Source: Microthrixaceae bacterium
GTDB taxonomy: Bacteria; Actinomycetota; Acidimicrobiia; Acidimicrobiales; Acidimicrobilacustridaceae
NCBI GenBank assembly: GCA_947449015.1
Contig: CANFQA010000007.1
Location: 1 to 64,000 of the forward strand
DNA: 64,000 nucleotides
Direction of reading: 5' to 3'
Shown: positions 1 to 64,000 of the stretch, piece by piece
How the letters are laid out: each line of letters opens with the position of its first letter
Numbering within the stretch: position 1 is the first letter of the stretch
The notes under the pieces: model-generated
What the model was told of the DNA's origin: nothing
Seen by the model: the letters and a program-made list of their open reading frames with translations, nothing else
Database searches by the model: none
Program-made: the position numbers and the translations under genes

Positions 1-89
1 ACATCGGCGTTGATCCCTGCTCGGCGGAGCTTCACGCCCACCGGTTTCAGTCCTCGTTCGATACTCGCCTTCCAGCGGCCGTCAAGCAT
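1..89 (-). CDS. pgsA: Phosphatidylinositol phosphate synthase, N-terminal fragment (runs off window)
   Basis: Only the first 29 codons are inside the window. The translation begins MLDGRWKASIERGLKPVG and continues to GINAD, which resembles the start of actinobacterial CDP-alcohol phosphatidyltransferases that join inositol-1-phosphate to CDP-diacylglycerol in the membrane. A GAGGAG Shine-Dalgarno lies about 8 nt before the ATG, and a TAACCT -10-like box sits at 138-143 on the minus strand, so this transcript seems to have a short leader. In mycobacteria pgsA directly follows thrS and a HIT gene. The same thrS-HIT order lies next door here, which supports the call although the catalytic domain is not visible. 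Confidence 0.72.
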   Translation of the reverse strand, partial: MLDGRWKASIERGLKPVGVKLRRAGINAD

Positions 90-198
90 GGAGTTCTCCT
101 CGGGAGGCCGACATGGTGGCGCTCACCAGACCCCTGAAGGTTAGCAGTCGGCTCTCGCGGGCCTCCGGACTCCGGGACCAGCGGGTTCCCGGACCCAT

Positions 199-204
199 TA
201 CCGT
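199..204 (+). promoter_or_regulatory. -10 element (TACCGT) for a leaderless transcript of the DinB-like gene
   Basis: TACCGT ends 6 nt before the ATG at 211 with no Shine-Dalgarno between. This matches the TANNNT-N6-start pattern repeated across the window. Confidence 0.55.
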
Positions 205-210
205 GAGGGC

Positions 211-714
211 ATGTCCTCTGGCAACCAGCAACCGGTCGTTCCCAGCGATGGGGCCGTGGCGCTGCGCTCGTTCCCCCGCCGATATCGCTCGCTGGTGCTT
301 CCTGTCCTCGACCCGGTGGTCGAAGCGCTCGCTCATCAGGTCGGCCCCGAGGGCGTCTCGGCGGTAGAACTGGTCGCCGACACGGTGCGCACATGGCTTA
401 TCCAGCGCGAAGCATTGCGCCAGACCCAGGTCCATGACTTTCCGCTGTTCCACCCGGCAGTTCTCCATGCCGATCAACGGCATTGGCACAACCCGGTGCT
501 CGAGTCGGCTGATTCCGCTCTCGCTCAACTCGAGGACCTCGCAACGGAACTTGCCGATGACATCGACGCGATTCACGGTGACGCCTGGTTCCGCAGCGGC
601 ACTGTCGCTGGTGGAGAATCCGTCACTGCGCTCCAACTTCTCGAGGCTGCGGTCAACGTCGGCGCCGACAACCTCCGCCAGATCGAGCGAACGCTGGCTG
701 CGATCAGGAACTGA
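211..714 (+). CDS. DinB-superfamily-like protein with degenerate metal site
   Basis: This 167-residue protein has the helical pattern of DinB/mini-DinB proteins, a four-helix-bundle family whose members often bind a metal through three histidines and sometimes act as thiol-dependent transferases. The C-terminal part, AWFRSG...VTALQLLEAA..., aligns by eye with the usual W-x-RTG...VTVLDLA..HEG-HH segment. The last two metal-ligand histidines are replaced here (VNVGADNL instead of VHEGxHHL), so catalysis through the usual metal is doubtful. Its leaderless promoter and opposite orientation separate pgsA from the thrS operon. The end overlaps the convergent membrane-protein gene by 11 bp. The specific function is unknown. 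Confidence 0.6.
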   Translation: MSSGNQQPVVPSDGAVALRSFPRRYRSLVLPVLDPVVEALAHQVGPEGVSAVELVADTVRTWLIQREALRQTQVHDFPLFHPAVLHADQRHWHNPVLESADSALAQLEDLATELADDIDAIHGDAWFRSGTVAGGESVTALQLLEAAVNVGADNLRQIERTLAAIRN

Positions 715-1240
715 GCGCGGTCCAATCCTCAGGGTTGTCCTCGACGAACCATTCCACGATCGAACCATCAACACCGTCGACCAGCACCAGCCCGCGCTTC
801 TCGGGTGGATCATCAGCGGAGTACACCAGCACCCGCCAGGTCGGCCGGCTCAGCAGTCCGCGCCATCCCATTTGGGCCGATGCATGGCCCACCGGGAACC
901 CAACCTGCCGGGTTGCTTCGACAAGAGCATCGGATTCATCGAAGTTGAGGTTCCAACCGGCGATGAAACTGTAGAGACCAATGAGCGCAAGGGCGATGGC
1001 AGCAATGAACACGCCAGTGTTGATGAGCACTGGATCATGATCGCGACGCATGATCCACAGCAGTATGCAGACCGCAGAGATTGCCCAGTACAGATAGGCG
1101 GGAATACGACGTCGGTTGTTGTTCGGGAACAGATACGGCCCGACATAACCCGCGGCATCAAGATCAGTGGGAAGCGCGTCGCGGATCTCGGCGTCGCTCA
1201 GAGCGCCAGTTTCCGGTGTTCCATCGTTGGATTCAGACAT
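704..1240 (-). CDS. Conserved two-helix membrane protein of unknown function
   Basis: The product is about 178 residues. A charged N-terminal region is followed by two hydrophobic segments near residues 48-67 (AYLYWAISAVCILLWI) and 75-95 (NTGVFIAAIALALIGLYSFIAGW), then a soluble C-terminal domain. No catalytic motif is recognisable. It overlaps the end of the upstream HIT gene by a few bases, so it is probably co-translated in the thrS-HIT-membrane protein operon. The track begins at a GTG at 1243; I prefer the ATG immediately after it. A role beside phospholipid or mannoside synthesis genes would be guesswork. Confidence 0.7.
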   Translation of the reverse strand: MSESNDGTPETGALSDAEIRDALPTDLDAAGYVGPYLFPNNNRRRIPAYLYWAISAVCILLWIMRRDHDPVLINTGVFIAAIALALIGLYSFIAGWNLNFDESDALVEATRQVGFPVGHASAQMGWRGLLSRPTWRVLVYSADDPPEKRGLVLVDGVDGSIVEWFVEDNPEDWTALSS

Positions 1241-1775
1241 CACTTCGACCGTAGTCGGTGGGCCACGCCGACCGAAGCCTCGAGCACGACACGTCGAGCG
1301 GTTCGGGCAATACGCGAGTGAGCGCTACTGAGGTCATGAAGTTGGTGTCACCCGACCAACGGGGCAGCACATGGGTGTGCAGGTGGGTCGGTACCCCTGC
1401 CCCAGCAGCTTCACCCAGGTTGGTGCCGACGTTGACACCCTCGCAGCGGTAGGCGACGCGCAGCGCCGAGACGGCTGCAGAGACGAGATCAGCCATTTCG
1501 TGGCGTTCGGTGACCGTAAGTTCCTCGAGCTCGGCCACCGCCCGGTTGGGCACCACAAGCATGTGACCACTGCAGTAGGGATAGGCGTTGAGAAGCACCG
1601 AACAGGTTTCGCCGCGATGAACCACAAATGCTGCGTCGTCATCGAGGCGAAGGATTCGTTCGAAGAGCGACCCCGTGTCATCAGGATCAAGCGAGGTATC
1701 GCCGGGGGTGCTGACCTTGGTGATGTAGCTGTGGCGCCAACCGGCCCAGAGATGGTCGAGCTCTGGTGTCGTCAT
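1233..1775 (-). CDS. HIT-family nucleotide phosphorylase/hydrolase (AP4A phosphorylase type)
   Basis: HIT proteins cleave or phosphorolyse dinucleoside polyphosphates through a nucleotidylated histidine. The HIT signature HLHTHVLPRW is present near residue 130, with the conserved upstream strand LLNAYPYCSGHMLVVPNR. The 180-residue length and the flanking genes match the mycobacterial AP4A phosphorylase encoded between thrS and pgsA. The start is only 3 nt after the thrS stop, and the end overlaps the following membrane-protein gene. AP4A is a by-product of aminoacyl-tRNA synthetases, so coupling to thrS makes biochemical sense. The exact substrate is inferred from family and context. Confidence 0.85.
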   Translation of the reverse strand: MTTPELDHLWAGWRHSYITKVSTPGDTSLDPDDTGSLFERILRLDDDAAFVVHRGETCSVLLNAYPYCSGHMLVVPNRAVAELEELTVTERHEMADLVSAAVSALRVAYRCEGVNVGTNLGEAAGAGVPTHLHTHVLPRWSGDTNFMTSVALTRVLPEPLDVSCSRLRSAWPTDYGRSDV

Positions 1776-1778
1776 CGT

Positions 1779-3731
1779 TCAGGAGTGGTTCGCCACGTCG
1801 GCGCTTAGTCGAGCGATGAAATTTTCGATCGTGATATCACGTTCGACGTCACCGCCGCGAGGATTCACGCCAACGGTGCCGCGGGCGACATCGTCATCAC
1901 CGACAACAAGTACGTACGGCAATTTTTCCATCTTGGCCTTGCGGATGCGCGCACCGAGCGGTTCGTCGGCCACGACCATGTCCGCACGGAAACCCGCCGA
2001 CTTCAATTGAGTGACCAGTTCGCGAGCGAACTCATCGTGATCGTCACGCACGGGAAGCACCCGAACCTGAACCGGCGCCAGCCACGCCGGAAACGCGCCG
2101 GCGTAGTGCTCGAGAAGAACTGCAAAAAATCTCTCAACCGAGCCGAACAGCGCCCGGTGGATCATGACCGGACGGTGACGCTCGTTATCGGCGCCGACAT
2201 AGCTGAGGTCGAATCGCTGCGGAAGTTGGAAGTCCAACTGGATGGTTGACATTTGCCAAGTACGACCGATGGCGTCGCGGGCCTGAACGGAGATCTTGGG
2301 TCCGTAGAACGCACCGCCTCCTTCGTCCATCACCAGCGTCATTCCCTTATCAAGCGCCACGGTGCGGAGGACTTCGATGGCTTCCTCCCACTCCTCGTCG
2401 GTACCGACCGCCTTCGTTTCCGGCTTGGTGGACAACTCCACATAGAAGTCGTCGAGTCCGTAATCACGAAGGAGATCAAGCACGAAGTCAAGTGCCCGGG
2501 CCAGCTCGGCCGGTGCCTGCTCCAAGGTGCAGAAGATATGAGCGTCGTCCTGGGCGAAACCGCGTGCGCGTGTGAGCCCTTGAACAACCCCGGACTTCTC
2601 ATAGCGGTATACCGTGCCGAACTCGAAGAGACGCAGCGGCAACTCGCGATAGGAACGCTGACCCGAACCGAAAATCAAGATGTGGAACGGGCAGTTCATC
2701 GGCTTGAGGTAGTACTCGGTGCCGCCGTCGAGTTCCATGGGCGGATACATGCCATCGGCGTACCAATCGAGATGTCCACTCTTTTCAAAGAGGTTCGACT
2801 TGGTGATGTGGGGCGAGTACACGAACTCATAGCCGGCCTGCTCATGGCGAGCCCGCGAGTAGTCCTCCATGATCCGGCGGATGATTCCACCCTTGGGATG
2901 GAACACAGCGAGACCGGACCCGATTTCCTCAGGGAACGAGAAGAGGTCGAGTTCGACACCAAGCTTGCGATGATCGCGCTTTTCGGCCTCTTCGAGGCGG
3001 GTCAGATAGGCCTCGAGTTCCTTTTTGGACGGCCAGGCCGTTCCGTAGATGCGCTGAAGCATCGGGTTCTTCTCATCGCCGCGCCAGTAGGCACCAGCCA
3101 CGCGCATGAGCTTGAAGTGTCCGAGACGACCGGTGTCGCCAACATGGGGCCCACGACACAGATCAATGAACTGCGGCGGATTCTCATAGGTGCGCACAAG
3201 ACCGGTCTCCGTTGCCGACATCGGGTCCTCGGCCGCACCGCGGATGATCTCGCATTTGTACTTGTGATCACGGAACAACTCGAGCGCGGCTGCTTCAGTG
3301 ATTTCATCGCGGATGAATGGCTGATGCTCTTTGATGATCTCGCGCATACGCGCATCGATGCGCTCGAGATCATCGGGAGTGAACGTGCCGCCATCGGGAA
3401 GTTCAAAGTCGTAATAAAAGCCGTTCTCTACGGGCGGGCCAATAGCGAAGGTGGCTCCATCAAAGAGATCGAGCACCGCCTGGGCCAGCACGTGAGCGGT
3501 GGAATGGCGGATCGTGTAGAGCCCGCGTTCATCAGTTTCGGTAATGATCGAAACCTGATCCCCGTCGGCGAGCGGCCAGACAAGATCGCGTTCAGTTCCG
3601 TTCACCGAGCCGATCACCGCAGCCTTCGCCAGGCGCGAGCCGATTGAGGCAGCAAGATCGCCCACCGTGGCACCCTGATCGAGCTGACGTTCGGAGCCGT
3701 CGGGAAGGGTGATCGTGATCTGCGAGGACAT
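1779..3731 (-). CDS. thrS: Threonyl-tRNA synthetase
   Basis: This 650-residue class II synthetase attaches threonine to tRNA-Thr. The TGS domain occupies about residues 1-65. The editing domain begins with HSTAH (residues 76-80). The catalytic core contains NCPFHI for the zinc-bound active site and [13 protein letters not shown] as class II motif 3. A C-terminal anticodon-binding domain starts near VRVLPV. Length and domain order are normal. A TAACCT box lies 8 nt upstream of the ATG, indicating a leaderless or near-leaderless message, and there is no room for a T-box leader. It heads an operon with the HIT and membrane-protein genes. Confidence 0.97.
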
Positions 3732-3739
3732 AGGTGCCG

Positions 3740-3745
3740 AGGTTA
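3740..3745 (-). promoter_or_regulatory. -10 element (TAACCT) upstream of thrS
   Basis: TAACCT on the minus strand ends 8 nt before the thrS ATG with no obvious Shine-Dalgarno, consistent with a leaderless mRNA. Confidence 0.5.
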
Positions 3746-3793
3746 CCTGAGGGTCGGCGTCGCCCCGTATGACTCAGAACCGAAAGTGCCGGT

Positions 3794-4990
3794 TCAGCGC
3801 GTTGGTGCTCCGACCAGGAAGACGCCGAGAAGTGCGGCAGCCGAGGCAACTCCCTCTCCACGGGCCACCGCAGCATCGATTGCCGCTACCGCGCCCGGCG
3901 TGTCGAGATCATCATCAAGGCAAGCCCGCACCGCATCGAGAGCAGACCGGCTATCTGCGGCGCCTGGCGCAGTTGTCGTTGCCAACCACCGGTCGAGACG
4001 CTCAGCTGCGGCCGGCATGATGTCATCGTCCCAGGACCACGAATCGCGGTAATGGTGGATAACGATGCCGAGCCGGATGGCACGGGTGTCGTAGGTCTTG
4101 CGAAGTTCGCTGATGAACACGAGGTTGCCCAGTGACTTCGACATTTTCTCGCCATCCATGCGAACCATTGCCTGATGCATCCAGTGCCGAACGAATGGCA
4201 CACCGGTGGCGGCTTCGCTCTGCGCCGCTTCGCATTCATGATGCGGGAAGATGAGGTCCGATCCGCCACCATGGAGATCGATGGTGGTGTCGAGCTCACG
4301 TAACGCGAGCGCGGAGCACTCGATATGCCAGCCAGGACGGCCGGGACCCCACAAGGACTCCCAAGCCGGCTCATCGGAGGCCGAGGGTTGCCAGAGCACG
4401 AAATCAAGCGGATCGCGCTTGTTGGGATCATCAGGATTGCCGCCGTGCTGACGAGCCAGTTCGATCATTTCGTCTCGCGAGTAATGGGAGACCTGCCCGA
4501 AGGTATCGACCGTACTCACGTCGAAATAGACCGAGCCGCCGCTGACATAGGCATGACCGCGATCGAGCACCATGCCGATGAAGCCACGGATATCGGCAAT
4601 CGCTGACGTGGCCCGAGGCTCACTCCAGCACTCCACCACGTTGAGCGCGTCCATGTCTGCATCGAAACGAGCGGTCTCCGCAGCAGCGAGGTCGAGATAG
4701 TGCACGCCCAATTCCCGCGCCTTGCGCAGCAGGTCGTCATCGACGTCGGTGACGTTTCGGACACACCGGGTTTCGTGACCAAGATCGCGAAGCCGTCGCT
4801 GCAGAACGTCGTAGGTGACATAGGTGGCAGCGTGACCGAGATGGGTGGCGTCATATGGCGTGATGCCGCAGGTGTACATCGTGACGATGGGACCGGGCGT
4901 GAACGGAACGATCTCGCGACGAGCTGTGTCGTAGAGACGCATTGGTCCCGCGCTCTCGGCGGCCTGTGCTGCTGTGGTGATATCGCTCAT
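3794..4990 (-). CDS. mshC: Cysteine:glucosaminyl-inositol ligase of mycothiol synthesis
   Basis: MshC joins cysteine to glucosaminyl-inositol with ATP, the third enzyme of mycothiol synthesis. The 398-residue protein has the class I synthetase fold: a HIGH-type segment CGITPYDATHLGHAATYVT starting at Cys41, zinc-ligand region WHIECSALAL and FPHHE, and KMSKSLGN. The ITPYDATHLGHA sequence and the lack of a C-terminal anticodon-binding extension separate it from cysteinyl-tRNA synthetase, its paralogue. A TAGGTT box at 5010-5015 gives a leader of about 13-19 nt with a GGGGA ribosome site. mshD lies elsewhere in the window (56545-57207), so the pathway is probably functional. Confidence 0.9.
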   Translation of the reverse strand: MSDITTAAQAAESAGPMRLYDTARREIVPFTPGPIVTMYTCGITPYDATHLGHAATYVTYDVLQRRLRDLGHETRCVRNVTDVDDDLLRKARELGVHYLDLAAAETARFDADMDALNVVECWSEPRATSAIADIRGFIGMVLDRGHAYVSGGSVYFDVSTVDTFGQVSHYSRDEMIELARQHGGNPDDPNKRDPLDFVLWQPSASDEPAWESLWGPGRPGWHIECSALALRELDTTIDLHGGGSDLIFPHHECEAAQSEAATGVPFVRHWMHQAMVRMDGEKMSKSLGNLVFISELRKTYDTRAIRLGIVIHHYRDSWSWDDDIMPAAAERLDRWLATTTAPGAADSRSALDAVRACLDDDLDTPGAVAAIDAAVARGEGVASAAALLGVFLVGAPTR

Positions 4991-5050
4991 CGAGATTCCC
5001 CGGGTTCAGAACCTAGGCAGGTTACCGGTCTCGGAGCGGTTGCCGTGGAC

Positions 5051-5713
5051 TCAATCCGGGAGGTTCTTCCCGGTGAACTTGATCGCCACACGGGTCTTGT
5101 ACCGAAGGTTGAGCTCGAGCAGCACCGCCGTGAATGCCTCGATCGGCGCGGCCTGGGTCAGGTCACCAGCGTCGAGCACGCGCATCGCCGGTATCTGAGC
5201 GATGAGATCCATACAGGTGCGCTTGGCATCAGCGTGATCAGAGCACACGAGGACATCGCTCTCAACCGGATGCGCGAGATCGCCAAGTTCCTTCGCCGGG
5301 ACATGATGCAGCGCGGCAACAACACGGCAATCGGGAACCGCTGCCTGGACACTCGCAGCAACCGAACCGCGAGGCGGAACCAGTGGCTGGAACTCATGGC
5401 CAACACGCACCAGGGCGTTGGCCATGGAAAGCACGACCTTTCCGTGGAGGTGCTCACCAACTGCTTTGGCAGTGGTCCAAGCCGCGTCCCATGGTGTGGC
5501 GATCACGATGAGATCAGCCATCGCCGCGCCTTCATTATCAGCGGCACTCAAGGCCAGGTGATGATCAGGCCAGCGACCTTTGAGTTCATTGACGACCTCA
5601 GCGGCCCGCTCGGCCGAGCGTGACCCGAGGATGACCTCATGGCCAGCGACCGCGAGACGCACGCCGAGACCGCTGCCGGCAGGACCTGTTGCTCCAAGGA
5701 TTCCGATCTTCAC
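5051..5713 (-). CDS. fno: F420H2:NADP+ oxidoreductase (NADPH-dependent F420 reductase)
   Basis: This 220-residue protein is predicted to exchange hydride between NADP(H) and the deazaflavin F420 in the cytosol. The N-terminal Rossmann motif is GILGATGPAGSGLGVRLA, followed by a GSRSAERA segment that typically selects NADPH. The F420-facing region includes VVAALHHVPA. The gene starts at GTG with a TACGGT box 7 nt upstream, a leaderless layout. It is divergent from fabI across a perfect palindrome, so both may answer to one regulator. It points to an F420-using organism, as in Actinobacteria. Direction of hydride flow cannot be read from sequence. Confidence 0.87.
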   Translation of the reverse strand: MKIGILGATGPAGSGLGVRLAVAGHEVILGSRSAERAAEVVNELKGRWPDHHLALSAADNEGAAMADLIVIATPWDAAWTTAKAVGEHLHGKVVLSMANALVRVGHEFQPLVPPRGSVAASVQAAVPDCRVVAALHHVPAKELGDLAHPVESDVLVCSDHADAKRTCMDLIAQIPAMRVLDAGDLTQAAPIEAFTAVLLELNLRYKTRVAIKFTGKNLPD

Positions 5714-5720
5714 GGCGCTG

Positions 5721-5726
5721 ACCGTA
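5721..5726 (-). promoter_or_regulatory. -10 element (TACGGT) for leaderless fno
   Basis: TACGGT on the minus strand lies 7 nt before the GTG start of the F420 oxidoreductase. Confidence 0.55.
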
Positions 5727-5746
5727 GTCGCGTCGGAGAGAAGTTG

Positions 5747-5760
5747 TTACCGATCGGTAA
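5747..5760. promoter_or_regulatory. Perfect 14-bp palindrome, probable TetR-family operator
   Basis: TTACCGATCGGTAA is a perfect inverted repeat between the divergent fno and fabI genes. It lies about 20 bp behind the fno -10 box and about 40 bp before a TATCGT -10 candidate for fabI (5802-5807). Palindromes of the ACCGATCGGT kind are typical TetR-family operators. No TetR gene is in the window, so the regulator is unknown. Confidence 0.55.
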
Positions 5761-5832
5761 GTTCCTGCAGCCTCCGGTCCGGTGAGGCGCCCAACGACGC
5801 CTATCGTTCGGAACACCACAACTGGAGGAACC

Positions 5833-6600
5833 ATGGGACTTCTCGAAGGACGACGACTGCTCATCACCGGTGTTCTGACCGAGTCGTCGATCGGATTCGG
5901 CGTGGCCGCGCTCGCCCAACAAGAAGGGGCAGAGATCATTCTCACCGGCGCCGGCAACGGCATGAAGCACACCGAGAAGAGTGCCCGCAAGCTTCCGGTC
6001 GTGCCCACCGTTTTGGAATTCGACGTAGCCGACCCCACCCATATCCCCCGTCTCCGCGATGAACTGCAGCAGCGCTGGGGCACTGTCGACGGTGCGCTCC
6101 ACGCCATTGGATTCGCCCCGCCGATCTGCCTCGGCGGAACCTTCATGGACGCGACCTGGGACGACGTCTCGGTAGCGGTCAACATCTCCGCCTACTCGCT
6201 CAAGGCGCTTGCTGACGTCGTTGCTCCGCTCATGCCCAACGGCGGTTCCATCGTCGGCCTTGATTTTGATAACACTGCGTCATGGCCCTCCTATGACTGG
6301 ATGGGTGTGGCCAAGTCAGCGTTTGAATCAACATCTCGCTACCTCGCGCGCTATCTCGGTCCGCAGCAGATTCGCGTGAACCTCGTCGCCGCCGGTCCGA
6401 TCAAGACCATCGCGGCGCGTTCGATCCCCGGGTTCTCTAAGTTTGAGGACGTCTGGGACGAGCGCGCGCCGCTCGGTTGGGATGTACGCAATGCTCCCGG
6501 CGTCGCCCGGGCCTGCGTGGCACTGCTGTCGGACTGGTTCCCCCAGACCACCGGCGAGGTCATCCACGTCGATGGCGGCTATCACAGCACCGGCGCCTGA
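5833..6600 (+). CDS. fabI: Enoyl-[acyl-carrier-protein] reductase, InhA-like
   Basis: FabI/InhA reduces trans-2-enoyl-ACP with NADH in the last step of each fatty-acid elongation cycle. The 255-residue product carries the FabI-type nucleotide segment GRRLLITGVLTESSIGFG and the catalytic Tyr154-x6-Lys161 in SYDWMGVAKSAFES, closest by eye to mycobacterial InhA. The start at 5833 is chosen because GGAGG sits 5-9 nt upstream and the family begins MxGLLxGR; the track's longer ORF adds unsupported residues. It stands apart from the fabD-H-G-acpP-F operon at 34-38 kb and has its own promoter region with a TetR-like operator. Confidence 0.95.
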   Translation: MGLLEGRRLLITGVLTESSIGFGVAALAQQEGAEIILTGAGNGMKHTEKSARKLPVVPTVLEFDVADPTHIPRLRDELQQRWGTVDGALHAIGFAPPICLGGTFMDATWDDVSVAVNISAYSLKALADVVAPLMPNGGSIVGLDFDNTASWPSYDWMGVAKSAFESTSRYLARYLGPQQIRVNLVAAGPIKTIAARSIPGFSKFEDVWDERAPLGWDVRNAPGVARACVALLSDWFPQTTGEVIHVDGGYHSTGA

Positions 6601-6690
6601 CAACCTCGCACCTCTGCTGCGCACCTCAACCGCGCCCCTACCGCCGGACAACTCCATCGCTCAGAACGAATCTGCATACAGCGTCGACGC

Positions 6691-7746
6691 TCAGTTGCGT
6701 TCGTCCATTTTCTGATCAGTGAGCTCCTGGAGAAGTCCACCCAAAAGATCATCCAGGGTGATCATTCCCACTGTGGCGCCGGTGCCAGGATCGACCACGC
6801 GAGCAATGTGCACACCGGTGGCGCGCATCTCGAGCATGACCGGTTCAACAGTCGAGTCGACCGCAACTGTTGGTAACGGACGAGTGATCTCAGCCACGGT
6901 CGTGGTCGCCATCTCGGATCGTTGAAGCGAAAGCAGGTCCTTGGTGTGCAGGAATCCGCGCACATCAGCCATGCCACCGACACCCACCACGATCAACCGG
7001 GTATGCGAGGTAGTCGCAGCCAACTGTTCGGCCTCAACAGCCGTCGCTGCCGCCGAAACAGTGCTGATAGCGGTTGCCATCACCATCTTCGAGCCAACAT
7101 CGCGACCGCCGAAGTCAAGCACCCCTGACAGGATTGCCGCCGCAGTACTTGGAATCGAGCCTTCCTCCTTCGAGGCAGCAACCAGAACTGCGAGTTCTTT
7201 TGTGGTGTGCGCACTCAGCAGTTCGTCGCGGGGTTCGACGCCGAAGAGTCGGACACCAGCGTTGGCCGCGACATTGAGCACTGCCACGAACGGTCGCGCC
7301 ACCAGCAGGTAGAAGCGGTTCGGTCCGGTAAGCGCCCGCAGGGTCGATTCAGGTCGGCCCAGCGTGATGCTTTTGGGGACCATCTCGCCAAACACCATGT
7401 GCACGAACACCACAATGAGTAGTCCGATAATCACCGAGACCGGATGGACCCATCCCTCGGGCAACTTTGGAATGTGCCCGATCGGAGTCTGCAGGAGATG
7501 CGAAAGCGCTGGTTCGCCGATCATTCCCAGCAGCAACGAAGCAATCGTGATGCCGAGCTGCGCGCCAGCCAACTGCACGCTCAGATCACGCATCGCCCCG
7601 AGCGCGCGAACCGCTGAACGATCTCCGGCGTCCGCGAGCGGTTCGAGCCGGCTGCTGCGCGATCCAACCAGCGCGAACTCAAGCGCCACAAAGAACCCAT
7701 TGATGGCAAGCAGGAGCACGATGATCACAAATGGCCACATGGTCAC
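6691..7746 (-). CDS. CNNM/CorC-like transporter protein (DUF21 plus CBS domains), short form
   Basis: This 351-residue membrane protein has an N-terminal DUF21 (CNNM) transmembrane domain (PFVIIVLLLAINGFFVALEFALVGSRSSR and following helices), then a CBS pair. It lacks the C-terminal CorC/HlyC domain present in its neighbour. Such proteins are linked to divalent cation, chiefly magnesium, transport or sensing. It begins with GTG and shares one base with the TAG stop of the upstream paralogue, so the two are translationally coupled and probably form a heteromeric unit, as paired genes of this family do in other Actinobacteria. Substrate is inferred from family only. Confidence 0.85.
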   Translation of the reverse strand: MTMWPFVIIVLLLAINGFFVALEFALVGSRSSRLEPLADAGDRSAVRALGAMRDLSVQLAGAQLGITIASLLLGMIGEPALSHLLQTPIGHIPKLPEGWVHPVSVIIGLLIVVFVHMVFGEMVPKSITLGRPESTLRALTGPNRFYLLVARPFVAVLNVAANAGVRLFGVEPRDELLSAHTTKELAVLVAASKEEGSIPSTAAAILSGVLDFGGRDVGSKMVMATAISTVSAAATAVEAEQLAATTSHTRLIVVGVGGMADVRGFLHTKDLLSLQRSEMATTTVAEITRPLPTVAVDSTVEPVMLEMRATGVHIARVVDPGTGATVGMITLDDLLGGLLQELTDQKMDERN

Positions 7747-9098
7747 TACTCGTTCCTACGTGAGGGTTGCCGGACCGGGGCGGTCATCGTGGAGCGCTCG
7801 CCAACAAACATTGGCGACTGCACCCGAACCTCGGCGATACGTCGACGATCCATCGCCTCAACTCGCAGCATCCATCCCTCGAACTCGACCATCTCGCCTG
7901 TGCCCGGGATGTGGCCGAGTCGATCAAGCATGAAGCCTGCGAGAGTTTCGTACTCCCCCTCCGGGATCACCAGCGTCGTCGCATCAGCTAATTCGTCGGG
8001 ATGGACAGTTCCGGAAAGTATCCACTCACCCTCCGCTGTCGCCCGTAACGGCGTTTCATCTTTCGGATCATGTTCGTCGGCGATCTCTCCCACGATCTCC
8101 TCGAGGATGTCCTCGAGAGTGATGATGCCGGCGGTTCCGCCATATTCGTCAACAACCACTGCGAGATGTGCGTTCTCACGTCGCAGATCAAGAAGCACCT
8201 CGGCCAGATCTCGACTCTCGGGAATCGCAACCATCGACGCAAGGAATGGCAGCAGCGGCGTCATCGCTCGCTCACCGGCTGGCACGCCATGTACTTCACG
8301 AACATGCACCACACCGAGAATCTCATCAAGGTCCTCGCCATAGACGGGGAACCGGGAATGACCCGATGAGACAGCGATCTGGGCGAGATCAGCGATGCTG
8401 GCGTCGCGGGGCAATGCTGCGACTGCGGTGCGCGCAATCAGGACGTCCTCTGCGACTTTGCCCTCAAAACGGATCGTCCGGGTGAGGAGCTCACTCGCTC
8501 CCTCCTCAAGTGTTCCCTCCTCCCGCGAAGCATCCACGAGCGCCTTGAGTTCGGGAAGTGTCCGCACTCGGGAAAGTTCCTCGGCGGGTTCAACGCCCAG
8601 CAGGCGCACCGTTTTGCTGGCCGCCCCGTCGAGCAATCGAATCAATGGTCCGAAGATGAGCCCATAGACGCGAATGACCGGAGCGAGAAGGAACGTGGTG
8701 GTCTCGGGTCGGGCGATTGCCAACCCTTTCGGAACAAGTTCTCCCACAATCATCTGCACGATCGTGGCGATGGCGATTGCTAACGCCAGCGATACACCGG
8801 TGGTTGCCGTCGCGCCGAACAACGGTTCAAGGACTGGTTCGAGCAGTCGAGCGATCGAAGGCTCAGCAACAACACCGACGAGCAGCGATGTGACAGTGAT
8901 GCCGAGCTGCGCGCCCGAGAGATGAAATCCGAGCCGAGTGAGAAGCGCTTTGGAGGTTCGGGCGCCGCGTCGGCCTTCAGCAGCCGCGTGCTCGACACGG
9001 TTCGGATCCACCGCAACCAGTGCAAACTCAGCCGCGACAAAGAGTCCGTTGGTGACGATGAGGAGAACGACGGCGAGAAGACCGAGCGCAGTGTCGAT
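7746..9098 (-). CDS. CorC/HlyC-family transporter protein (DUF21-CBS-CorC), probable ATC start
   Basis: The visible ORF from a GTG at 9011 misses the first transmembrane helix, yet the in-frame sequence upstream encodes it (IDTALGLLAVVLLIV then NGLFVAAEFALVAVDPNR), exactly what the family needs. A TAG stop lies four codons before the ATC at 9098, and no ATG, GTG or TTG occurs between that stop and 9011. A TAGGAT hexamer ends 6 nt before the ATC, matching the window's leaderless pattern. I therefore place the start at ATC 9098, giving 450 residues: DUF21 domain, CBS pair, and the CorC C-terminal domain (ILSGTVHPDEL...). Probable magnesium-related membrane protein. A sequencing error at the start codon is the main alternative. 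Confidence 0.8.
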   Translation of the reverse strand: MDTALGLLAVVLLIVTNGLFVAAEFALVAVDPNRVEHAAAEGRRGARTSKALLTRLGFHLSGAQLGITVTSLLVGVVAEPSIARLLEPVLEPLFGATATTGVSLALAIAIATIVQMIVGELVPKGLAIARPETTTFLLAPVIRVYGLIFGPLIRLLDGAASKTVRLLGVEPAEELSRVRTLPELKALVDASREEGTLEEGASELLTRTIRFEGKVAEDVLIARTAVAALPRDASIADLAQIAVSSGHSRFPVYGEDLDEILGVVHVREVHGVPAGERAMTPLLPFLASMVAIPESRDLAEVLLDLRRENAHLAVVVDEYGGTAGIITLEDILEEIVGEIADEHDPKDETPLRATAEGEWILSGTVHPDELADATTLVIPEGEYETLAGFMLDRLGHIPGTGEMVEFEGWMLRVEAMDRRRIAEVRVQSPMFVGERSTMTAPVRQPSRRNE

Positions 9099-9104
9099 AA
9101 CGCA

Positions 9105-9110
9105 ATCCTA
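9105..9110 (-). promoter_or_regulatory. -10 element (TAGGAT) 6 nt before the ATC start
   Basis: TAGGAT is followed by TGCGTT and then ATC GAC ACT, the first codons of the conserved first helix. Its spacing is the same as at leaderless ATG/GTG genes in this window. Confidence 0.45.
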
Positions 9111-9113
9111 CTG

Positions 9114-9944
9114 TCAGGCCTGATCGCGTCGGCGGCTTGACCAGGCCCACCAACGACCGTGACGGTGTTCGAGTTCAAGCGGTGTTCCAAAACAGCGCGA
9201 GAGCTCCTCACCAGTTAGCACCTCGGCAATTGTTCCCGAACGCTGCACCCCTCCATCGGCGATGAGCAACACATGGGTGAATCCCTCCGGGATCTCCTCC
9301 ACATGGTGGGTGACCAGCACCGTGGCCGGTGCGTTGTCATCCGCGGCCAGATCGCCGAGCGCAGAGACAAGCTCCTCCCGACCCGCGAGATCAAGTCCCG
9401 CAGTCGGCTCATCGAGGAACACGATCCCGGGTTCGGGCATGCGGGTCCGCGCCAACAGAACTCTCTGACGCTCGCCGCTCGACAAGGACACGAAGCTGCG
9501 ATCTGCCAGCGAGGAAACTCCCATTCGATCGAGGCAGGCAAGGGCCCGCTCACGGTCGGCTTCGTCATAGGTATGCCACCACGGCTCGAGCGCAGCGTTC
9601 TTCGCGGTCATCACAACATCGATCGGTGTGAGATCGGAGCGCAACATGTCAGCCATCCCTGTACTGGCGAGCCCGACGCGACGACGCAGCGACCGGACGT
9701 CTGTGCGGCCCAGTTCGTGCCCCAGCAGGCGCACGACGCCTTCACTCGGATGCAGATAGAGCGAACCGATTCGCACCAACGACGACTTTCCCGAGCCATT
9801 CCGCCCAAGAATCACCCACTGCTGTCCGGGCTCAACGGTCCAGTCAATACCGCCGAGAATCCGACGCGAGTCTCGGATGAGTCCGACACCTTCAAGCGCG
9901 AGCGCAGGTGCCCCAGGCACAGGTTCGACGGCGTTCATAACCAT
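9114..9944 (-). CDS. ABC transporter ATP-binding protein (YlmA/ModF-like)
   Basis: This is a single ATPase domain of about 276 residues with Walker A GRNGSGKSSL, signature LSSGERQRVLLAR, Walker B GIVFLDEPTAGLD and H-loop VTHHVEE. No permease gene is adjacent, so the partner is unknown. The track ORF begins at 10145 but its first 67 residues overlap secG in another frame and look non-coding; conserved sequence starts after MVMNAVEPVPG, so I chose the ATG at 9944 (9938 is equally possible). It follows secG by 52 bp and its stop is 15 nt before the ATC start of the CorC-like gene, consistent with one long operon. Confidence 0.85.
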   Translation of the reverse strand: MVMNAVEPVPGAPALALEGVGLIRDSRRILGGIDWTVEPGQQWVILGRNGSGKSSLVRIGSLYLHPSEGVVRLLGHELGRTDVRSLRRRVGLASTGMADMLRSDLTPIDVVMTAKNAALEPWWHTYDEADRERALACLDRMGVSSLADRSFVSLSSGERQRVLLARTRMPEPGIVFLDEPTAGLDLAGREELVSALGDLAADDNAPATVLVTHHVEEIPEGFTHVLLIADGGVQRSGTIAEVLTGEELSRCFGTPLELEHRHGRWWAWSSRRRDQA

Positions 9945-9996
9945 TGCAGTGACGAAGCAGAGCGGGCGGGCAATCGACCCGAACGCTACGCAGCGA

Positions 9997-10227
9997 TCAC
10001 TTGTCGATGAGAAGTGCGAGTGCGATCGACGTGAAGGTGAACACAACGCCTGCAACAACCGTGAGGCGATCGAGGTTCTTCTCCACAACTGTGGATCCAG
10101 CAGCCGAAGCGCCGAGACCGCCACCGAACATGTCGGAGAGACCACCGCCGCGTCCGCTATGGAGCAGGACGAGGAAGATGAGAGTCAGCGAGACGGCGAC
10201 GTGGAGGATCAGGACTGCGATAAGCAC
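9997..10227 (-). CDS. secG: Protein translocase subunit SecG
   Basis: SecG is the small auxiliary subunit of the SecYEG channel. The 76-residue product has two hydrophobic helices, LIAVLILHVAVSLTLIFLVLL and LTVVAGVVFTFTSIALALLI, joined by a glycine-rich cytoplasmic loop (HSGRGGGLSDMFGGG) that is typical of the family. It follows tpiA by 14 bp in the gap-pgk-tpiA-secG order common in Actinobacteria. Confidence 0.95.
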   Translation of the reverse strand: MLIAVLILHVAVSLTLIFLVLLHSGRGGGLSDMFGGGLGASAAGSTVVEKNLDRLTVVAGVVFTFTSIALALLIDK

Positions 10228-10241
10228 GGTTGGGAAATGTA

Positions 10242-11018
10242 TCAGGCCAGCCGGAATTGCACGATCCGGGCGAATTCATCGGCATCAAGTGCAGCGCCAC
10301 CGACCAATGCCCCATCGATATCGGGTTGGGACATGAGTTCTGCGGCATTGGCGCCCTTGACCGAGCCGCCGTATTGGATCCGAACTGCCGCAGCGGCATC
10401 CGCGCCCTTCATGTCGGCGACCTTGGCCCGGATCCAGCTGCAGACCTGCTGTGCATCTTCGGCGCTGGCGGTCAGGCCCGTACCTATGGCCCAAATGGGT
10501 TCATAGGCGATGACCATGCTGGCCACCTGCTCAGCTGAAAGAGCCTCAATGCCTGCGTGCACCTGCCCAGTGACTTTGCCGTGTGTGGCTTCGCCCTCGC
10601 GTTCGGCAAGTGTCTCGCCGCAGCAAAGAATGGGCGTCATCTGACTGGCGAACACGGCGGTGACTTTGCGAGCAACGTGAATATCTGTTTCACCGAAGAG
10701 CTCGCGCCGCTCGCTATGACCCACGATCACGTAGCTCACATTGAGCTTGGCCAGCATGGCGGGTGAGACCTCACCGGTATACGCGCCGCTCGCCTCCCAG
10801 TGGCAGTTCTGTGCACCAATGGCAATAGCGACCTTCTCACTTTCGAGGAAGGTCTGGACCGTGCGGATGTCAGTGAAGGGTGCGTGCACCGAGACGTCGA
10901 CAGCCTCGTAGTCGTCCTTAGTGAGCAGATAGCGCAACTTGTCGAGAGTCGAGGTGGCCTCAAAGTGATTGAGGTTCATCTTCCAGTTACCGGAGATGAG
11001 TGGCTTACGAGCGGGCAT
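10242..11018 (-). CDS. tpiA: Triosephosphate isomerase
   Basis: This 258-residue enzyme interconverts dihydroxyacetone phosphate and glyceraldehyde 3-phosphate. It begins MPARKPLISGNWKMN with the substrate-binding Asn-x-Lys, has the catalytic His in VIVGHSERR and the catalytic Glu in IAYEPIWAIGTG, and ends with the phosphate-binding YGGSVKG. The start was set at 11018 because AGAGGAG lies upstream. The track ORF (532 residues) merges an unrelated frame over pgk. The gene overlaps the end of pgk by 14 bp. Confidence 0.96.
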   Translation of the reverse strand: MPARKPLISGNWKMNLNHFEATSTLDKLRYLLTKDDYEAVDVSVHAPFTDIRTVQTFLESEKVAIAIGAQNCHWEASGAYTGEVSPAMLAKLNVSYVIVGHSERRELFGETDIHVARKVTAVFASQMTPILCCGETLAEREGEATHGKVTGQVHAGIEALSAEQVASMVIAYEPIWAIGTGLTASAEDAQQVCSWIRAKVADMKGADAAAAVRIQYGGSVKGANAAELMSQPDIDGALVGGAALDADEFARIVQFRLA

Positions 11019-12135
11019 TGGATGCTCCTCTGAGCGCTTCGAGACCGGGAAGGTCGCCGTTCTCGAGAAGTTCGAGCGACGCCCCACCACCGGTGGAGAC
11101 ATGATCGACGTCGCCGGCCAGACCGAAGGCGTCAAGAGCAGCAGCGGAATCGCCGCCGCCAACAACAGTGAAGCCACGTGCATCAGCCATTGATTGAGCG
11201 ATATGGCGGGTGCCAGCGGCGAAACGGGGATCCTCGAACACGCCCATTGGACCGTTCCAGAAAATGGTTCTCGCCTCAGCGATGATGTCGCCGAATTCGG
11301 CGGCAGTTCCGGGCCCGATATCGAGCCCCTTCCATCCATCGGGGAGTGACGCGCCCATCTGACGAACCTCACCACCGGCCGAAGGATCGCCGATCTGTCC
11401 ACCCGGCCCGAGGGCGGTGACATCGTGCGGAATGTGAATGGTGATGCCGGAGTCAAGCAACTGTCGACAGGTGTCGATCTGATCGACCTCGAGCAGTGAA
11501 TCGCCGACCTTGTGGCCCTTCGCGGCAAGGAACGTGAAGCACATTCCGCCACCGATGATGAGTGCGTCGGCAACTTCACCAAGTGCCTTGATGACCCCGA
11601 GCTTGTCGGAGATCTTCGACCCGCCAAGGATGACGACAAAAGGACGCGCTGGCGACTCGCGCAATGGCAACAGAACCTCAACCTCTCGCTCCAGCAGACG
11701 ACCAGCGGCCGAGGGCAGGAACTTCGGCGGTCCCACGATGGACGCGTGGGAGCGATGGGAAGCTCCGAATGCGTCATTGACATAGAGGTCCTGGCCAGCG
11801 ATGAGCGTCTGCACGAATGCGGGATCGTTTGCCGTCTCACCAGCGTCGAAGCGCAGGTTGTCGAGCAGCGATACTCCCGGAGCTAACTCCGCCAGCCGAC
11901 GACGAACCGGTTCCACGGAATACTTGGGATCCGGCGCGCCCTTCGGGCGGCCCAGATGCGTACAGGCTGTGACAGTGGCACCGCGGCTGGTGAGCCACTC
12001 AATAGTGGGCAACGCCGCACGGATACGGAAATCGTCGACGATCTCACCATCGGCGATGGGCACATTGAAATCGGCCCGCAGCAGCACCCGGCGACCGTTG
12101 ACGTCGCCGAGATCCTCCAGGGTGGGAACGCTCAT
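11005..12135 (-). CDS. pgk: Phosphoglycerate kinase
   Basis: Phosphoglycerate kinase makes ATP from 1,3-bisphosphoglycerate in glycolysis. The signature RVLLRADFNVP is at residues 15-25, the nucleotide region GPMGVFE and the terminal hinge GGGDSAAALDAFG are present. At 376 residues it is slightly shorter than most bacterial enzymes (about 390-400). A compact substrate loop after THLGRPKG accounts for the difference rather than a truncation. It sits 10 bp after gap in the operon. Confidence 0.96.
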   Translation of the reverse strand: MSVPTLEDLGDVNGRRVLLRADFNVPIADGEIVDDFRIRAALPTIEWLTSRGATVTACTHLGRPKGAPDPKYSVEPVRRRLAELAPGVSLLDNLRFDAGETANDPAFVQTLIAGQDLYVNDAFGASHRSHASIVGPPKFLPSAAGRLLEREVEVLLPLRESPARPFVVILGGSKISDKLGVIKALGEVADALIIGGGMCFTFLAAKGHKVGDSLLEVDQIDTCRQLLDSGITIHIPHDVTALGPGGQIGDPSAGGEVRQMGASLPDGWKGLDIGPGTAAEFGDIIAEARTIFWNGPMGVFEDPRFAAGTRHIAQSMADARGFTVVGGGDSAAALDAFGLAGDVDHVSTGGGASLELLENGDLPGLEALRGASNARS

Positions 12136-12145
12136 GAGTCAGTGA

Positions 12146-13150
12146 CTACTTGGAGGTCATGACCGTGACGAGGTCAACCAGACGATTCGAGTAGCCCCAC
12201 TCGTTGTCGTACCAGCCGAGGATCTTCACGAGATTGCCCATAGCCATCGTGAGCTTGGAGTCGAACGTGCACGATGCCGGCTCACCGACGATGTCAGAGG
12301 AGACGATGGGCGCATCGGTGTAGACGAGGACCTTGGACAACGGACCAGACGATGCTGCCGCCTTGAACGCCGCATTGATCTCCTCGACGGTGACGTCACG
12401 CTTGAGGACGCCCACGAAATCGGTGATCGATCCATCCGGCACCGGGACGCGAAGCGCGGTGCCGTCGAGCTTGCCCTTCATTGCCTCGAGCACAAGGCCG
12501 GTGGCTCGGGCCGCACCCGTGGACGAGGGAGTGATGTTTGCTGCAGAGGCGCGGGCACGGCGCATATCGGTGTGCGGACCGTCAACAAGGTTCTGATCGC
12601 CGGTGTAGGCGTGCACGGTGGTCATGAGACCCTTCTCGACACCGAAGGCATCGTCGAGCACCTTGATCATCGGAACGAAACAGTTGGTGGTACACGAGGC
12701 GTTGGAGACAACCTTGTGGATGGCTGGGTCGAAGGTGTCGTCGTTCACGCCGACCACGAAGGTGGCATCGGCTTCGGTGGCCGGTGCCGAGATGATCACG
12801 AACGGAGCGCCAGCATCGAGATGGGCTGCGGCCTTGGAACGATCAGTAAAGAAACCGGTGGACTCGACAACGATGTCGACGCCAAGTTCGGCCCAGGGAA
12901 GATCCTTGGGCTCACGGATTGCCGTGATCTTGAGCAGCTTGCCGTCGACGAGGATGCCGTCGTCGGTGGCCTCGACCGTGGCATCAAGGCGACCCATGAC
13001 CGTGTCGTACTTGAGAAGGTGAGCCATAGCCGGAACAGAACCGAGATCGTTGGCGGCGACGATCTCGATGTCGGCACCTGACTGGCGAACTGCACGGAAG
13101 AAGTTGCGGCCAATACGACCGAAGCCATTGATACCGACGCGGATCGTCAT
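12146..13150 (-). CDS. gap: Glyceraldehyde-3-phosphate dehydrogenase, type I
   Basis: The 334-residue enzyme oxidises glyceraldehyde 3-phosphate with NAD+ and phosphate. The Rossmann start IRVGINGFGRIGRNFFRA and the active-site Cys in SNASCTTNC are clear. It heads the glycolytic operon: a TAAGGT box (13192-13197) gives a leader of about 35 nt containing a strong GGAGG site before the ATG. Upstream lies rapZ directly. The yvcK and whiA genes that normally separate rapZ and gap in Actinobacteria are missing here. Confidence 0.97.
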   Translation of the reverse strand: MTIRVGINGFGRIGRNFFRAVRQSGADIEIVAANDLGSVPAMAHLLKYDTVMGRLDATVEATDDGILVDGKLLKITAIREPKDLPWAELGVDIVVESTGFFTDRSKAAAHLDAGAPFVIISAPATEADATFVVGVNDDTFDPAIHKVVSNASCTTNCFVPMIKVLDDAFGVEKGLMTTVHAYTGDQNLVDGPHTDMRRARASAANITPSSTGAARATGLVLEAMKGKLDGTALRVPVPDGSITDFVGVLKRDVTVEEINAAFKAAASSGPLSKVLVYTDAPIVSSDIVGEPASCTFDSKLTMAMGNLVKILGWYDNEWGYSNRLVDLVTVMTSK

Positions 13151-13191
13151 GATGGGTGAAGCCTCCTGGGGCTGCTCGTAGCGACGCCGAG

Positions 13192-13197
13192 ACCTTA
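13192..13197 (-). promoter_or_regulatory. -10 element (TAAGGT) for the gap operon
   Basis: TAAGGT on the minus strand lies in the 77-bp rapZ-gap gap. The expected start point leaves a short leader carrying GGAGG before the gap ATG. Confidence 0.45.
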
Positions 13198-13227
13198 GGC
13201 CACGCGTCGTCGGGGCCCGTGAACCGC

Positions 13228-14082
13228 TTAGCGCCCGATATCGCGGTGGGTGACTCGCAGATCGAACCCTCGCTGTGTGAGCGTCGTGGCCACGGCCTCA
13301 GCGATAGCCACCGAGCGATGGCGCCCGCCAGTACAACCAAAGGCGACAGTCAGATAGGACTTTCCCTCGGCCACATATGCCGGCATCAGCAGCTCCAACA
13401 TGGCATCGATCTGGTCAAGGAACGCTCGACTGAGTGGCTGGCCCAGCACGTAGTCCCGCACATCAGAGTCAAGGCCGGTATGGGGCCGAAGCTCCTCAAT
13501 CCAGTGCGGATTCGGCAGGAACCGGCAGTCGATCACGAGGTCGGTATCGAGCGGCAGGCCGTGCTTGTAACCAAATGAGGTGATTGTCGTCTGCATCCCA
13601 CCTGCAGGAGCATCGGCAGCGAAAAGATCAAGCATGCGACTGCGCAACTGATGCACGTTGAGATCAGAGGTGTCGATAACAACGTGTGCCTCGGCCTTGA
13701 CCGGTTGCAACACCTCTCGCTCTTGTTCGATCGCTTCGGCGAGCGTGAGATCGGCAGTGGCCAGTGGATGACGACGACGTGTGCTCTCGTATCGACGGAC
13801 CAACACATCGGTCCCGGCCTCGAGGAAGGCGATACGCAATCTGAAACCCTGAGCACGCAATTCCGAAAGCGCCGGCAGCGCATCGGAGTGGTACGGGCCA
13901 GTTCCGACCACGAGCACAATCTTGGAGATGCTGGTGCCAGGCGCCTGCGCCAGTTCAGCCACCTCGGGGATCAGTGAAGGGGGCAGGTTGTCAATGACGA
14001 ACCAGCCGAGATCCTCGAGAATGTCGGCAGCCTGCGATCGGCCAGCCCCCGACAACCCAGTGATCACCACGAAATCGCTCAC
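13228..14082 (-). CDS. rapZ: RapZ/YvcJ-family nucleotide-binding protein (RNase adapter)
   Basis: This 284-residue protein has the P-loop VITGLSGAGRSQAADILEDLG and the family hallmarks FVIDNLPPSL, KYGLPLDTDLV-like GYKHGLPLDTD, and the C-terminal FGCTGGRHRSVAIAE. In E. coli RapZ steers RNase E to small RNAs that control amino-sugar synthesis; in Gram-positives YvcJ is a GTP-binding protein of less clear role. The gene starts at GTG with TAGCGT 6 nt upstream, so the message is probably leaderless. It is not followed by yvcK and whiA as in most Actinobacteria. Confidence 0.92.
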   Translation of the reverse strand: MSDFVVITGLSGAGRSQAADILEDLGWFVIDNLPPSLIPEVAELAQAPGTSISKIVLVVGTGPYHSDALPALSELRAQGFRLRIAFLEAGTDVLVRRYESTRRRHPLATADLTLAEAIEQEREVLQPVKAEAHVVIDTSDLNVHQLRSRMLDLFAADAPAGGMQTTITSFGYKHGLPLDTDLVIDCRFLPNPHWIEELRPHTGLDSDVRDYVLGQPLSRAFLDQIDAMLELLMPAYVAEGKSYLTVAFGCTGGRHRSVAIAEAVATTLTQRGFDLRVTHRDIGR

Positions 14083-14088
14083 CCCCCA

Positions 14089-14094
14089 ACGCTA
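14089..14094 (-). promoter_or_regulatory. -10 element (TAGCGT) for leaderless rapZ
   Basis: TAGCGT on the minus strand is 6 nt upstream of the rapZ GTG start. Confidence 0.55.
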
Positions 14095-14128
14095 TCGGTG
14101 CAGCGCTCCAGCGGCGATCCACTCCCAA

Positions 14129-14134
14129 TAGGGT
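14129..14134 (+). promoter_or_regulatory. -10 element (TAGGGT) for the MDMPI-family gene
   Basis: TAGGGT is followed by GGGGAG and the ATG at 14141. The spacing fits leaderless transcription, although GGGGAG could also serve as a ribosome site on a longer message. Confidence 0.5.
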
Positions 14135-14140
14135 GGGGAG

Positions 14141-14707
14141 ATGGACCAACTCGACGCTCTCGCCCGCTCCGCAGACCTCTTCGAAGCCAAACTCGCAGCG
14201 GTGTCGCCCACCGCAATGCAGAACCCAACTCCATGTGAGGGCTGGGACGTCGCGGAGCTGATCCGGCATTCGATCGCTGGGGCCACAATGTCGGCCGCAC
14301 TCGTCCGCGGTGCGTCGCGTGAAGACGCAATCGTGATGTTGGCGCAGACGCAGCTCGATGATGATGTACTCGGCCAGTTCCGCAGGTGCGCCGATGATCT
14401 CGCGGCGGCCTTCACTGAGCCCGGCGCACTCGAGCGCACCGCGGCCCATCCGGCCATGGATATGCCGGTGGCCCAGATGCTTGGGTTCCGCATCGGCGAC
14501 AACCTCGTTCATGCCTGGGACCTCGCCCGCGCTGCCGGTATCGATGAGACCCTTGACGATGAACTGGTGGCGATGGTGTGGGAGAGCGTGCAGCCCATGC
14601 GCCCGTTCATCGGTCAGGTTGGGCAGTTCGGCACCGGCCCGAGCGGCGAGAACGATGACGCGCCGCTCGATATCCAACTCCTAGATTTCATGGGTCGACG
14701 CCCCTGA
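14141..14707 (+). CDS. Mycothiol-dependent maleylpyruvate isomerase family protein (DinB fold)
   Basis: The 188-residue protein fits the TIGR03086/MDMPI group of DinB-fold proteins. It has the family start (DALARSADLFEAKLAAV), the PCEGWDVAELIRH segment with a metal-ligand His, and NLVHAWDLARAAG with a second His. Members use mycothiol as cofactor or are uncharacterised relatives; the presence of mshC and mshD in the window agrees. It is divergent from rapZ, with 58 bp holding both -10 boxes, and convergent with a methyltransferase gene. Actual substrate unknown. Confidence 0.75.
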   Translation: MDQLDALARSADLFEAKLAAVSPTAMQNPTPCEGWDVAELIRHSIAGATMSAALVRGASREDAIVMLAQTQLDDDVLGQFRRCADDLAAAFTEPGALERTAAHPAMDMPVAQMLGFRIGDNLVHAWDLARAAGIDETLDDELVAMVWESVQPMRPFIGQVGQFGTGPSGENDDAPLDIQLLDFMGRRP

Positions 14708-14728
14708 AGCACTGGGCCCGAATCGGTG

Positions 14729-14756
14729 AGCCTGATGCAGCAGGCCTGGTCAGGCT
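14729..14756. terminator. Hairpin between two convergent genes
   Basis: AGCCTGA and TCAGGCT form a 7-bp stem around a 14-nt loop in the 42-bp gap between the MDMPI-family gene and the convergent methyltransferase gene, overlapping the latter's stop. No clear T-tract, so this is a weak terminator call. Confidence 0.35.
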
Positions 14757-15496
14757 TCAGTCGAGCGTCGCGCGACCAAGGTCAAAAGACGCGGAATGGT
14801 CGCTACCTCGACATACTCAGGTGCTCGATCAATGAAGCCCTGCGGCGGTGCTGGCTCCAACAGCCGCTCGAGCATCAGTCCGTTGTCAGCCATGGTGTTG
14901 ATGTAGCGGCTCAATGGCCGGTGAACGAAGCGGATGAACACATCCTTTTCCACCTCTTCCACCACCGCCTGTTCGACCAGATAGGGCCCAATACGCCAGT
15001 ACTGCTCCGGTGGGTCGATCATCTGATCGTCGATCCAACCAGAACCAGGGGTCTGCAGCAGCGGATGATTCAGGCAGAAGATGAACCGACCGCCCGGTTT
15101 CAGCACACGGGCAACCTCAGCCAGTGCCTCATCGACCGCATCGATGTGCTCGAACACCAAACAGCACACCACCGCGTCGAAACTGGCGTCAGGAAACGGA
15201 AGGAGCTCGGCACCTGATCGCAGATAGGTCGGACCGCCAGCCCGCCGGGCGGCTTCGAGGATCTGGTTGCGAGTGGGATCGAGCCCGACAACGGTTGCTC
15301 CAGCCAAGGCCATCGCCCGGGCAACCTGCCCCTCCCCTGTGCCGACCTCAAGGATGCGCTCGAACCCAGTGGTCCACTCCACCACGAGCGGAATGATCTG
15401 CTCGGTGTATTCGGGGTCAACCCCGTCGGTGAACTCGCGCTGCCACCAGTCAGCATGCGCCTCCCAGAGATCGGCATTGACATCGTTGTCGCTCAC
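14750..15496 (-). CDS. SAM-dependent class I methyltransferase
   Basis: This 248-residue methyltransferase has motif I ILEVGTGEGQVARAMA, the acidic residue in VVGLDPTRN, and the Methyltransf_11-type post-motifs FDAVVCCLVFEHID and VLKPGGRFIFCLNHPLL. The NHPLL segment resembles a group of actinobacterial methyltransferases of unknown substrate. It begins with GTG, preceded by GGAG, 10 bp after the uvrC stop, so it probably shares the uvrC transcript. Confidence 0.8.
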   Translation of the reverse strand: MSDNDVNADLWEAHADWWQREFTDGVDPEYTEQIIPLVVEWTTGFERILEVGTGEGQVARAMALAGATVVGLDPTRNQILEAARRAGGPTYLRSGAELLPFPDASFDAVVCCLVFEHIDAVDEALAEVARVLKPGGRFIFCLNHPLLQTPGSGWIDDQMIDPPEQYWRIGPYLVEQAVVEEVEKDVFIRFVHRPLSRYINTMADNGLMLERLLEPAPPQGFIDRAPEYVEVATIPRLLTLVARRSTEA

Positions 15497-15506
15497 GGAG
15501 ACTCCA

Positions 15507-17387
15507 TCAGTTGGTGGTTCGGCCCGATGCGGGCGTGTGGATCTTGTCGTACACGGCTTGGGCTACCGAATCGGGCAGCCAGGAGATCGCTTGGAGCTGT
15601 TCGAGCGTCGCCTTCTTCACCGCTGTCACTCCCCCGAGTTCCTTGATGAGGCGCTTGCGTCGCACTTCACCGAGACCACCGATGTCGTCGAGCACAGATG
15701 TGGTCATGCGCTTGCCACGCAATTCACGATGGAAGGAGATCGCGAAACGATGGGCTTCATCGCGGATGCGTTGCAGAAGGAAGAGTGCCTCGCTGTTGCG
15801 GGGAACGATCATCGGCTCGGACTGTCCGGGCACGAAGACTTCCTCAAACCGTTTCGCCAACGATGCCACCGGAATCTCCTCGGAGAGTCCCAGTTCCTCA
15901 AGCACACGCACCGCCACCGAGAGCTGCCCTTTGCCGCCGTCCACAAGCAGCAGCTGGGGCGGATATGAAAATCGCCCCTCCCGTTCGGCCATTGGAAGCG
16001 CCCGCTCTTCGAGATAGGCCGTAAACCGTCGGGTCAACACCTGCTCCATTGCTGCGAAGTCGTCGTTGCCCTGATCGCCGCGGATCTTGAATCGGCGATA
16101 CTCGCTCTTCTTCGGCAGGCCATCCTCGAGCACGACCATGGACCCGACGTAGTCGGTGCCCTGAATGTGACTCATGTCGTAACACTCAATACGCAATGGC
16201 GCCTCGGGTAGCCCGAGGTGTTCCTGCAGGTCGTTCAGCGCCCGCGCTCGTGTGTTGTGATCGGCGGCCCGGCGCAATCGATGACGGCCGAACTCCTCGG
16301 TGGCGTTGTGAACCACCGTCTCCATGAGTTCGCGTTTGTCGCCGCGCTGTGGCACTCGGATGGTCACTCGCGAGCCGCGCTGAGTGCTCAACCATTCTTC
16401 ATACAGCTCCGGCTGTGCAGACGGTTCGACCACAAGCACCTGCTTGGGAATGCCGAGAGGAGGGATCTCGCCGTAGAGCCGCTCGAGAACACGATCAATA
16501 AGTTCGCCGGGAGCGAGATCTTCGGCCAGATCAAGCACAAATCCCCTGCGACCGACCACCCGACCGCGGCGCACATGGAACACCTGCACCGAGGATTCGA
16601 GATCATCACCGGAGAGTCCGATGATGTCGAGATCCTCTTCCTTCTCGAGAACCATCTGCTGCTTCTCAATAACTGAGCGCACCGCTCCAAGCCGGTCGCG
16701 CAGACGTGCGGCTCGCTCGAACTCGAGCTCATCGCTCGCTTGGCGCATCTCGGCCTCGAGGCGATGCACAACTGCATCGGTATCACCCTCGAGAAACTCG
16801 ATGAGTTCGCGGACCATCAAGTCGTAGTCATCACGAGAAACCTCGCCGACACAAGGACCACTGCACTTCTCGATATGGAACAACAGACACGGTCGACCGA
16901 GCTTTGCGTGCCGATTCAATTTGGTGTCCGAACAGGTTCGCACCGGGAACGTGCGCAGCAAAAGATCGAGCGTGTCGCGCACCGCCCAAGCCTGCGCGTA
17001 CGGCCCGAAGTAACGGGCACCTTTGCGCCTCACCCCGCGCATCACTGTGGCCCGCGCCCATTGGTCATCAGTGGTGATGGTCAAGAAGGGATAGCTCTTA
17101 TCGTCTTTCAGGTCGATATTGAATCGAGGCTCGTACTGCTTGATGAGGCCGTACTCGAGCATGAGCGCGTCGAGTTCGGTCCGAACCTGGATCCACTCCA
17201 CCGTTTCCGCGGTCTCGACCATCTGTGCGGTGCGGGTTGGCAGCAGCGCCGGGTTCTGGAAGTAGTTGGACAATCGCTGGCGGAGGCTCTTCGCCTTGCC
17301 CACGTAAATAACCCGTCCGTGCGCGTCTTTGAACTGATACGAGCCGGGTTCATCGGGGATCGAACCCGCGGGGGGACGCTGCACCAT
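15507..17387 (-). CDS. uvrC: UvrABC excinuclease subunit C
   Basis: UvrC makes both incisions in nucleotide excision repair. The 626-residue protein has the GIY-YIG domain (GSYQFKDAHGRVIYVGKAKSLR), a cysteine-bearing segment, the UVR domain, the UvrC RNase H-like domain (IECYDMSHIQGTDYVGSMVV) and a C-terminal helix-hairpin-helix pair. The track ORF begins at 17708, but the first 107 residues lie over the nadA leader and do not resemble UvrC. I place the start at ATG 17387 because TACGAT lies 6 nt upstream and the family starts MVQRPPAGSIPDEPG-like. uvrA and uvrB are within 7 kb. Confidence 0.95.
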   Translation of the reverse strand: MVQRPPAGSIPDEPGSYQFKDAHGRVIYVGKAKSLRQRLSNYFQNPALLPTRTAQMVETAETVEWIQVRTELDALMLEYGLIKQYEPRFNIDLKDDKSYPFLTITTDDQWARATVMRGVRRKGARYFGPYAQAWAVRDTLDLLLRTFPVRTCSDTKLNRHAKLGRPCLLFHIEKCSGPCVGEVSRDDYDLMVRELIEFLEGDTDAVVHRLEAEMRQASDELEFERAARLRDRLGAVRSVIEKQQMVLEKEEDLDIIGLSGDDLESSVQVFHVRRGRVVGRRGFVLDLAEDLAPGELIDRVLERLYGEIPPLGIPKQVLVVEPSAQPELYEEWLSTQRGSRVTIRVPQRGDKRELMETVVHNATEEFGRHRLRRAADHNTRARALNDLQEHLGLPEAPLRIECYDMSHIQGTDYVGSMVVLEDGLPKKSEYRRFKIRGDQGNDDFAAMEQVLTRRFTAYLEERALPMAEREGRFSYPPQLLLVDGGKGQLSVAVRVLEELGLSEEIPVASLAKRFEEVFVPGQSEPMIVPRNSEALFLLQRIRDEAHRFAISFHRELRGKRMTTSVLDDIGGLGEVRRKRLIKELGGVTAVKKATLEQLQAISWLPDSVAQAVYDKIHTPASGRTTN

Positions 17388-17393
17388 CGCCGC

Positions 17394-17399
17394 ATCGTA
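17394..17399 (-). promoter_or_regulatory. -10 element (TACGAT) for leaderless uvrC
   Basis: TACGAT on the minus strand is 6 nt before the uvrC ATG. It decides the start among several in-frame candidates. Confidence 0.55.
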
Positions 17400-17431
17400 C
17401 GGCTGGAAGCGCACATCGGGCCCCTTGGGCC

Positions 17432-17601
17432 TACACTGCGGTCGCCGGCCTGGTATCCGGCAGTTCCGAATCTTCCGAGACCGACATCCCCGTGGCGCGG
17501 CGACCAGGCTGCCCCCACCGGTCATATCGGGAGACGCAGTACCGCAGGATCCCAGCAGTACCAGAAGAACCTCTGAGAACCGAACAGTCTGGAGAGCCAC
17601 C
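17432..17601 (+). promoter_or_regulatory. nadA promoter (TACACT) and about 160-nt 5' leader
   Basis: TACACT at 17432-17437 is the best -10 candidate for nadA, which would leave a leader of about 155-160 nt ending in GGAGAG before the ATG. The leader can form at least one hairpin (GCCGG with CCGGC near 17445-17465). In a window where most leaders are absent or short, this one stands out. I do not recognise a known riboswitch in it. Confidence 0.4.
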
Positions 17602-18720
17602 ATGCGGCTCCAACTCCCCCTCCCCGAGCGGTACACCAGCGCGACGCCCGTCGATCTTGAGGCGCGCATTGAGGCGGCTCGAGCCACGCTGGGTGACCGA
17701 CTCTTCATCCTCGGGCATCACTACCAACGCGATGAGGTCATGCGCTGGGCTGACGCCCGTGGCGACTCGTTCCGCCTGTCAGTGCTGGCCCAGGAGCACC
17801 CCGAGGCCGAGTACATCGTGTTCTGCGGAGTGCACTTCATGGCCGAGTCGGCTGACATCCTCACCGGCGATCACCAGTCGGTGATCCTCCCGGACCTCAA
17901 CGCCGGATGTTCCATGGCCGATATGGCTGATCTCGAGGAGGTCGAGGAGGCTTGGGAATCCATTGCCCGCACCACCGACATCTCCAAAGTCATTCCGATC
18001 ACCTACATGAACTCCTCCGCTGCTCTCAAAGCATTCGTAGGAGAGCATGGCGGAGCGGTGTGCACATCCTCCAATGCCGCTGCAGTCCTCAAATGGGCCC
18101 TGTCGCTCGAGGACCGCGCCGAGGACGGCGCCGGAGGCCGGCAGGTCCTGTTCTTCCCCGACCAGCACCTCGGCCGCAACACCGGGTTCGACCTCGGCTT
18201 CACCGCCCAGGACATGCGCATCTGGAATCCGCGTCTCGAACACGGCGGTCTCAGCGAAGCCGACATCAAGGAATCCACCCTCCTGCTCTGGCGTGGACAC
18301 TGCTCGGTCCATCAGCGGTTCCGCCCCGAACACATTGCCGAGTTCCGAGCAGCCAATCCCGACGGCATCGTTATTACTCACCCCGAGTGCGCCCATGAGG
18401 TGTGCGAACTCGCCGATCAGGTTGGTTCCACCGACTTCATCATTCGTGCCGTTGAAGCAGCGCCCGCCGGCTCCATCATCAGCGTTGGCACCGAGATCCA
18501 TCTGGTCAACCGCCTCAATGCCGAAACGCCTGACAAGACCATCGTCTCGCTTGATCCGCTGGTCTGCCCGTGTTCAACGATGTTTCGCATCGACGCTCCA
18601 CATCTGTGTTGGATCCTCGAAAACCTTGTCGAGGGTCGCGTGGTCAACCGCATCACCGTTGATCCCACCACCGCCGAGTGGGCAAAAGTCGCGCTCGACC
18701 GCATGCTCTCCATCACCTGA
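17602..18720 (+). CDS. nadA: Quinolinate synthase A
   Basis: NadA condenses iminoaspartate with dihydroxyacetone phosphate to make quinolinate for NAD synthesis, using a [4Fe-4S] cluster. The 372-residue protein has the expected cluster cysteines in VFCGVHFMAESADIL, THPECAHEV and the CPCSTMFRIDAPHLCWILENL region, plus the family motifs FILGHHYQRDEV and AGCSMADM. The start is at the ATG after GGAGAG; the track ORF adds 59 unsupported residues. nadB and nadC, usually adjacent in Actinobacteria, are not in this window. Confidence 0.96.
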   Translation: MRLQLPLPERYTSATPVDLEARIEAARATLGDRLFILGHHYQRDEVMRWADARGDSFRLSVLAQEHPEAEYIVFCGVHFMAESADILTGDHQSVILPDLNAGCSMADMADLEEVEEAWESIARTTDISKVIPITYMNSSAALKAFVGEHGGAVCTSSNAAAVLKWALSLEDRAEDGAGGRQVLFFPDQHLGRNTGFDLGFTAQDMRIWNPRLEHGGLSEADIKESTLLLWRGHCSVHQRFRPEHIAEFRAANPDGIVITHPECAHEVCELADQVGSTDFIIRAVEAAPAGSIISVGTEIHLVNRLNAETPDKTIVSLDPLVCPCSTMFRIDAPHLCWILENLVEGRVVNRITVDPTTAEWAKVALDRMLSIT

Positions 18721-18758
18721 ATCTCACCAAGCAGCGTTGAACTCCGCTTGACCCCGCG

Positions 18759-21605
18759 TTAGGACTTGGCAAGCAGAGGTGCCAGGAATTGTCCGGTGTA
18801 ACTCTCGGGTGTGGCCGCCACCTGCTCGGGAGTTCCCTCCACCACGAGCGAACCGCCACCGCTGCCACCTTCGGGACCGAGATCGATGATCCAGTCGGCA
18901 GTCTTGATGACATCGAGGTTGTGTTCAATCACCAGCACGGTGTTTCCCTGATCGACCAAGCGCGACAGCACGGTAAGCAGTTTGCGAATGTCTTCGAAGT
19001 GAAGACCGGTGGTGGGCTCATCAAGGATGTACATGGTGTGGCCGGTGGAACGCTTGGCCAGTTCGCTGGCGAGCTTCACGCGCTGCGCCTCACCACCCGA
19101 CAAGGTGGTGGCTGGCTGGCCGAGACGCACGTAGCCGAGTCCAACGTCGACGATGGTCTGGAGATGTCGGGCAATGGGTGGTTGATTGGCGAAGAATTCG
19201 ACGCCCTCGGCGCAACTCATGTTGAGGATGTCGGAGATGTTGTGATCCTTGAAGGTGATGTCGAGCGTGTCGCGGTTGTAACGCGCTCCCTTGCAGACCT
19301 CGCAGGGAACATAGACATCAGGCAGGAAGTGCATTTCAATCTTGATGGTGCCGTCACCAGAGCAGGCCTCACAACGGCCGCCAGCCACGTTGAACGAGAA
19401 CCGACCGGGCAGGTAGCCGCGCACCTTTGCTTCATGGGTCTGCGCGAAGAGCTTGCGAATGTGATCGAAGACACCTGTATAGGTAGCGGGGTTGGATCGA
19501 GGTGTGCGCCCAATGGGTGACTGGTCGATGTTGATGACTTTGTCAATATGGTCGAGCCCCTCGACCTTGCGATGAAGTCCCGGCGCAACCTTGGCGCCGT
19601 ACACATGCTGCATCAGTGAGCGATGCAGGATGTCGTTGACAACCGTGGACTTGCCGGAGCCAGAAACGCCGGTCACCGCAGTAAAGACACGCAGCGGAAA
19701 CTCGACGTCGATGTCTTTGAGATTGTGCTCGCGCGCACCGCGGACAATGAGCTTGTCGTCACCGGGGATTCGTCGGACCGCCGGGACCGGGATGCTTCGC
19801 CGCCCGGAGACGTACTGCCCGGTAATCGATTCCTTTGACTTGAGCAGACCCTTGACGGGACCGGAGTAGACCACCGCTCCCCCGTGCTCGCCCGCACCCG
19901 GACCAATGTCCACAACATGATCAGCAATCCTGATGGTGTCTTCATCATGTTCGACCACGAGCACCGTGTTACCGAGATCGCGCAGACGGATAAGCGTGTC
20001 GATGAGTCGACGGTTATCACGCTGATGCAGACCAATGGAGGGCTCGTCGAGCACATAGAGCACGCCGACGAGACCTGAGCCAATCTGCGATGCGAGTCGG
20101 ATGCGCTGTGCCTCGCCACCAGCGAGCGTGGCCGCCGAACGCCCGAGGCTCAGATAATCAAGACCCACATCGAGCAGGAAACCCATGCGCGCATTGATCT
20201 CTTTGACCACCCGCTCAGCGATCATGCGATCACGTTCGGAAAGTTCAAGACCCGCAAGCGCTGACGCGGCATCGGAAATGGACATTGCTGAGATCTCAGC
20301 GATCGAACGTCCATCGATGGTGACGCCGAGACTGAACGGACGCAGACGCGACCCTTCGCACACCGGACAGGGAACCTCGCGCATATAACTCTCGACCTGC
20401 TCGCGAGCGCTGTCGCTCTCGGCATCGGAATGACGACGCTGGAGCCACGGAATGATGCCTTCGTATCGGGCGTCATAGGAGCGCTGACGTCCGTATCGAT
20501 TCTTGTATCGGACCTGCACCTTGCCCGTGGAGCCCGTTCCATTGAGCAATAACTTCTGAGACTTTTTCGGCAACTTGGCGAACGGCGTGTCGCGGTCAAT
20601 GTCGTTGATCTCACACACGGACTCGAGCAGACGTCCGAAGTACTGGGTGCGAGCAGTGGCCCACGGGGCGAGCGCTCCCTCGGCGACGGAAAGATCGGGA
20701 TCGGGAACCACAAGTTCGGCGTCGACCTCGAAACGCGTGCCAAGACCGTCACAGTGTTCACAGGCGCCATAGGGCGAGTTGAAGGAGAAATTCCGGGGTG
20801 CGAGTTCTTCGAAGCTCAGACCACACTCGGGACAGCCCAGATGCTGGCTGAAGGTGAGGATTTCGTCATCAAGTCCGGAATCGTCGCCACGACCCACGAT
20901 CTGCACCTCGGCCACACCTTCGGCAATGCGCAGCGCTGTTTCCAACGAATCGGTCAGGCGGTGCTCGATGCCGTCTTTGCGCACGAGACGATCAACCACA
21001 ACCTGGATGGTGTGCTGCTCATAGCGGGCGAGTTCAACCGAGTCGGTGAGCTCATGGAGTTCGCCGTCGATGATGGCGCGCGCAAAACCCTGCGAGGCCA
21101 GATCCGAAAGCAACGTGTCGTAGGTGCCCTTACGGCCACGCACAACAGGCGCCAAGACCTGGAATCGGGTGCCATCGGGGAGCTCCAGGACCCGATCGAC
21201 GATCTGCTGCGGGGTCTGCCGCTTGATGACCGCACCATCAGTGGGGCAATGCGGCACACCGATGCGGGCGTAGAGAAGACGGAGGTAGTCGTAAACCTCG
21301 GTAATGGTGCCCACCGTGGATCGCGGGTTTCGCGACGCCGATTTCTGGTCAATCGAAATTGCGGGCGACAGCCCTTCGATGAAATCAACATCGGGCTTAT
21401 CCATCTGCCCGAGGAACTGGCGCGCATAGGCCGACAGCGACTCCACGTAGCGCCGCTGACCTTCGGCGTAGATGGTGTCGAAAGCCAGAGAGGATTTCCC
21501 CGACCCCGACAGACCGGTGAATACGATCAGCCGATCGCGGGGAAGATCGATCGAGATATTGCGCAGGTTGTTCTCTCTCGCACCGCGAATGACCAGCTGA
21601 TCCAC
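18759..21605 (-). CDS. uvrA: UvrABC excinuclease subunit A
   Basis: UvrA is the damage-sensing ABC ATPase of nucleotide excision repair. It has two ATPase modules ([13 protein letters not shown] and [13 protein letters not shown]), signature motifs ([12 protein letters not shown] near the end) and zinc-finger cysteines (CPECG...CEHC and CEAC...CEVC). The track starts three codons earlier at 21614. I prefer the GTG at 21605, because TAGGGT lies 7 nt upstream and the family begins directly with [13 protein letters not shown]. The product is then 948 residues, a normal length. uvrB lies 56 bp upstream in the same orientation. Confidence 0.97.
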
Positions 21606-21612
21606 AGCGCTC

Positions 21613-21618
21613 ACCCTA
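21613..21618 (-). promoter_or_regulatory. -10 element (TAGGGT) for leaderless uvrA
   Basis: TAGGGT on the minus strand ends 7 nt before GTG GAT CAG. It overlaps the alternative GTG that the ORF track chose, so it decides the start. Confidence 0.5.
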
Positions 21619-21661
21619 CCGGTCGCGATCGAGGCACGGTCCGGCTCGGCGCTCGATCGAT

Positions 21662-23677
21662 TTAGCCGACCTCGCGCAGTTCCCGTTTGAGGTCCTTGAT
21701 CTCGTCACGGAGACGAGCGGCGTACTCGAAACGGAGATCGGCCGCCGCCTCCTTCATCTCCTCCTCGAGTGTGAGCACGAGGCGAGCCAGTTCATCGGAG
21801 GGCAGATCAGCCAGGCCGCTGCGCACCTTGTCACGACTTGTCGAGCGACGGTCGGAGCCGGGAACGGGTGCTCCCTGAGAGGGACGCAGACTGGCCAGGA
21901 TGTCGGTGACCGCCTTGCGGATCGTCTGAGGGTTGATGTTGTTGTCGAGGTTGTATTGCTGCTGCAGCCCGCGTCGACGATTGGTCTCAGAGATGGCCCG
22001 CTGCATCGAATCAGTGATGGTGTCGGCGTACATGATCACCTGGCCATCAACATTTCGAGCAGCGCGACCGATGGTCTGCACCAGCGAGGTCACTGAGCGG
22101 AGGAACCCCTCCTTGTCGGCATCGAGAATGGCGACAAGAGAGACCTCGGGAAGATCAAGCCCCTCACGGAGCAGGTTGATGCCGATCAATACGTCGAACT
22201 CACCGAGTCGCAGATCACGCAGGATCTCGATGCGCTCAATGGTGTCGACCTCGCTGTGGAGGTAGCGGACCTTGATACCGAGCTCGAGCAGGTAATCGGT
22301 GAGATCCTCCGACATCTTCTTCGTAAGTGTCGTGACCAGGACGCGGTCGCCCTTGACGATCCGTTGGTTGATCTGCTCGATGAGATCGTCGATCTGTCCT
22401 TTGGTGGGTTTGACGATGACCTCGGGATCAACCAGACCCGTGGGGCGCACAACCTGCTCGACGATGGCTTGGGAGTTCTCGAGTTCAAAAGGTCCTGGGG
22501 TTGCCGACAGGAACACCACCTGTTTGAGACGATCCATGATCTCCTCAAACCGCAGCGGACGGTTGTCGGCCGCTGAAGGCAATCGAAAACCATGCTCAAT
22601 GAGCGTCTGCTTGCGGGATCGGTCGCCGGCGTACTGGCCATGCAACTGCGGGATGGCCTGATGGCTCTCATCGAGCACCACAAGGAAATCCTCGGGGAAA
22701 TAATCCAGCAACGTGTACGGCGGCTCGCCCGGCTTACGTCCGTCGATTTGCCCCGAGTAGTTCTCGATGCCGTTGCAGAATCCGAGTTCCTCCATCATCT
22801 CGAGGTCGTACTGGGTTCGCATACGCAGGCGTTGGGCCTCGAGCAGCTTGCCCTCGGCCTCAAAGTGGGCGAGCTGCACCTGGAGCTCAGCCTGAATACG
22901 TTGCATCGCGTCACGAAGCCGATCCTCACCCGCCACATAGTGCGTGGCCGGGAAGATGACGAGTTCCTCGAGTTCGGTGATCTTCTCGCCAGTGATCGGA
23001 TCAACCACAAGTACCCGCTCGATTTCATCACCGAACAATTCGATGCGGATGAGCGTTTCGTCGTAGGCGGGGTGAACCTCGATGGTGTCGCCGCGGACCC
23101 GGAACTTGCCGCGAACAAGGTTCATGTCATTGCGCTCGTACTGCATGTCGACGAGTCGCTTCAGAATATGCCGCTGATCGTGGGTCTCACCCGGGCGCAC
23201 CACCAACAACTGATCTTTGTACTCAATCGGTGAACCGAGGCCATAGATACACGAGACCGAGGCAACAACGATGGTGTCGCGTCGGGTGAGCAGCGCCGAG
23301 GTGGCGGCGTGTCGCAGACGGTCGATCTCGTCGTTCACCGACGAGTCCTTCTCGATGTAAGTGTCCGAGGAGGGCATGTACGCCTCGGGTTGGTAATAGT
23401 CGTAATAGGACACGAAGTACTCAACCCGGTTCTCCGGGAAGAACTCGCGAAACTCATTAGCCAACTGGGCTGCAAGCGACTTGTTGGGTGCGATGACCAG
23501 CGTGGGTCGCTGAAGCGCCTCAATGGTCCATGCGATGGTGGCGCTCTTTCCCGAGCCGGTAATACCCAGCAGGGTCTGGAATCGGTTGCCGGCGTTGATG
23601 CTCGCGGTGAGTTGCTCAATGGCCTTGGGCTGATCACCGGCAGGTGAGAACTCGGAAACCAGACGGAACGGCGGCAT
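21662..23677 (-). CDS. uvrB: UvrABC excinuclease subunit B
   Basis: UvrB verifies DNA damage and positions UvrC. The 671-residue protein has Walker [15 protein letters not shown], the damage-probing beta-hairpin region [20 protein letters not shown], helicase motifs ([17 protein letters not shown]) and the C-terminal UVR domain ([20 protein letters not shown]) that contacts UvrC. TAGACT lies 6 nt before the ATG, so it is probably leaderless and separately transcribed from uvrA. No LexA box was recognised in the 102 bp upstream. Confidence 0.97.
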
Positions 23678-23683
23678 GGGATG

Positions 23684-23689
23684 AGTCTA
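23684..23689 (-). promoter_or_regulatory. -10 element (TAGACT) for leaderless uvrB
   Basis: TAGACT on the minus strand is 6 nt from the uvrB ATG. A TAACCT at 23707-23712 on the plus strand is the matching -10 candidate for the divergent dprE2 operon. Confidence 0.55.
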
Positions 23690-23779
23690 CGGAGGTGCAC
23701 GCCGTCTAACCTTGGCCGCCGTAAGGATCTTGGTCCCGCGCCCGGCGGCCGGCCCTGAACACTGACAAGGACGAAGTTC

Positions 23780-24538
23780 ATGCGCGACGCGTTGGGAGCG
23801 GTGCAATCAGTGCTGGTGCTCGGAGGCAACTCCGATATCGCGCTAGCGATTGTCGACCGTCTCGTCGAAGGCCGCACCCGCAAGGTGGTGCTCGCTGTGC
23901 GCCGACCCGAGAGCGCACAATCCACTATCGATCGCCTCACGGCCGCTGGTGTCGCCGCCGAGGCCATTGCGTTCGATGCGCTTCGAACCGAAGAACACTC
24001 CCGCATCCTCGGCGACGCATTCGCCAAGGCCGGGGACTTCGATCTCGTCATCTCCGCCTTCGGCATGCTTGCCGATCAGGACGCACTTGATGCAGACCCG
24101 CTCTATGCAGTCACCGTCATCAATGCCAACTTCACCGGTGCGGTCACCTCTGGGCTCATTGCCGCGGACCTCCTCCGCAAGCAGGGTCACGGCACACTCA
24201 TGATGATCACCTCCATCGCCGCAGTACGCGGCCGTGCCGACAACTTCCTCTATGGCGCCACGAAAGCGGGCCAGGACCTCTTCTCGCAGGGTCTGGGTGA
24301 TTCTCTCGTCGGCTCTGGCGTTCGGGTTGTGGTGGTCCGTCCCGGATTCGTGCACACCAAGATGACCGAAGGACTCAAGCCGGCGCCGTTCGCCACCACC
24401 GTCGACAAGATCGCCGATGATGTCATCGCAGGGTTCTCCAAGGGCCGCGAGACCATCTTCGCCCCGTCGATCCTGCGGTACGTCTTCGCACTGCTCATCC
24501 ATGCGCCCCGGATCATCTGGCGACGACTCGGCGGCTGA
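23780..24538 (+). CDS. dprE2: Decaprenylphosphoryl-2-keto-ribose reductase (DprE2-like SDR)
   Basis: DprE2 reduces the 2-keto intermediate to decaprenylphosphoryl-arabinose, the donor for cell-wall arabinan. The 252-residue short-chain dehydrogenase has the family-typical glycine motif VLVLGGNSDIALAIV, catalytic Tyr-x3-Lys in FLYGATKAGQD, and the C-terminal membrane-facing segment YVFALLIHAPRIIWRRL seen in mycobacterial DprE2. AAGGA precedes the ATG. It is followed within 5 bp by the DPPR-synthase-type UbiA gene and then dprE1, which makes the assignment firm despite the common fold. Confidence 0.88.
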   Translation: MRDALGAVQSVLVLGGNSDIALAIVDRLVEGRTRKVVLAVRRPESAQSTIDRLTAAGVAAEAIAFDALRTEEHSRILGDAFAKAGDFDLVISAFGMLADQDALDADPLYAVTVINANFTGAVTSGLIAADLLRKQGHGTLMMITSIAAVRGRADNFLYGATKAGQDLFSQGLGDSLVGSGVRVVVVRPGFVHTKMTEGLKPAPFATTVDKIADDVIAGFSKGRETIFAPSILRYVFALLIHAPRIIWRRLGG

Positions 24539-24542
24539 ACCT

Positions 24543-25451
24543 ATGTCCGAGTCATCAGCGGTTCGTCCCGCCAGTACATCGCTGCTTCGTGGGGTCGTTC
24601 GCGAACTTCGGCCCAAACAGTGGCTGAAGAACGTCCTGGTCTTCGCGGCACCCGCCGCCGCAGGAGTCATTAACGAACGCACTGAACTCATGCACGCCAT
24701 TGGAGCGTTTGTGTGCTTCTGCGCGGCGGCCAGTGCCACCTATCTGGTCAACGACATCTCCGATGTCGAATCCGATCGTCGCCATCCCAGCAAGCGCGTG
24801 CGCCCGATCGCTGCTGGCATCGTGCCTATCCCACTGGCAGTCGTGCTCGCTGTCGTGCTGCTGGCCGGAGGAGTTGGCGGCGCATTCCTCATCCGTCGCG
24901 ACTTCGGATTCACGATCCTTGCCTATCTCGCCCTCACCACCTGTTACACGCTGTGGCTCAAGCACATCGCCGTGCTTGACATCATCGCCGTCGCCGCTGG
25001 TTTCGTCCTGCGGGCCATTGGTGGAGCAACAGCCACGAGCGTTCCCATCTCTGAGTGGTTCTTCATCGTCACAAGTTTTGGCGCCCTATTTATGGTGGCG
25101 GGCAAGCGTCATGGCGAGCAGTCCGATCTTGGCGATGAGGCAGGCTCGGTGCGCCCAGTGCTCGCCCTCTATACACCCAGCTTCCTTACCTACCTGCGGG
25201 CTGTGTTCTCCGGCGGAGCACTCGTCACCTACTGCCTGTGGGCGTTCTCGTCTGCTGACCTTCACGGTTCCAGCAATGTGCTGTTCCAACTCTCGATCGT
25301 GCCGTTCGCCATCGCCATCCTTCGCTATGCGCTCCTGCTCGATCAGGGCCATGGCGCAGAACCCGAGAATCTTGTCCTGTCCGATCGCGCCCTGCTGCTT
25401 GCCGGTGTCGCCTGGATCGCCATCTACGGCATTGCCATCTACACCTCCTGA
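24543..25451 (+). CDS. ubiA: Decaprenyl-phosphate phosphoribosyltransferase (UbiA family)
   Basis: This integral membrane prenyltransferase is predicted to transfer 5-phosphoribose from PRPP to decaprenyl phosphate, the first committed step to decaprenylphosphoryl-arabinose. The 302-residue protein has the two acidic motifs of UbiA enzymes, NDISDVESDRRHP near residue 80 and YTLWLKHIAVLD near 145, within about eight or nine hydrophobic helices. The N-terminal RPKQWLKNVLVFAAP is typical of DPPR synthase. I start at ATG 24543, 4 bp after the dprE2 stop; the track start lies inside dprE2. Confidence 0.9.
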   Translation: MSESSAVRPASTSLLRGVVRELRPKQWLKNVLVFAAPAAAGVINERTELMHAIGAFVCFCAAASATYLVNDISDVESDRRHPSKRVRPIAAGIVPIPLAVVLAVVLLAGGVGGAFLIRRDFGFTILAYLALTTCYTLWLKHIAVLDIIAVAAGFVLRAIGGATATSVPISEWFFIVTSFGALFMVAGKRHGEQSDLGDEAGSVRPVLALYTPSFLTYLRAVFSGGALVTYCLWAFSSADLHGSSNVLFQLSIVPFAIAILRYALLLDQGHGAEPENLVLSDRALLLAGVAWIAIYGIAIYTS

Positions 25452-26835
25452 GCCCTCGGCCGAACTGGCCCGAACCCGCGCCACCGAACTGTTCGGATGG
25501 GGACGCACCGCTCCCACCGGGGCTGATCTGCGGCGTCCCACCTCGGCGATCGAGCTGCGCCGAGCGCTTCCCGATGCCAACCCACGGGGACTGCTCGCTC
25601 GAGGCTTAGGCCGCAGCTACGGCGACGCCGCCCAGAACAGTGGCGGACGGGTGATCGAGACCATCGACGTTGCTTCCTTCACCGTGCACGAGGCCATCGA
25701 GGGTGCCGACCATGTCCTGGTGACCGCCGATGCCGGCGCCAGCATTGATCGCCTCCTCCACTCACTGGTGCCACAAGGCCTCTTCGTTCCGGTTACCCCG
25801 GGCACCCGCTACGTCACTGTTGGCGGTGCCATAGCCGCTGACATTCACGGCAAGAACCATCACCGCAAGGGTTCATGGTGTGACCACGTCGAATCGCTTC
25901 GCCTGCAACTTGCTGACGGCTCGGTCGTAGACATCGGCCCGAACTCGGACCCAGAGCTCTACTGGGCTACCGCAGGCGGAATGGGCCTCACTGGCGTCAT
26001 TCTCGATGCCACCTTCCGATGCCCACGTATTGGCTCCAGCCGACTCTTGGTCGACACCGATCGCGCCCCTGATCTCGACACTGTCGTCGAACTCATGGCC
26101 ACCGGTGACGCCGACTACGACTACTCAGTGGCGTGGATTGATCTCATGGCCACCGGCGCGTCAATGGGCCGGTCTGTGCTCACACGCGGGCGTTTCGCCA
26201 CCGCCGAAGAGGTTGGCGCATCCTCAAGCGCTGACCCGTTCGACTACCGGGCCGGCGTCATCGCATCTGCTCCCCCGTTTGTTCCCGGGGGCCTGCTCAA
26301 CAAACTCACGGTGCGAGCTTTCAACGAACTGTGGTTCCGTAAGTCCCCGAAATTGCGGCGGGATGAACTTCAGACCATTCCCACGTTCTTCCATCCACTC
26401 GACATGGTTGGTGGCTGGAATCGCATCTACGGGCCCGGCGGATTCCTGCAATGGCAGTTCGTCATTCCGTTCGGCACCGAAGCCACGCTGCGTCGCATCA
26501 TCGAGGAACTCAGCGCGGCGGGGTGCACTTCGTTCCTCGCTGTTCTCAAAGCATTCGGACCGAGCAACGAGTCGCCGCTTTCCTTCCCTGCGCCGGGATG
26601 GACGCTCGCGCTCGACATCCCCACCGGGGTGTCGGGCCTCGCAACCCTGCTTGATCGTCTCGATGACATGGTGGTCGAGGCCGGCGGACGTATCTACCTG
26701 GCCAAAGACTCGCGGGTGCGAGCGGAACTGGTACCGCAGATGTACCCACGTCTCGACGAATGGCGAGCGATTCGCGAGAGAGTTGATCCGCAGCGCCGCA
26801 TCAACAGCGATCTAGCGCGACGCCTGTCGTTGTAA
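25432..26835 (+). CDS. dprE1: Decaprenylphosphoryl-beta-D-ribose 2-oxidase (DprE1-like)
   Basis: DprE1 is an FAD enzyme that oxidises decaprenylphosphoryl-ribose in arabinan precursor synthesis. The FAD_binding_4 region ARGLGRSYGDAAQNSGG, IHGKNHH, the WGRTAPT start and IYLAKDSR with the catalytic Lys are all present. At the position of mycobacterial Cys387, where benzothiazinones bind covalently, the sequence PGWTLALDIP has Ala. There is no ATG or GTG just before the conserved start. TTG at 25432, overlapping ubiA by 20 bp, is the likeliest start (467 residues); GTG 25405 or CTG 25465 are alternatives. The 711-residue track ORF reads through ubiA in the wrong frame. Confidence 0.9.
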   Translation: MPSTPPEPSAELARTRATELFGWGRTAPTGADLRRPTSAIELRRALPDANPRGLLARGLGRSYGDAAQNSGGRVIETIDVASFTVHEAIEGADHVLVTADAGASIDRLLHSLVPQGLFVPVTPGTRYVTVGGAIAADIHGKNHHRKGSWCDHVESLRLQLADGSVVDIGPNSDPELYWATAGGMGLTGVILDATFRCPRIGSSRLLVDTDRAPDLDTVVELMATGDADYDYSVAWIDLMATGASMGRSVLTRGRFATAEEVGASSSADPFDYRAGVIASAPPFVPGGLLNKLTVRAFNELWFRKSPKLRRDELQTIPTFFHPLDMVGGWNRIYGPGGFLQWQFVIPFGTEATLRRIIEELSAAGCTSFLAVLKAFGPSNESPLSFPAPGWTLALDIPTGVSGLATLLDRLDDMVVEAGGRIYLAKDSRVRAELVPQMYPRLDEWRAIRERVDPQRRINSDLARRLSL

Positions 26836-26847
26836 GTCCGGCTCGAC

Positions 26848-27483
26848 CTAGTTGTCAGTGGCCGAAGCGGCCTCCGCCGAACCCTTGGCCGACTTCAACT
26901 CGTTGATCCATTCCCAGCATGCATTGATATGCGGACTGAGTTCCTCGGGCGTTCCGTCATTGGGAACAACGAAGTCGGCCTCGGCCAGACGTTGTTCGCG
27001 AGTCGCTTGGCGAGACATGCGGGCCCGGGCATCATCAGCACTGAAGCCACGGAAACGAACCAGACGGTCAAGAGCGATCTCGGGATCGGTGTCAACAACA
27101 ATGACGCCCTCGGGGGCATAGGGCTTGTTCTCGACAAGCAGTGGAATGTCGAGAACCACGATGTTGTCGAGCGAACGCTGCGCCTCGATTCGAGCGTCGA
27201 TCTCGGTGCCCACCGCTGGATGCACGATTGCATTGAGCGCCTTGAGTTGCTCGGCATCGGTGAAGACAATGTCGGCGACCGCCTGGCGATTGAGCGTGCC
27301 ATCGGCGGCGAGGATGCCGTCGCCGAAATGTTCGACCATGGCAGCCAGGACCGCGCCGCCGGGAGCCTGCAGTTCGCGCACGACACCGTCGGCATCGATG
27401 ACGACCGCACCACGTTCAGCGAGCGCGGCTGACACCGTCGACTTCCCTGATCCGATTCCACCTGTGAGTCCCAGAAGCAACAT
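26848..27483 (-). CDS. coaE: Dephospho-CoA kinase
   Basis: CoaE phosphorylates dephospho-CoA in the last step of coenzyme A synthesis. The 211-residue kinase has the P-loop LTGGIGSGKSTVSAALAERG, the DADGVVRELQ acceptor region, and the DIPLLVE lid segment. In mycobacteria coaE follows rpsA and polA in the same neighbourhood, as here. TACATT lies 8 nt before the ATG, consistent with a leaderless or very short-leader message. Mycobacterial CoaE carries a C-terminal extra domain that this protein lacks. Confidence 0.95.
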   Translation of the reverse strand: MLLLGLTGGIGSGKSTVSAALAERGAVVIDADGVVRELQAPGGAVLAAMVEHFGDGILAADGTLNRQAVADIVFTDAEQLKALNAIVHPAVGTEIDARIEAQRSLDNIVVLDIPLLVENKPYAPEGVIVVDTDPEIALDRLVRFRGFSADDARARMSRQATREQRLAEADFVVPNDGTPEELSPHINACWEWINELKSAKGSAEAASATDN

Positions 27484-27491
27484 GGTCCCCG

Positions 27492-27497
27492 AATGTA
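27492..27497 (-). promoter_or_regulatory. -10 element (TACATT) upstream of coaE
   Basis: TACATT on the minus strand ends 8 nt before the coaE ATG. Confidence 0.45.
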
Positions 27498-27556
27498 TCT
27501 GATGAATTTTCGGTCCTTCTCCTCAACTTCTATGCGTTCCTGCCGACTCACCACCC

Positions 27557-27841
27557 ATGACCGAACTTCGAATCACCCCGACCAGCCACACACCAACCAA
27601 CGTGATCGGATGGCGGCTGCCGGCCGATGCCATCACCCGGCGGGAAATTGAGGTGCTGCAAGCGATCACCGATGGGTGTTCCACACCGCAGATCGCCAAC
27701 CGCCTCTATCTCTCACAGAAGACCGTGAAGAACCATCTGGCCTCGATTTATCAGAAGCTCGATGCGCGCGATCGTACCCAGGCAATTCTCATCGCCCTTC
27801 GTCTTGGCATTGTGCAACTGGAGCGTTCCGACGCGGCCTGA
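27557..27841 (+). CDS. Orphan LuxR-type helix-turn-helix protein
   Basis: The 94-residue protein is almost only a GerE/LuxR DNA-binding domain: ITRREIEVLQAITDGCSTPQIANRLYLSQKTVKNHLASIYQKL at about residues 26-68, with no receiver or ligand-binding domain. It would act as a small DNA-binding regulator, possibly under the control of a separate partner. It is divergent from coaE and convergent with rpsA. Its last codons and TGA stop lie inside a perfect 14-bp-stem hairpin. Target genes are unknown. Confidence 0.82.
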   Translation: MTELRITPTSHTPTNVIGWRLPADAITRREIEVLQAITDGCSTPQIANRLYLSQKTVKNHLASIYQKLDARDRTQAILIALRLGIVQLERSDAA

Positions 27842-27855
27842 GGCCGCGTCGGAAC
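27825..27855. terminator. Bidirectional terminator hairpin between LuxR-type gene and rpsA
   Basis: GTTCCGACGCGGCC and GGCCGCGTCGGAAC form a perfect 14-bp stem around a 3-nt loop. The loop is the TGA stop codon of the LuxR-type gene, and the stem ends 6 nt after the convergent rpsA stop. It is likely to end transcription from both sides. There is no T-tract, which is common for actinobacterial hairpins. Confidence 0.75.
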
Positions 27856-27861
27856 CTCAGA

Positions 27862-29280
27862 TCATTCGGCGGCTGGTGCCTCGTCGGCGACAGCCTCTTC
27901 AACGACAGCCTCTTCAACGGCGGCCGCTTCAGCGACAGTCTCGTCGGCGGCGGGGACCATGCCCTCATCGCCATGCTCGGCGTAGTACTCAGCCCAGGCC
28001 TGCTGTGCCTCAGTGGACTCAGAGCCGCCGATGTAGTTGCCCTGATCGTCGTAGGCGTGCTCGCCGAAGTGCTCCTGGTACTCAGCAGCGACAATGCCAC
28101 CCTCCGCGGCCTGCTTGATCGACAGGCTGATCCGGCGACGCTGAAGGTCGAGGTCGATGATCTTGACCCAGAGTTCCTCACCCGGGGTGACGACCTGCTC
28201 AGGCAGATCGACATGGTGAGCGGACATTTCGGAGATATGCACCAGACCCTCGATGCCATCGCCGACCTGCACGAAGGAACCGAACGGCACCAGCTTGGTA
28301 ACTCGGCCGTAGACGAGTTCGCCAACCTGATGGGCCGAGGCGAACTGCTGCCACGGATCCTGCTGGGTGGCCTTCAGCGAGAGGCTGATGCGCTCGCGGT
28401 CGAGATCGACCTCAAGGACCTGTACCTCGATCTCGTCGCCAACGGCAACGACAGAACCGGGATGGTCGACATGCTTCCAGGAGAGCTCGGACACGTGCAC
28501 GAGGCCGTCCATGCCGCCAAGGTCGACGAATGCGCCGAAGTTGACCACCGATGACACAACACCACGGCGAACCTCGCCGGGCTTGAGGTTCGTGAGGAAG
28601 TCGTCGCGCTGTTCCTTCTGGGTCTCTTCGAGCCACGCACGACGCGAGAGCACAACGTTGTTGCGGTTCTTGTCGAGCTCGATGATCTTGGCATCCACGG
28701 TTCGACCCACGTAGGGGGCGAGATCACGGACACGACGCAACTCGACAAGCGATGCGGGAAGGAAGCCACGCAGGCCGATGTCGACGATGAGACCACCCTT
28801 GACGACCTCGATGACCGGACCGCTGACGACGCCCTCTTCTTCCTTGATCTTCTCGATGGTGCCCCAGGCACGCTCGTACTGTGCGCGCTTCTTGGACAGG
28901 ACAAGACGACCTTCCTTGTCCTCCTTGGTGAGAACAAGAGCTTCGATGCGCTCGCCGAGTGAGACGATCTCTGACGGGTCGACGTCGTTGCGAATGGAAA
29001 GTTCCCGCGCCGGGATCACACCTTCGGACTTGTAGCCGATGTCGAGCAGAACCTCGTCGTGGTCGACCTTGACGATCGTGCCTTCGACAATCTGACCATC
29101 CTCAACCTGCACCATCGACGAGGTGTAGGCCTCGTCAAGCGATTCGGCGCCGAGATCATTCTCGGTGACCTGGCGAGGGATGTAGCGGCCCTCGGAATCA
29201 AAGCTGCCCATGCCGTTGGTTTCGGTGTCGGCGGGGGTGGTTGCGGCGTCAGCCGCCTCGGTGAGAAGTTGGTCGGACAA
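27862..29280 (-). CDS. rpsA: 30S ribosomal protein S1
   Basis: S1 helps mRNA bind to the 30S subunit. The 472-residue protein has four S1 domains, starting near GTIVKVDHDEVLLDIGYK, GPVIEVVKGGLIVDIGLRG, GVVSSVVNFGAFVDLGG and GRVTKLVPFGSFVQVGDG, then an acidic Ala/Glu-rich tail. This is the shorter four-domain actinobacterial form. No ATG precedes the conserved start; TTG at 29280 follows AAAGAGAG and fits best. A TAGCAT box at 29364-29369 leaves a leader of about 75 nt. The track's 585-residue ORF includes this leader. Confidence 0.95.
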   Translation of the reverse strand: MSDQLLTEAADAATTPADTETNGMGSFDSEGRYIPRQVTENDLGAESLDEAYTSSMVQVEDGQIVEGTIVKVDHDEVLLDIGYKSEGVIPARELSIRNDVDPSEIVSLGERIEALVLTKEDKEGRLVLSKKRAQYERAWGTIEKIKEEEGVVSGPVIEVVKGGLIVDIGLRGFLPASLVELRRVRDLAPYVGRTVDAKIIELDKNRNNVVLSRRAWLEETQKEQRDDFLTNLKPGEVRRGVVSSVVNFGAFVDLGGMDGLVHVSELSWKHVDHPGSVVAVGDEIEVQVLEVDLDRERISLSLKATQQDPWQQFASAHQVGELVYGRVTKLVPFGSFVQVGDGIEGLVHISEMSAHHVDLPEQVVTPGEELWVKIIDLDLQRRRISLSIKQAAEGGIVAAEYQEHFGEHAYDDQGNYIGGSESTEAQQAWAEYYAEHGDEGMVPAADETVAEAAAVEEAVVEEAVADEAPAAE

Positions 29281-29401
29281 GGTGGTTCTCTCTTTGGTGG
29301 ATAGGGAATCGGGCCCCGGAACTGGGGCGATGGGTAATGCGCTCGCGCGCAACGGGAAAGTCAATGCTAGGCACGACCAGACCCCAAGGGCCACTTGAGG
29401 G

Positions 29402-30175
29402 TCAGGGCACCGGAGGTCGCTGCGCCACCAGTAGGAACTCGTGGTGGTCGAGATCGGGGTCGCGGCGGGCGTACTCCCCCGGCGAAACCGACCAGATGTG
29501 CTCAACGAGCAGGCCGGAACGGGCCGCAAGAAGGCGCAATTCCCTTGGCGTGAAACAGGTGGTCCACAGGTCGTGCTCGGCTCTGACCCCGTTGGGCGAC
29601 CGCAATTCGGTGCGCTCATGGTTCACCCCAGCGGCAGCATCGAAACTGTCGGAGTCCTCCAACCAGCGGACCTGGAAATAGGCGGAGAACGCCGAGACCG
29701 CCACCCGCCCACCGGGTCGCAACGCTGCGGCCATCCCATCGAGCACCGTGGCATCGGGATCACCGAGCGGAACTGATGCCCCACCACCGGCCAATCCAAA
29801 GGCCCCTTGGCACAGGGAGATGACGGCATCAAACTCACCGTCGAAGGGCATGGACCGAGCATCCAACCGTTCAAAGGTCACCCCGGCGGGAGCATCGAGC
29901 TGGGCGATCTCGACGAACCGCTGCGAGATATCGACCCCGTGGACTTCGATACCCAACTCGCCAAGCGCGCGGGCATGACGCCCCGGACCACAGCCAACAT
30001 CGAGTACCCGCATGCCCGGTTCGAGGCCAAGCACCTCGACGAGGAACGAAACCTCATTGGCCGTGCCCATGGTGAACGAGTACCGCAGGTATGCCTCGCC
30101 GAGATGGTCGGCAAGGGCCTCGAACCAATGCGAGGGCTCAGGTGACGGCGAGGACTCCGGCAATGCAGCGGTCAT
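29402..30175 (-). CDS. SAM-dependent methyltransferase
   Basis: The 257-residue protein carries methyltransferase motif I VLDVGCGPGRHARALGELG, the acidic VHGVDISQRF, and LRPGGRVAVSAFSAYFQVRWLED, a typical motif III region. FDAVISLCQGAFGL resembles a group of methyltransferases of unknown substrate. It begins 9 bp after the polA stop in the same direction, so it is probably in the pdtaR-polA transcript. rpsA follows after 121 bp with its own promoter. Confidence 0.8.
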   Translation of the reverse strand: MTAALPESSPSPEPSHWFEALADHLGEAYLRYSFTMGTANEVSFLVEVLGLEPGMRVLDVGCGPGRHARALGELGIEVHGVDISQRFVEIAQLDAPAGVTFERLDARSMPFDGEFDAVISLCQGAFGLAGGGASVPLGDPDATVLDGMAAALRPGGRVAVSAFSAYFQVRWLEDSDSFDAAAGVNHERTELRSPNGVRAEHDLWTTCFTPRELRLLAARSGLLVEHIWSVSPGEYARRDPDLDHHEFLLVAQRPPVP

Positions 30176-30184
30176 GGTTACGGC

Positions 30185-32875
30185 TCAGCCCTTGGCTGCG
30201 GCCCATGAGTCGCCCGAGGAGAGGTTGACCTCGAGCGGGACTCGCAGATCGAATGCGCCGGACATCGCTTCGAGCACAAGCGCAGTGACTGGTTCGAGAT
30301 CTGCTGGCGGCACCTCGCAGATGACTTCATCGTGCACCTGCAAGATGAGCCGGGTGTCGCCGCCAGACTGCTCAAGCAGTTGATCGAGGCGCACGAGCGC
30401 CACCTTGAAGATGTCGGCGGCAAGACCTTGAATACCTGCGTTCATGGCCTGTCGCTCGCCAGCCTGACGGATGCGGAAGTTGGACGAGGCCAGTTCAGGG
30501 ATCTGACGGCGACGACCGAACAGCGTCTCGGTGTAGCCGCGTTCGCGCGCCTCGGCGACGGTGCGGTCCATATACGCGTGCACAGCAGGGAACGCCTCGA
30601 AATACGCATCGAGGATCTGCTGTGCCTCGCCGACCCCGACGCCCAAACGCTGCGCCAGCCCGTAGGCCTCCATGCCGTAGGCGAGCCCGTAGCTGACCAT
30701 TTTGGCCTTTGAGCGTTGTTCAAGCGTGACCGAGGTTGGGTCGACATCGAACACGCGCGCCGCAGTCGCGTTGTGGATGTCCTGTCCCGATTCGAATGCC
30801 CCGATAAGCCCAGGGTCCTCAGCCAGATGCGCGATGCAACGCAACTCGATCTGGTTGTAATCGGCAATCAGAAGCGTGTAGCCCTCGGCCGGCACGAATG
30901 CCCGTCGGAAGGTACGTCCGAGCTCTGAACGCACCGGAATGTTGTGCAGGTTGGGAGCGTCGGAACTGAGGCGACCGGTACGGGCAACCGTCTGATTAAA
31001 CGTGGCGTGGATGCGACCATCGGGAGCCACTTCAGCAAGCAGTCCCTCGCCGTAGGTGGATCGCAACTTCTCCACCTCTCGATACGACAGGAGGTGTTCG
31101 ACAATAGGGTGCTGACCACGGAGTTTTTCGAGCGAAGCAGCATCGGTGGAGTAGCCGGTCTTGGTCTTCTTCTGCGGCGTGAGGCCGAGTCGATCGAAGA
31201 GGATCTCACGCAGCTTCACCGTGGAGTTCACATTGAACTCCTCACCGGCATCCGCGCAGATCAGTGTGCGCAGTTCATCGCAGCGCGCCGTGAGTTCGGT
31301 GTTGAGTCGGCGTAGTTCGATGACGTCAACACCAACCCCGAGGATTTCCATTCGCGCCAGTACACGAATGAGCGGAACCTCGATCTCCCGGTTCAACTGA
31401 CTCAACCCACGTGACTCGAGCGCCTCGGCCAGCGGAGCGATCAGCGCAGCAATGCCAAGCGCACGCCGAGCAGCAGTCTGCGCGTCGGCCCCTGCATCGC
31501 CGCCGCCGTCGAGATCGAGTTGACCGCTCGGTGCAGTGTCATCGACGGGAAGCACCGCATTGGCGAATCGGGCGACGAGATCAGTGAGTTCGTAACGAGA
31601 CTCGGCGGGATCAATGAGATAGGCCGCGATCATCGTGTCAAGTGACAGCGACCGGAGATCGACGTCGAAAGCATGAAGACTGCGGATCAACGCTTTGGCG
31701 TCATGGGCCACGATGGGGCGACCAGCTGAACCGACAAGCGCGGCCAGTTGTTCGAGCACGGTGGGATCGGCGAGCACCGAAGCAGGTATCCATGCCACGT
31801 CCGCGCTGGCGGCATCAGTCACAAGCGCCAGTCCCTCAAAGCTGGAGCGGCCTTCGACTCCGCTCCAGGCACCAGACACGGCAAGCGGCTCCGTGCTGTC
31901 GGCCAGCAGACGCAGGACACCAGCGGCGTCGACGGGGCGGGTGAGATCCGAGCGCTCTGCTTCAAGCACCGACTCATTCGTGCTGACTGATGGCGTATCG
32001 GTCTCGCCGAGGACCTCGAGCATGCGCTCATAGAGCGCTCGAAATTCGAAGAAATCAAAGACCTGTCGAACTTCGGCAAGGTCGTAATCGCCAATACGAA
32101 GATCATCGGGGTTCACATCAACCGGAGCGTCAAGACGAAGTTGCATCAACTCCACGTTGATGCGCGCCTTGTCCTCGTTCTCGGCAAGGTTCTGCCTGAG
32201 CTTCGGTGTGAGTTCGTCGAGATTCGCGTAGATGCCGTCGATACCGCCGTAGGTGGTGATGAGCTTGGCTGCGGTCTTCTCCCCCACGCCCGGGACGCCC
32301 GGAAGGTTGTCGGAGGGATCACCGCGAAGAGCGGCGTACTCGACATAGTTGGACGGGGTGACACCAGTGCGTTCGAGGATGCCGGCCTCGTCGTAGAGCG
32401 CGTAATCCGAGACGCCACGCTTGTTGTAGAGAACCCGGATATGGGGATCATGCACCAGCTGGTAGCTATCTCGATCCCCTGTGACGATGATGACATCGTC
32501 TCCTCGAGCCTCGGCCTGCGTGGCCAGGGTGGCGATGATGTCATCGGCTTCGAAACCGACAAGGTCAAGCACGGGCACATGGAGTACTTCGACAACCTGA
32601 CGCACCAGACCCATCTGCTGACGCAGGATGTCCGGCGATGCCTCCCGGTTCGCCTTGTAACTGTCGAGGGCGATGTGGCGGAACGTCGGTTCTGGACGAT
32701 CGAAGACGACGGCGAGATGGTCGGGACGTTGGTCGCGCAGGAGGTTGATCAACATCGAGGTGAAGCCATAGACCGCGTTGGTGACCTGGCCTGAGGCCGT
32801 CGCCATATCGGTGGGCAGCGCGAAGAACGCCCGATAGGTGAGCGAGTTGCCATCGATGAGCATGAGCGTCGACAT
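30185..32875 (-). CDS. polA: DNA polymerase I
   Basis: This 896-residue repair and Okazaki-processing polymerase has an N-terminal 5'-3' exonuclease domain (LMLIDGNSLTYRAFFALP; GDRDSYQLV), a central exonuclease-like domain and a family A polymerase domain with motif A LLIADYNQIELR, motif B RSKAKMVSYGLAYGM and motif C LQVHDEVICE. In the central domain the proofreading Asp-x-Glu is missing (EPLAVSGAWSGVEG), so 3'-5' proofreading is probably absent, as in mycobacterial PolA. The ATG overlaps the stop of the upstream response regulator gene (ATGA). Confidence 0.97.
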   Translation of the reverse strand: MSTLMLIDGNSLTYRAFFALPTDMATASGQVTNAVYGFTSMLINLLRDQRPDHLAVVFDRPEPTFRHIALDSYKANREASPDILRQQMGLVRQVVEVLHVPVLDLVGFEADDIIATLATQAEARGDDVIIVTGDRDSYQLVHDPHIRVLYNKRGVSDYALYDEAGILERTGVTPSNYVEYAALRGDPSDNLPGVPGVGEKTAAKLITTYGGIDGIYANLDELTPKLRQNLAENEDKARINVELMQLRLDAPVDVNPDDLRIGDYDLAEVRQVFDFFEFRALYERMLEVLGETDTPSVSTNESVLEAERSDLTRPVDAAGVLRLLADSTEPLAVSGAWSGVEGRSSFEGLALVTDAASADVAWIPASVLADPTVLEQLAALVGSAGRPIVAHDAKALIRSLHAFDVDLRSLSLDTMIAAYLIDPAESRYELTDLVARFANAVLPVDDTAPSGQLDLDGGGDAGADAQTAARRALGIAALIAPLAEALESRGLSQLNREIEVPLIRVLARMEILGVGVDVIELRRLNTELTARCDELRTLICADAGEEFNVNSTVKLREILFDRLGLTPQKKTKTGYSTDAASLEKLRGQHPIVEHLLSYREVEKLRSTYGEGLLAEVAPDGRIHATFNQTVARTGRLSSDAPNLHNIPVRSELGRTFRRAFVPAEGYTLLIADYNQIELRCIAHLAEDPGLIGAFESGQDIHNATAARVFDVDPTSVTLEQRSKAKMVSYGLAYGMEAYGLAQRLGVGVGEAQQILDAYFEAFPAVHAYMDRTVAEARERGYTETLFGRRRQIPELASSNFRIRQAGERQAMNAGIQGLAADIFKVALVRLDQLLEQSGGDTRLILQVHDEVICEVPPADLEPVTALVLEAMSGAFDLRVPLEVNLSSGDSWAAAKG

Positions 32876-33465
32876 CAGGATCCTTCGGGTCGGAGGTTGC
32901 CGGCGAGCACCTGCTCGGCCACGGCCTGCATAGTGGTGCGCTCGCTCATGGCGGTGCGCTGAATGAACGAGAAAGCATCCGATTCGCTGAGACCCTGCGA
33001 ATCAATGAGAAAACCCTTGGCGCGATCGATCAACTTTCGCGCCACAAGTTGATCCTCAAGCGACTCGGATCGTTCGCTGAGTTCCTTGATCTCACGGAAG
33101 CGGCCGATTGCGACCTCAATGGCCGGCACGAGTTCGCTGCGCTGGAACGGCTTGACGAGATAGGCAAGCGCGCCTGCGTCACGTGCCTCTTCGATGAGAT
33201 CTCGTTGAGAGAAGGCCGTAAGGATCAGCACTGCACAGACCCGATCACTGGTGAGTTCACGGGCCACCGACAGTCCATCAAGCCCGGGCATCTTGATATC
33301 AAGGACGGCGATATCAGGTGACAGTGAACGGACGAGCTCAACGGCTTCATCACCGCGACCGGTCTCGCCCACGACCTCATACCCCTCTTCCTCAAGGGTC
33401 TCTTTGAGATCGAGTCGGATAATCGCCTCATCTTCGGCGAGAACGATACGGACCGGCACCGACAT
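32875..33465 (-). CDS. pdtaR: ANTAR-domain response regulator (PdtaR-like)
   Basis: This 196-residue regulator has a receiver domain with the phosphoacceptor in AVLDIKMPGLDG, then a short coiled coil and an ANTAR RNA-binding domain (LIDRAKGFLIDSQGLSESDAFSFIQRTAM). ANTAR proteins bind paired hairpins in leader RNAs and act as antiterminators. In mycobacteria the orthologue lies near polA, which supports the name. The start is ATG 33465; the track's N-terminal addition is arginine-rich and unlike the family. A TACGAT box at 33543-33548 would leave a leader of about 70 nt. No histidine kinase is nearby. Confidence 0.88.
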   Translation of the reverse strand: MSVPVRIVLAEDEAIIRLDLKETLEEEGYEVVGETGRGDEAVELVRSLSPDIAVLDIKMPGLDGLSVARELTSDRVCAVLILTAFSQRDLIEEARDAGALAYLVKPFQRSELVPAIEVAIGRFREIKELSERSESLEDQLVARKLIDRAKGFLIDSQGLSESDAFSFIQRTAMSERTTMQAVAEQVLAGNLRPEGS

Positions 33466-33566
33466 CGCTTCACTCGCCCCTTCATGTGATTGGCGGTCAC
33501 GGGACACAGCTGTGGCCCGCTGACTCCGATGAACAAACCTCGATCGTACTTGGAGAGACGGGGCGG

Positions 33567-33860
33567 TCACTCGGAGAGTTCGTTGAGACGATCGAGCAGA
33601 TCGTCCTGCTGCTGTTCGAGCCTGGCAATGTCGCCGACGACCTCACTGCGATGCCGTCCCATGGCCTCGGCGTGACGAGACGCCTCACGATGTTCACGCT
33701 CGGCCAACGGCGTCTCCGAAACCAGCGATCGCAGTCGGGCGTCGTCCGCCTCGTCTGCGAGGCTCGTGAACTGCTCGTCGACCAGCACCAATTCACGGCG
33801 CAACTCCCGCAACTGCGAAGAAAGCTCGCTCAATCGCCGTTCGAGGAGGTTCCGGTTCAC
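33567..33860 (-). CDS. Small coiled-coil protein of unknown function
   Basis: The 97-residue product is almost entirely a heptad-patterned helix (LLERRLSELSSQLRELRREL and IARLEQQQDDLLDRLNELSE), so an extended coiled coil is expected. No enzymatic motif is present. The start is GTG 33860, because TACACT lies exactly 6 nt upstream; an ATG at 33902 lacks both a ribosome site and a -10 box at the right distance. It is divergent from tRNA-Leu and ends about 100 bp before the pdtaR-like gene. The ORF in the track runs through the tRNA and is too long. Confidence 0.7.
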   Translation of the reverse strand: MNRNLLERRLSELSSQLRELRRELVLVDEQFTSLADEADDARLRSLVSETPLAEREHREASRHAEAMGRHRSEVVGDIARLEQQQDDLLDRLNELSE

Positions 33861-33866
33861 CGCCGA

Positions 33867-33872
33867 AGTGTA
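33867..33872 (-). promoter_or_regulatory. -10 element (TACACT) for leaderless coiled-coil gene
   Basis: TACACT-N6-GTG on the minus strand. It selects the GTG start over the upstream ATG. Confidence 0.55.
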
Positions 33873-33950
33873 CGACCCCGTTTCGGTCAGGAGACGAGAC
33901 ATTGCCAGCCGGTTACCAGCGAGTAGCCCCGGGCAGTTCCGCTCGATTGG

Positions 33951-33956
33951 TAGCGT
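33951..33956 (+). promoter_or_regulatory. -10 element (TAGCGT) for tRNA-Leu
   Basis: TAGCGT lies 16 nt before the mature 5' end of the tRNA, leaving a short precursor leader. Confidence 0.5.
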
Positions 33957-33972
33957 GAGGAAAGCACCACCC

Positions 33973-34056
33973 GCGGCGGTGCTGGAACTGGCATACAGGG
34001 CGGGCTCAAACCCCGCTGCCCGTAAGGGCTTGAGGGTTCGAATCCCTCCCGCCGCA
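33973..34056 (+). tRNA. tRNA-Leu (anticodon CAA)
   Basis: The 84-nt gene has a perfect 7-bp acceptor stem (GCGGCGG with CCGCCGC), anticodon stem GCGGG/CCCGC with loop CTCAAAC giving anticodon CAA for UUG codons, a long variable arm with stem GCCC/GGGC, and T arm GAGGG-TTCGAAT-CCCTC. The discriminator base is A, as expected for leucine. CCA is not encoded. It ends 50 bp before fabD on the same strand. Confidence 0.96.
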
Positions 34057-34106
34057 CAACTCACCCGAGACTCCCCGCCGGGCTGACCGTAAAGGACTAC
34101 TCCTCG

Positions 34107-35282
34107 ATGATCGTGTTCACCTTCCCCGGCCAGGGTTCCCAGAAGCCGGGAATGGGAGAGCCATGGAGGGACCATCCGAGCTGGGAACTTGTCGACGAGG
34201 CCTCGGCAGTTCTCGGGCGGGATCTCGGGGCACTGCTTTTACACACCGAGGCCACAGAACTCACCCGCACCGATAACGCGCAGCTCTCCACGTTCCTCAC
34301 AAGCCTGCTGGTGCTCGATGCCGTCGAACGTCTCGGCGTCGAACCGGCCGCCGCTGCAGGACACAGTCTCGGCGAATACAGCGCGCTGGTTGCCTCGGGT
34401 TCGCTTTCATTCGAGGACGGTCTGCGCCTCGTTCACGCTCGTGGCTCCGCGATGCTCCAAGCCACCACCGCACAAACCGGCACCATGGCCGCGGTGCTCG
34501 GACTCGACGACGACGACGTCGAAGTTGCCTGCGCGCGATGTGAGAGCGACGTCTGGGTGGCCAACTACAACGCACCCGGGCAGGTCGTGATTGCTGGTTC
34601 ACCCGAAGGGGTCGCGGACGCATCCGCGATCGCCAAGGAACTCGGCGCCAAAAAAGTCATGTCCATGGCGGTGAGCGGCGCGTTCCACACACCGTTTATG
34701 GCTCCGGCGCGGCCCGAACTTCGCGCTGCCATCGATACTGCCGATCTCCGTGAAGCCGAACTACCGGTTTACGCAAACGTGGACGCCCGTCCGCACCTTT
34801 CGGGAAGCGAATGGTCAGGCCTGCTCGGCGCGCAGCTGTGCAGCCCAGTGCGCTGGCGCCAAACCCTGCACAACCTTGGCGACGCCGGTGCCACCGTCGT
34901 TGTTGAGCTTGGACCGGGAGGCGTTCTCACCGGGATGGCCAAACGCACCCTCAACGGGGCGTCCACGCTGAGCGTCGCCACCCCTGCTGATCTCGACAAG
35001 CTGCTCAACCTGCTGGCCACCCCAAGCGACTCCGGGGCCGGCATCGGCGAAGGAGAACATCTCTTCGCCACCGAACGCATGGTGGTGAGCCCAGCCGCTG
35101 GGGTTTTCACACCGACGCCCGAGATTGGCCCGGGATTCACACTCACTCCCGGTTGCGTTCTTGGCACCGTCGGAGAACACGAGGTGCGCTCACCTTTCCA
35201 TGGCACGCTGATGAACATGCTCGCTGTCGAGGGAGAACGCGTGACAACCAGCCAACCCATCGCCTGGTTGCGTTCCGCATGA
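34107..35282 (+). CDS. fabD: Malonyl-CoA:ACP transacylase fused to a biotinyl/lipoyl-like domain
   Basis: FabD loads malonyl groups onto ACP. Residues 1-300 carry FTFPGQGSQ, the nucleophile GHSLGEY (Ser87) and catalytic His194 in SGAFHTPF. At 391 residues it is about 80 longer than usual. The C-terminal piece (about 323-391, GVFTPTP...TPGCVLGTVGEHEVRSPFHGTLMNMLAVEGERVTTSQPIAWL, quoted in parts) has the two-half repeat pattern of a biotinyl/lipoyl domain, but the hairpin that normally carries the modified lysine is shortened to GEHE. It heads the fabD-fabH-fabG-acpP-fabF run, 50 bp after tRNA-Leu, with no clear promoter of its own. Confidence 0.92.
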   Translation: MIVFTFPGQGSQKPGMGEPWRDHPSWELVDEASAVLGRDLGALLLHTEATELTRTDNAQLSTFLTSLLVLDAVERLGVEPAAAAGHSLGEYSALVASGSLSFEDGLRLVHARGSAMLQATTAQTGTMAAVLGLDDDDVEVACARCESDVWVANYNAPGQVVIAGSPEGVADASAIAKELGAKKVMSMAVSGAFHTPFMAPARPELRAAIDTADLREAELPVYANVDARPHLSGSEWSGLLGAQLCSPVRWRQTLHNLGDAGATVVVELGPGGVLTGMAKRTLNGASTLSVATPADLDKLLNLLATPSDSGAGIGEGEHLFATERMVVSPAAGVFTPTPEIGPGFTLTPGCVLGTVGEHEVRSPFHGTLMNMLAVEGERVTTSQPIAWLRSA

Positions 35283-36244
35283 CCACACAACGTCACCGCG
35301 ACGGCGGCGCGACCATCATTGGCTGGGGAACCGCGTTGCCCGATCGAATCGTCACCAACGCCGACTTCGAGGCTCGACTCGATACCACCGACGAGTGGAT
35401 CACTGAACGAACCGGTATTCGAGAGCGCCGGCACGGAAGTACCACTGCAGCACTCGCCGTTGAGGCTGGTCGTGCCGCACTCGATATGGCTGGGCTCACT
35501 GGCGACGACATCGACTTCGTGCTGCTCGCCACCACCAGTCCCGACTACCAGATTCCCTCCACCGCCTCTCAGGTGCAGGAAGAACTTTCCGTTCGCGGCG
35601 GAGCCTGCGACATCAATGCGGCATGCTCGGGATTCGTGTACGGACTGGTGCAGGCCCACGGGCTCATCGCCATGGGGTTGCAGCGGGTATTGCTTATCGG
35701 TGCAGAGACTCTCTCGCGTGTCACTGACCAGCAGGACCGCAATACCGCCATCCTTTTCGGCGACGGGGCTGGGGCTGTCGTGCTCGAAGCCTGCGAGAAC
35801 GATCAACTCCTCTCGTTCGACCTCGGCTCGGATGGCTCAGCGCGCACCCTGCTCGATGCCCCCATTGGTGGCTACATCGCAATGAACGGCAAGGAGGTGT
35901 TCCGTCGCGCGGTGACCGTCATGGTTGACAGTGCGCGGGTATCGATGGCCGATGCCGGAATCACCAGCGAAGAGCTCGCCCTGGTTGTTCCCCATCAGGC
36001 AAACATCCGCATCATTGAGGCGGCTTGCTCCCGCCTCGACATCACTGCCGATCGGGTCTCAACCGTGTTGCAGGAAACCGGAAACACCTCATCGGCATCG
36101 ATCCCACTGGCACTCGTTCGAGCTCTTGAGAACGGCCGCGTCGCCGCCGATGATCTCGTGCTCCTCGTCGGCTTCGGTGCCGGCATGAGTTGGGCCAGTG
36201 CCGTGCTTCGTTGGACCGGTCGAATTCCGGAGGGAAAATCATGA
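35279..36244 (+). CDS. fabH: 3-oxoacyl-ACP synthase III
   Basis: FabH starts fatty-acid synthesis by condensing an acyl-CoA with malonyl-ACP. The 321-residue protein has the catalytic triad: Cys116 in NAACSGFVYG, His in VPHQANIRII and Asn in ETGNTSSASIPLAL. The ATG overlaps the fabD stop by 4 bp (ATGA), indicating translational coupling. The track ORF adds a non-conserved N-terminus from within fabD. Confidence 0.95.
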   Translation: MTTQRHRDGGATIIGWGTALPDRIVTNADFEARLDTTDEWITERTGIRERRHGSTTAALAVEAGRAALDMAGLTGDDIDFVLLATTSPDYQIPSTASQVQEELSVRGGACDINAACSGFVYGLVQAHGLIAMGLQRVLLIGAETLSRVTDQQDRNTAILFGDGAGAVVLEACENDQLLSFDLGSDGSARTLLDAPIGGYIAMNGKEVFRRAVTVMVDSARVSMADAGITSEELALVVPHQANIRIIEAACSRLDITADRVSTVLQETGNTSSASIPLALVRALENGRVAADDLVLLVGFGAGMSWASAVLRWTGRIPEGKS

Positions 36245-36954
36245 GTCGTGTCGTGCTTGTCACCGGTGGAAACCGCGGAATCGGTCTTGCCTGTGCCCGG
36301 TCATTCGCAGCCCAAGGCGACCGTGTTGCCATCACCTACCGCGGTGAACCACCAGCCGATGCCACAGATCTGTTGTGCGTTCGATGTGATGTCACCGACA
36401 CCCAATCCGTCGATGCCGCGTTCACCGAGGTTGAGGCTGCGCTCGGAGGAGTTGAGATCCTCGTATCGAACGCCGGGATGACAGCGGACATGCTCATCTT
36501 GCGCATGGGCACCGACGACTTCGCCTCAGTGCTCGACGCCAACCTCACCGGCGGATTCCGGGTGGCGAAACGCGCCATCAAGTCAATGATGCGAGCACGA
36601 TTTGGTCGGATCATCTTCATCGGATCCGTGGTCGGCTCCACCGGTCAGGCTGGACAAGCCAACTACGCAGCCTCCAAAGCCGGACTCATCGGACTGGCCA
36701 GATCGCTCGCACGGGAATTCGCTTCCAGATCAGTCACCGTCAATGTGGTCGCTCCAGGACCAGTCGAAACCGACATGTTCGCCGCCGTCGCAGACGACAC
36801 CCGCGCCGCGATCGCGCAGGCTGTGCCGCTCGGGCGCCTCGCCACCGCTGATGAAATCGCCGCCGCAGTGACCTTCCTCGCTTCGGACGCCGCTGGCTAC
36901 ATCACCGGCGCCGTGTTGCCCGTCGATGGCGGCCTTGGCATGGGCGCGACCTGA
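36241..36954 (+). CDS. fabG: 3-oxoacyl-ACP reductase
   Basis: FabG reduces beta-ketoacyl-ACP with NADPH. The 237-residue short-chain dehydrogenase has VVLVTGGNRGIGLACA, LVSNAGMTAD, and catalytic Tyr-x3-Lys in ANYAASKAGLIGLARS, and it ends with the usual ITGAVLPVDGGLGM. ATGA overlap with fabH places it in the same operon. A 118-bp gap with its own promoter follows before acpP. Confidence 0.93.
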   Translation: MSRVVLVTGGNRGIGLACARSFAAQGDRVAITYRGEPPADATDLLCVRCDVTDTQSVDAAFTEVEAALGGVEILVSNAGMTADMLILRMGTDDFASVLDANLTGGFRVAKRAIKSMMRARFGRIIFIGSVVGSTGQAGQANYAASKAGLIGLARSLAREFASRSVTVNVVAPGPVETDMFAAVADDTRAAIAQAVPLGRLATADEIAAAVTFLASDAAGYITGAVLPVDGGLGMGAT

Positions 36955-37001
36955 GGACCAAGGTCACAGCGCAGCGCCGCGACCTGCATCACTACGACCA
37001 C

Positions 37002-37007
37002 TAGCGT
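37002..37007 (+). promoter_or_regulatory. -10 element (TAGCGT) for acpP-fabF
   Basis: TAGCGT lies in the fabG-acpP gap and would give a leader of about 60 nt that contains the AAGGAG site 7-12 nt before the acpP ATG. This suggests extra transcription of the highly expressed carrier protein gene. Confidence 0.5.
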
Positions 37008-37072
37008 GGGGGCACAGGACACATCGTCCGACACGTTCAACCCACCCAACCTGCAACTGCAAGGAGCATCAG

Positions 37073-37309
37073 ATGAGTGACGAAGCATTCGAAAAGTTCA
37101 AGGCCTGCGCCGTGAAGGTCCTTTCGGTGAATGCCGATCAGGTCACCATGGAAGCGCGTTTCGGCGAGGATCTCGACGCCGACAGTCTCGACCTCGTTGA
37201 GCTCGTCATGGAACTCGAGGAAGTCTTCGACGTGAGTGTCGATGAGTCTGAACTCGAGGGCATCGAAACCGTAGGCCAGGCCTTCGAGTTGGTCACCTCC
37301 AAGCAGTGA
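37073..37309 (+). CDS. acpP: Acyl carrier protein
   Basis: The 78-residue acidic carrier protein has the phosphopantetheine serine (Ser38) in LDADSLDLVELVMELEE. AAGGAG precedes the ATG. The stop TGA overlaps the fabF ATG by one base (TGATG). The track ORF includes the leader and is too long. Confidence 0.96.
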   Translation: MSDEAFEKFKACAVKVLSVNADQVTMEARFGEDLDADSLDLVELVMELEEVFDVSVDESELEGIETVGQAFELVTSKQ

Positions 37310-38484
37310 TGGAGCCGCGTCGCGTCGCGATCACCGGCATCGGTGTTGTCAGCCCCTGCGGTATGGGCGTTGACGCATTCTGGAACGGGCTTCTTTCCCC
37401 CGCTCCCGAGGGATTGCGACATGTCCACGATTTCGACCCGCTGCCATTTTTCGACAACCCGAAGGATGCTCGTCGTAGCGACCGCTTCAGCCAGTTCGCG
37501 ATTGCCGCAGCGGCCGAGGCGCTCGCCATGGCCGGCGACATCGGTGGTGACCCTGCGCGTCACGGGGTCTGGATCGGCACCGGGATCGGTGGTCTCACAA
37601 CCCTTGAGGAACAGATCCTCGTCCAAGACCACAAAGGCCCTCGCCGCGTCAGCCCATTCCTTGTGCCGATGCTCATGGCCAATGCTGCGTCAGCTGCGGT
37701 GTCAATGCGCTACGGCTGGCAGGGCCCATGCGAAACCACCTGCACGGCATGCGCTGCGGGAACTCAAGCCATTGGCAACGCCTTCAATCTGATCCGCCAT
37801 GGGCGATGCGACGCAGTCATCACCGGCTCCTCAGAGGCGGCCATGACCCCCACAGGAATCGCCGGATTCACCAACATGACTGCCATGTCAGGCGAATGTC
37901 TTTCTCGTCCCTTTGATCGCGATCGTGATGGGTTCGTGCTCGCCGAGGGCGCCGGCGTCCTTGTGCTCGAGGAATGGAACTCTGCGATCGAGCGCGGGGC
38001 GACGATCCTCGCCGAGGTCATGGGTGCCGCCTCCAACGCGGATGCCCACCACATCACTGCACCCTCCCCCGGCGGCGTGGGTGCCATCGCCTGTATGCGT
38101 ATGGCGATTGACGACGCCGGCCTCACCCCAGCCGACATCGCACATGTCAATGCTCACGGAACCTCCACTCCACTCAACGATGCCGCCGAAGCAGCCGCCA
38201 TTGACAACGTGTTCGGACCCGCAGGGCCCCCGGTCACTTCCATCAAGGGGGTCACCGGGCACTCGTTGGGCGCTGCCGGTGCTCTCGAAGCTGTGTCGAT
38301 CGTGTTGGCCATGCAGAAGGGTTTCCTTCCACCCACCACTGGCTATGCCAACCCCGATCCCCAGATGGCACCGATCGATATCGTCACCGGCGAAGGCCGC
38401 CCGTGGACACCAGGACCGACACTGTCAAACAGTTTCGGGTTCGGCGGACACAATGGCTGCATCGTGATCGGCCCGGCGAACTAA
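37309..38484 (+). CDS. fabF: 3-oxoacyl-ACP synthase II
   Basis: FabF elongates acyl-ACP by decarboxylative condensation. The 391-residue enzyme has the active-site Cys148 in TACAAGTQAIGNAF, His in NAHGTSTPLND, His in VTGHSLGAAGALEA and the FGFGGHN glycine loop. The start is the ATG that overlaps the acpP stop; the GTG one codon earlier is less likely. It is the last gene of the fab run. Confidence 0.95.
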   Translation: MEPRRVAITGIGVVSPCGMGVDAFWNGLLSPAPEGLRHVHDFDPLPFFDNPKDARRSDRFSQFAIAAAAEALAMAGDIGGDPARHGVWIGTGIGGLTTLEEQILVQDHKGPRRVSPFLVPMLMANAASAAVSMRYGWQGPCETTCTACAAGTQAIGNAFNLIRHGRCDAVITGSSEAAMTPTGIAGFTNMTAMSGECLSRPFDRDRDGFVLAEGAGVLVLEEWNSAIERGATILAEVMGAASNADAHHITAPSPGGVGAIACMRMAIDDAGLTPADIAHVNAHGTSTPLNDAAEAAAIDNVFGPAGPPVTSIKGVTGHSLGAAGALEAVSIVLAMQKGFLPPTTGYANPDPQMAPIDIVTGEGRPWTPGPTLSNSFGFGGHNGCIVIGPAN

Positions 38485-38500
38485 GGGTCGTCGCCGACCC
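38485..38500. terminator. Hairpin at the end of the fab operon
   Basis: GGGTCG and CGACCC form a 6-bp GC-rich stem with loop TCGC immediately after the fabF stop and just before the convergent ogt stop. It may serve both directions; there is no T-tract. Confidence 0.45.
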
Positions 38501-38506
38501 AACGCG

Positions 38507-38995
38507 CTAGTCCACGCGCTGTGCGAGCGCCTCATGGTCGAGCAGCCACTGCTTTGCGCTGACTCCACCGCCATAGTGACCAACCACCCCACCGGCTCGC
38601 AGCACTCGATGGCAGGGCACGATCACCGCAATTGGATTGAGACCCATGGTCGTGCCGACAGACCGAAAGGCCTTCGGCCGACCAGCCATCGTCGCCAATT
38701 CGCCGTAACTGATTGAAGTCCCGTAGGGCACGGTTTCGAGAGCGGCAAGAACATCACCTCGAAATCCACTGCGGGCTGAACGATCGAGTGTGACGGTGAA
38801 AATTTCTCGATCGCCGGCGAAGTACTCGCCGAGCTCGGAAATCGCCTGATCACAATGCCTCGCTGCCACCGATGAGTCAGTCCCGCTGTGATTTTTTGCT
38901 CGGCTGCTCGTGCCGAAGTCGACTCTCGCCACACCGATGTCGTTGGTGACCACACAGAGCGGACCAATCGGTGTGTCGAGCACGCCGATGCTCAT
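38507..38995 (-). CDS. ogt: Methylated-DNA--protein-cysteine methyltransferase
   Basis: This 162-residue suicide enzyme removes alkyl groups from O6-alkylguanine. The acceptor cysteine is in IVPCHRVLRAGGVVGHYGGG, and the helix-turn-helix segment SYGELATMAGRPKAFRSVG is present. A short N-terminal domain makes it the Ogt type with no Ada regulatory domain. It is 3 bp after fabZ in the bcp-fabZ-ogt run. Confidence 0.94.
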   Translation of the reverse strand: MSIGVLDTPIGPLCVVTNDIGVARVDFGTSSRAKNHSGTDSSVAARHCDQAISELGEYFAGDREIFTVTLDRSARSGFRGDVLAALETVPYGTSISYGELATMAGRPKAFRSVGTTMGLNPIAVIVPCHRVLRAGGVVGHYGGGVSAKQWLLDHEALAQRVD

Positions 38996-38998
38996 CGC

Positions 38999-39427
38999 TC
39001 AGTCTGCATCCGCAAAGACGAACAGGATCTCGGTTTCGCAGGCCACCTCGCCGCCCACCAGTGCTCGACCCGAACCCTTGCCCGCCCGAGCCGACATGCG
39101 GCCAAGCGTGATCTCCAGCGTCAGCGTGTCGCCGGGGACGACTTGGCGACGGAAACGAGCCTTCTCGACGCCGCCGAACAGCGGAAGTTTCCCGGCATGG
39201 CACTCATCAGAAAGGACCGCATAGGCGCCGAGTTGGGCAATGGCTTCAAGCATCAAGACGCCGGGCAGCGTGGGGCGACCTGGGAAGTGACCGATGAAGA
39301 ACTCCTCGTCGCCGGTGAGATGCCATTGTCCCGTTGCCCCTTCGCCGAGACGGAGTTCCAACACCTCGTCGAGCAGGAGGAACGGGGAGCGATGAGGCAG
39401 AACCTCACTGGGTGCGGGCAGGCTCAT
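38999..39427 (-). CDS. fabZ: 3-hydroxyacyl-ACP dehydratase, FabZ-like
   Basis: The 142-residue hotdog-fold protein contains LPHRSPFLLLDEVLEL and the active-site motif GHFPGRPTLPGVLMLEAIAQ with the catalytic His. It would dehydrate 3-hydroxyacyl-ACP in fatty-acid elongation, complementing fabD, H, G, F and fabI in this window. It overlaps the bcp stop by 4 bp (ATGA). Mycobacteria use HadABC for this step, so a FabZ here is a difference from them. Confidence 0.9.
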   Translation of the reverse strand: MSLPAPSEVLPHRSPFLLLDEVLELRLGEGATGQWHLTGDEEFFIGHFPGRPTLPGVLMLEAIAQLGAYAVLSDECHAGKLPLFGGVEKARFRRQVVPGDTLTLEITLGRMSARAGKGSGRALVGGEVACETEILFVFADAD

Positions 39428-39900
39428 TCGGCAAGTGCAGCAAGCAGGTTGGCAGGCGTGTCCTTCGGGCTGATCTTGTACCAGACCTGCTCGAGTTTGC
39501 CCTTCTCATCGATGAGAAACGCTGAGCGAACAATGCCCATGTATTTCTTGCCGTACATGCTCTTTTCCGCCCACACGCCGAATGCCTCCGACACTGTGTG
39601 CTCGTCATCGGAAAGCAACGTGAAGCCAAGCGAGTACTTGTCGTCGAACTTCTTGAGCTTGGCCGGCAGATCCGGGCTGATGCCGATGATCACCGAGTCG
39701 CCCACCTGATCGGCGATATCGCGCAAACCACAGGACTGGGTGGTGCAACCAGGCGTATCGGCCTTTGGGTAGAAGTACACGAGCACCTTGCGGCCTTTGA
39801 ACTGCGTGAGACTGACCGAATCGCCGTTCTGGTCGAGCAGTTTGATCGACGGAGCCTTCGAACCGGTGGTGAGTTGGCTGGGAGTTGGATTCGCAGTCAT
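39424..39900 (-). CDS. bcp: Thioredoxin-dependent peroxiredoxin (Bcp/PrxQ)
   Basis: This 158-residue peroxidase has the peroxidatic cysteine in PKADTPGCTTQSC and the second Cys five residues later, the PrxQ arrangement. Conserved ISPDLPAKLKKFDDKYSLGFTLLSD follows. Start at ATG 39900 is supported by TAGCGT exactly 6 nt upstream; the track start two codons earlier would be inside the spacer. It leads the bcp-fabZ-ogt transcript. Confidence 0.94.
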   Translation of the reverse strand: MTANPTPSQLTTGSKAPSIKLLDQNGDSVSLTQFKGRKVLVYFYPKADTPGCTTQSCGLRDIADQVGDSVIIGISPDLPAKLKKFDDKYSLGFTLLSDDEHTVSEAFGVWAEKSMYGKKYMGIVRSAFLIDEKGKLEQVWYKISPKDTPANLLAALAE

Positions 39901-39906
39901 GACCAA

Positions 39907-39912
39907 ACGCTA
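39907..39912 (-). promoter_or_regulatory. -10 element (TAGCGT) for leaderless bcp
   Basis: TAGCGT-N6-ATG on the minus strand; decides the bcp start. Confidence 0.6.
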
Positions 39913-39987
39913 GCGGTCGGAAACTGTCACCAGCGCCCGAGGCATACCTAGTCGCGACCAAACGGGCCGACAGGAACGCAGACGCGA

Positions 39988-40014
39988 CGAAGGGGCGCAC
40001 GAAGCGCCCCTTCG
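39988..40014 (-). terminator. Terminator hairpin downstream of hup
   Basis: CGAAGGGGCGC and GCGCCCCTTCG form a perfect 11-bp stem around loop ACGAA, about 22 bp after the hup stop. It isolates hup from the bcp promoter. Confidence 0.7.
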
Positions 40015-40036
40015 ATCGAACTGCTGAGCGGTTGTG

Positions 40037-40321
40037 TTACTTGGCGCCCTTGGCTGAGGCCTTCAGCTTGGAACCAGCAGTGACCTTGGCGGCCTTGGAG
40101 GCGGGAACCTGGATCGGCTCACCGGTCTGCGGGTTGCGGGCGGTACGAGCGTTGCGGTGGGTCTGCTCGAAGCTGATGAAGCCTGGGAGGGTGAGCTTCT
40201 CGCCACCCTTGGCCACCACCTCATGGGCGATGTCTTCAAACGACTTCAGCGTCCGCTCAACATCAGCCTTGGACTGGCCGGTGCGCTCGGCGATCTCGGC
40301 GATGAGTTCACTCTTGGTCAT
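40037..40321 (-). CDS. hup: HU-family DNA-binding protein
   Basis: HU bends and compacts DNA. The 94-residue protein has MTKSELIAEIAERTGQSKADVE, the GFISFEQTHRNARTARNPQTGE arm and the usual C-terminal part. It ends in a short Lys/Ala tail and lacks the long Lys-rich extension of mycobacterial HupB. The start is ATG 40321 with a strong AGGAGG site; the track's longer N-terminus is the leader. Confidence 0.95.
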   Translation of the reverse strand: MTKSELIAEIAERTGQSKADVERTLKSFEDIAHEVVAKGGEKLTLPGFISFEQTHRNARTARNPQTGEPIQVPASKAAKVTAGSKLKASAKGAK

Positions 40322-40527
40322 GACATCCTCCTGTTGGCCCTGACGGGCATCTGGTGACCCTGATCTCAGATTGATCTGGGAACTTCCCCGAGATCCCCGG
40401 GGCTCGGTATCGAACTCGGACGGTTCCGCCCGATGCCTAAGCCTCGCGTCATCCGAGTCACTTTTGGTGGATGGACAGGGAAGTTGCGTATAACTATGCA
40501 TCAATCCTGATGATTCCCCGCAACGGG
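40322..40527 (-). promoter_or_regulatory. hup upstream region with long structured leader
   Basis: The 206-bp gap between the glbO stop and the hup start contains an AT-rich patch around TGCATAGTTATACGCA (about 40487-40502) that may hold the promoter, and GC-rich inverted repeats (CCGAG/CTCGG) closer to hup. If the promoter is in that patch, the hup leader is about 150 nt. No known RNA family is recognised. Confidence 0.35.
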
Positions 40528-40974
40528 TCAGGACGGCAGCGTGGTCCCGTCACCTCGAAGTGACAGTCCCCCACTGTTGATCATGTGATCGGCAGCCATG
40601 GCGAAGTACTCGAGCATCGCCGAGCGATCCTCAGCACCAAGTTCGTCCTCCCCGGCGCCATCGACTGCGGCATTCATGTGCACCAGCCAACGATCGCGCG
40701 CAAGCGTGGTGATCTCGTAGGGGGCATGACGCATCCGCAAGCGGGGATGGCCCCGCTGCTCGTTGTAGGTGTCGGGGCCGCCCCAGTACTGCACGAGAAA
40801 CAGCGTGAGACGATGACGGGCACCATCGAGATCCTCAGCGTCATAGAACCGAGCCAACACCGGATCGGCCATAACTCCGACATAGAAGCGATCCACAAGC
40901 CGTTCGAAGAATGCGAGTCCATCAACTCGTTCGTAGAGCGGTTGAGACTCCTCTGCCAACAGCTCGTCTGCCAT
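40528..40974 (-). CDS. glbO: Group II truncated haemoglobin
   Basis: The 148-residue product has the 2-on-2 globin pattern, with FFERLVDRFYVGVMADPVL at helices A-B, QYWGGPDTYNEQRGHPRLRMRHAPY around the proximal His and Trp/Gly loop, and RWLVHMNAA near the end. Such proteins bind oxygen or nitric oxide. The ATG overlaps the trpA stop (ATGA), so it is co-translated with the trp genes, an odd passenger for a biosynthetic operon. Confidence 0.88.
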   Translation of the reverse strand: MADELLAEESQPLYERVDGLAFFERLVDRFYVGVMADPVLARFYDAEDLDGARHRLTLFLVQYWGGPDTYNEQRGHPRLRMRHAPYEITTLARDRWLVHMNAAVDGAGEDELGAEDRSAMLEYFAMAADHMINSGGLSLRGDGTTLPS

Positions 40975-41804
40975 CAGAAATTGGCGTCGAGCGCGGTTCG
41001 AACCTCAGCGATGAATTCCCCCGCACCAGTCGGGCCGACACCTTCGAGTACACGACGCATCAGCGCGGATCCGATGACCACACCATCGGCCTCAGCGCAG
41101 ATCTCGACGGCCTGCGCAGCATTCGAGACGCCGACACCCACGAGGACTGGCTTGTCGGTAATGGCCTTGAGGCGCCGCGCGATGACAAGCGAGGACGAAG
41201 CCAACGCATCGCGCTCACCAGTGACGCCGAGCAGACCAACGGCATAGACGAAGCCGCGGGCACGGGCACACACCAGCGGCAGACGCTCATCAGGTGCAGT
41301 CGGCGCGGCCAGCAACACTGTTTCGACCCCAGCGGCGTCCGCTGCGGTCGCCCAGGGTCCAACCTCTTCCAAGGGAAGGTCGGGAAGGATTGCTGCGCTC
41401 ACCCCAGCAGCGGCGAGTGATTCTGCAAAACGCTCATGACCCATATGGAACGCCAGGTTGTAATAGGTCATGACCGCGATGGGGACGCCCGCGTCAATGG
41501 TGCGCAACTCGTCGAAAATCGTGACTGGCGTGGCCCCAGCCCGCAGCGCCAGTTCACTGGCCTCTTGGATGACCGGACCGTCCATCACGGGATCGGAGAA
41601 CGGCACGCCGATCTCGATGGCATCCGCGCCGGCATCAGCCACGGCACGAACGATTTCGGCCCAATCAGTGCCGAGCCCACCAGTGACGTAGGGAACGAGG
41701 AGTTTTCGTCCCGCATCACGGCCAGCTCGCAGCGCTGACTCCAGACCACCCGGTTGCGTCGGAGCATCCGGGATCATGAGACCTTCGTCGGCGAGTGTGA
41801 CCAT
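40974..41804 (-). CDS. trpA: Tryptophan synthase alpha subunit
   Basis: TrpA cleaves indole-3-glycerol phosphate to indole. The 276-residue TIM barrel has the catalytic Glu and Asp in IEIGVPFSDPVMDGPVIQ and the later GFVYAVGLLGVTGER and VLVGVGVSNAAQA phosphate loops. Its start overlaps trpB by one base. Confidence 0.96.
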   Translation of the reverse strand: MVTLADEGLMIPDAPTQPGGLESALRAGRDAGRKLLVPYVTGGLGTDWAEIVRAVADAGADAIEIGVPFSDPVMDGPVIQEASELALRAGATPVTIFDELRTIDAGVPIAVMTYYNLAFHMGHERFAESLAAAGVSAAILPDLPLEEVGPWATAADAAGVETVLLAAPTAPDERLPLVCARARGFVYAVGLLGVTGERDALASSSLVIARRLKAITDKPVLVGVGVSNAAQAVEICAEADGVVIGSALMRRVLEGVGPTGAGEFIAEVRTALDANF

Positions 41805-42961
41805 CAGCCCAGGATCTCCATCATCTGGCCGACATCCTTATCGCCGCGACCTGACATGTTGAGCAGCACTGTCTTGCCAGCGAGTTTCTCGCGATCTCGG
41901 CTGATCCATGCCAGCGCATGGGCCGGCTCGAGCGCCGGAATAATGCCCTCGGTGCGGCTGAGCAACTGGAAGGCATCGATGACCTGCTCATCAGTGACTG
42001 CTTCGTAGCGGGCCCGGCCAATGGATGAAAGGAACGAATGCTCAGGACCGACACCGGGATAGTCGAGACCGGCGGAGATTGAATGTGCTTCCTGTACCTG
42101 CCCGAACTCGTCCTGCATCAGGTAGCTCTTCATGCCGTGCACCACACCGGGAACGCCACGTCCGACTGCAGCACCGCCAGCGGGTTCAACACCCACGAGC
42201 TCAGCGTCGGTATCGGCGAAACCGGAGAAGATACCGATGGCATTGGAACCGCCGCCGACACAGGCCGTGACGATGTCGGGTACTGCGCCGTCGAGCAACT
42301 TCTCGCACTGCTCACGGGCTTCGAGACCGATGACGGTATGGAATTCACGCACCATCCATGGATACGGATGCGGTCCCATGACTGAGCCGAGGCAGTAGTG
42401 AGTGGTCTCGACCGTGGCAACCCAGTCGCGCATGGCTTCATTGACGGCGTCTTTGAGGGTGCGACTGCCGGAGAGCGCGGGCACGACCTCAGCACCGAGG
42501 AGTTTCATGCGGAAGACATTGAGAGCCTGGCGTTGTATGTCGACCTCGCCCATATAAACCATGCACTCCATGCCCATGAGCGCCGCAGCGGTGGCTGATG
42601 CCACACCATGCTGACCCGCACCTGTTTCAGCCACGAGACGGCTCTTGCCCATGCGCTTGGCCAACAACGCCTGCCCAAGCACATTGTTGATCTTGTGACT
42701 GCCGGTGTGGTTGAGATCCTCGCGCTTGAGCAGCACGCGAACGCCGAGTTCTTCGGAGAGCCGATGGCATTCAGTGAGCGGCGAGGGACGGCCGGCGTAA
42801 TCGGCGAGAAGACCATCGAGTTCGTTCCGGAAGCTGGGGTCTCCCCAGGCACTGCGGAAGGCTCGTTCGAGTTCGAGACAGGCGGGAACAAGCGTCTCGG
42901 GGACATAACGTCCGCCGAACTCGCCAAAACGACCTGAGGATGACGGCTCGGCCAGTGCCAT
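41804..42961 (-). CDS. trpB: Tryptophan synthase beta subunit
   Basis: TrpB joins indole and serine. The 385-residue PLP enzyme has [15 protein letters not shown] at the start, the Schiff-base Lys in [14 protein letters not shown], and [10 protein letters not shown] for phosphate binding. I start at ATG 42961 (after AGAGAGG) rather than the track's 42979. The 75-bp gap to trpF holds TAGCCT overlapping the trpF stop, a possible internal promoter. Confidence 0.96.
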
Positions 42962-43036
42962 GGTGATGCCTCTCTGCAACGGAAGTACTGCGATGGGGGG
43001 CCTGCGGAACCCGGGTGGGAGGCAGGTGGGGTCAGG

Positions 43037-43669
43037 CTACGCGTGCTTCGGGTCGAGAGAGAACTCAGAAAGCGCATCTGTTGCTGCATTGATGAAATGA
43101 CGCAGTTTCACGGGATCCTTGTGCCCCGGCTCCGCCTCGACGCCGCTGGCCACATCCACGCCCCAGGGACGAACGGCCTGCACGGCATCACGGACATTTT
43201 CGGCCGTAAGCCCTCCCGCGAGAATGACCCTTCGTCGCTCGGGAAGTGTGCCGACCAGATCCCAGTCGAAGACCTCGCCCGAACCGGGCACCGGCGCATC
43301 GAGAAGGATCGCATCGACGTCGTAGTCGTCGATGCGCGCGAGTCGCGGGTCATTGGCAGCGAAGGCCTGCACCAAGAACGGAACCCGACGCCGCAGCAAC
43401 GCGGCTTCTCCCGGCATCTCCTGACCATGCAACTGCACACCGGTCAGGCGAGCCACTGAGGCGATCTCGAGCACCTGGTCGGGATGATGATTACGAAACA
43501 CCCCGACAGCGGTGACGTCATAGGGCAATTGCTGGATGATCTCGGCGGCCTGCTCGGGAGTGACCTGGCGCTTCGACTCGGCGAAGATGAAGCCGAGCAC
43601 CTCGGCGCCCATGGCCACCGCCAGCAGCGCGTCGGCGGCGTTGGTGATCCCGCAGATCTTGACGAACAC
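43037..43669 (-). CDS. trpF: Phosphoribosylanthranilate isomerase
   Basis: The 210-residue TIM-barrel enzyme isomerises phosphoribosylanthranilate. It has FVKICGITNAADA with the catalytic Cys, GFIFAESKRQV, and the phosphate loops LAGGLTAENV and GVDVASGVEAEPGHKD with catalytic Asp. It begins with GTG 9 bp after trpC. Many Actinobacteria lack trpF and use the dual-function PriA; here a true trpF coexists with hisA. Confidence 0.93.
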   Translation of the reverse strand: MFVKICGITNAADALLAVAMGAEVLGFIFAESKRQVTPEQAAEIIQQLPYDVTAVGVFRNHHPDQVLEIASVARLTGVQLHGQEMPGEAALLRRRVPFLVQAFAANDPRLARIDDYDVDAILLDAPVPGSGEVFDWDLVGTLPERRRVILAGGLTAENVRDAVQAVRPWGVDVASGVEAEPGHKDPVKLRHFINAATDALSEFSLDPKHA

Positions 43670-43678
43670 GGTCGAACG

Positions 43679-44470
43679 CTACCGCCGGGCGTGACGCAGT
43701 GCAGCGACACCTGCTTGCGCATCACCCGAGGTGACGAGATGTTCACCCACCAGCACGGCGTGATAGCCGGCTTGGGCCAAGACTGCGGCGTCCTCTGGTC
43801 CGGTAATACCCGACTCGGCGACCCGAACCACACCCGCCGGCATCTGCGGGGCCATGCGCACTGCACGCGCGGTGTCAACAGTGAAAGTGACGAGATCGCG
43901 CTGATTCACTCCGATGAGATCGGCGCCGGCATCGATGGCCCGCTGCAATTCAGGTTCATCGTGAATTTCCACCAGGGCATCGAGGCCGATGCGACGAGCG
44001 AGGTCCAAGAACGACACAAGTTCGCTCTGATCAAGTGCGGCCGCGATGAGCAGCACACAATCGGCCCCCATGAGGCGGGCATCGCACACATCACGAGCGC
44101 TGACCGTGAAGTCCTTGCGCAGTACCGGCAGCGAACATGCCTCGCGAGCCGCGACAAGATCGGCGGCTGAACCACCGAAGAACTCGACATCGGTGAGCAC
44201 TGACAGACAGGCAGCGCCGCCCGCCTGGTACTGCTGGGCGAGACGCACCGGATCGAGATCGGTGGCGAGGTCGCCCTTCGATGGTGAGCGTCGCTTGATC
44301 TCGGAGATCACTGCGACATCTCCGGCCTCGGTCGCGGCGACGAGCGCGTCACGGAAGCCCCGTGCCGGAGGGAGCGAGGATGCCCGCTCGATGAGATCAT
44401 CGAGCGGGCGATCGTCGGCATCGGCCACGTCGCGGTGGGCGACGAGGATCCGATCGAGATAGGTGCTCAG
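43679..44470 (-). CDS. trpC: Indole-3-glycerol phosphate synthase (probable CTG start)
   Basis: TrpC closes the indole ring. Core motifs are VISEIKRRSPSKG, LRKDF, ALVEIHDE, IGVNQRDL and VAESGITGPED. The track starts at GTG 44428, which lacks the conserved N-terminal helix. Reading 14 codons further upstream gives STYLDRILVAHRDVADADDRPL, clearly the family N-terminus. The only start that captures it is CTG at 44470, which overlaps the stop of the upstream monooxygenase gene as CTGA, just like the ATGA overlaps elsewhere. No ATG, GTG or TTG is in frame upstream. Product 263 residues. Confidence 0.92.
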   Translation of the reverse strand: MSTYLDRILVAHRDVADADDRPLDDLIERASSLPPARGFRDALVAATEAGDVAVISEIKRRSPSKGDLATDLDPVRLAQQYQAGGAACLSVLTDVEFFGGSAADLVAAREACSLPVLRKDFTVSARDVCDARLMGADCVLLIAAALDQSELVSFLDLARRIGLDALVEIHDEPELQRAIDAGADLIGVNQRDLVTFTVDTARAVRMAPQMPAGVVRVAESGITGPEDAAVLAQAGYHAVLVGEHLVTSGDAQAGVAALRHARR

Positions 44471-44781
44471 GCCGGGAGGCCCTTGCTCTTCGGCGTGGGG
44501 TTTGCCATCACCATCATCGGCGGCTCAGCCATCAGCGGTGTGAGGGTGCCGAACAGGGCTCCCATGGCTTCACTGCCACCGTGGATGCCGAGCGCATCGC
44601 CGTCGGTGTAGAGCTCGAAGATCCACACGGTGTTGGCATCGCCGGCATCAAGGTGGAAGGAGTACACGAGGGTGCCTTCCTCAGATTCCACGGTGGGCAG
44701 CATGGTCTCAAGAGCAGCCACGCCTTCGGCGCGCTTGCCATCTTGGAAAACCATCTTCACGAAGAGTGATGTCTGTGTCAT
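44467..44781 (-). CDS. Antibiotic-biosynthesis-monooxygenase (ABM) domain protein
   Basis: The 104-residue protein has the ABM ferredoxin-like fold pattern: FVKMVFQDGKRAEGVAALETML, EEGTLVYSFHLDAGDANTVWIFELYTDGDALGIH. Such small dimeric proteins are oxygenases, haem-degrading or stress enzymes; the substrate is unknown. TAAGGT is 8 nt before its ATG, so it appears to lead the trpC-trpF-trpB-trpA-glbO transcript. Confidence 0.78.
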   Translation of the reverse strand: MTQTSLFVKMVFQDGKRAEGVAALETMLPTVESEEGTLVYSFHLDAGDANTVWIFELYTDGDALGIHGGSEAMGALFGTLTPLMAEPPMMVMANPTPKSKGLPA

Positions 44782-44789
44782 GAGCGCAA

Positions 44790-44795
44790 ACCTTA
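44790..44795 (-). promoter_or_regulatory. -10 element (TAAGGT) for the ABM-trpCFBA transcript
   Basis: TAAGGT-N8-ATG on the minus strand. The box touches the base of the upstream terminator hairpin. Confidence 0.5.
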
Positions 44796-44824
44796 GGCCA
44801 CCGCGACGGCCCAGCGGGTGGCCT
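44795..44824 (-). terminator. Hairpin at the end of the hisI-trpE-ygfZ-dnaJ run
   Basis: AGGCCACC and GGTGGCCT form an 8-bp stem around a 14-nt GC-rich loop, starting at the dnaJ-like gene's stop codon. Confidence 0.45.
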
Positions 44825-45378
44825 CAGAGTTGCCGCTCATGACTTCGACTGCGGGCAATAGCCACCACCGGCGAAGCCAGAAATCCGAGCAACCCCAACA
44901 CAATGCCGATGACCCCGAGTGAGAGCAGGAACGACAGGTTCACCATCACTCCCAAGATGATGACCGCAACCCCACCCATCATCAGTAGAACTGGCAGAAG
45001 CTGCATCCACCTCGGAATCCCAGTGCCTTCAACGGCATCATCAATGAGTGCCGAGTAGTCAGTGTCATCGTCATCGAACGGGACGAAGGTGTAGTCGGCG
45101 GGACTCGGTCGGAACCGCGAGGTGGATGCCTCATCGTCACCACGACGGCGGGCGTCATAGGCCTCACGGCGGACCGGATCACCAAGAACAGTCCATGCTT
45201 GGTTGATGCGTTGCATCTCGCGTTCGTTCTTCGCACGCGATGACGCATCGGTGGATTCGTGGAAATCGGGATGGTGTTCCCGAGCAAGGCGGAGATAGCA
45301 ACGGCGGATCTCCGCAGTCGCTGCGCTCTCGGTCACCCCAAGCGCTGCGTAATGGTCGATGCCGTCGAAAGCGCTCAC
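44824..45378 (-). CDS. J-domain protein with two membrane helices
   Basis: The 184-residue protein has an N-terminal J domain (YAALGVTESAATAEIRRCYLRLAREHHPDFHE) with the essential HPD motif, a charged linker, and two C-terminal hydrophobic segments (LLPVLLMMGGVAVIILGVMV and LLSLGVIGIVLGLLGFLASP). It could recruit DnaK to the membrane. It begins with GTG right after the ygfZ stop. Lacks the G/F and zinc regions of DnaJ itself. Confidence 0.85.
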   Translation of the reverse strand: MSAFDGIDHYAALGVTESAATAEIRRCYLRLAREHHPDFHESTDASSRAKNEREMQRINQAWTVLGDPVRREAYDARRRGDDEASTSRFRPSPADYTFVPFDDDDTDYSALIDDAVEGTGIPRWMQLLPVLLMMGGVAVIILGVMVNLSFLLSLGVIGIVLGLLGFLASPVVAIARSRSHERQL

Positions 45379-45380
45379 GA

Positions 45381-46328
45381 CTACTGGGCGGCGGGCGGTT
45401 CGGTCACCACCGCAGGAAAGACGCGCTCCCCATCGACGACCTCGACAGCCGTGCCGAACTCAACAGCACGGGCCAGCGGACCAAGAGCCAGCGCCGGGTA
45501 TGCGGCACCGAGTGAGGGCGTTGAGCTGGTGACCCTGCCGACAACTGCACCATCAAGCAGGATCTGCGAGCCCACTGCCGGCCCTGTGCCGAGTGCTGCG
45601 GAACTGTCGAGGATCAGAAGTCGGATCGGCTTGGGGACATTGCCGCCACGACTATGGATCCGGGTGACCAGTTCCTGTCCGGTGTAGCAACCTTTGGTGA
45701 AACAAACCGAGTTTTCGATGACCCATGCACCGGCCTCACCGGGAATGGTCTCTGCGGTGAGTTCAGCCCCCAGAGACGGAACACCATGCGCGATGCGATA
45801 GCGCTCCAGCGCCGCAGGCGGAACCGGAACGACATCAAGAGCGCGGGCCGCATCCTCTCCATCCATCGCAAGGAGTGCATCAACCCCGGCGACTCCGGGA
45901 CCGACAGGGGTGCCCGACAGCGCATCGTTCACCTCATCGCCGAGTCGGATGAGTTCAGGTGACCATCGGCGAGCAACCATCGACCACGTCTCCGGTTCAG
46001 AGATGATGGCATCGGTGCGCAGAAGGAACCGCCGCAATCGGGTGACAAGCGCATCGCTCCCGCCCGGTTCAACCTCAAGGCGGTACTCGTCATCGGCGAT
46101 CCGGTGTACTCGCAGCCAGGAACACACCCGCCCATTGGGTTCGAGAATGAACGACCAGGCACTTGTGCCCGCCATGGCAATGACGTCCTGGCTGAGCTGC
46201 CCCTGCAAGTACCGTCCGGCGTCGGGACCCCGCACCGCAACAACTTCTCGTGGCACGATCGCCACTGATCGCCCATCGCAGAGCGCGTCATACCCGCTGC
46301 GCACTGCGTCGACAGAGTCCTCGGTCAT
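45381..46328 (-). CDS. ygfZ: YgfZ/GcvT-family folate-binding protein
   Basis: YgfZ proteins help assemble or repair iron-sulfur enzymes. The 315-residue protein has the signature cysteine motif TKGCYTGQELVTRI near residue 225 and the GcvT-like start GPDAGRYLQGQLSQDV. Start ATG overlaps the trpE stop by 4 bp (ATGA). Its product may support the many Fe-S enzymes in the cell; no specific partner is evident here. Confidence 0.9.
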   Translation of the reverse strand: MTEDSVDAVRSGYDALCDGRSVAIVPREVVAVRGPDAGRYLQGQLSQDVIAMAGTSAWSFILEPNGRVCSWLRVHRIADDEYRLEVEPGGSDALVTRLRRFLLRTDAIISEPETWSMVARRWSPELIRLGDEVNDALSGTPVGPGVAGVDALLAMDGEDAARALDVVPVPPAALERYRIAHGVPSLGAELTAETIPGEAGAWVIENSVCFTKGCYTGQELVTRIHSRGGNVPKPIRLLILDSSAALGTGPAVGSQILLDGAVVGRVTSSTPSLGAAYPALALGPLARAVEFGTAVEVVDGERVFPAVVTEPPAAQ

Positions 46329-47839
46329 TTGCCCTGCCGCTGCGCGGTCATACGTCGAGCACCGGGTACCGCGCTGAGCAGTGCCCGTGCCTTGTTATGA
46401 CACTCAAGATCTTCTTGTTCGGCGATGCTGTCGACCACGATGCCAGCACCAGCCTGCACATGAGCAACTCCATCAGCGCCGACCACAAGGGTACGGATGG
46501 CAATGGCAGTGTCGATGGTGCCGGAAAAGTCGAGATAGCCAACAACGCCGGCATAGGGGCCGCGCTTGATTGGCTCCAGCGCATCGATGATCTCCATGGC
46601 GCGAACCTTGGGAGCGCCCGACACCGTGCCGGCCGGCAGCGTTGCCCGCAGAACATCAATCGGCGTGCATCCATCGGCGAGGTCGCCGGAGACCTGCGAG
46701 GTGAGATGCATGACATGGCTGTAGCGCTCGAGAATCATCTTCTCGTCGAGTTGTTCGGTGCCGAATTTCACGACGCGACCTACATCGTTGCGGGCAAGAT
46801 CGATGAGCATCACGTGCTCGGCGATCTCCTTGGGATGCTCACGAAGTTCGGCGCCAAGGCGACGATCTTCTTCCTCGGTACGACCGCGGCGACGGGTGCC
46901 GGCGATCGGGCGGGAGATCACCCTGCCCTCGACCAGCTTGACCATGGGCTCCGGTGACGAGCCGGCAAGGCTGACCGTCTCGGTGCGAACGAAATACATG
47001 TACGGACTGGGATTGACCTGCCGCAACACTCGATAGAAGTCGAACGGATCGGCCTCAAGGTCGAACGAGAAGCGTTGTGAAAGCACCACTTGGAAAATGT
47101 CGCCAGCGAGGATGTGCTCTTTGGCAACTTCCACGGCAGCGGCGTACTGCTCGGCGGTGACTGAACTGCGCACCTCGGGAAGTTCGGGATCGGCCATGGG
47201 CGGTTCAACCATGGGCTCGTCAAGGGGACGGGCCCCATCAGCGGCGAGTTGGTCAAGGCGCACCACCGCATCGTCATAGAGACGATCGAGATCCGCAGAG
47301 GTTGCGCCCTCGGGCACAAGCACGTTGTCGATCAGCGTGACCCGTTGACGGAAATGATCGAACGCGGCCATCTGCCCAATGATGGACATGACCGCATCGG
47401 GATAACCGGTGACATCGGTGGGAACGTCGGGGAGGTGCTCAACCTCGCGCACCACGTCGTAGCCGAGATAGCCGACAACGCCACCGTGCAACGGCGGGAG
47501 TTCATCGAGCTGCGGAGATCGGTAGCGCTCGAGCAACCATTCGATGGCCGCAAGAATGCCGCGATCTCGTGGCATTGCCGCGGGGACATCGCCGTCGACC
47601 TCGAGCCTGCCATTGCGAAGCACGAGCGTGGCATGCGGGTTGCGACCAACGAATGACCAGCGGCTCCATCGCTCACCATGCTCAACCGACTCGAACAGAA
47701 AACCGGCGCGATCATCACCGCATAACCGAGCGAATGCCGCAACTGGCGTGATCAGGTCAGCAAGAAGCTCGCGCCAAAGCGGCACGACGGAATAGGTGGC
47801 CGCCAGTTCGTGGAACTCCTCGCGAGTGGGACGCAGCAC
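46325..47839 (-). CDS. trpE: Anthranilate synthase component I
   Basis: TrpE makes anthranilate from chorismate with ammonia from TrpG. The 504-residue protein has the chorismate-enzyme core: RPIAGTRRRG, HVMLIDLARNDVGRV, SGAPKVRAMEIIDALEP and QAGAGIVVDSI. The N-terminal LFESVEHGERWSRWSFVG carries the feedback-site region. It begins with GTG 5 bp after hisI. Neither trpG nor trpD is in this window. Confidence 0.95.
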   Translation of the reverse strand: MLRPTREEFHELAATYSVVPLWRELLADLITPVAAFARLCGDDRAGFLFESVEHGERWSRWSFVGRNPHATLVLRNGRLEVDGDVPAAMPRDRGILAAIEWLLERYRSPQLDELPPLHGGVVGYLGYDVVREVEHLPDVPTDVTGYPDAVMSIIGQMAAFDHFRQRVTLIDNVLVPEGATSADLDRLYDDAVVRLDQLAADGARPLDEPMVEPPMADPELPEVRSSVTAEQYAAAVEVAKEHILAGDIFQVVLSQRFSFDLEADPFDFYRVLRQVNPSPYMYFVRTETVSLAGSSPEPMVKLVEGRVISRPIAGTRRRGRTEEEDRRLGAELREHPKEIAEHVMLIDLARNDVGRVVKFGTEQLDEKMILERYSHVMHLTSQVSGDLADGCTPIDVLRATLPAGTVSGAPKVRAMEIIDALEPIKRGPYAGVVGYLDFSGTIDTAIAIRTLVVGADGVAHVQAGAGIVVDSIAEQEDLECHNKARALLSAVPGARRMTAQRQGK

Positions 47840-47844
47840 GGAGA

Positions 47845-48231
47845 TCAGTCGTCCGATCCACTGTCTGGTCCGCTCTCGGGTCCGAACGCGGTGAAGAAGC
47901 AGGAGTAGTTACCGGTATGGCACGCACCCTTGCCTTCTTGTTCAACGATGAATAGCAACGTGTCCCCGTCGCAGTCGTAATAAGCCTCACGGATGTACTG
48001 ACGATCACCAGAGGTTTCACCCTTGCACCAGTACTCCTGACGCGAACGGCTCCAGAACCAGGTGCGGCCGGTCTCAAGGGAGCTACGAAGCGAATCAGCG
48101 TTCATCCACGCCATCATCAGTACCTGGCCGGTGCCCTGCTCCTGCACGATGGCAGGAACGAGCCCATCCTCATTGAACGTGACGGCGGCAAGTTGGTCGT
48201 CGGTGGCGGTAATCGGAATGCTCTCGGGCAT
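47845..48231 (-). CDS. hisI: Phosphoribosyl-AMP cyclohydrolase
   Basis: The 128-residue enzyme opens the adenine ring in histidine synthesis using zinc. It has [30 protein letters not shown] and the metal-ligand cysteines in [10 protein letters not shown] and [12 protein letters not shown]. No HisE domain is fused. TAGCGT lies 6 nt before the ATG, so it is leaderless and starts the hisI-trpE-ygfZ-dnaJ transcript. Confidence 0.95.
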
Positions 48232-48237
48232 GCCGAC

Positions 48238-48243
48238 ACGCTA
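48238..48243 (-). promoter_or_regulatory. -10 element (TAGCGT) for leaderless hisI
   Basis: TAGCGT-N6-ATG on the minus strand, at the head of the hisI-trpE run. Confidence 0.6.
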
Positions 48244-48282
48244 GCGGTGCGGCGCCCTGCAGCCGTTCAGAGATTCGCCGAC

Positions 48283-48651
48283 TCAGAGGTAGAGACCGGT
48301 GCTGCCTTCGGCCAGACGCTCAGCGGCGACCGCATGGACGTCACGTTCACGCAGGATGACGTAATCGTTGCCCCGCACTTCGACCTCGTAGCGGTCCTCA
48401 GGGTTGAACAGGACCTGATCACCCGGCTCCATGGCCCGCACGTTCGGGCCCACAGCGACGACCTCGGCCCATACGAGGCGCTTGCCAATCTGAGCAGTCG
48501 CGGGAATGAGAATGCCTCCAGTGGACCTGCGCTCACCCTCCGGGCCGCCCATGTCCACCAGCACACGGTCATTGAGCATCTTGATCGGAAGGTTCTCGCC
48601 GGAACGGCCCACTCCCTCGCTCAGCATCTCCACAGTCTGCGATGTCGTCAC
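48283..48651 (-). CDS. GroES-like co-chaperonin (extra Cpn10)
   Basis: The 122-residue protein has a 24-residue N-terminal extension and then a Cpn10 domain (IKMLNDRVLVDMGG, STGGILIPATAQ, VVAVGPNV, GDQVLFNPEDRYEVEV, DYVILRERDVHAV). This is a second GroES type common in Actinobacteria, distinct from the one paired with GroEL; no groEL is here. GTG 48651 is chosen because TACCGT lies 6 nt upstream. An internal ATG at 48579 would remove the extension. Confidence 0.85.
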   Translation of the reverse strand: MTTSQTVEMLSEGVGRSGENLPIKMLNDRVLVDMGGPEGERRSTGGILIPATAQIGKRLVWAEVVAVGPNVRAMEPGDQVLFNPEDRYEVEVRGNDYVILRERDVHAVAAERLAEGSTGLYL

Positions 48652-48657
48652 GTCCCG

Positions 48658-48667
48658 ACGGTACCGT
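48658..48667. promoter_or_regulatory. Shared palindromic -10 element for two divergent leaderless genes
   Basis: ACGGTACCGT is a perfect palindrome that contains TACCGT on both strands, the two hexamers sharing the central TA. On the minus strand it is 6 nt from the groES-like GTG, on the plus strand 8 nt from the hydrolase GTG. The two starts are only 24 bp apart, so one 10-bp element appears to drive both directions. Confidence 0.55.
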
Positions 48668-48675
48668 CTCCACCC

Positions 48676-49350
48676 GTGACTGACGACTCCGACACTCTGA
48701 CCCTGCGCCTCATCACTGCTGACGGTCTCAGCCTCGAGGCCGAAGCTCGACTCCCGCAGGTCCAAACCACCGGCGATGACGCCGAAAACCTCGTCACTGG
48801 TGCGGTCGTGCTCGCCCATCCCCACCCCCAGCAGGGCGGCTCGATGACATCGCTGGTCACCAGCGAACTCTTCCGGATCCTCCCGCAGCATGGACTTGGC
48901 GTGTTGCGGTTCAACTTCCGTGGGGTCGGCACCTCGGAAGGCTCCTATGGCGAGGGCCGAGCCGAACGCGCCGACATCGTTGCCGCCATCGATGCCCTCG
49001 TTGAGTTGTGGCCGACGCGTCCACTGGTGCTGTGCGGGTGGTCGTTCGGGGGCGACACATCTCTGTCAGTCGTCGACGAGCGACTCAGCGCCTGGGTTGC
49101 TCTTGCTCCCCCGCTGCGCATCCTTCCGCTCGAGGAACTCAGCGCCGCCGCCGGATCCGACCAGCGCCCCACCCTGCTCATCGTTCCCGAACATGATCAG
49201 TTCCGCACACCCGAGGCCGCGGCCGAAGCAACACAGGACTGGGTCAACACGTCAATCATTGCGATTGCCGGAGCGGATCACTTCCTTGTGGGTCGCACCG
49301 AGAAGGTCGCCGGGCTGGTGACCGCCTTCATCCGCGATCTGGACAGCTGA
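48676..49350 (+). CDS. Alpha/beta-hydrolase
   Basis: The 224-residue protein has the hydrolase fold pattern: VVLAHPHPQQGGSM with an oxyanion region, LRFNFRGVGTSEG, nucleophile LCGWSFGGDTSL, acid in VPEHDQF and a His in GADHFLVG. The PHPQ segment is typical of a group often annotated as dienelactone-hydrolase-like. Substrate unknown. The GTG start is set by the shared promoter; the track ORF extends into the groES-like gene. It lies on the opposite strand to the his and trp genes that flank it. Confidence 0.82.
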   Translation: MTDDSDTLTLRLITADGLSLEAEARLPQVQTTGDDAENLVTGAVVLAHPHPQQGGSMTSLVTSELFRILPQHGLGVLRFNFRGVGTSEGSYGEGRAERADIVAAIDALVELWPTRPLVLCGWSFGGDTSLSVVDERLSAWVALAPPLRILPLEELSAAAGSDQRPTLLIVPEHDQFRTPEAAAEATQDWVNTSIIAIAGADHFLVGRTEKVAGLVTAFIRDLDS

Positions 49351-49390
49351 GTTCGCAGAACAAACGCCCCATCAGCCTCGTGGACCCGTT

Positions 49391-50182
49391 TTACGGTCGG
49401 ACGATGACTCCAGCGGCGGTCATATGCGCCTTCGCTTCATGCACAGTGTGCTCACCGAAATGAAAGATTGATGCGGCAAGCACCGCGTCCGCTCGACCCA
49501 CGGTGATGCCCTCGACGAGATGCTGAAGGTTTCCAACGCCACCCGACGCGATGACCGGGACGGTGACCGAATCACTCACCGCTGCAGTGAGTTCAGTATC
49601 GAAGCCATCGCGAGTGCCATCGCGATCCATTGACGTGAGCAGGATCTCACCAGCGCCTAGCGACACCGCTCTTTGTGCCCACTCAATGACGTCGAGACCG
49701 GTAGGGGTCCGTCCACCATGGATAAAGACTTCCCAACCCGTCTGGCCTGAGGCGTCTGCAGGGGCATCTGCGGCATCGCGACGGGCTCGGGCATCAATAG
49801 CCACCACCACGCACTGATTGCCGAACTCCGCGGCAATCTCGCTGATGAGTTCCGGTCGATCAACCGCTGCTGTGTTGATCGACACCTTGTCGGCGCCCGC
49901 TCGCAACATACGCCGGGCATCATCGACTGTTCGGATACCGCCGCCAATGGTGAACGGGATGAACACCTGCTCCGCGGTGCGTCGGACCATGTCGACCACA
50001 GTTTCGCGACCATCCGAGGATGCTGTGATGTCCAGAAAAATCAGTTCATCGGCACCTTCGGCGTCGTAGCGGGCTGCGAGTTCAACCGGATCACCGGCAT
50101 CACGTAAGCCGATGAAGTTCACGCCTTTCACCACCCGCCCGGCATCGACATCGAGACATGGGATCACGCGTGCCGTTCGCAT
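49391..50182 (-). CDS. hisF: Imidazole glycerol phosphate synthase cyclase subunit
   Basis: HisF uses ammonia from HisH to make imidazole-glycerol phosphate and AICAR. The 263-residue barrel has [19 protein letters not shown] with the catalytic Asp, the second Asp in [15 protein letters not shown] and the paired phosphate loops. Its ATG overlaps the upstream methyltransferase stop (ATGA). hisI, which often follows hisF, is displaced by the hydrolase and groES-like genes. Confidence 0.96.
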
Positions 50183-50814
50183 CAGGACTCCCCGCCCACG
50201 CGACGGGCGCGCACAATGGTGTCGATGGCGGTGCGATCACCATCGGGAGTGCTGACGACACGGTCGATACGGCCAGATCGCTCCACAATCAGTTCGACCC
50301 CGAGTGAGAGCTCGGCTGCCGCGAGCGAGTCGAGCACACCGTCAGCGGTTGTCAACACGGATTCATCCTGGGGACCTCCGTGCCCTTCGCTCAGGTTGAG
50401 CAGATCATGAGCAACAAGCAGCAATGTTGCATCGGGGGCCAATGCCGCAACCGCCGTGCGCAAGGCCATGGCCAACTCATGAGCGGGCACCTGCAGATAG
50501 AACATGACGACAAGGTCGAAGCCATCCGACGGCGGCGTCCAACCAGTGACATCAGCACAGATCCACGTGCCGGCGACACCGTTGTCCGCAGCCAATGTTG
50601 TGGCTTTGGCCACGCCGACTTCAGAAAAGTCAACGCCGGTGACTGTCCATCCTTGGGTTGCCAACCACACCGCATTGCGACCTTCTCCGCAGGCAAGGTC
50701 AAGCGCCCGACCGGGAGTTAGCCCATTGACCTCAACCGGAAGGAACTGGTTCGGCTCGCCCTTCCAGATGAGTTCGGTCGTGTCGTAGCGGGAATTCCAG
50801 GCGGCGGCGTCCAT
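50182..50814 (-). CDS. SAM-dependent methyltransferase within the his cluster
   Basis: The 210-residue protein has motif [20 protein letters not shown] and the following [14 protein letters not shown], resembling TehB/thiopurine-type methyltransferases. It starts at ATG 50814, where TACACT lies 6 nt upstream; the longer track ORF overlaps the end of hisA. It occupies the place between hisA and hisF where mycobacteria carry impA. The substrate is unknown. Confidence 0.82.
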
Positions 50815-50820
50815 CTGAGG

Positions 50821-50826
50821 AGTGTA
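50821..50826 (-). promoter_or_regulatory. Internal -10 element (TACACT) inside the his operon
   Basis: TACACT-N6-ATG on the minus strand in the 34-bp gap after hisA. It would let the methyltransferase and hisF be transcribed separately. Confidence 0.5.
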
Positions 50827-50848
50827 CGGGGGCGCGTTGCCGCGACCC

Positions 50849-51577
50849 TCAGGACTCACTCAACGTGGCGAGTGCCTCGTGAACGGTGAACGCGCCTTCG
50901 TAGATGGCACGACCCACGATGGCCCCGGCAAGGGATCGCCCTGTTGAGCGAAGAGCGGCCAGTGCCCGCAGATCGTCCAGCACACCAACACCACCGGAGG
51001 CGATCACCGGGAGCTCGGTGGCATCGAGTACCTCGCCAAGACCCACGAGATCTGGGCCGGCAAGCGTGCCATCGCGCCCGATCTCAGTGACGATCAGCGC
51101 CTCGACACCGGCATCGGCAAACTCCCGGGCAACATCAAGCAGGTCGCGGCCTGATCCCTGTTCCCAACCACGCACTGCGACCTCCCGACCGCGTGCATCG
51201 AGACCGACGGCTACAGGAAGCCTCGACGCGAGTCGTCGAACCAGTGCCGGATCTTCAAGTGCCGCAGTCCCAAGAACCACCCGGGCAACGCCCGCCTCGA
51301 ACAGCGCGTCGGCTGCGGCATCGTCGCGGACTCCGCCTCCGGTCTGCACAGGAACATCCACGGCTTCTGCGATGGCCGCAATGACCTCTCGATTACGCGG
51401 CGTGCCCGATCGGGCAGCATCAAGATCCACGACGTGAATCCATCGAGCACCCTGTGCTGCGAACAGAAGCGCTTGTGCAACAGGATCATCGTTGTAGATG
51501 GTTTCGCGGTCGTAGTCACCCTGGTACAGGCGCACTGCGCGTCCGTCCAGCAGATCGATAGCGGGGAACAATTCCAT
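50849..51577 (-). CDS. hisA: ProFAR isomerase HisA (possibly PriA-like)
   Basis: The 242-residue barrel isomerises ProFAR in histidine synthesis. It has FPAIDLLDGRAVRLYQGDY with the catalytic Asp, GGGVRDDAAADALF, and VTEIGRDGTLAGPD with the second Asp. The loop VAVRGWEQGSG keeps the Arg-Gly-Trp triplet used by dual-function PriA to handle the TrpF substrate, yet trpF is present at 43 kb. It is 3 bp after hisH. Confidence 0.94.
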   Translation of the reverse strand: MELFPAIDLLDGRAVRLYQGDYDRETIYNDDPVAQALLFAAQGARWIHVVDLDAARSGTPRNREVIAAIAEAVDVPVQTGGGVRDDAAADALFEAGVARVVLGTAALEDPALVRRLASRLPVAVGLDARGREVAVRGWEQGSGRDLLDVAREFADAGVEALIVTEIGRDGTLAGPDLVGLGEVLDATELPVIASGGVGVLDDLRALAALRSTGRSLAGAIVGRAIYEGAFTVHEALATLSES

Positions 51578-51580
51578 GAT

Positions 51581-52225
51581 TCAGACTTCCTGCTGGGCAG
51601 CGGCAACGAAGGCCTGCAGCATCTGCAGACCAGTCCCGCCGGACTTCTCGGGATGGAACTGGGTGGCCCACATGCGACCGCGCTCAACGGCTGCGGTCAC
51701 CGGCCCCCCGTAGTCACAGGTGGCCACAACATCAGCACCTGAGGCATCTGCGGCATAGGAGTGCACGAAGTAGACCCAAACAGGATCGTCCACGGTGCTG
51801 AACAACGACGACGGTCGATTGATATCGAGAAGGTTCCACTGCATCTGCGGACGCTTCACCGTGGCCGGCAGCAACGAGAGTCGGCCCGGAAGCACTCCGA
51901 GTCCTCGATGATCGGGGCTTTCATCAGAACCCTCGTAAAGCATTTGCATGCCCACACAGATGCCGAGGAACGCGCGTCCACCGGCTGCTGCTGCCACTGC
52001 GGCTTCGATGGCGACTTCATCGAGTTGTGCAGCGCGCAGTGCATCCATGCATGCCCCGAAAGCACCGACACCGGGCAGCACTACGGCATCAGCATCGGCA
52101 ATAAGCGACCGGTCAGCTGTGAGACGCGCGTCGGCACCGGCATGTTCGAACGCCTTCTGAGCCGATCGCAGATTGCCGATTCCGTAATCGAGTACCGCGA
52201 CCAGTGGCCGGGCCGGATCGGTCAC
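51581..52225 (-). CDS. hisH: Imidazole glycerol phosphate synthase glutaminase subunit
   Basis: HisH releases ammonia from glutamine for HisF. The 214-residue class I amidotransferase has LDYGIGNLRSAQKAFEH, the nucleophile Cys in FLGICVGMQMLYEGS, and His-x-Glu in QFHPEKSGGTGLQML. GTG start overlaps the hisB stop by 4 bp (GTGA). Confidence 0.96.
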   Translation of the reverse strand: MTDPARPLVAVLDYGIGNLRSAQKAFEHAGADARLTADRSLIADADAVVLPGVGAFGACMDALRAAQLDEVAIEAAVAAAAGGRAFLGICVGMQMLYEGSDESPDHRGLGVLPGRLSLLPATVKRPQMQWNLLDINRPSSLFSTVDDPVWVYFVHSYAADASGADVVATCDYGGPVTAAVERGRMWATQFHPEKSGGTGLQMLQAFVAAAQQEV

Positions 52226-52836
52226 AGGACGCCCTTGGTGGAGGGAACGCCACCACCTTCGATGCGAACGGCATCGCGCAATGCGCGCGCCACTCCCTTG
52301 AACGTTGCTTCAATCAGATGATGTGTGTTGACGCCGCGAACTGAAGTGATGTGCAACGTGATTGCCGCCGAGGTGACAAAGGCGCGCCAGAACTCCTCAA
52401 CCAACTGGGGATCAAAAGGCGGATCACCAAGGATTTGCTGTCCAGGAAACGAGACCTCGTAGTGCAGATATGGGCGACCAGACAGGTCAAGGGCGACGTC
52501 GATCAATGCCTCATCAAGCGGGATCCTGTTGGAAGCGAATCGGCGAACACCAGCTTTGTTACCAATAGCCGAGGCGAACACCTCGCCGAGCGCGATGCCG
52601 ACATCTTCAACGGTGTGATGCGCATCAATCTGCAGATCGCCCACGGCGCGCACGACAAGATCAAACCCACCATGACGCCCAAGCTGGGAGAGCATGTGAT
52701 CAAAGAATGGGAGTCCCGTGGAGATCTCGTTACGACCACTGCCGTCGAGATCTAACTCGATGGCAATATCGGTCTCGGACGTGGTGCGCTCAACTGCCGC
52801 TGCACGTCGGTTTTCATCGATTCGTCGAACACTCAT
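52222..52836 (-). CDS. hisB: Imidazoleglycerol-phosphate dehydratase
   Basis: The 204-residue monofunctional dehydratase has the manganese-binding motifs FFDHMLSQLGRHG, DAHHTVEDVGIALGE and NTHHLIEATFKGVARAL. ATG 52836 overlaps the hisC stop by 4 bp. The track ORF adds 33 residues from within hisC. Confidence 0.96.
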   Translation of the reverse strand: MSVRRIDENRRAAAVERTTSETDIAIELDLDGSGRNEISTGLPFFDHMLSQLGRHGGFDLVVRAVGDLQIDAHHTVEDVGIALGEVFASAIGNKAGVRRFASNRIPLDEALIDVALDLSGRPYLHYEVSFPGQQILGDPPFDPQLVEEFWRAFVTSAAITLHITSVRGVNTHHLIEATFKGVARALRDAVRIEGGGVPSTKGVL

Positions 52837-53897
52837 GCAATGACCTCCTCGAGGGCGGCGAGGAACCTGTCGTCCTCGTCGGTGGTACCGATGGTGACAC
52901 GCAGACAGCCCTCGAGACGCGGCCATGATGCGCAATTACGAACAAGTACCGATCGCTCGACCAGTCCCGACCAGACGGTGTCACCGTCAATCGAACGAGG
53001 TCGGAACAGCACAAAGTTGGCCCCAGAAGGCCACACTTCGACATCGAGTTGCTGCAATCGAGCGATGAGACGCTCTCGTTCAGCTACCAACCGTGTGACC
53101 CGATCGTTCATCGCATCAACATGGGCAAGCGCCACGGTGCCGGCCAGTTGTTTGAACGCATCGAGGTGGTAGGGCAACACCACCTTCTCCAGTTCAGCCA
53201 CGATCGCTGCGGGGCCCACGAGATAACCGAGACGGGCGGCGGCCATTGACCAGGTTTTCGAAAAAGTGCGGGTTACGACAAGCGGCACATCCTCGCCCAG
53301 CAGCGATGTGGCCGACCAAGGCGCGAACTGTCCATAGGCCTCATCAACCACAAGGAGTCCATCAATCTGTTCGACACCGGCGAGCGTGCTCCGCACCGTG
53401 GCTTCATCGTCAACGACGCCGGTGGGGTTGTTGGGTGAGCACAGAAACGAGATCTCTGGTCGCGCCTCAGAGAGAACCCGGGCAACTTCGGCCGGATCGG
53501 TGGAGAAATCAGCAGCGCGCTCGCCCACCGCGACCGAAGTGCCGGTGATGCGAGCGATGTGGCTGTGCAGCGCATAGGTGGGTTCCCACACCGCTGCAGT
53601 GCGACCCGGTCCGCCGAAGGTGAGCAGTACGGTTTGGAGCACCTCGTTGGAGCCATTGGCCACGAAGATCTGTTCGGGACCAACACCATGGAGCGCTCCA
53701 ATGGCGGCTCGCAGTTCGGTGGCCGCACGATCGGGATAGCGGTTCCACTCGATTGTGGTGACTGCATCATTGAGCGCGTTGGTCCACGCCGTCGGCGGAG
53801 CTTCCGGCGATTCGTTGGTGTTAAGGCGCACCTGCACATCAAGCTGCGGCGAGTGGTAGCCCTCCATGAGTGCGACATCCGAGCGAGGGCGGATCAT
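52833..53897 (-). CDS. hisC: Histidinol-phosphate aminotransferase
   Basis: The 354-residue PLP aminotransferase has LNTNESPEAPP, ANGSNEVLQTVLLTFGGPG, FLCSPNNPTGVV and the PLP-binding Lys in TRTFSKTWSMAAARLGYLVG. The ATG overlaps the hisD stop (ATGA). Confidence 0.95.
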   Translation of the reverse strand: MIRPRSDVALMEGYHSPQLDVQVRLNTNESPEAPPTAWTNALNDAVTTIEWNRYPDRAATELRAAIGALHGVGPEQIFVANGSNEVLQTVLLTFGGPGRTAAVWEPTYALHSHIARITGTSVAVGERAADFSTDPAEVARVLSEARPEISFLCSPNNPTGVVDDEATVRSTLAGVEQIDGLLVVDEAYGQFAPWSATSLLGEDVPLVVTRTFSKTWSMAAARLGYLVGPAAIVAELEKVVLPYHLDAFKQLAGTVALAHVDAMNDRVTRLVAERERLIARLQQLDVEVWPSGANFVLFRPRSIDGDTVWSGLVERSVLVRNCASWPRLEGCLRVTIGTTDEDDRFLAALEEVIA

Positions 53898-55204
53898 TGC
53901 CCACCCTCCCGGTCGAGTGCGCGCTGACGCAGCCGCACGCTTTCTGCGTGTGCGGAAAATCCTTCGGTGTCGGCAAGCTCGGCGACAACCGGCGCGGCGC
54001 GATCGAAACCCTCGCGGGTGAGTTCGATCACATGGACCTGTTTGATGAAATCGTCGACGGTAAGTGCGCTGCCATACCTGGCGGTACCGAAGGTGGGAAG
54101 CACATGGCTGGGACCGGCGACGTAATCGCCGATGGATGCTGGGGCAAGCGGACCGAGGAACACCGCACCGGCATGGCGGACCGCAGACACCAGAGTCTCA
54201 GGATCGGCGGTAATGAGCTCAAGGTGTTCGGGGGCGATGTGATTCACCACGACCATCGCCGCATCGGGACCATCAACCAGCGCACAGAAACCACCGCGGG
54301 TGAATGTTGAGGTGATCTCGGAGTTGCGCGGCGCTTCGGCCACGAGGCGGGTCAGCGCAGCGTCGACGGCATCGGCCACGGCGGGATCCCAAGTGACCAG
54401 CCACGCCAGGCCATCGGGACCGTGCTCTGCCTGCACCATGAGATCGATTGCGACGAAGTCGACCGGGGCGGTGGCATCGGCCACGACCACGATCTCTGAG
54501 GGACCGGCAAAAGCCATTGGCACGCCGACCTGGCCGGCGACCTCACGCTTGGCGAGGGCAACGAAGGCGTTGCCCGGGCCAACAATGACATCGACCGGGC
54601 GGATGGTCTCGGTGCCGTAGGCCATGGCGGCGACGGCCTGTGCGCCGCCGATGGCATAGACCTCATCGACTCCCGCAAGGGCAGCGGCCACCAAGCTGGA
54701 CTGTGCGATGCGTCCGGTTTCACGTGCCGGCGGAACACACAGAACCACTGCGCCCACACCGGCGACGCGGGCCGGAACTGCGGTCATCAGCACCGAGGAT
54801 GGATAGGAACCGCGGCCACCGGGCACATAACAGCCAGCCCGGTCAACCGGCACCGACCGACCGGTGACGGTGATGCCCTGGCGGGTGAGGACATGATCGG
54901 GGCGCAACTGGGCCTCGTGGAATGCAAGTACTGCGTCACGCGCCTCGGTAAGCGCTTCGACCAGTGCCTTCGGAGCCGAGGCCAACGCAGCGGCAAGTTC
55001 ATCCGGACCGACAACGAAGGTGTCGGCGTCGACTCCGTCAAAACGTTCGGTGAACCCGCGCACTGCGGCATCGCCACCAGCGCGCACCTCCGCAATGATC
55101 GATCGCACCGCGTCAATCGGTCCCTCGCCGCCTGGGTCAGGGCGCGGCAGATCGGCGGTGAGTGCAGCGCCTGAGCGGCCCCGGAGATCGAGTCGGTTCA
55201 ACAC
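53894..55204 (-). CDS. hisD: Histidinol dehydrogenase
   Basis: HisD oxidises histidinol twice to histidine with NAD+ and zinc. The 436-residue enzyme has the family signature region from VYAIGGAQAVAAMAYGT through VDVIVGPGNAFVALAKREV and the later GPSEIVVVADATA and APEHLELI. It begins with GTG. A TAGCGT box lies 7 nt upstream, so the message is probably leaderless and without a histidine attenuator. First gene of hisDCBHA. Confidence 0.96.
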   Translation of the reverse strand: MLNRLDLRGRSGAALTADLPRPDPGGEGPIDAVRSIIAEVRAGGDAAVRGFTERFDGVDADTFVVGPDELAAALASAPKALVEALTEARDAVLAFHEAQLRPDHVLTRQGITVTGRSVPVDRAGCYVPGGRGSYPSSVLMTAVPARVAGVGAVVLCVPPARETGRIAQSSLVAAALAGVDEVYAIGGAQAVAAMAYGTETIRPVDVIVGPGNAFVALAKREVAGQVGVPMAFAGPSEIVVVADATAPVDFVAIDLMVQAEHGPDGLAWLVTWDPAVADAVDAALTRLVAEAPRNSEITSTFTRGGFCALVDGPDAAMVVVNHIAPEHLELITADPETLVSAVRHAGAVFLGPLAPASIGDYVAGPSHVLPTFGTARYGSALTVDDFIKQVHVIELTREGFDRAAPVVAELADTEGFSAHAESVRLRQRALDREGGQ

Positions 55205-55211
55205 AAGCCCG

Positions 55212-55217
55212 ACGCTA
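55212..55217 (-). promoter_or_regulatory. -10 element (TAGCGT) for leaderless hisD operon
   Basis: TAGCGT-N7-GTG on the minus strand. It rules out a long attenuator leader for the his operon. Confidence 0.6.
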
Positions 55218-55300
55218 GCGGTCGGACCCGTTGCGACCCGAACGCTTTGACGAAACCACCAAGGGTGCCTGCGCCGCCAGCGAGCCCGTCAGCTATGCGA

Positions 55301-55492
55301 TCAGCGCAAGCGGCGGGTGACCACCGAAAGCCGACGATGAGCCATACGCAAGGAGCGTTCGACTTCAAAGAGGTCAGCGGCCAAGGATTCGTCGCCGGCC
55401 TGATGCATGGTCTCGGCGACCCCAGTGATCCGAGCTACCAGATCGTCGAGGTTGGTCACGGCACTGGAGAGCACTGCACGCTGATCGTCCAC
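55301..55492 (-). CDS. Small helical protein of unknown function
   Basis: The 63-residue ORF encodes two amphipathic helices, LSSAVTNLDDLVARITGVAETMH and ADLFEVERSLRMAHRRLSVVTRRL, with a basic C-terminus. It begins with GTG and has neither a good ribosome site nor a full TANNNT box, although CAAACT lies 6 nt before it. Composition and periodicity look coding. It sits between the small RNA candidate and hisD. Function unknown. Confidence 0.5.
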   Translation of the reverse strand: MDDQRAVLSSAVTNLDDLVARITGVAETMHQAGDESLAADLFEVERSLRMAHRRLSVVTRRLR

Positions 55493-55613
55493 CCGGTGAG
55501 TTTGCCAGAGGGGTCGGGGGTAATCGCCGGTCGAAGCTCTCAGAGCCCGTAGCGAGGCATGCTCGAACGCTGAGGATTCAGGATCGGAAGGGCCCTATGA
55601 ACACACATGTGCC
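55493..55613. other. Intergenic segment with nothing recognised
   Basis: Between the end of the small RNA candidate and the 63-residue ORF. No further ORF, repeat or hairpin was recognised here. Confidence 0.5.
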
Positions 55614-55708
55614 CAGAAAGACGTCGACGCCCCCGAAGGGGCGTCGACAAGGCGACACTGGGCGGCGGATCCCAATATGTGTCGCCTAGCTGGGTGGCGG
55701 GACCCAGC
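55614..55708 (-). ncRNA. Putative small RNA: two C-rich-loop hairpins plus terminator
   Basis: On the minus strand a TACGGT box is followed after 7 nt by an RNA of about 95 nt that folds without gaps. Hairpin 1 is GCTGGGT/ACCCAGC with loop CCCGCC, starting at the predicted first base. Hairpin 2 has outer stem GGCGACAC/GTGTCGCC, an ATAT bulge, inner TGGG/CCCA and loop ATCCGCCG. Hairpin 3 is an 11-bp stem (GTCGACGCCCC/GGGGCGTCGAC) capped by TTCG and followed by GTCTTTCT. The layout recalls actinobacterial 6C RNAs, but each C-run is interrupted by G. It lies between nth and the his operon and contains no ORF. Confidence 0.6.
55615..55648 (-). terminator. Intrinsic terminator of the small RNA candidate
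   Basis: A perfect 11-bp GC-rich stem with a TTCG tetraloop in the minus-strand orientation, followed by GTCTTTCT. The strand choice follows from the tetraloop and the T-rich tail. Confidence 0.7.
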
Positions 55709-55715
55709 GAGAGTC

Positions 55716-55721
55716 ACCGTA
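55716..55721 (-). promoter_or_regulatory. -10 element (TACGGT) of the small RNA candidate
   Basis: TACGGT places the first transcribed base at the first paired base of hairpin 1. TTGACG occurs 21 bp further upstream, longer than the usual spacer, so the -35 is uncertain. Confidence 0.5.
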
Positions 55722-55859
55722 GCGCGACCAACATGGGCGAATCGTCAAAACGTCAAAAATGAGCCAGATGGCGTAGGAGACATCAGTCACACCCCCGACT
55801 CGCGTCAGGCTCACCGGCAGGCGCACCTACCGCCCGGCATTCCCATCCGAACTGCGCTG
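55722..55859. other. Intergenic segment between nth and the small RNA promoter
   Basis: Contains two TTGACG hexamers 8 bp apart (about 55743-55756 on the minus strand) that could be -35 elements for the small RNA; otherwise nothing recognised. Confidence 0.4.
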
Positions 55860-56501
55860 TCAGGGCTGCGAGGAAGGACAGAAGTCAGCAAGAACGCATT
55901 CGCTGCAGCGGGGTCGCCGAGCCGGACAGGCCCGACGCCCATGCAGAATCAGCAAAAGACTGAACAGACCGCGCTGCGCGGGCGGGATCATGTCGTTGAG
56001 CACGTACTCGAGCTTCACCGGATCGGTCTCGGTGGATAGACCAAGCCGACCCGACAGACGCCCGACATGGGTATCCACCGGCAGGCCGGGCAGGTCCATG
56101 GCCACGCTGCGAACAACGTTGGCGGTCTTGCGACCACAGCCCGGAATGGTGACCAGGTCCTCCATGGCGGAAGGCACCTCACCATCAAAGCGCTCAACAA
56201 GCGCGTTGGCCATGCCCACAAGTGATCGGGCCTTGTTTCGATAGAAGCCGGTGGAGCGGACGAGTTCTTCAACTTCCTCGATCCGCGCAACGGCAAGGTC
56301 CTCTGGGGACGGGAACCGCGCGAACAGCGCCGGCGTGACCAGATTGACCCGAACATCGGTGCATTGAGCGGACAAAATCGTCGCCGCCAGCAATTCATAC
56401 GGATTGCGGTGATCGAGTTCGCAGTGCGCATCGGGGTACTCGAGCAGAAGACGTTGAAATGTCTCGGTGGCTCTGCCCTTCGGTGATCTCGGTCGTCCCA
56501 T
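55860..56501 (-). CDS. nth: Endonuclease III
   Basis: Nth removes oxidised pyrimidines and nicks abasic sites. The 213-residue enzyme has the helix-hairpin-helix VTIPGCGRKTANVVRS with catalytic Lys, VDTHVGRLSGRLG with catalytic Asp, and the 4Fe-4S loop with four cysteines CPARRPRCSECVLADFC. TAGGGT is 9 nt before the ATG. It is divergent from mshD across 43 bp. Confidence 0.95.
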   Translation of the reverse strand: MGRPRSPKGRATETFQRLLLEYPDAHCELDHRNPYELLAATILSAQCTDVRVNLVTPALFARFPSPEDLAVARIEEVEELVRSTGFYRNKARSLVGMANALVERFDGEVPSAMEDLVTIPGCGRKTANVVRSVAMDLPGLPVDTHVGRLSGRLGLSTETDPVKLEYVLNDMIPPAQRGLFSLLLILHGRRACPARRPRCSECVLADFCPSSQP

Positions 56502-56510
56502 TGATGCGGG

Positions 56511-56516
56511 ACCCTA
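56511..56516 (-). promoter_or_regulatory. -10 element (TAGGGT) for nth
   Basis: TAGGGT-N9-ATG on the minus strand in the 43-bp nth-mshD divergent region. Confidence 0.45.
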
Positions 56517-56531
56517 GCGTCGGCGCACCGG

Positions 56532-56537
56532 TAGCCT
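56532..56537 (+). promoter_or_regulatory. -10 element (TAGCCT) for leaderless mshD
   Basis: TAGCCT-N7-GTG; fixes the short mshD start. Confidence 0.55.
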
Positions 56538-56544
56538 CGTCTAC

Positions 56545-57207
56545 GTGCGACAGGTTCTCGAAGATGCCAGCGGTGCGCTGCTCGCGCTTGAAGTCGATCC
56601 CGCCACCGACGCCGATGCCGAGATCGCCCGCGCCGCCGGGCTCGTCGTGGTTCGCGAAGTGCTTCAACTGCGCCGGCCGCTACCTCTCGACCGAGTGAGC
56701 GGCATCCGATCTCGTCCTTTCGTCGCAGGCAGCGATGAACAGGCATTCCTGCGCGTCAACAACCTCGCGTTCGCCTGGCATCCCGACCAGTCCAACTTGT
56801 CACTCGCTGAGCTCACGGCACGTATGGCAGAGCCATGGTTCTCCCCAGAGGGCTTCCTGCTCCATGAGGACCACGGAACTGTCAATGGCTTCTGCTGGAC
56901 GAAGATCCATCCCGCCACCGATGACGGGCCGGCCATCGGTGAGATCTACGTGATCGGGGTCGATCCTTCTGCGCACGGTCGCGGTCTGGGCACCGAGATG
57001 GTGCTGGCGGGCCTCGACCATCTCGCCTCCCGCACGATCGGTGTGGCCATGCTGCATGTCGAGGCTGACAATCACGCGGCTCTGGCGATCTACGACCGAC
57101 TCGGCTTCCATCGCCATAGTTCGCACCAGTGGTGGGCGATACCGGGATCGCCGGTGCCGTCGGCGCGCACAGCAGCCAGCACCACCGACACCGAGACAAC
57201 GCCCTAG
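56545..57207 (+). CDS. mshD: Mycothiol synthase-like GNAT acetyltransferase, single catalytic domain
   Basis: MshD acetylates the cysteinyl amine in the last step of mycothiol synthesis. The C-terminal GNAT domain fits well: NLAFAWHPDQSN, EPWFSPEGFLL, GFCWTKIHP, GEIYVIGVDPSAHGRGLGTEMV (acetyl-CoA loop) and LHVEADNHAALAIYDRLGF. Typical MshD has two GNAT domains and about 300 residues. This one has 220, retaining only the last 50 or so residues of the N-terminal domain (VVREVLQLRRPLP). The leaderless GTG shows the short form is genuine rather than a missed start. Confidence 0.82.
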   Translation: MRQVLEDASGALLALEVDPATDADAEIARAAGLVVVREVLQLRRPLPLDRVSGIRSRPFVAGSDEQAFLRVNNLAFAWHPDQSNLSLAELTARMAEPWFSPEGFLLHEDHGTVNGFCWTKIHPATDDGPAIGEIYVIGVDPSAHGRGLGTEMVLAGLDHLASRTIGVAMLHVEADNHAALAIYDRLGFHRHSSHQWWAIPGSPVPSARTAASTTDTETTP

Positions 57208-57210
57208 CCT
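57205..57210 (+). promoter_or_regulatory. -10 element (TAGCCT) for rlmN, built on the mshD stop codon
   Basis: The first three bases TAG are the mshD stop. The hexamer is 6 nt before the rlmN GTG. Confidence 0.5.
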
Positions 57211-57216
57211 CGATCT

Positions 57217-58275
57217 GTGGCCACCCTTTACGACCCCAGTCGCGATGAACTCGCCGCTCTTCTTGAGGGCGAGCCTCGTTATCGACTCGACCAACTGTGG
57301 CACGGGCTCTACGAACAACGATCCACCCCGGCAGAACTCACGACACTTCCGAAGGCTTTGCGCACCCGGCTCGACGCAGACCTGCCCCTGGCCCTGGAAC
57401 CGGTCACCGAATCGGTAAGCGACGACGGCCTCACCGTGAAGTGGCTTTGGAAACTCGCCGACGGCTCGCAGATCGAAACTGTGCTCATGCACTACCCCGA
57501 CCGCTCGACAGTCTGTGTCAGCACCCAGGCGGGTTGTGCGATGGCCTGTGGGTTCTGTGCCACTGGGCAGGCCGGCTTCGAACGGAATCTCAGTGTCGGT
57601 GAGATCGTCGAGCAGGTGGTGCGGGCATCGCGGGTGGCCGCCGAGGGCGAGCCGGCGCGCCGTGTGTCCAACATCGTGTTCATGGGAATGGGCGAACCCC
57701 TTGCCAATGTGGACCGTGTGCTTGGCGCCGTCCATCGCATCCATGGCGATCTCGGCCTGTCGGCCCGCCATCTCACGATCTCGACCGTCGGCATCGTGCC
57801 CGGAATCAACCGTCTGGCGCTCGAACCGCTCCCGGTGAACCTGGCGGTCTCGCTCCATGCCGCCAACGATGAGCTGCGTGACGAACTCGTTCCGATCAAC
57901 CGCCGCTATCCGCTCGCCGATCTCTATGCCGCGTGCGAGGCCTATCTCACCGTGAAGAACCGTCGCATCTCATTCGAGTGGGCGATGATCGATGGCGTCA
58001 ACGACCGTGCCTCCGATGCCCGCGAACTCGCAGCTGCGGCAAGGTCGCTTCGTGCTCATATCAACCTGATCCCCCTCAACGCCACTCCCGGTTGGCCCAC
58101 GAAAGGCACACCTGCCGAGCGTGTGGCGTCATTCCGTGACCAACTTGAGGATCTCGGAGCCAATGCCACAGTGCGGGCCAACCGCGGCAACGAGATCGAC
58201 GCTGCCTGCGGACAACTCCGGGCGAATCAGGAGATTGCAGTGGCTGCACCTCGACGGCGGGCGCTGCCACACTAG
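57217..58275 (+). CDS. rlmN: 23S rRNA / tRNA adenine-C2 methyltransferase
   Basis: RlmN is a radical-SAM enzyme that methylates A2503 of 23S rRNA and A37 of some tRNAs. The 352-residue protein has the CxxxCxxC cluster in CAMACGFCATGQAGFERN, the FMGMGEPLANVDRV motif and the second catalytic cysteine near the C-terminus in AACGQLRAN. GTG start with TAGCCT 6 nt upstream. Confidence 0.95.
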   Translation: MATLYDPSRDELAALLEGEPRYRLDQLWHGLYEQRSTPAELTTLPKALRTRLDADLPLALEPVTESVSDDGLTVKWLWKLADGSQIETVLMHYPDRSTVCVSTQAGCAMACGFCATGQAGFERNLSVGEIVEQVVRASRVAAEGEPARRVSNIVFMGMGEPLANVDRVLGAVHRIHGDLGLSARHLTISTVGIVPGINRLALEPLPVNLAVSLHAANDELRDELVPINRRYPLADLYAACEAYLTVKNRRISFEWAMIDGVNDRASDARELAAAARSLRAHINLIPLNATPGWPTKGTPAERVASFRDQLEDLGANATVRANRGNEIDAACGQLRANQEIAVAAPRRRALPH

Positions 58276-58279
58276 AGAC

Positions 58280-58636
58280 ATGGAAACGCGCCGCTGGACG
58301 AACCCGACCCAACCCCAGACTCTCCAGATTGCAGTGATCCTGCTGTACATCAACGCCGTATTCGGTGCCCTCTCATTCACCCCGATCGCTCTTGCTCTGG
58401 CCGCAGGACAGGCCGGAGCCGCATTCGGCATCGCCAATGAAAAGCGCTGGGGTTACCTCCTTGGCCTCGCTGTGGCAGTTCTCGGGCTGCTGCCATTCGT
58501 CCTGTACATCCTCGGCTCAGGAGTGGGATCCATCTTCAACCTCCAACTGCTGATCAGCTTGATTTTCCCAGTAGCCCTCTTCGCTCTGCTGATCCATCCC
58601 CAGAGCCGTGACTACCAGCGCATCTGGTTCAACTGA
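58280..58636 (+). CDS. Small integral membrane protein
   Basis: The 118-residue product begins METRRWTNPTQPQTLQ and then has about four hydrophobic segments (IAVILLYINAVFGAL, AGQAGAAFGI, LLGLAVAVLGLLPFVLYIL, LLISLIFPVALFALLI). No known motif. It starts 4 bp after the rlmN stop; the longer track ORF overlaps rlmN and is rejected. It probably shares the rlmN transcript. Confidence 0.72.
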   Translation: METRRWTNPTQPQTLQIAVILLYINAVFGALSFTPIALALAAGQAGAAFGIANEKRWGYLLGLAVAVLGLLPFVLYILGSGVGSIFNLQLLISLIFPVALFALLIHPQSRDYQRIWFN

Positions 58637-58670
58637 GTTCCGTTGACCCGAAGCGATCTGAGCTGAACTG

Positions 58671-60308
58671 ATGGACTTCTCGCTGATTGAGGTGGTGCGT
58701 GCTGTCGCGTCGGCTGCCCCTGAACGCGAAGCCCTTGTCCACCGCACCAACCGGTTGACCTACGGCGAGTTGATTGCTCGCGTCGATCAACTCGCCGGCG
58801 CATTGCATTCCCGCGGGCTCGGCGTCGTCCACCAGCGAGCGGATCTCGCCAATTGGGAGTCGGGCCAAGATCATCTGGCGCTGTATCTCCACAACTGCCC
58901 CGCCTATCTGGAAAGCATGCTTGGTGCCTACGGTGCGAGGGTTGCGCCGTTCAACGTGAACTATCGATACGTAGCCGAAGAGTTGCGCTATCTCCTCGCC
59001 GATTCGGGCGCGCGTGCCATCGTGTTCCACGCAGCTTTCGCGCCAACGCTTGACGCGGTCCGAGGCGACCTTCCCGAACTCAAGGTGCTGCTGCAGGTCG
59101 CCGACGAATCGGGCAATCCTCTGCTCCCCGGCGCCGAATGGTACGAAGACGCGGTTGCTGACTCGCCGGGTCGTCCGCCGGTCGAACCAAGCCCTGACGA
59201 TCTGTACATCCTGTACACCGGTGGAACCACCGGGATGCCCAAGGGCGTGCTGTGGCGTCAGGGCGATATCTACCCGGCTGCGCTCGGGGGTCGAAAGATT
59301 TCCACCGGCGAGGAGTACAGCGGCATCGACGGCATCATCGAGAACGCAAAAAACGGTGGCGTCCGCGTAGTGCCCTCCGCCCCGTTTATGCATGGTGCAG
59401 CGCATTGGATGGCTCTCAACGCGTTCCACAACGGCAACACCGTGGTGCTTCCCGACAATGCCGCAATGTTTGATCCCGCCGATCTGCTCGACACCATCGA
59501 ACGGGAGCGGATCGGCATTTCGCTCATCGTCGGCGATGCATTTGGTCGACCACTGCTCGACGAACTCCATCGCCGCAGTCGAGATCTGTTTTCGCTCTCC
59601 TTGCTCATCAGCGGTGGCGCTGCACTCTCGGCGCCAGTCAAAACCGCACTGCTCGAACAACTGCCCGGTGTCGCCATCATGGACGGTCTCGGCTCGTCGG
59701 AGACCGGTCAGCAGGCCAACCAGATCAGCGGAGGCGGGAGGCCGGTGTCCACCGGAACGTTCACGCCAGGCACTGGAATGGCCATTGTGAGCGAAGACCT
59801 CACGCGCAGGCTCGCACCTGGTGAGGATGAACTCGGCTGGTTGGCCCAGCAAGGTCGCGTACCGCTCGGATATCTGGGCGATGAGGCCAAGACCACTCGC
59901 ACCTTCCCCACCATCGATGGCGTCCGAATGTCAGTGCCGGGCGACCGGGCGCGTTTCACCACAGAAGGCCTGCTCGAACTGCATGGCCGCGATTCGGTCA
60001 CGATCAACTCGGGTGGGGAGAAAATCTTCGCTGAGGAAGTCGAGGCCGCCCTTGCTCACCACAGCGCGGTTTACGACGTCGTGGTGACTGGTCGCCCTTC
60101 CGAGCGTTGGGGCCAGGAGGTCATCGCCGTGGTGCAGTTCCGCGATGGTGAGCAGGCCACCGATGCAGAACTGCTCGAGGTCTGCAGCTCGCACATCGCC
60201 CGTTACAAGTTTCCCAAAGCGATCATCGTCGTCGACAAGGTCCTCCGATCCCCGGCTGGTAAGGCCGACTACCGGTGGGCGAAGCATGTGGCCGCCGGAA
60301 CCCTGTGA
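58671..60308 (+). CDS. Acyl-CoA synthetase, FadD19-like
   Basis: This 545-residue AMP-binding enzyme activates a carboxylic acid as its CoA thioester. It has the P-loop ILYTGGTTGMPKGVLWRQGD, the A5-type GLGSSETGQQ, INSGGEKIFAEEVE and the C-terminal lysine in SPAGKADYRWAK. These features, with NVNYRYVAEELRYLL near the start, are closest by eye to mycobacterial FadD19, a ligase for steroid side-chain acids. The real substrate is not evident and no other steroid genes are nearby. Confidence 0.88.
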   Translation: MDFSLIEVVRAVASAAPEREALVHRTNRLTYGELIARVDQLAGALHSRGLGVVHQRADLANWESGQDHLALYLHNCPAYLESMLGAYGARVAPFNVNYRYVAEELRYLLADSGARAIVFHAAFAPTLDAVRGDLPELKVLLQVADESGNPLLPGAEWYEDAVADSPGRPPVEPSPDDLYILYTGGTTGMPKGVLWRQGDIYPAALGGRKISTGEEYSGIDGIIENAKNGGVRVVPSAPFMHGAAHWMALNAFHNGNTVVLPDNAAMFDPADLLDTIERERIGISLIVGDAFGRPLLDELHRRSRDLFSLSLLISGGAALSAPVKTALLEQLPGVAIMDGLGSSETGQQANQISGGGRPVSTGTFTPGTGMAIVSEDLTRRLAPGEDELGWLAQQGRVPLGYLGDEAKTTRTFPTIDGVRMSVPGDRARFTTEGLLELHGRDSVTINSGGEKIFAEEVEAALAHHSAVYDVVVTGRPSERWGQEVIAVVQFRDGEQATDAELLEVCSSHIARYKFPKAIIVVDKVLRSPAGKADYRWAKHVAAGTL

Positions 60309-60320
60309 GTATCTGATCCT

Positions 60321-62051
60321 GTGGATGCCACGACTCGACGACGAGCAGTCCTCTCGCTCATGGCAGTCGTCCTTGCCCTAGTGATCGGGGCCACGGCATT
60401 TTTGGAACTCACCGGTCGCTCTCAAGCCAAGGAAGTGCCATCGACCACGACACACTCGAAGGTACGCGCCGACGCCTACGCGCAGTATCGGGAGGCGGGT
60501 TGGATCACCACAGAGAACCAGCGACCGGGCACTCGTGACTGGCAGATCCCCGATGACCGCACCATGTGGTCGAAGATCTCGGGCTACGCAGCTGCCACCA
60601 GCATCAACCTCGGCGAGTCAACCTCGATCCATGTCACAACAGGGGCGCCTTCTTGGGTTGTGTCGGCGTATCGCATTGGCTTCTACGGCGGCACAGGGGG
60701 TCGATTGGTGTGGCGCAGTGATTCGCAGCCGGGCGTGATGCAGCCCAAGCCGACGATTGATGCCATGACCCGAACCGTCTCAGCAAACTGGCCCTCATCG
60801 TTGACCATCGCTCCTGATGCCACATGGCCGCCCGGCCAGTACCTGCTGCGCCTTGAAAGTTCCGACGGTGGAGCCACGTTCATTCCGCTGGTCATCCGCG
60901 ACGACCAGAGCCACTCCGATCTACTTCTTCAGAGCGCGGTCACAACATGGCAGGCCTATAACGGCTGGGGTGGTGCCAGCATCTACATCGGCGATTCCGG
61001 GCGCGCCGATATCGTCAGTTTCGACCGCCCCTACACCGGCAACGGCAGCGGCGAGTTCCTCGGCCGCGAGTATGAGTTCATCTTCTTGGTGGAACGTCTC
61101 GGGCTCGATGTGTCCTACTGGACGAATATTGACCTCGATGAGCGCGGCGACCTTGCCACCAACCACCACGCCATCGTGATCCCCGGCCATGACGAGTACT
61201 ACACGGTTCGTATGCGAGAGAACCTCGAGAAGGCCAGAGACGCTGGCGTGAACATCGGGTTCTTCGGCGCGAACAATGTGTATCGCCGCATCCGCCTCGA
61301 GTCGGCAAACGGAAACTCCAGTCGTCGCCTCGTCAACTACCGCGATGCAAAGCGCGATCCCATTGCCAAGACCGATCCCGCCCAGGTCACGACGAGTTTT
61401 CGCGAAGCACCAGCGGCGAACCCCGAAAGTTCTCTCACCGGGAGCTACTACGAATGCAATCCGGTCACCGCCGACTGGGTGGTCGCCGATGCATCGGCGT
61501 GGATGTTCGAGGGTTCCGGCCTGCGCAATGGTGACCGCATGGCGAAGATGGTTGGCAACGAATACGACCGGGTCACCTCCGGCGTACCGACCCCATCAAA
61601 CATCCAAGTCATCGCCCGGTCCCCCGTGAACTGCCGCGGACGGAATTCCTACGCGGACTCGACCTGGTATTCGACCCCGAGCGGCGCCGGTGTGTTCAGC
61701 GCTGGCACCTTCGGATGGTCACCACTTCTTGATGACATCACCTGCGGCGAGACCATCACGACCACCTCGACGACGCGGTGTCGAATCATCCAGGTCACCG
61801 CCAACATTCTGCGGGCATTCGCGGCGGGTCCGGCAGGTGCGGCGCATCCCAGCGTGTCCAACACCGCGCTGGTCGGCGTCCCCAAGCCACCGACCGCGGC
61901 ACCAAGCGACGAAACACCAACAAGTTCAAGCTCCACAACCACGACCACCAAAAAGCCCTCGGGGTCGACATCGAGCACCAGCGCACCCAGCAGCAGCTCA
62001 TCATCCACGACACCCAGTTCCAGTACGACAACCACGACCACCTCGGGCTGA
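60321..62051 (+). CDS. Membrane-anchored secreted protein with dimethylformamidase-like/GATase-like domain and Ser/Thr tail
   Basis: The 576-residue protein starts with an N-terminal membrane anchor (LSLMAVVLALVIGATAFLEL), no lipobox cysteine. Residues about 60-500 resemble the large subunit of N,N-dimethylformamidase: a beta-sandwich-like part (VVSAYRIGFYGGTGGRLVW), then a GATase-like part (HHAIVIPGHDEYYTVRMREN and VNIGFFGANNVYRRIRLE). The last 55 residues are Ser/Thr/Pro-rich low complexity (about 61915-62048), typical of a wall-spanning, possibly glycosylated stalk. GTG start 12 bp after the CoA ligase. Substrate unknown. Confidence 0.7.
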   Translation: MDATTRRRAVLSLMAVVLALVIGATAFLELTGRSQAKEVPSTTTHSKVRADAYAQYREAGWITTENQRPGTRDWQIPDDRTMWSKISGYAAATSINLGESTSIHVTTGAPSWVVSAYRIGFYGGTGGRLVWRSDSQPGVMQPKPTIDAMTRTVSANWPSSLTIAPDATWPPGQYLLRLESSDGGATFIPLVIRDDQSHSDLLLQSAVTTWQAYNGWGGASIYIGDSGRADIVSFDRPYTGNGSGEFLGREYEFIFLVERLGLDVSYWTNIDLDERGDLATNHHAIVIPGHDEYYTVRMRENLEKARDAGVNIGFFGANNVYRRIRLESANGNSSRRLVNYRDAKRDPIAKTDPAQVTTSFREAPAANPESSLTGSYYECNPVTADWVVADASAWMFEGSGLRNGDRMAKMVGNEYDRVTSGVPTPSNIQVIARSPVNCRGRNSYADSTWYSTPSGAGVFSAGTFGWSPLLDDITCGETITTTSTTRCRIIQVTANILRAFAAGPAGAAHPSVSNTALVGVPKPPTAAPSDETPTSSSSTTTTTKKPSGSTSSTSAPSSSSSSTTPSSSTTTTTTSG

Positions 62052-62116
62052 GCTCTCCATTCGCGCAATTCCGGAAAGCCTCGCCGTCTGATGCGAACCG
62101 CATCGGGCCCGACCCG

Positions 62117-62122
62117 TAGGCT
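62117..62122 (+). promoter_or_regulatory. -10 element (TAGGCT) for menG
   Basis: TAGGCT, then GGAGAC, then the GTG at 62129. The spacing matches leaderless genes; GGAG could also act as a ribosome site. Confidence 0.5.
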
Positions 62123-62128
62123 GGAGAC

Positions 62129-62836
62129 GTGTCCGAGATGAACGCCGAACAGCTCCCCCAAGGTGACGAAAAAGTCCGCGCCGTTCGTTCGATGTTTGAC
62201 ACCATCGCCCCGCGCTACGACCTCGTCAACCGTGTGATGACCTTCAGGATGGACGTTCGATGGCGGCGCCGCACAGTGCGCGACCTTCGCCTCCCCGCCG
62301 GTTCGCTTGTCGCTGATCTGGCATGCGGCACTGGCGACTTCTGCCGCGAACTCCAGTCACAGGGACTCCGCCCGGTCGGGTTCGATCTCTCCTACGGCAT
62401 GCTCGCGGCGGCTCGCACCGAGGCGCCGCTTGCCGAGGCCGACATTCTCCACCTCCCCGTGCCCGACGCGTCCCTCGATGGCATCACCTGCGGATTCGCG
62501 CTGCGCAATTTGGTCGAGCTCGAAGGCTTCTTCCAGGAACTCGGCCGCGTTGTTCGTCCCGGCGGACGAATTGCGCTCCTCGATGTCTCCATCCCACCCA
62601 ATCGCTTGCTTCGGTGGGGACACTCGATCTACTTCGGCCGCATTGTTCCGATGGTTGGCGGACTTCTCTCTGATCCAGCGGCCTACCGCTACCTCCCCAA
62701 ATCGGTGGCCTACCTCCCCGAGCCCGAAGTGATGCTGGCGCAACTTCGCGATGGTGGATTCGAGGAGATTCGACGCGATCTCCTCACCACAGGAATTTCA
62801 CAGCTCATCACCGCAACCCGGCGGATCGACGAGTGA
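62129..62836 (+). CDS. menG: Demethylmenaquinone methyltransferase
   Basis: MenG (UbiE family) adds the final methyl group to demethylmenaquinone. The 235-residue protein has VRSMFDTIAPRYDLVNRVMTF, motif I VADLACGTGDFCRELQSQG, and the UbiE signatures GITCGFALRNLVE and YRYLPKSVAYLPEPE. It overlaps the next gene by 4 bp (GTGA), an isochorismate synthase, which also points to menaquinone. Confidence 0.92.
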   Translation: MSEMNAEQLPQGDEKVRAVRSMFDTIAPRYDLVNRVMTFRMDVRWRRRTVRDLRLPAGSLVADLACGTGDFCRELQSQGLRPVGFDLSYGMLAAARTEAPLAEADILHLPVPDASLDGITCGFALRNLVELEGFFQELGRVVRPGGRIALLDVSIPPNRLLRWGHSIYFGRIVPMVGGLLSDPAAYRYLPKSVAYLPEPEVMLAQLRDGGFEEIRRDLLTTGISQLITATRRIDE

Positions 62837-64000
62837 GCGAGTCGCCACTGCTCGCCCGGACCCGGCGGATCGATGGCGATATCGACCTGATCTCGTTCGC
62901 TGGTGACGACGGAATCCTCTTCATCCGAGACGAGGTCGGTCTCGCTGGCATCGGCAACGCAGGCCGCATTGAACTCCCCCGCCATTCCGGCGCTGATGAC
63001 GCTGACACCGTTCGCCACCTGCTTGGCTCGATTGTGGTTGAGAACGAGGTCGGCGGCCCCGGGACTGGAGCCGTGGCGCTTGGTGCGTTGCCGTTTGAAC
63101 CCACCGCCGCTGGTCATCTGACCATTCCCGAGATTGTTCTCGGCCGCAATGACGACGGCGAACAGTGGGTCACCACGATCGCCCCGCGCAATGAACAACC
63201 CGAGGCCGCTCAACTTGAGGAACTGCTCTGGCGCGCGCAACCGGCTGCCCGTGGGTTCGGACGCGACGCCACGTTGACCTCAGTTGCTGATACTCCATCT
63301 TCCTATTCGATCCGCTCCGAACAGTCACCCACCCAGTGGTGTGAATCCGTTGCAGCTGCCACCGCTCGGATCAGTTCAGGAGCGCTCGACAAAGTTGTCC
63401 TTTCTCGAGCTATCGAAGTCATGGCCGACGCTGCCATCCGACCGAGTACCGTTCTCGCCCACCTCCGCCGCACCCACCCGGCCAGCCTGCTGTTCAGCGT
63501 CGAAGGGTTCATCGGGGCAACCCCGGAGATGTTGGTGAGTCGCCATGGAGAGATCGTCCGCGCTCACCCCATGGCCGGCACGGCACCACGCAGCGGGGAT
63601 TCAGACACCGACGCCCGTTTGGCGGCACAACTGCTCGCGTCATCAAACACCCGTGCCGAACACCGTCACACCATAGATATGGTCCACGACACGCTCTTGC
63701 CCTGGTGTTCCTACCTTGATGAAGAAGCAGAACCTTCCATCGTCGCCATGGCCAACGTGCAGCATCTCGCAACCCGCCTCGAAGGTCGACTGAGTACGCC
63801 GACTGCATCAGTGCTCGAGCTCGTCGCTGCCCTGCACCCCACACCGGCGGTCGGAGGCACTCCCCGCGATCTCGCGCTCGCGCTTATTGCTGAGCTCGAG
63901 CCGGTCAGTCGTGGTCGCTATGCCGGTCCGGTGGGTTGGATTGATACAGCAGGCAACGGCGTCTGGGCCGTTGGCATCCGTTCGGCAGAGATTTCTGGCC
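62833..64000 (+). CDS. menF: Isochorismate synthase, partial (runs off window)
   Basis: The ORF starts at GTG 62833, overlapping the menG stop (GTGA), and stays open to the window end (389 codons visible); the ORF track omits it because no stop is reached. It carries the chorismate-enzyme motifs in order: ALDKVVLSRAIEVMA, GFIGATPEMLVSRHG, HPMAGTAPRSG, ANVQHLATRLEGRL, LHPTPAVGGTPRD and GRYAGPVGWIDTAGNGVW. The TPAVGG motif fits isochorismate synthases (MenF/EntC/DhbC), and the link with menG favours the menaquinone role. Confidence 0.9.
   Translation, partial: MSESPLLARTRRIDGDIDLISFAGDDGILFIRDEVGLAGIGNAGRIELPRHSGADDADTVRHLLGSIVVENEVGGPGTGAVALGALPFEPTAAGHLTIPEIVLGRNDDGEQWVTTIAPRNEQPEAAQLEELLWRAQPAARGFGRDATLTSVADTPSSYSIRSEQSPTQWCESVAAATARISSGALDKVVLSRAIEVMADAAIRPSTVLAHLRRTHPASLLFSVEGFIGATPEMLVSRHGEIVRAHPMAGTAPRSGDSDTDARLAAQLLASSNTRAEHRHTIDMVHDTLLPWCSYLDEEAEPSIVAMANVQHLATRLEGRLSTPTASVLELVAALHPTPAVGGTPRDLALALIAELEPVSRGRYAGPVGWIDTAGNGVWAVGIRSAEISG

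Follow-up and report, generated by a model that had tools for sequence, protein, structure and literature searches.

What is encoded on the minus strand of the spacer between the endonuclease III gene nth and the his operon of a Microthrixaceae bacterium, and what would its product do? In the window (the whole 64,000-nt stretch analysed, positions 1 to 64,000 of contig CANFQA010000007.1), a candidate small RNA had been proposed here from the letters of the sequence, with a TACGGT -10 box, two hairpins with C-rich loops and an 11-bp hairpin capped by UUCG and followed by a T-rich tail. The minus strand does contain all of these elements, and the layout of the locus is as follows.

55716..55721, minus strand: TACGGT, -10 box of the promoter of the small RNA (sequence and conservation)
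55615..55708, minus strand: small RNA gene of about 95 nt, predicted start at 55708-55709 and end at about 55615 (held-out covariance-model match and compensatory changes)
55689..55708, minus strand: hairpin 1, 7 bp, with loop CCCGCC at 55701-55696
55651..55686, minus strand: hairpin 2, with outer stem GGCGACAC/GTGTCGCC, inner stem UGGG/CCCA and loop AUCCGCCG at 55670-55663
55673-55660, minus strand: core of hairpin 2, GGGAUCCGCCGCCC, near-invariant
55615..55648, minus strand: intrinsic terminator, an 11-bp hairpin at 55648-55623 with a UUCG loop, then GTCTTTCT; U-rich tail GUCUUUCU

Folding, promoter and terminator

The RNA stretch folds with an energy of -58.1 kcal/mol, compared with -34.6 +/- 3.6 kcal/mol for shuffled sequences (z -6.6; 0 of 200 shuffles as stable). 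This stability is owed mainly to the terminator, which reaches a z of -5.8 when hairpins are folded singly, against -1.7 for hairpin 1 and -2.1 for hairpin 2. The first two hairpins are thus unremarkable by energy alone, and their case is established by conservation. The terminator is the sole match of a terminator scan over 1.4 kb, and its tail keeps at least three U residues in 82 of 95 homologues.

At the other end of the gene, 64 of 70 distinct homologous loci have a TANNNT hexamer where the -10 box is expected, compared with 4, 2 and 0 for three control windows of equal width. At the RNA promoter the scan accepts no sigma-70 -35/-10 pair, so that only the -10 box is supported there. Upstream of this box lie two TTGACG repeats (55743-55756, minus strand), parts of which recur in close relatives. 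At 21 nt from the -10 box, the nearer repeat is too far away for an ordinary -35 element and is possibly an activator site.

No family of Rfam 15 reaches its cut-off anywhere in the 64-kb window, and a low-threshold scan of the surroundings of the RNA (55400-55900) returned nothing meaningful.

Conservation of the structure and the loops

The stems were examined in two alignments. In the structure-blind one, 31 homologues, excluding the window and its closest kin, were aligned with MAFFT and the three-hairpin structure was written on afterwards: 96.5% of the cells are paired and 18 of the 30 pairs show double changes, while none of 500 shuffles was as good and slid controls gave 36-57% paired cells. 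The larger alignment, of 95 sequences, has 95.9% of its cells paired and a covariation score of 0.53 (0.17 when shuffled, below 0.09 when slid); as it was fitted to the model, the structure-blind count is the cleaner test. The original prediction had named a lack of stem conservation and covariation in relatives as one result that would speak against it, and what was found in the 95 sequences is compensatory change at 29 of the 30 pairs. The terminator shows double changes among homologues at all 11 of its pairs. Across the 95 homologues, G-U cells outnumber A-C cells by 89 to 15, an excess that fits an RNA on the minus strand.

While the stems vary, the loops hardly do. The motif CCGCC is found in loop 2 of all 95 homologues and in loop 1 of 88, and loop 2 reads AUCCGCCG in 79, although these counts are inflated, partly by ascertainment, because the model itself includes the loops. 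Two relatives that were found by their position near the small open reading frame described below (L286 and L288) have altered loops. In three others (L298-L300) the core of hairpin 2 is kept and hairpin 1 has diverged; CCGCC has been lost from loop 1 in a few genomes (L298, L299), so the two loops are not always needed.

Distribution of the RNA

A search at the DNA level gave one strong match per genome in nearly all members of the same genus and the same family, and some further families of the order had such matches too; the genome under study has one copy. A covariance model built from the 31 homologues, with the window and its closest kin left out, gives the RNA a score of 89 bits (E 2.1e-14) over 55710-55615; the next-best match in the window scores 16 bits. 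Among the genomes of the order Acidimicrobiales, the model matches 199 of 397, in 122 of 204 genera, and nearly always in single copy. Named carriers include Candidatus Microthrix UBA4742, Aquihabitans sp. G128 and Ilumatobacter.

Outside Acidimicrobiales, a sample of the phylum yielded no convincing model match. Four loci from outside the order (L127-L130, 28-31 bits) were not accepted as members; it is chiefly their terminator hairpin that fits the model, and they are without the loops. Matches in other phyla that came from a DNA pattern scan of all genomes were not confirmed by the model, nor was a pattern match on a viral contig (L249), and phage records contain no match to the RNA. All confirmed matches with order- or class-level names are Acidimicrobiales or Acidimicrobiia, and the few deposited names that disagree with Acidimicrobiales look like mislabelled MAGs. 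Two public MAG contigs with the RNA locus, L184 (CAMAYJ010000022.1) and L217 (JAGWYK010000038.1), are deposited as Bifidobacterium breve and Acidobacteria, respectively; both names look wrong.

Where the model gives no match, the RNA has either diverged, as in L271, L283, L286 and L288, or is absent, as in L270, L272, L279, L280 and L284, where the gap from nth to the small open reading frame is only about 30-100 nt.

The held-out model match, the compensatory changes, the conserved -10 box and terminator and the lack of any Rfam match strongly support the proposal of a new small RNA. That this is a genuine RNA gene, representing a real, new and order-wide family, we regard as close to certain.

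A separate gene beside nth and the his operon

Is the RNA a gene in its own right or an appendage of its neighbours? These are arranged on the minus strand as listed here.

55860..56501, minus strand: nth, endonuclease III, upstream of the RNA (TIGR01083, E 1.8e-69)
55301..55492, minus strand: small open reading frame of 63 aa, helical-looking, between the RNA and hisD and here on the same strand as the RNA
55212..55217, minus strand: TAGCGT, -10 box of hisD's own leaderless promoter (sequence and conservation)
53894..55204, minus strand: hisD, first gene of the his operon (TIGR00069, E 4e-141)

The usual order is RlmN, GNAT (here TIGR03448, mycothiol synthase), nth, RNA, 63-aa frame, hisD, hisC and hisB. 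The RNA had been placed between nth and the his operon; nth is indeed upstream, whereas direct adjacency to his does not hold, as the 63-aa frame (55301-55492) intervenes. This frame, for which Pfam and NCBIfam have no match, is itself found order-wide (332 of 397 genomes). At 73 of the 77 loci it was found close to the RNA, in 55 of these 73 on the opposite strand, and its strand relative to the RNA varies between genera. It was considered as an obligate partner of the RNA and rejected, each occurring without the other: the frame without the RNA in L270, L272, L279, L280 and L284, the RNA without the frame in L254 and L256.

In most loci the RNA precedes hisD, or hisC if hisD is missing, in the same orientation, and it ends in a terminator, all of which would suit a leader or attenuator that acts in cis on the his operon. 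Yet hisD has a promoter of its own: in 46 of 55 loci a TANNNT hexamer precedes the start of hisD by 5-10 nt, compared with 2, 4 and 1 in control windows, and the hisD mRNA appears to be leaderless and to arise from there. A small gene stands between the two, mostly on the opposite strand (the 55 of 73 loci above), the RNA is inverted relative to hisD in at least two genomes (L164 and L119), each of its three stems is conserved separately and no alternative structure was seen, and Rfam gives no match to a T-box or any other leader. A second reading would reduce the RNA to the terminator or another 3'-end element of nth, or to a palindrome acting at the DNA level as a repeat or a protein-binding site. 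It draws on the many genomes in which the RNA follows nth on the same strand, but the RNA persists at a number of loci where nth was not found beside it, has its own conserved -10 box and occurs once per genome. Moreover, G-U is tolerated far more than A-C on the RNA strand, and termination has no need of two further hairpins with near-invariant loops. Evidence from promoters, orientation and synteny led us to reject both the his leader and the nth element or palindrome, either of which we consider extremely improbable.

In eight loci (L052, L120, L123, L143, L211, L222, L237 and L240) hisD was not found and the RNA precedes hisC. The hisD promoter, the strand of the small frame, the neighbours not found at some loci and the inversions of the RNA indicate a gene distinct from those around it that has kept its position. 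With its own promoter and intrinsic terminator, both supported by comparative evidence, and with a conserved secondary structure, the RNA has the features of an independent small RNA of the trans-acting type. At the level of comparative sequence analysis, the gene, its strand, structure, promoter and terminator, the conservation of its loops and its independence from its neighbours are thus demonstrated.

Relation to 6C and other C-rich-loop RNAs

Which known RNAs does this one resemble? Like the actinobacterial 6C/B11 RNAs (RF01066), it is an intergenic RNA of about 95 nt in which two tandem hairpins with C-rich loops are followed by a terminator, within the 6C range of about 75-95 nt. Unlike them, with their loops of six C, it carries CCCGCC and AUCCGCCG, without a run of six C, has been found only in Acidimicrobiales and does not match the covariance model: the 6C model, run as the original prediction had proposed, gave nothing at E<=10 in 55400-55900 and nothing at E<=1 in its own genome (gathering cut-off 47 bits).

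Nor is it the 6C-type RNA of its genome, which has a separate locus with CCCCCC loops. There, a three-hairpin RNA with a terminator lies on the minus strand (G000:C23:22704-22830; L349) and is related by sequence to a 6C-like locus, L079, in another genome, G012 (42.8 bits, below gathering). Other members of the genus have a similar RNA (L346-L348, L310-L325), and RNAs of this kind match 6C (L079) or ar14 (L084, L313) weakly, below the Rfam cut-offs. At E<=1, nothing in Rfam matches the copy in the genome under study, which makes 'CCCCCC-loop RNA' a safer name than '6C'. The two RNAs share the host group, the tandem hairpins with C-rich loops and the terminator, and they differ in locus, in that the CCCCCC-loop RNA has three loops of the UCCCCCC type and in its weak match to 6C.

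The layout, the size and the actinobacterial host would all be expected of a genuine 6C RNA that had diverged strongly. Against this descent stand the missing RF01066 match in the region and the genome, the lack of a C6 loop and the distinct CCCCCC-loop locus in the same genome, and we judge it very unlikely. The suggestion of a divergent relative of 6C is not supported, and membership of the 6C family was rejected on the evidence of the model and the loops. The alternative suggestion, an analogue, survives in so far as the layout is shared, and it may offer the best working mechanism.

The alphaproteobacterial ar14 RNAs (RF02344) and other anti-Shine-Dalgarno RNAs with CCUCC loops likewise expose C-rich loops on hairpins and end in a terminator. 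Their CCUCC is complementary to the Shine-Dalgarno sequence GGAGG, whereas the CCGCC found here mismatches it, and RF02344 does not match the RNA, whose loops contain no CCUCC. Pairing with GGAGG-like sites, one of two options put forward originally, is unlikely given this central mismatch; the other, pairing with GGCGG sites, is taken up below.

Possible mode of action

The 6C/B11 RNAs use their C-rich loops to pair with G-rich stretches close to ribosome-binding sites (PMC10470900; PMC8628891), and repression is mediated by the loops, either of which is enough for one target (PMC10470900). On the strength of this similar architecture, pairing of the loops with GGCGG(G/A) sites in mRNAs is the likeliest mechanism for the CCGCC-loop RNA. 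The RNA, of about 95 nt, would be an independent, trans-acting one, made from its own promoter, ended by its intrinsic terminator and conserved across Acidimicrobiales. Its two hairpins, each with a GG/CC stem closing the loop, would expose unpaired (Y)CCGCC as ready-made seeds. These would pair with complementary GGCGGG or GGCGGA in target mRNAs, most likely in their 5' regions, and the pairing would repress translation or alter the stability of the targets. The presence of two hairpins would provide redundancy. We infer transcription, action by base-pairing and the pairing partners from these comparisons. A trans-acting CCGCC-loop small RNA is, taken as a whole, the explanation we find rather probable, with base-pairing as its least certain step; that the RNA is a regulator of some kind is, judging from its conservation, very probable.

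Are complementary sites enriched where they would be expected? Pairing with GGCGG sites is possible, yet GGCGGG and GGCGGA show no excess near translation starts, occurring there in 4 and 6 genes of 360, with middling ranks among permuted k-mers, in a crude test that used rough gene calls on 435 kb of the genome (about a fifth of it) and that a few specific targets would escape. The same lack of excess would be expected if mRNA pairing were not the main activity and the two (GG)YCCGCC(R)(CC) hairpins were paired sites for an RNA-binding protein, with the RNA serving as a sponge or scaffold, perhaps for a protein of the KH type. Near-invariant loops with loop-closing G-C pairs (GG/CC, GGG/CCC), present in two copies per RNA, agree with this, as does the core of hairpin 2, which is kept even where hairpin 1 has diverged; the 14-nt core and the loop-closing GG/CC are conserved more tightly than pairing seeds usually need, and a protein ligand could account for it. 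No candidate protein has emerged, and the nearby small frame is not a consistent companion. A protein ligand is a serious rival to base-pairing, albeit one that we consider unlikely.

It is possible, although we put it forward only tentatively, that this is a hitherto undescribed, order-wide core regulatory RNA in which the two CCGCC loops act as a fixed seed for a regulon of GGCGG(G/A) sites, alongside the C6-loop RNA of the same cell as a parallel system with a different seed.

Significance

The literature searched contains no report of this RNA, nor of small RNAs in Acidimicrobiia. The alignment and the covariance model can be used to make an Rfam family, and the RNA widens the class of C-rich-loop RNAs beyond those with C6 and CCUCC loops. 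Acidimicrobiales are widespread, mostly uncultured bacteria of soil and water, Candidatus Microthrix, Ilumatobacter and Aquihabitans among them. Its presence in about half of the sampled genomes of this order, in one place and with near-invariant loops, strongly recommends the RNA as a candidate core regulator of these bacteria.
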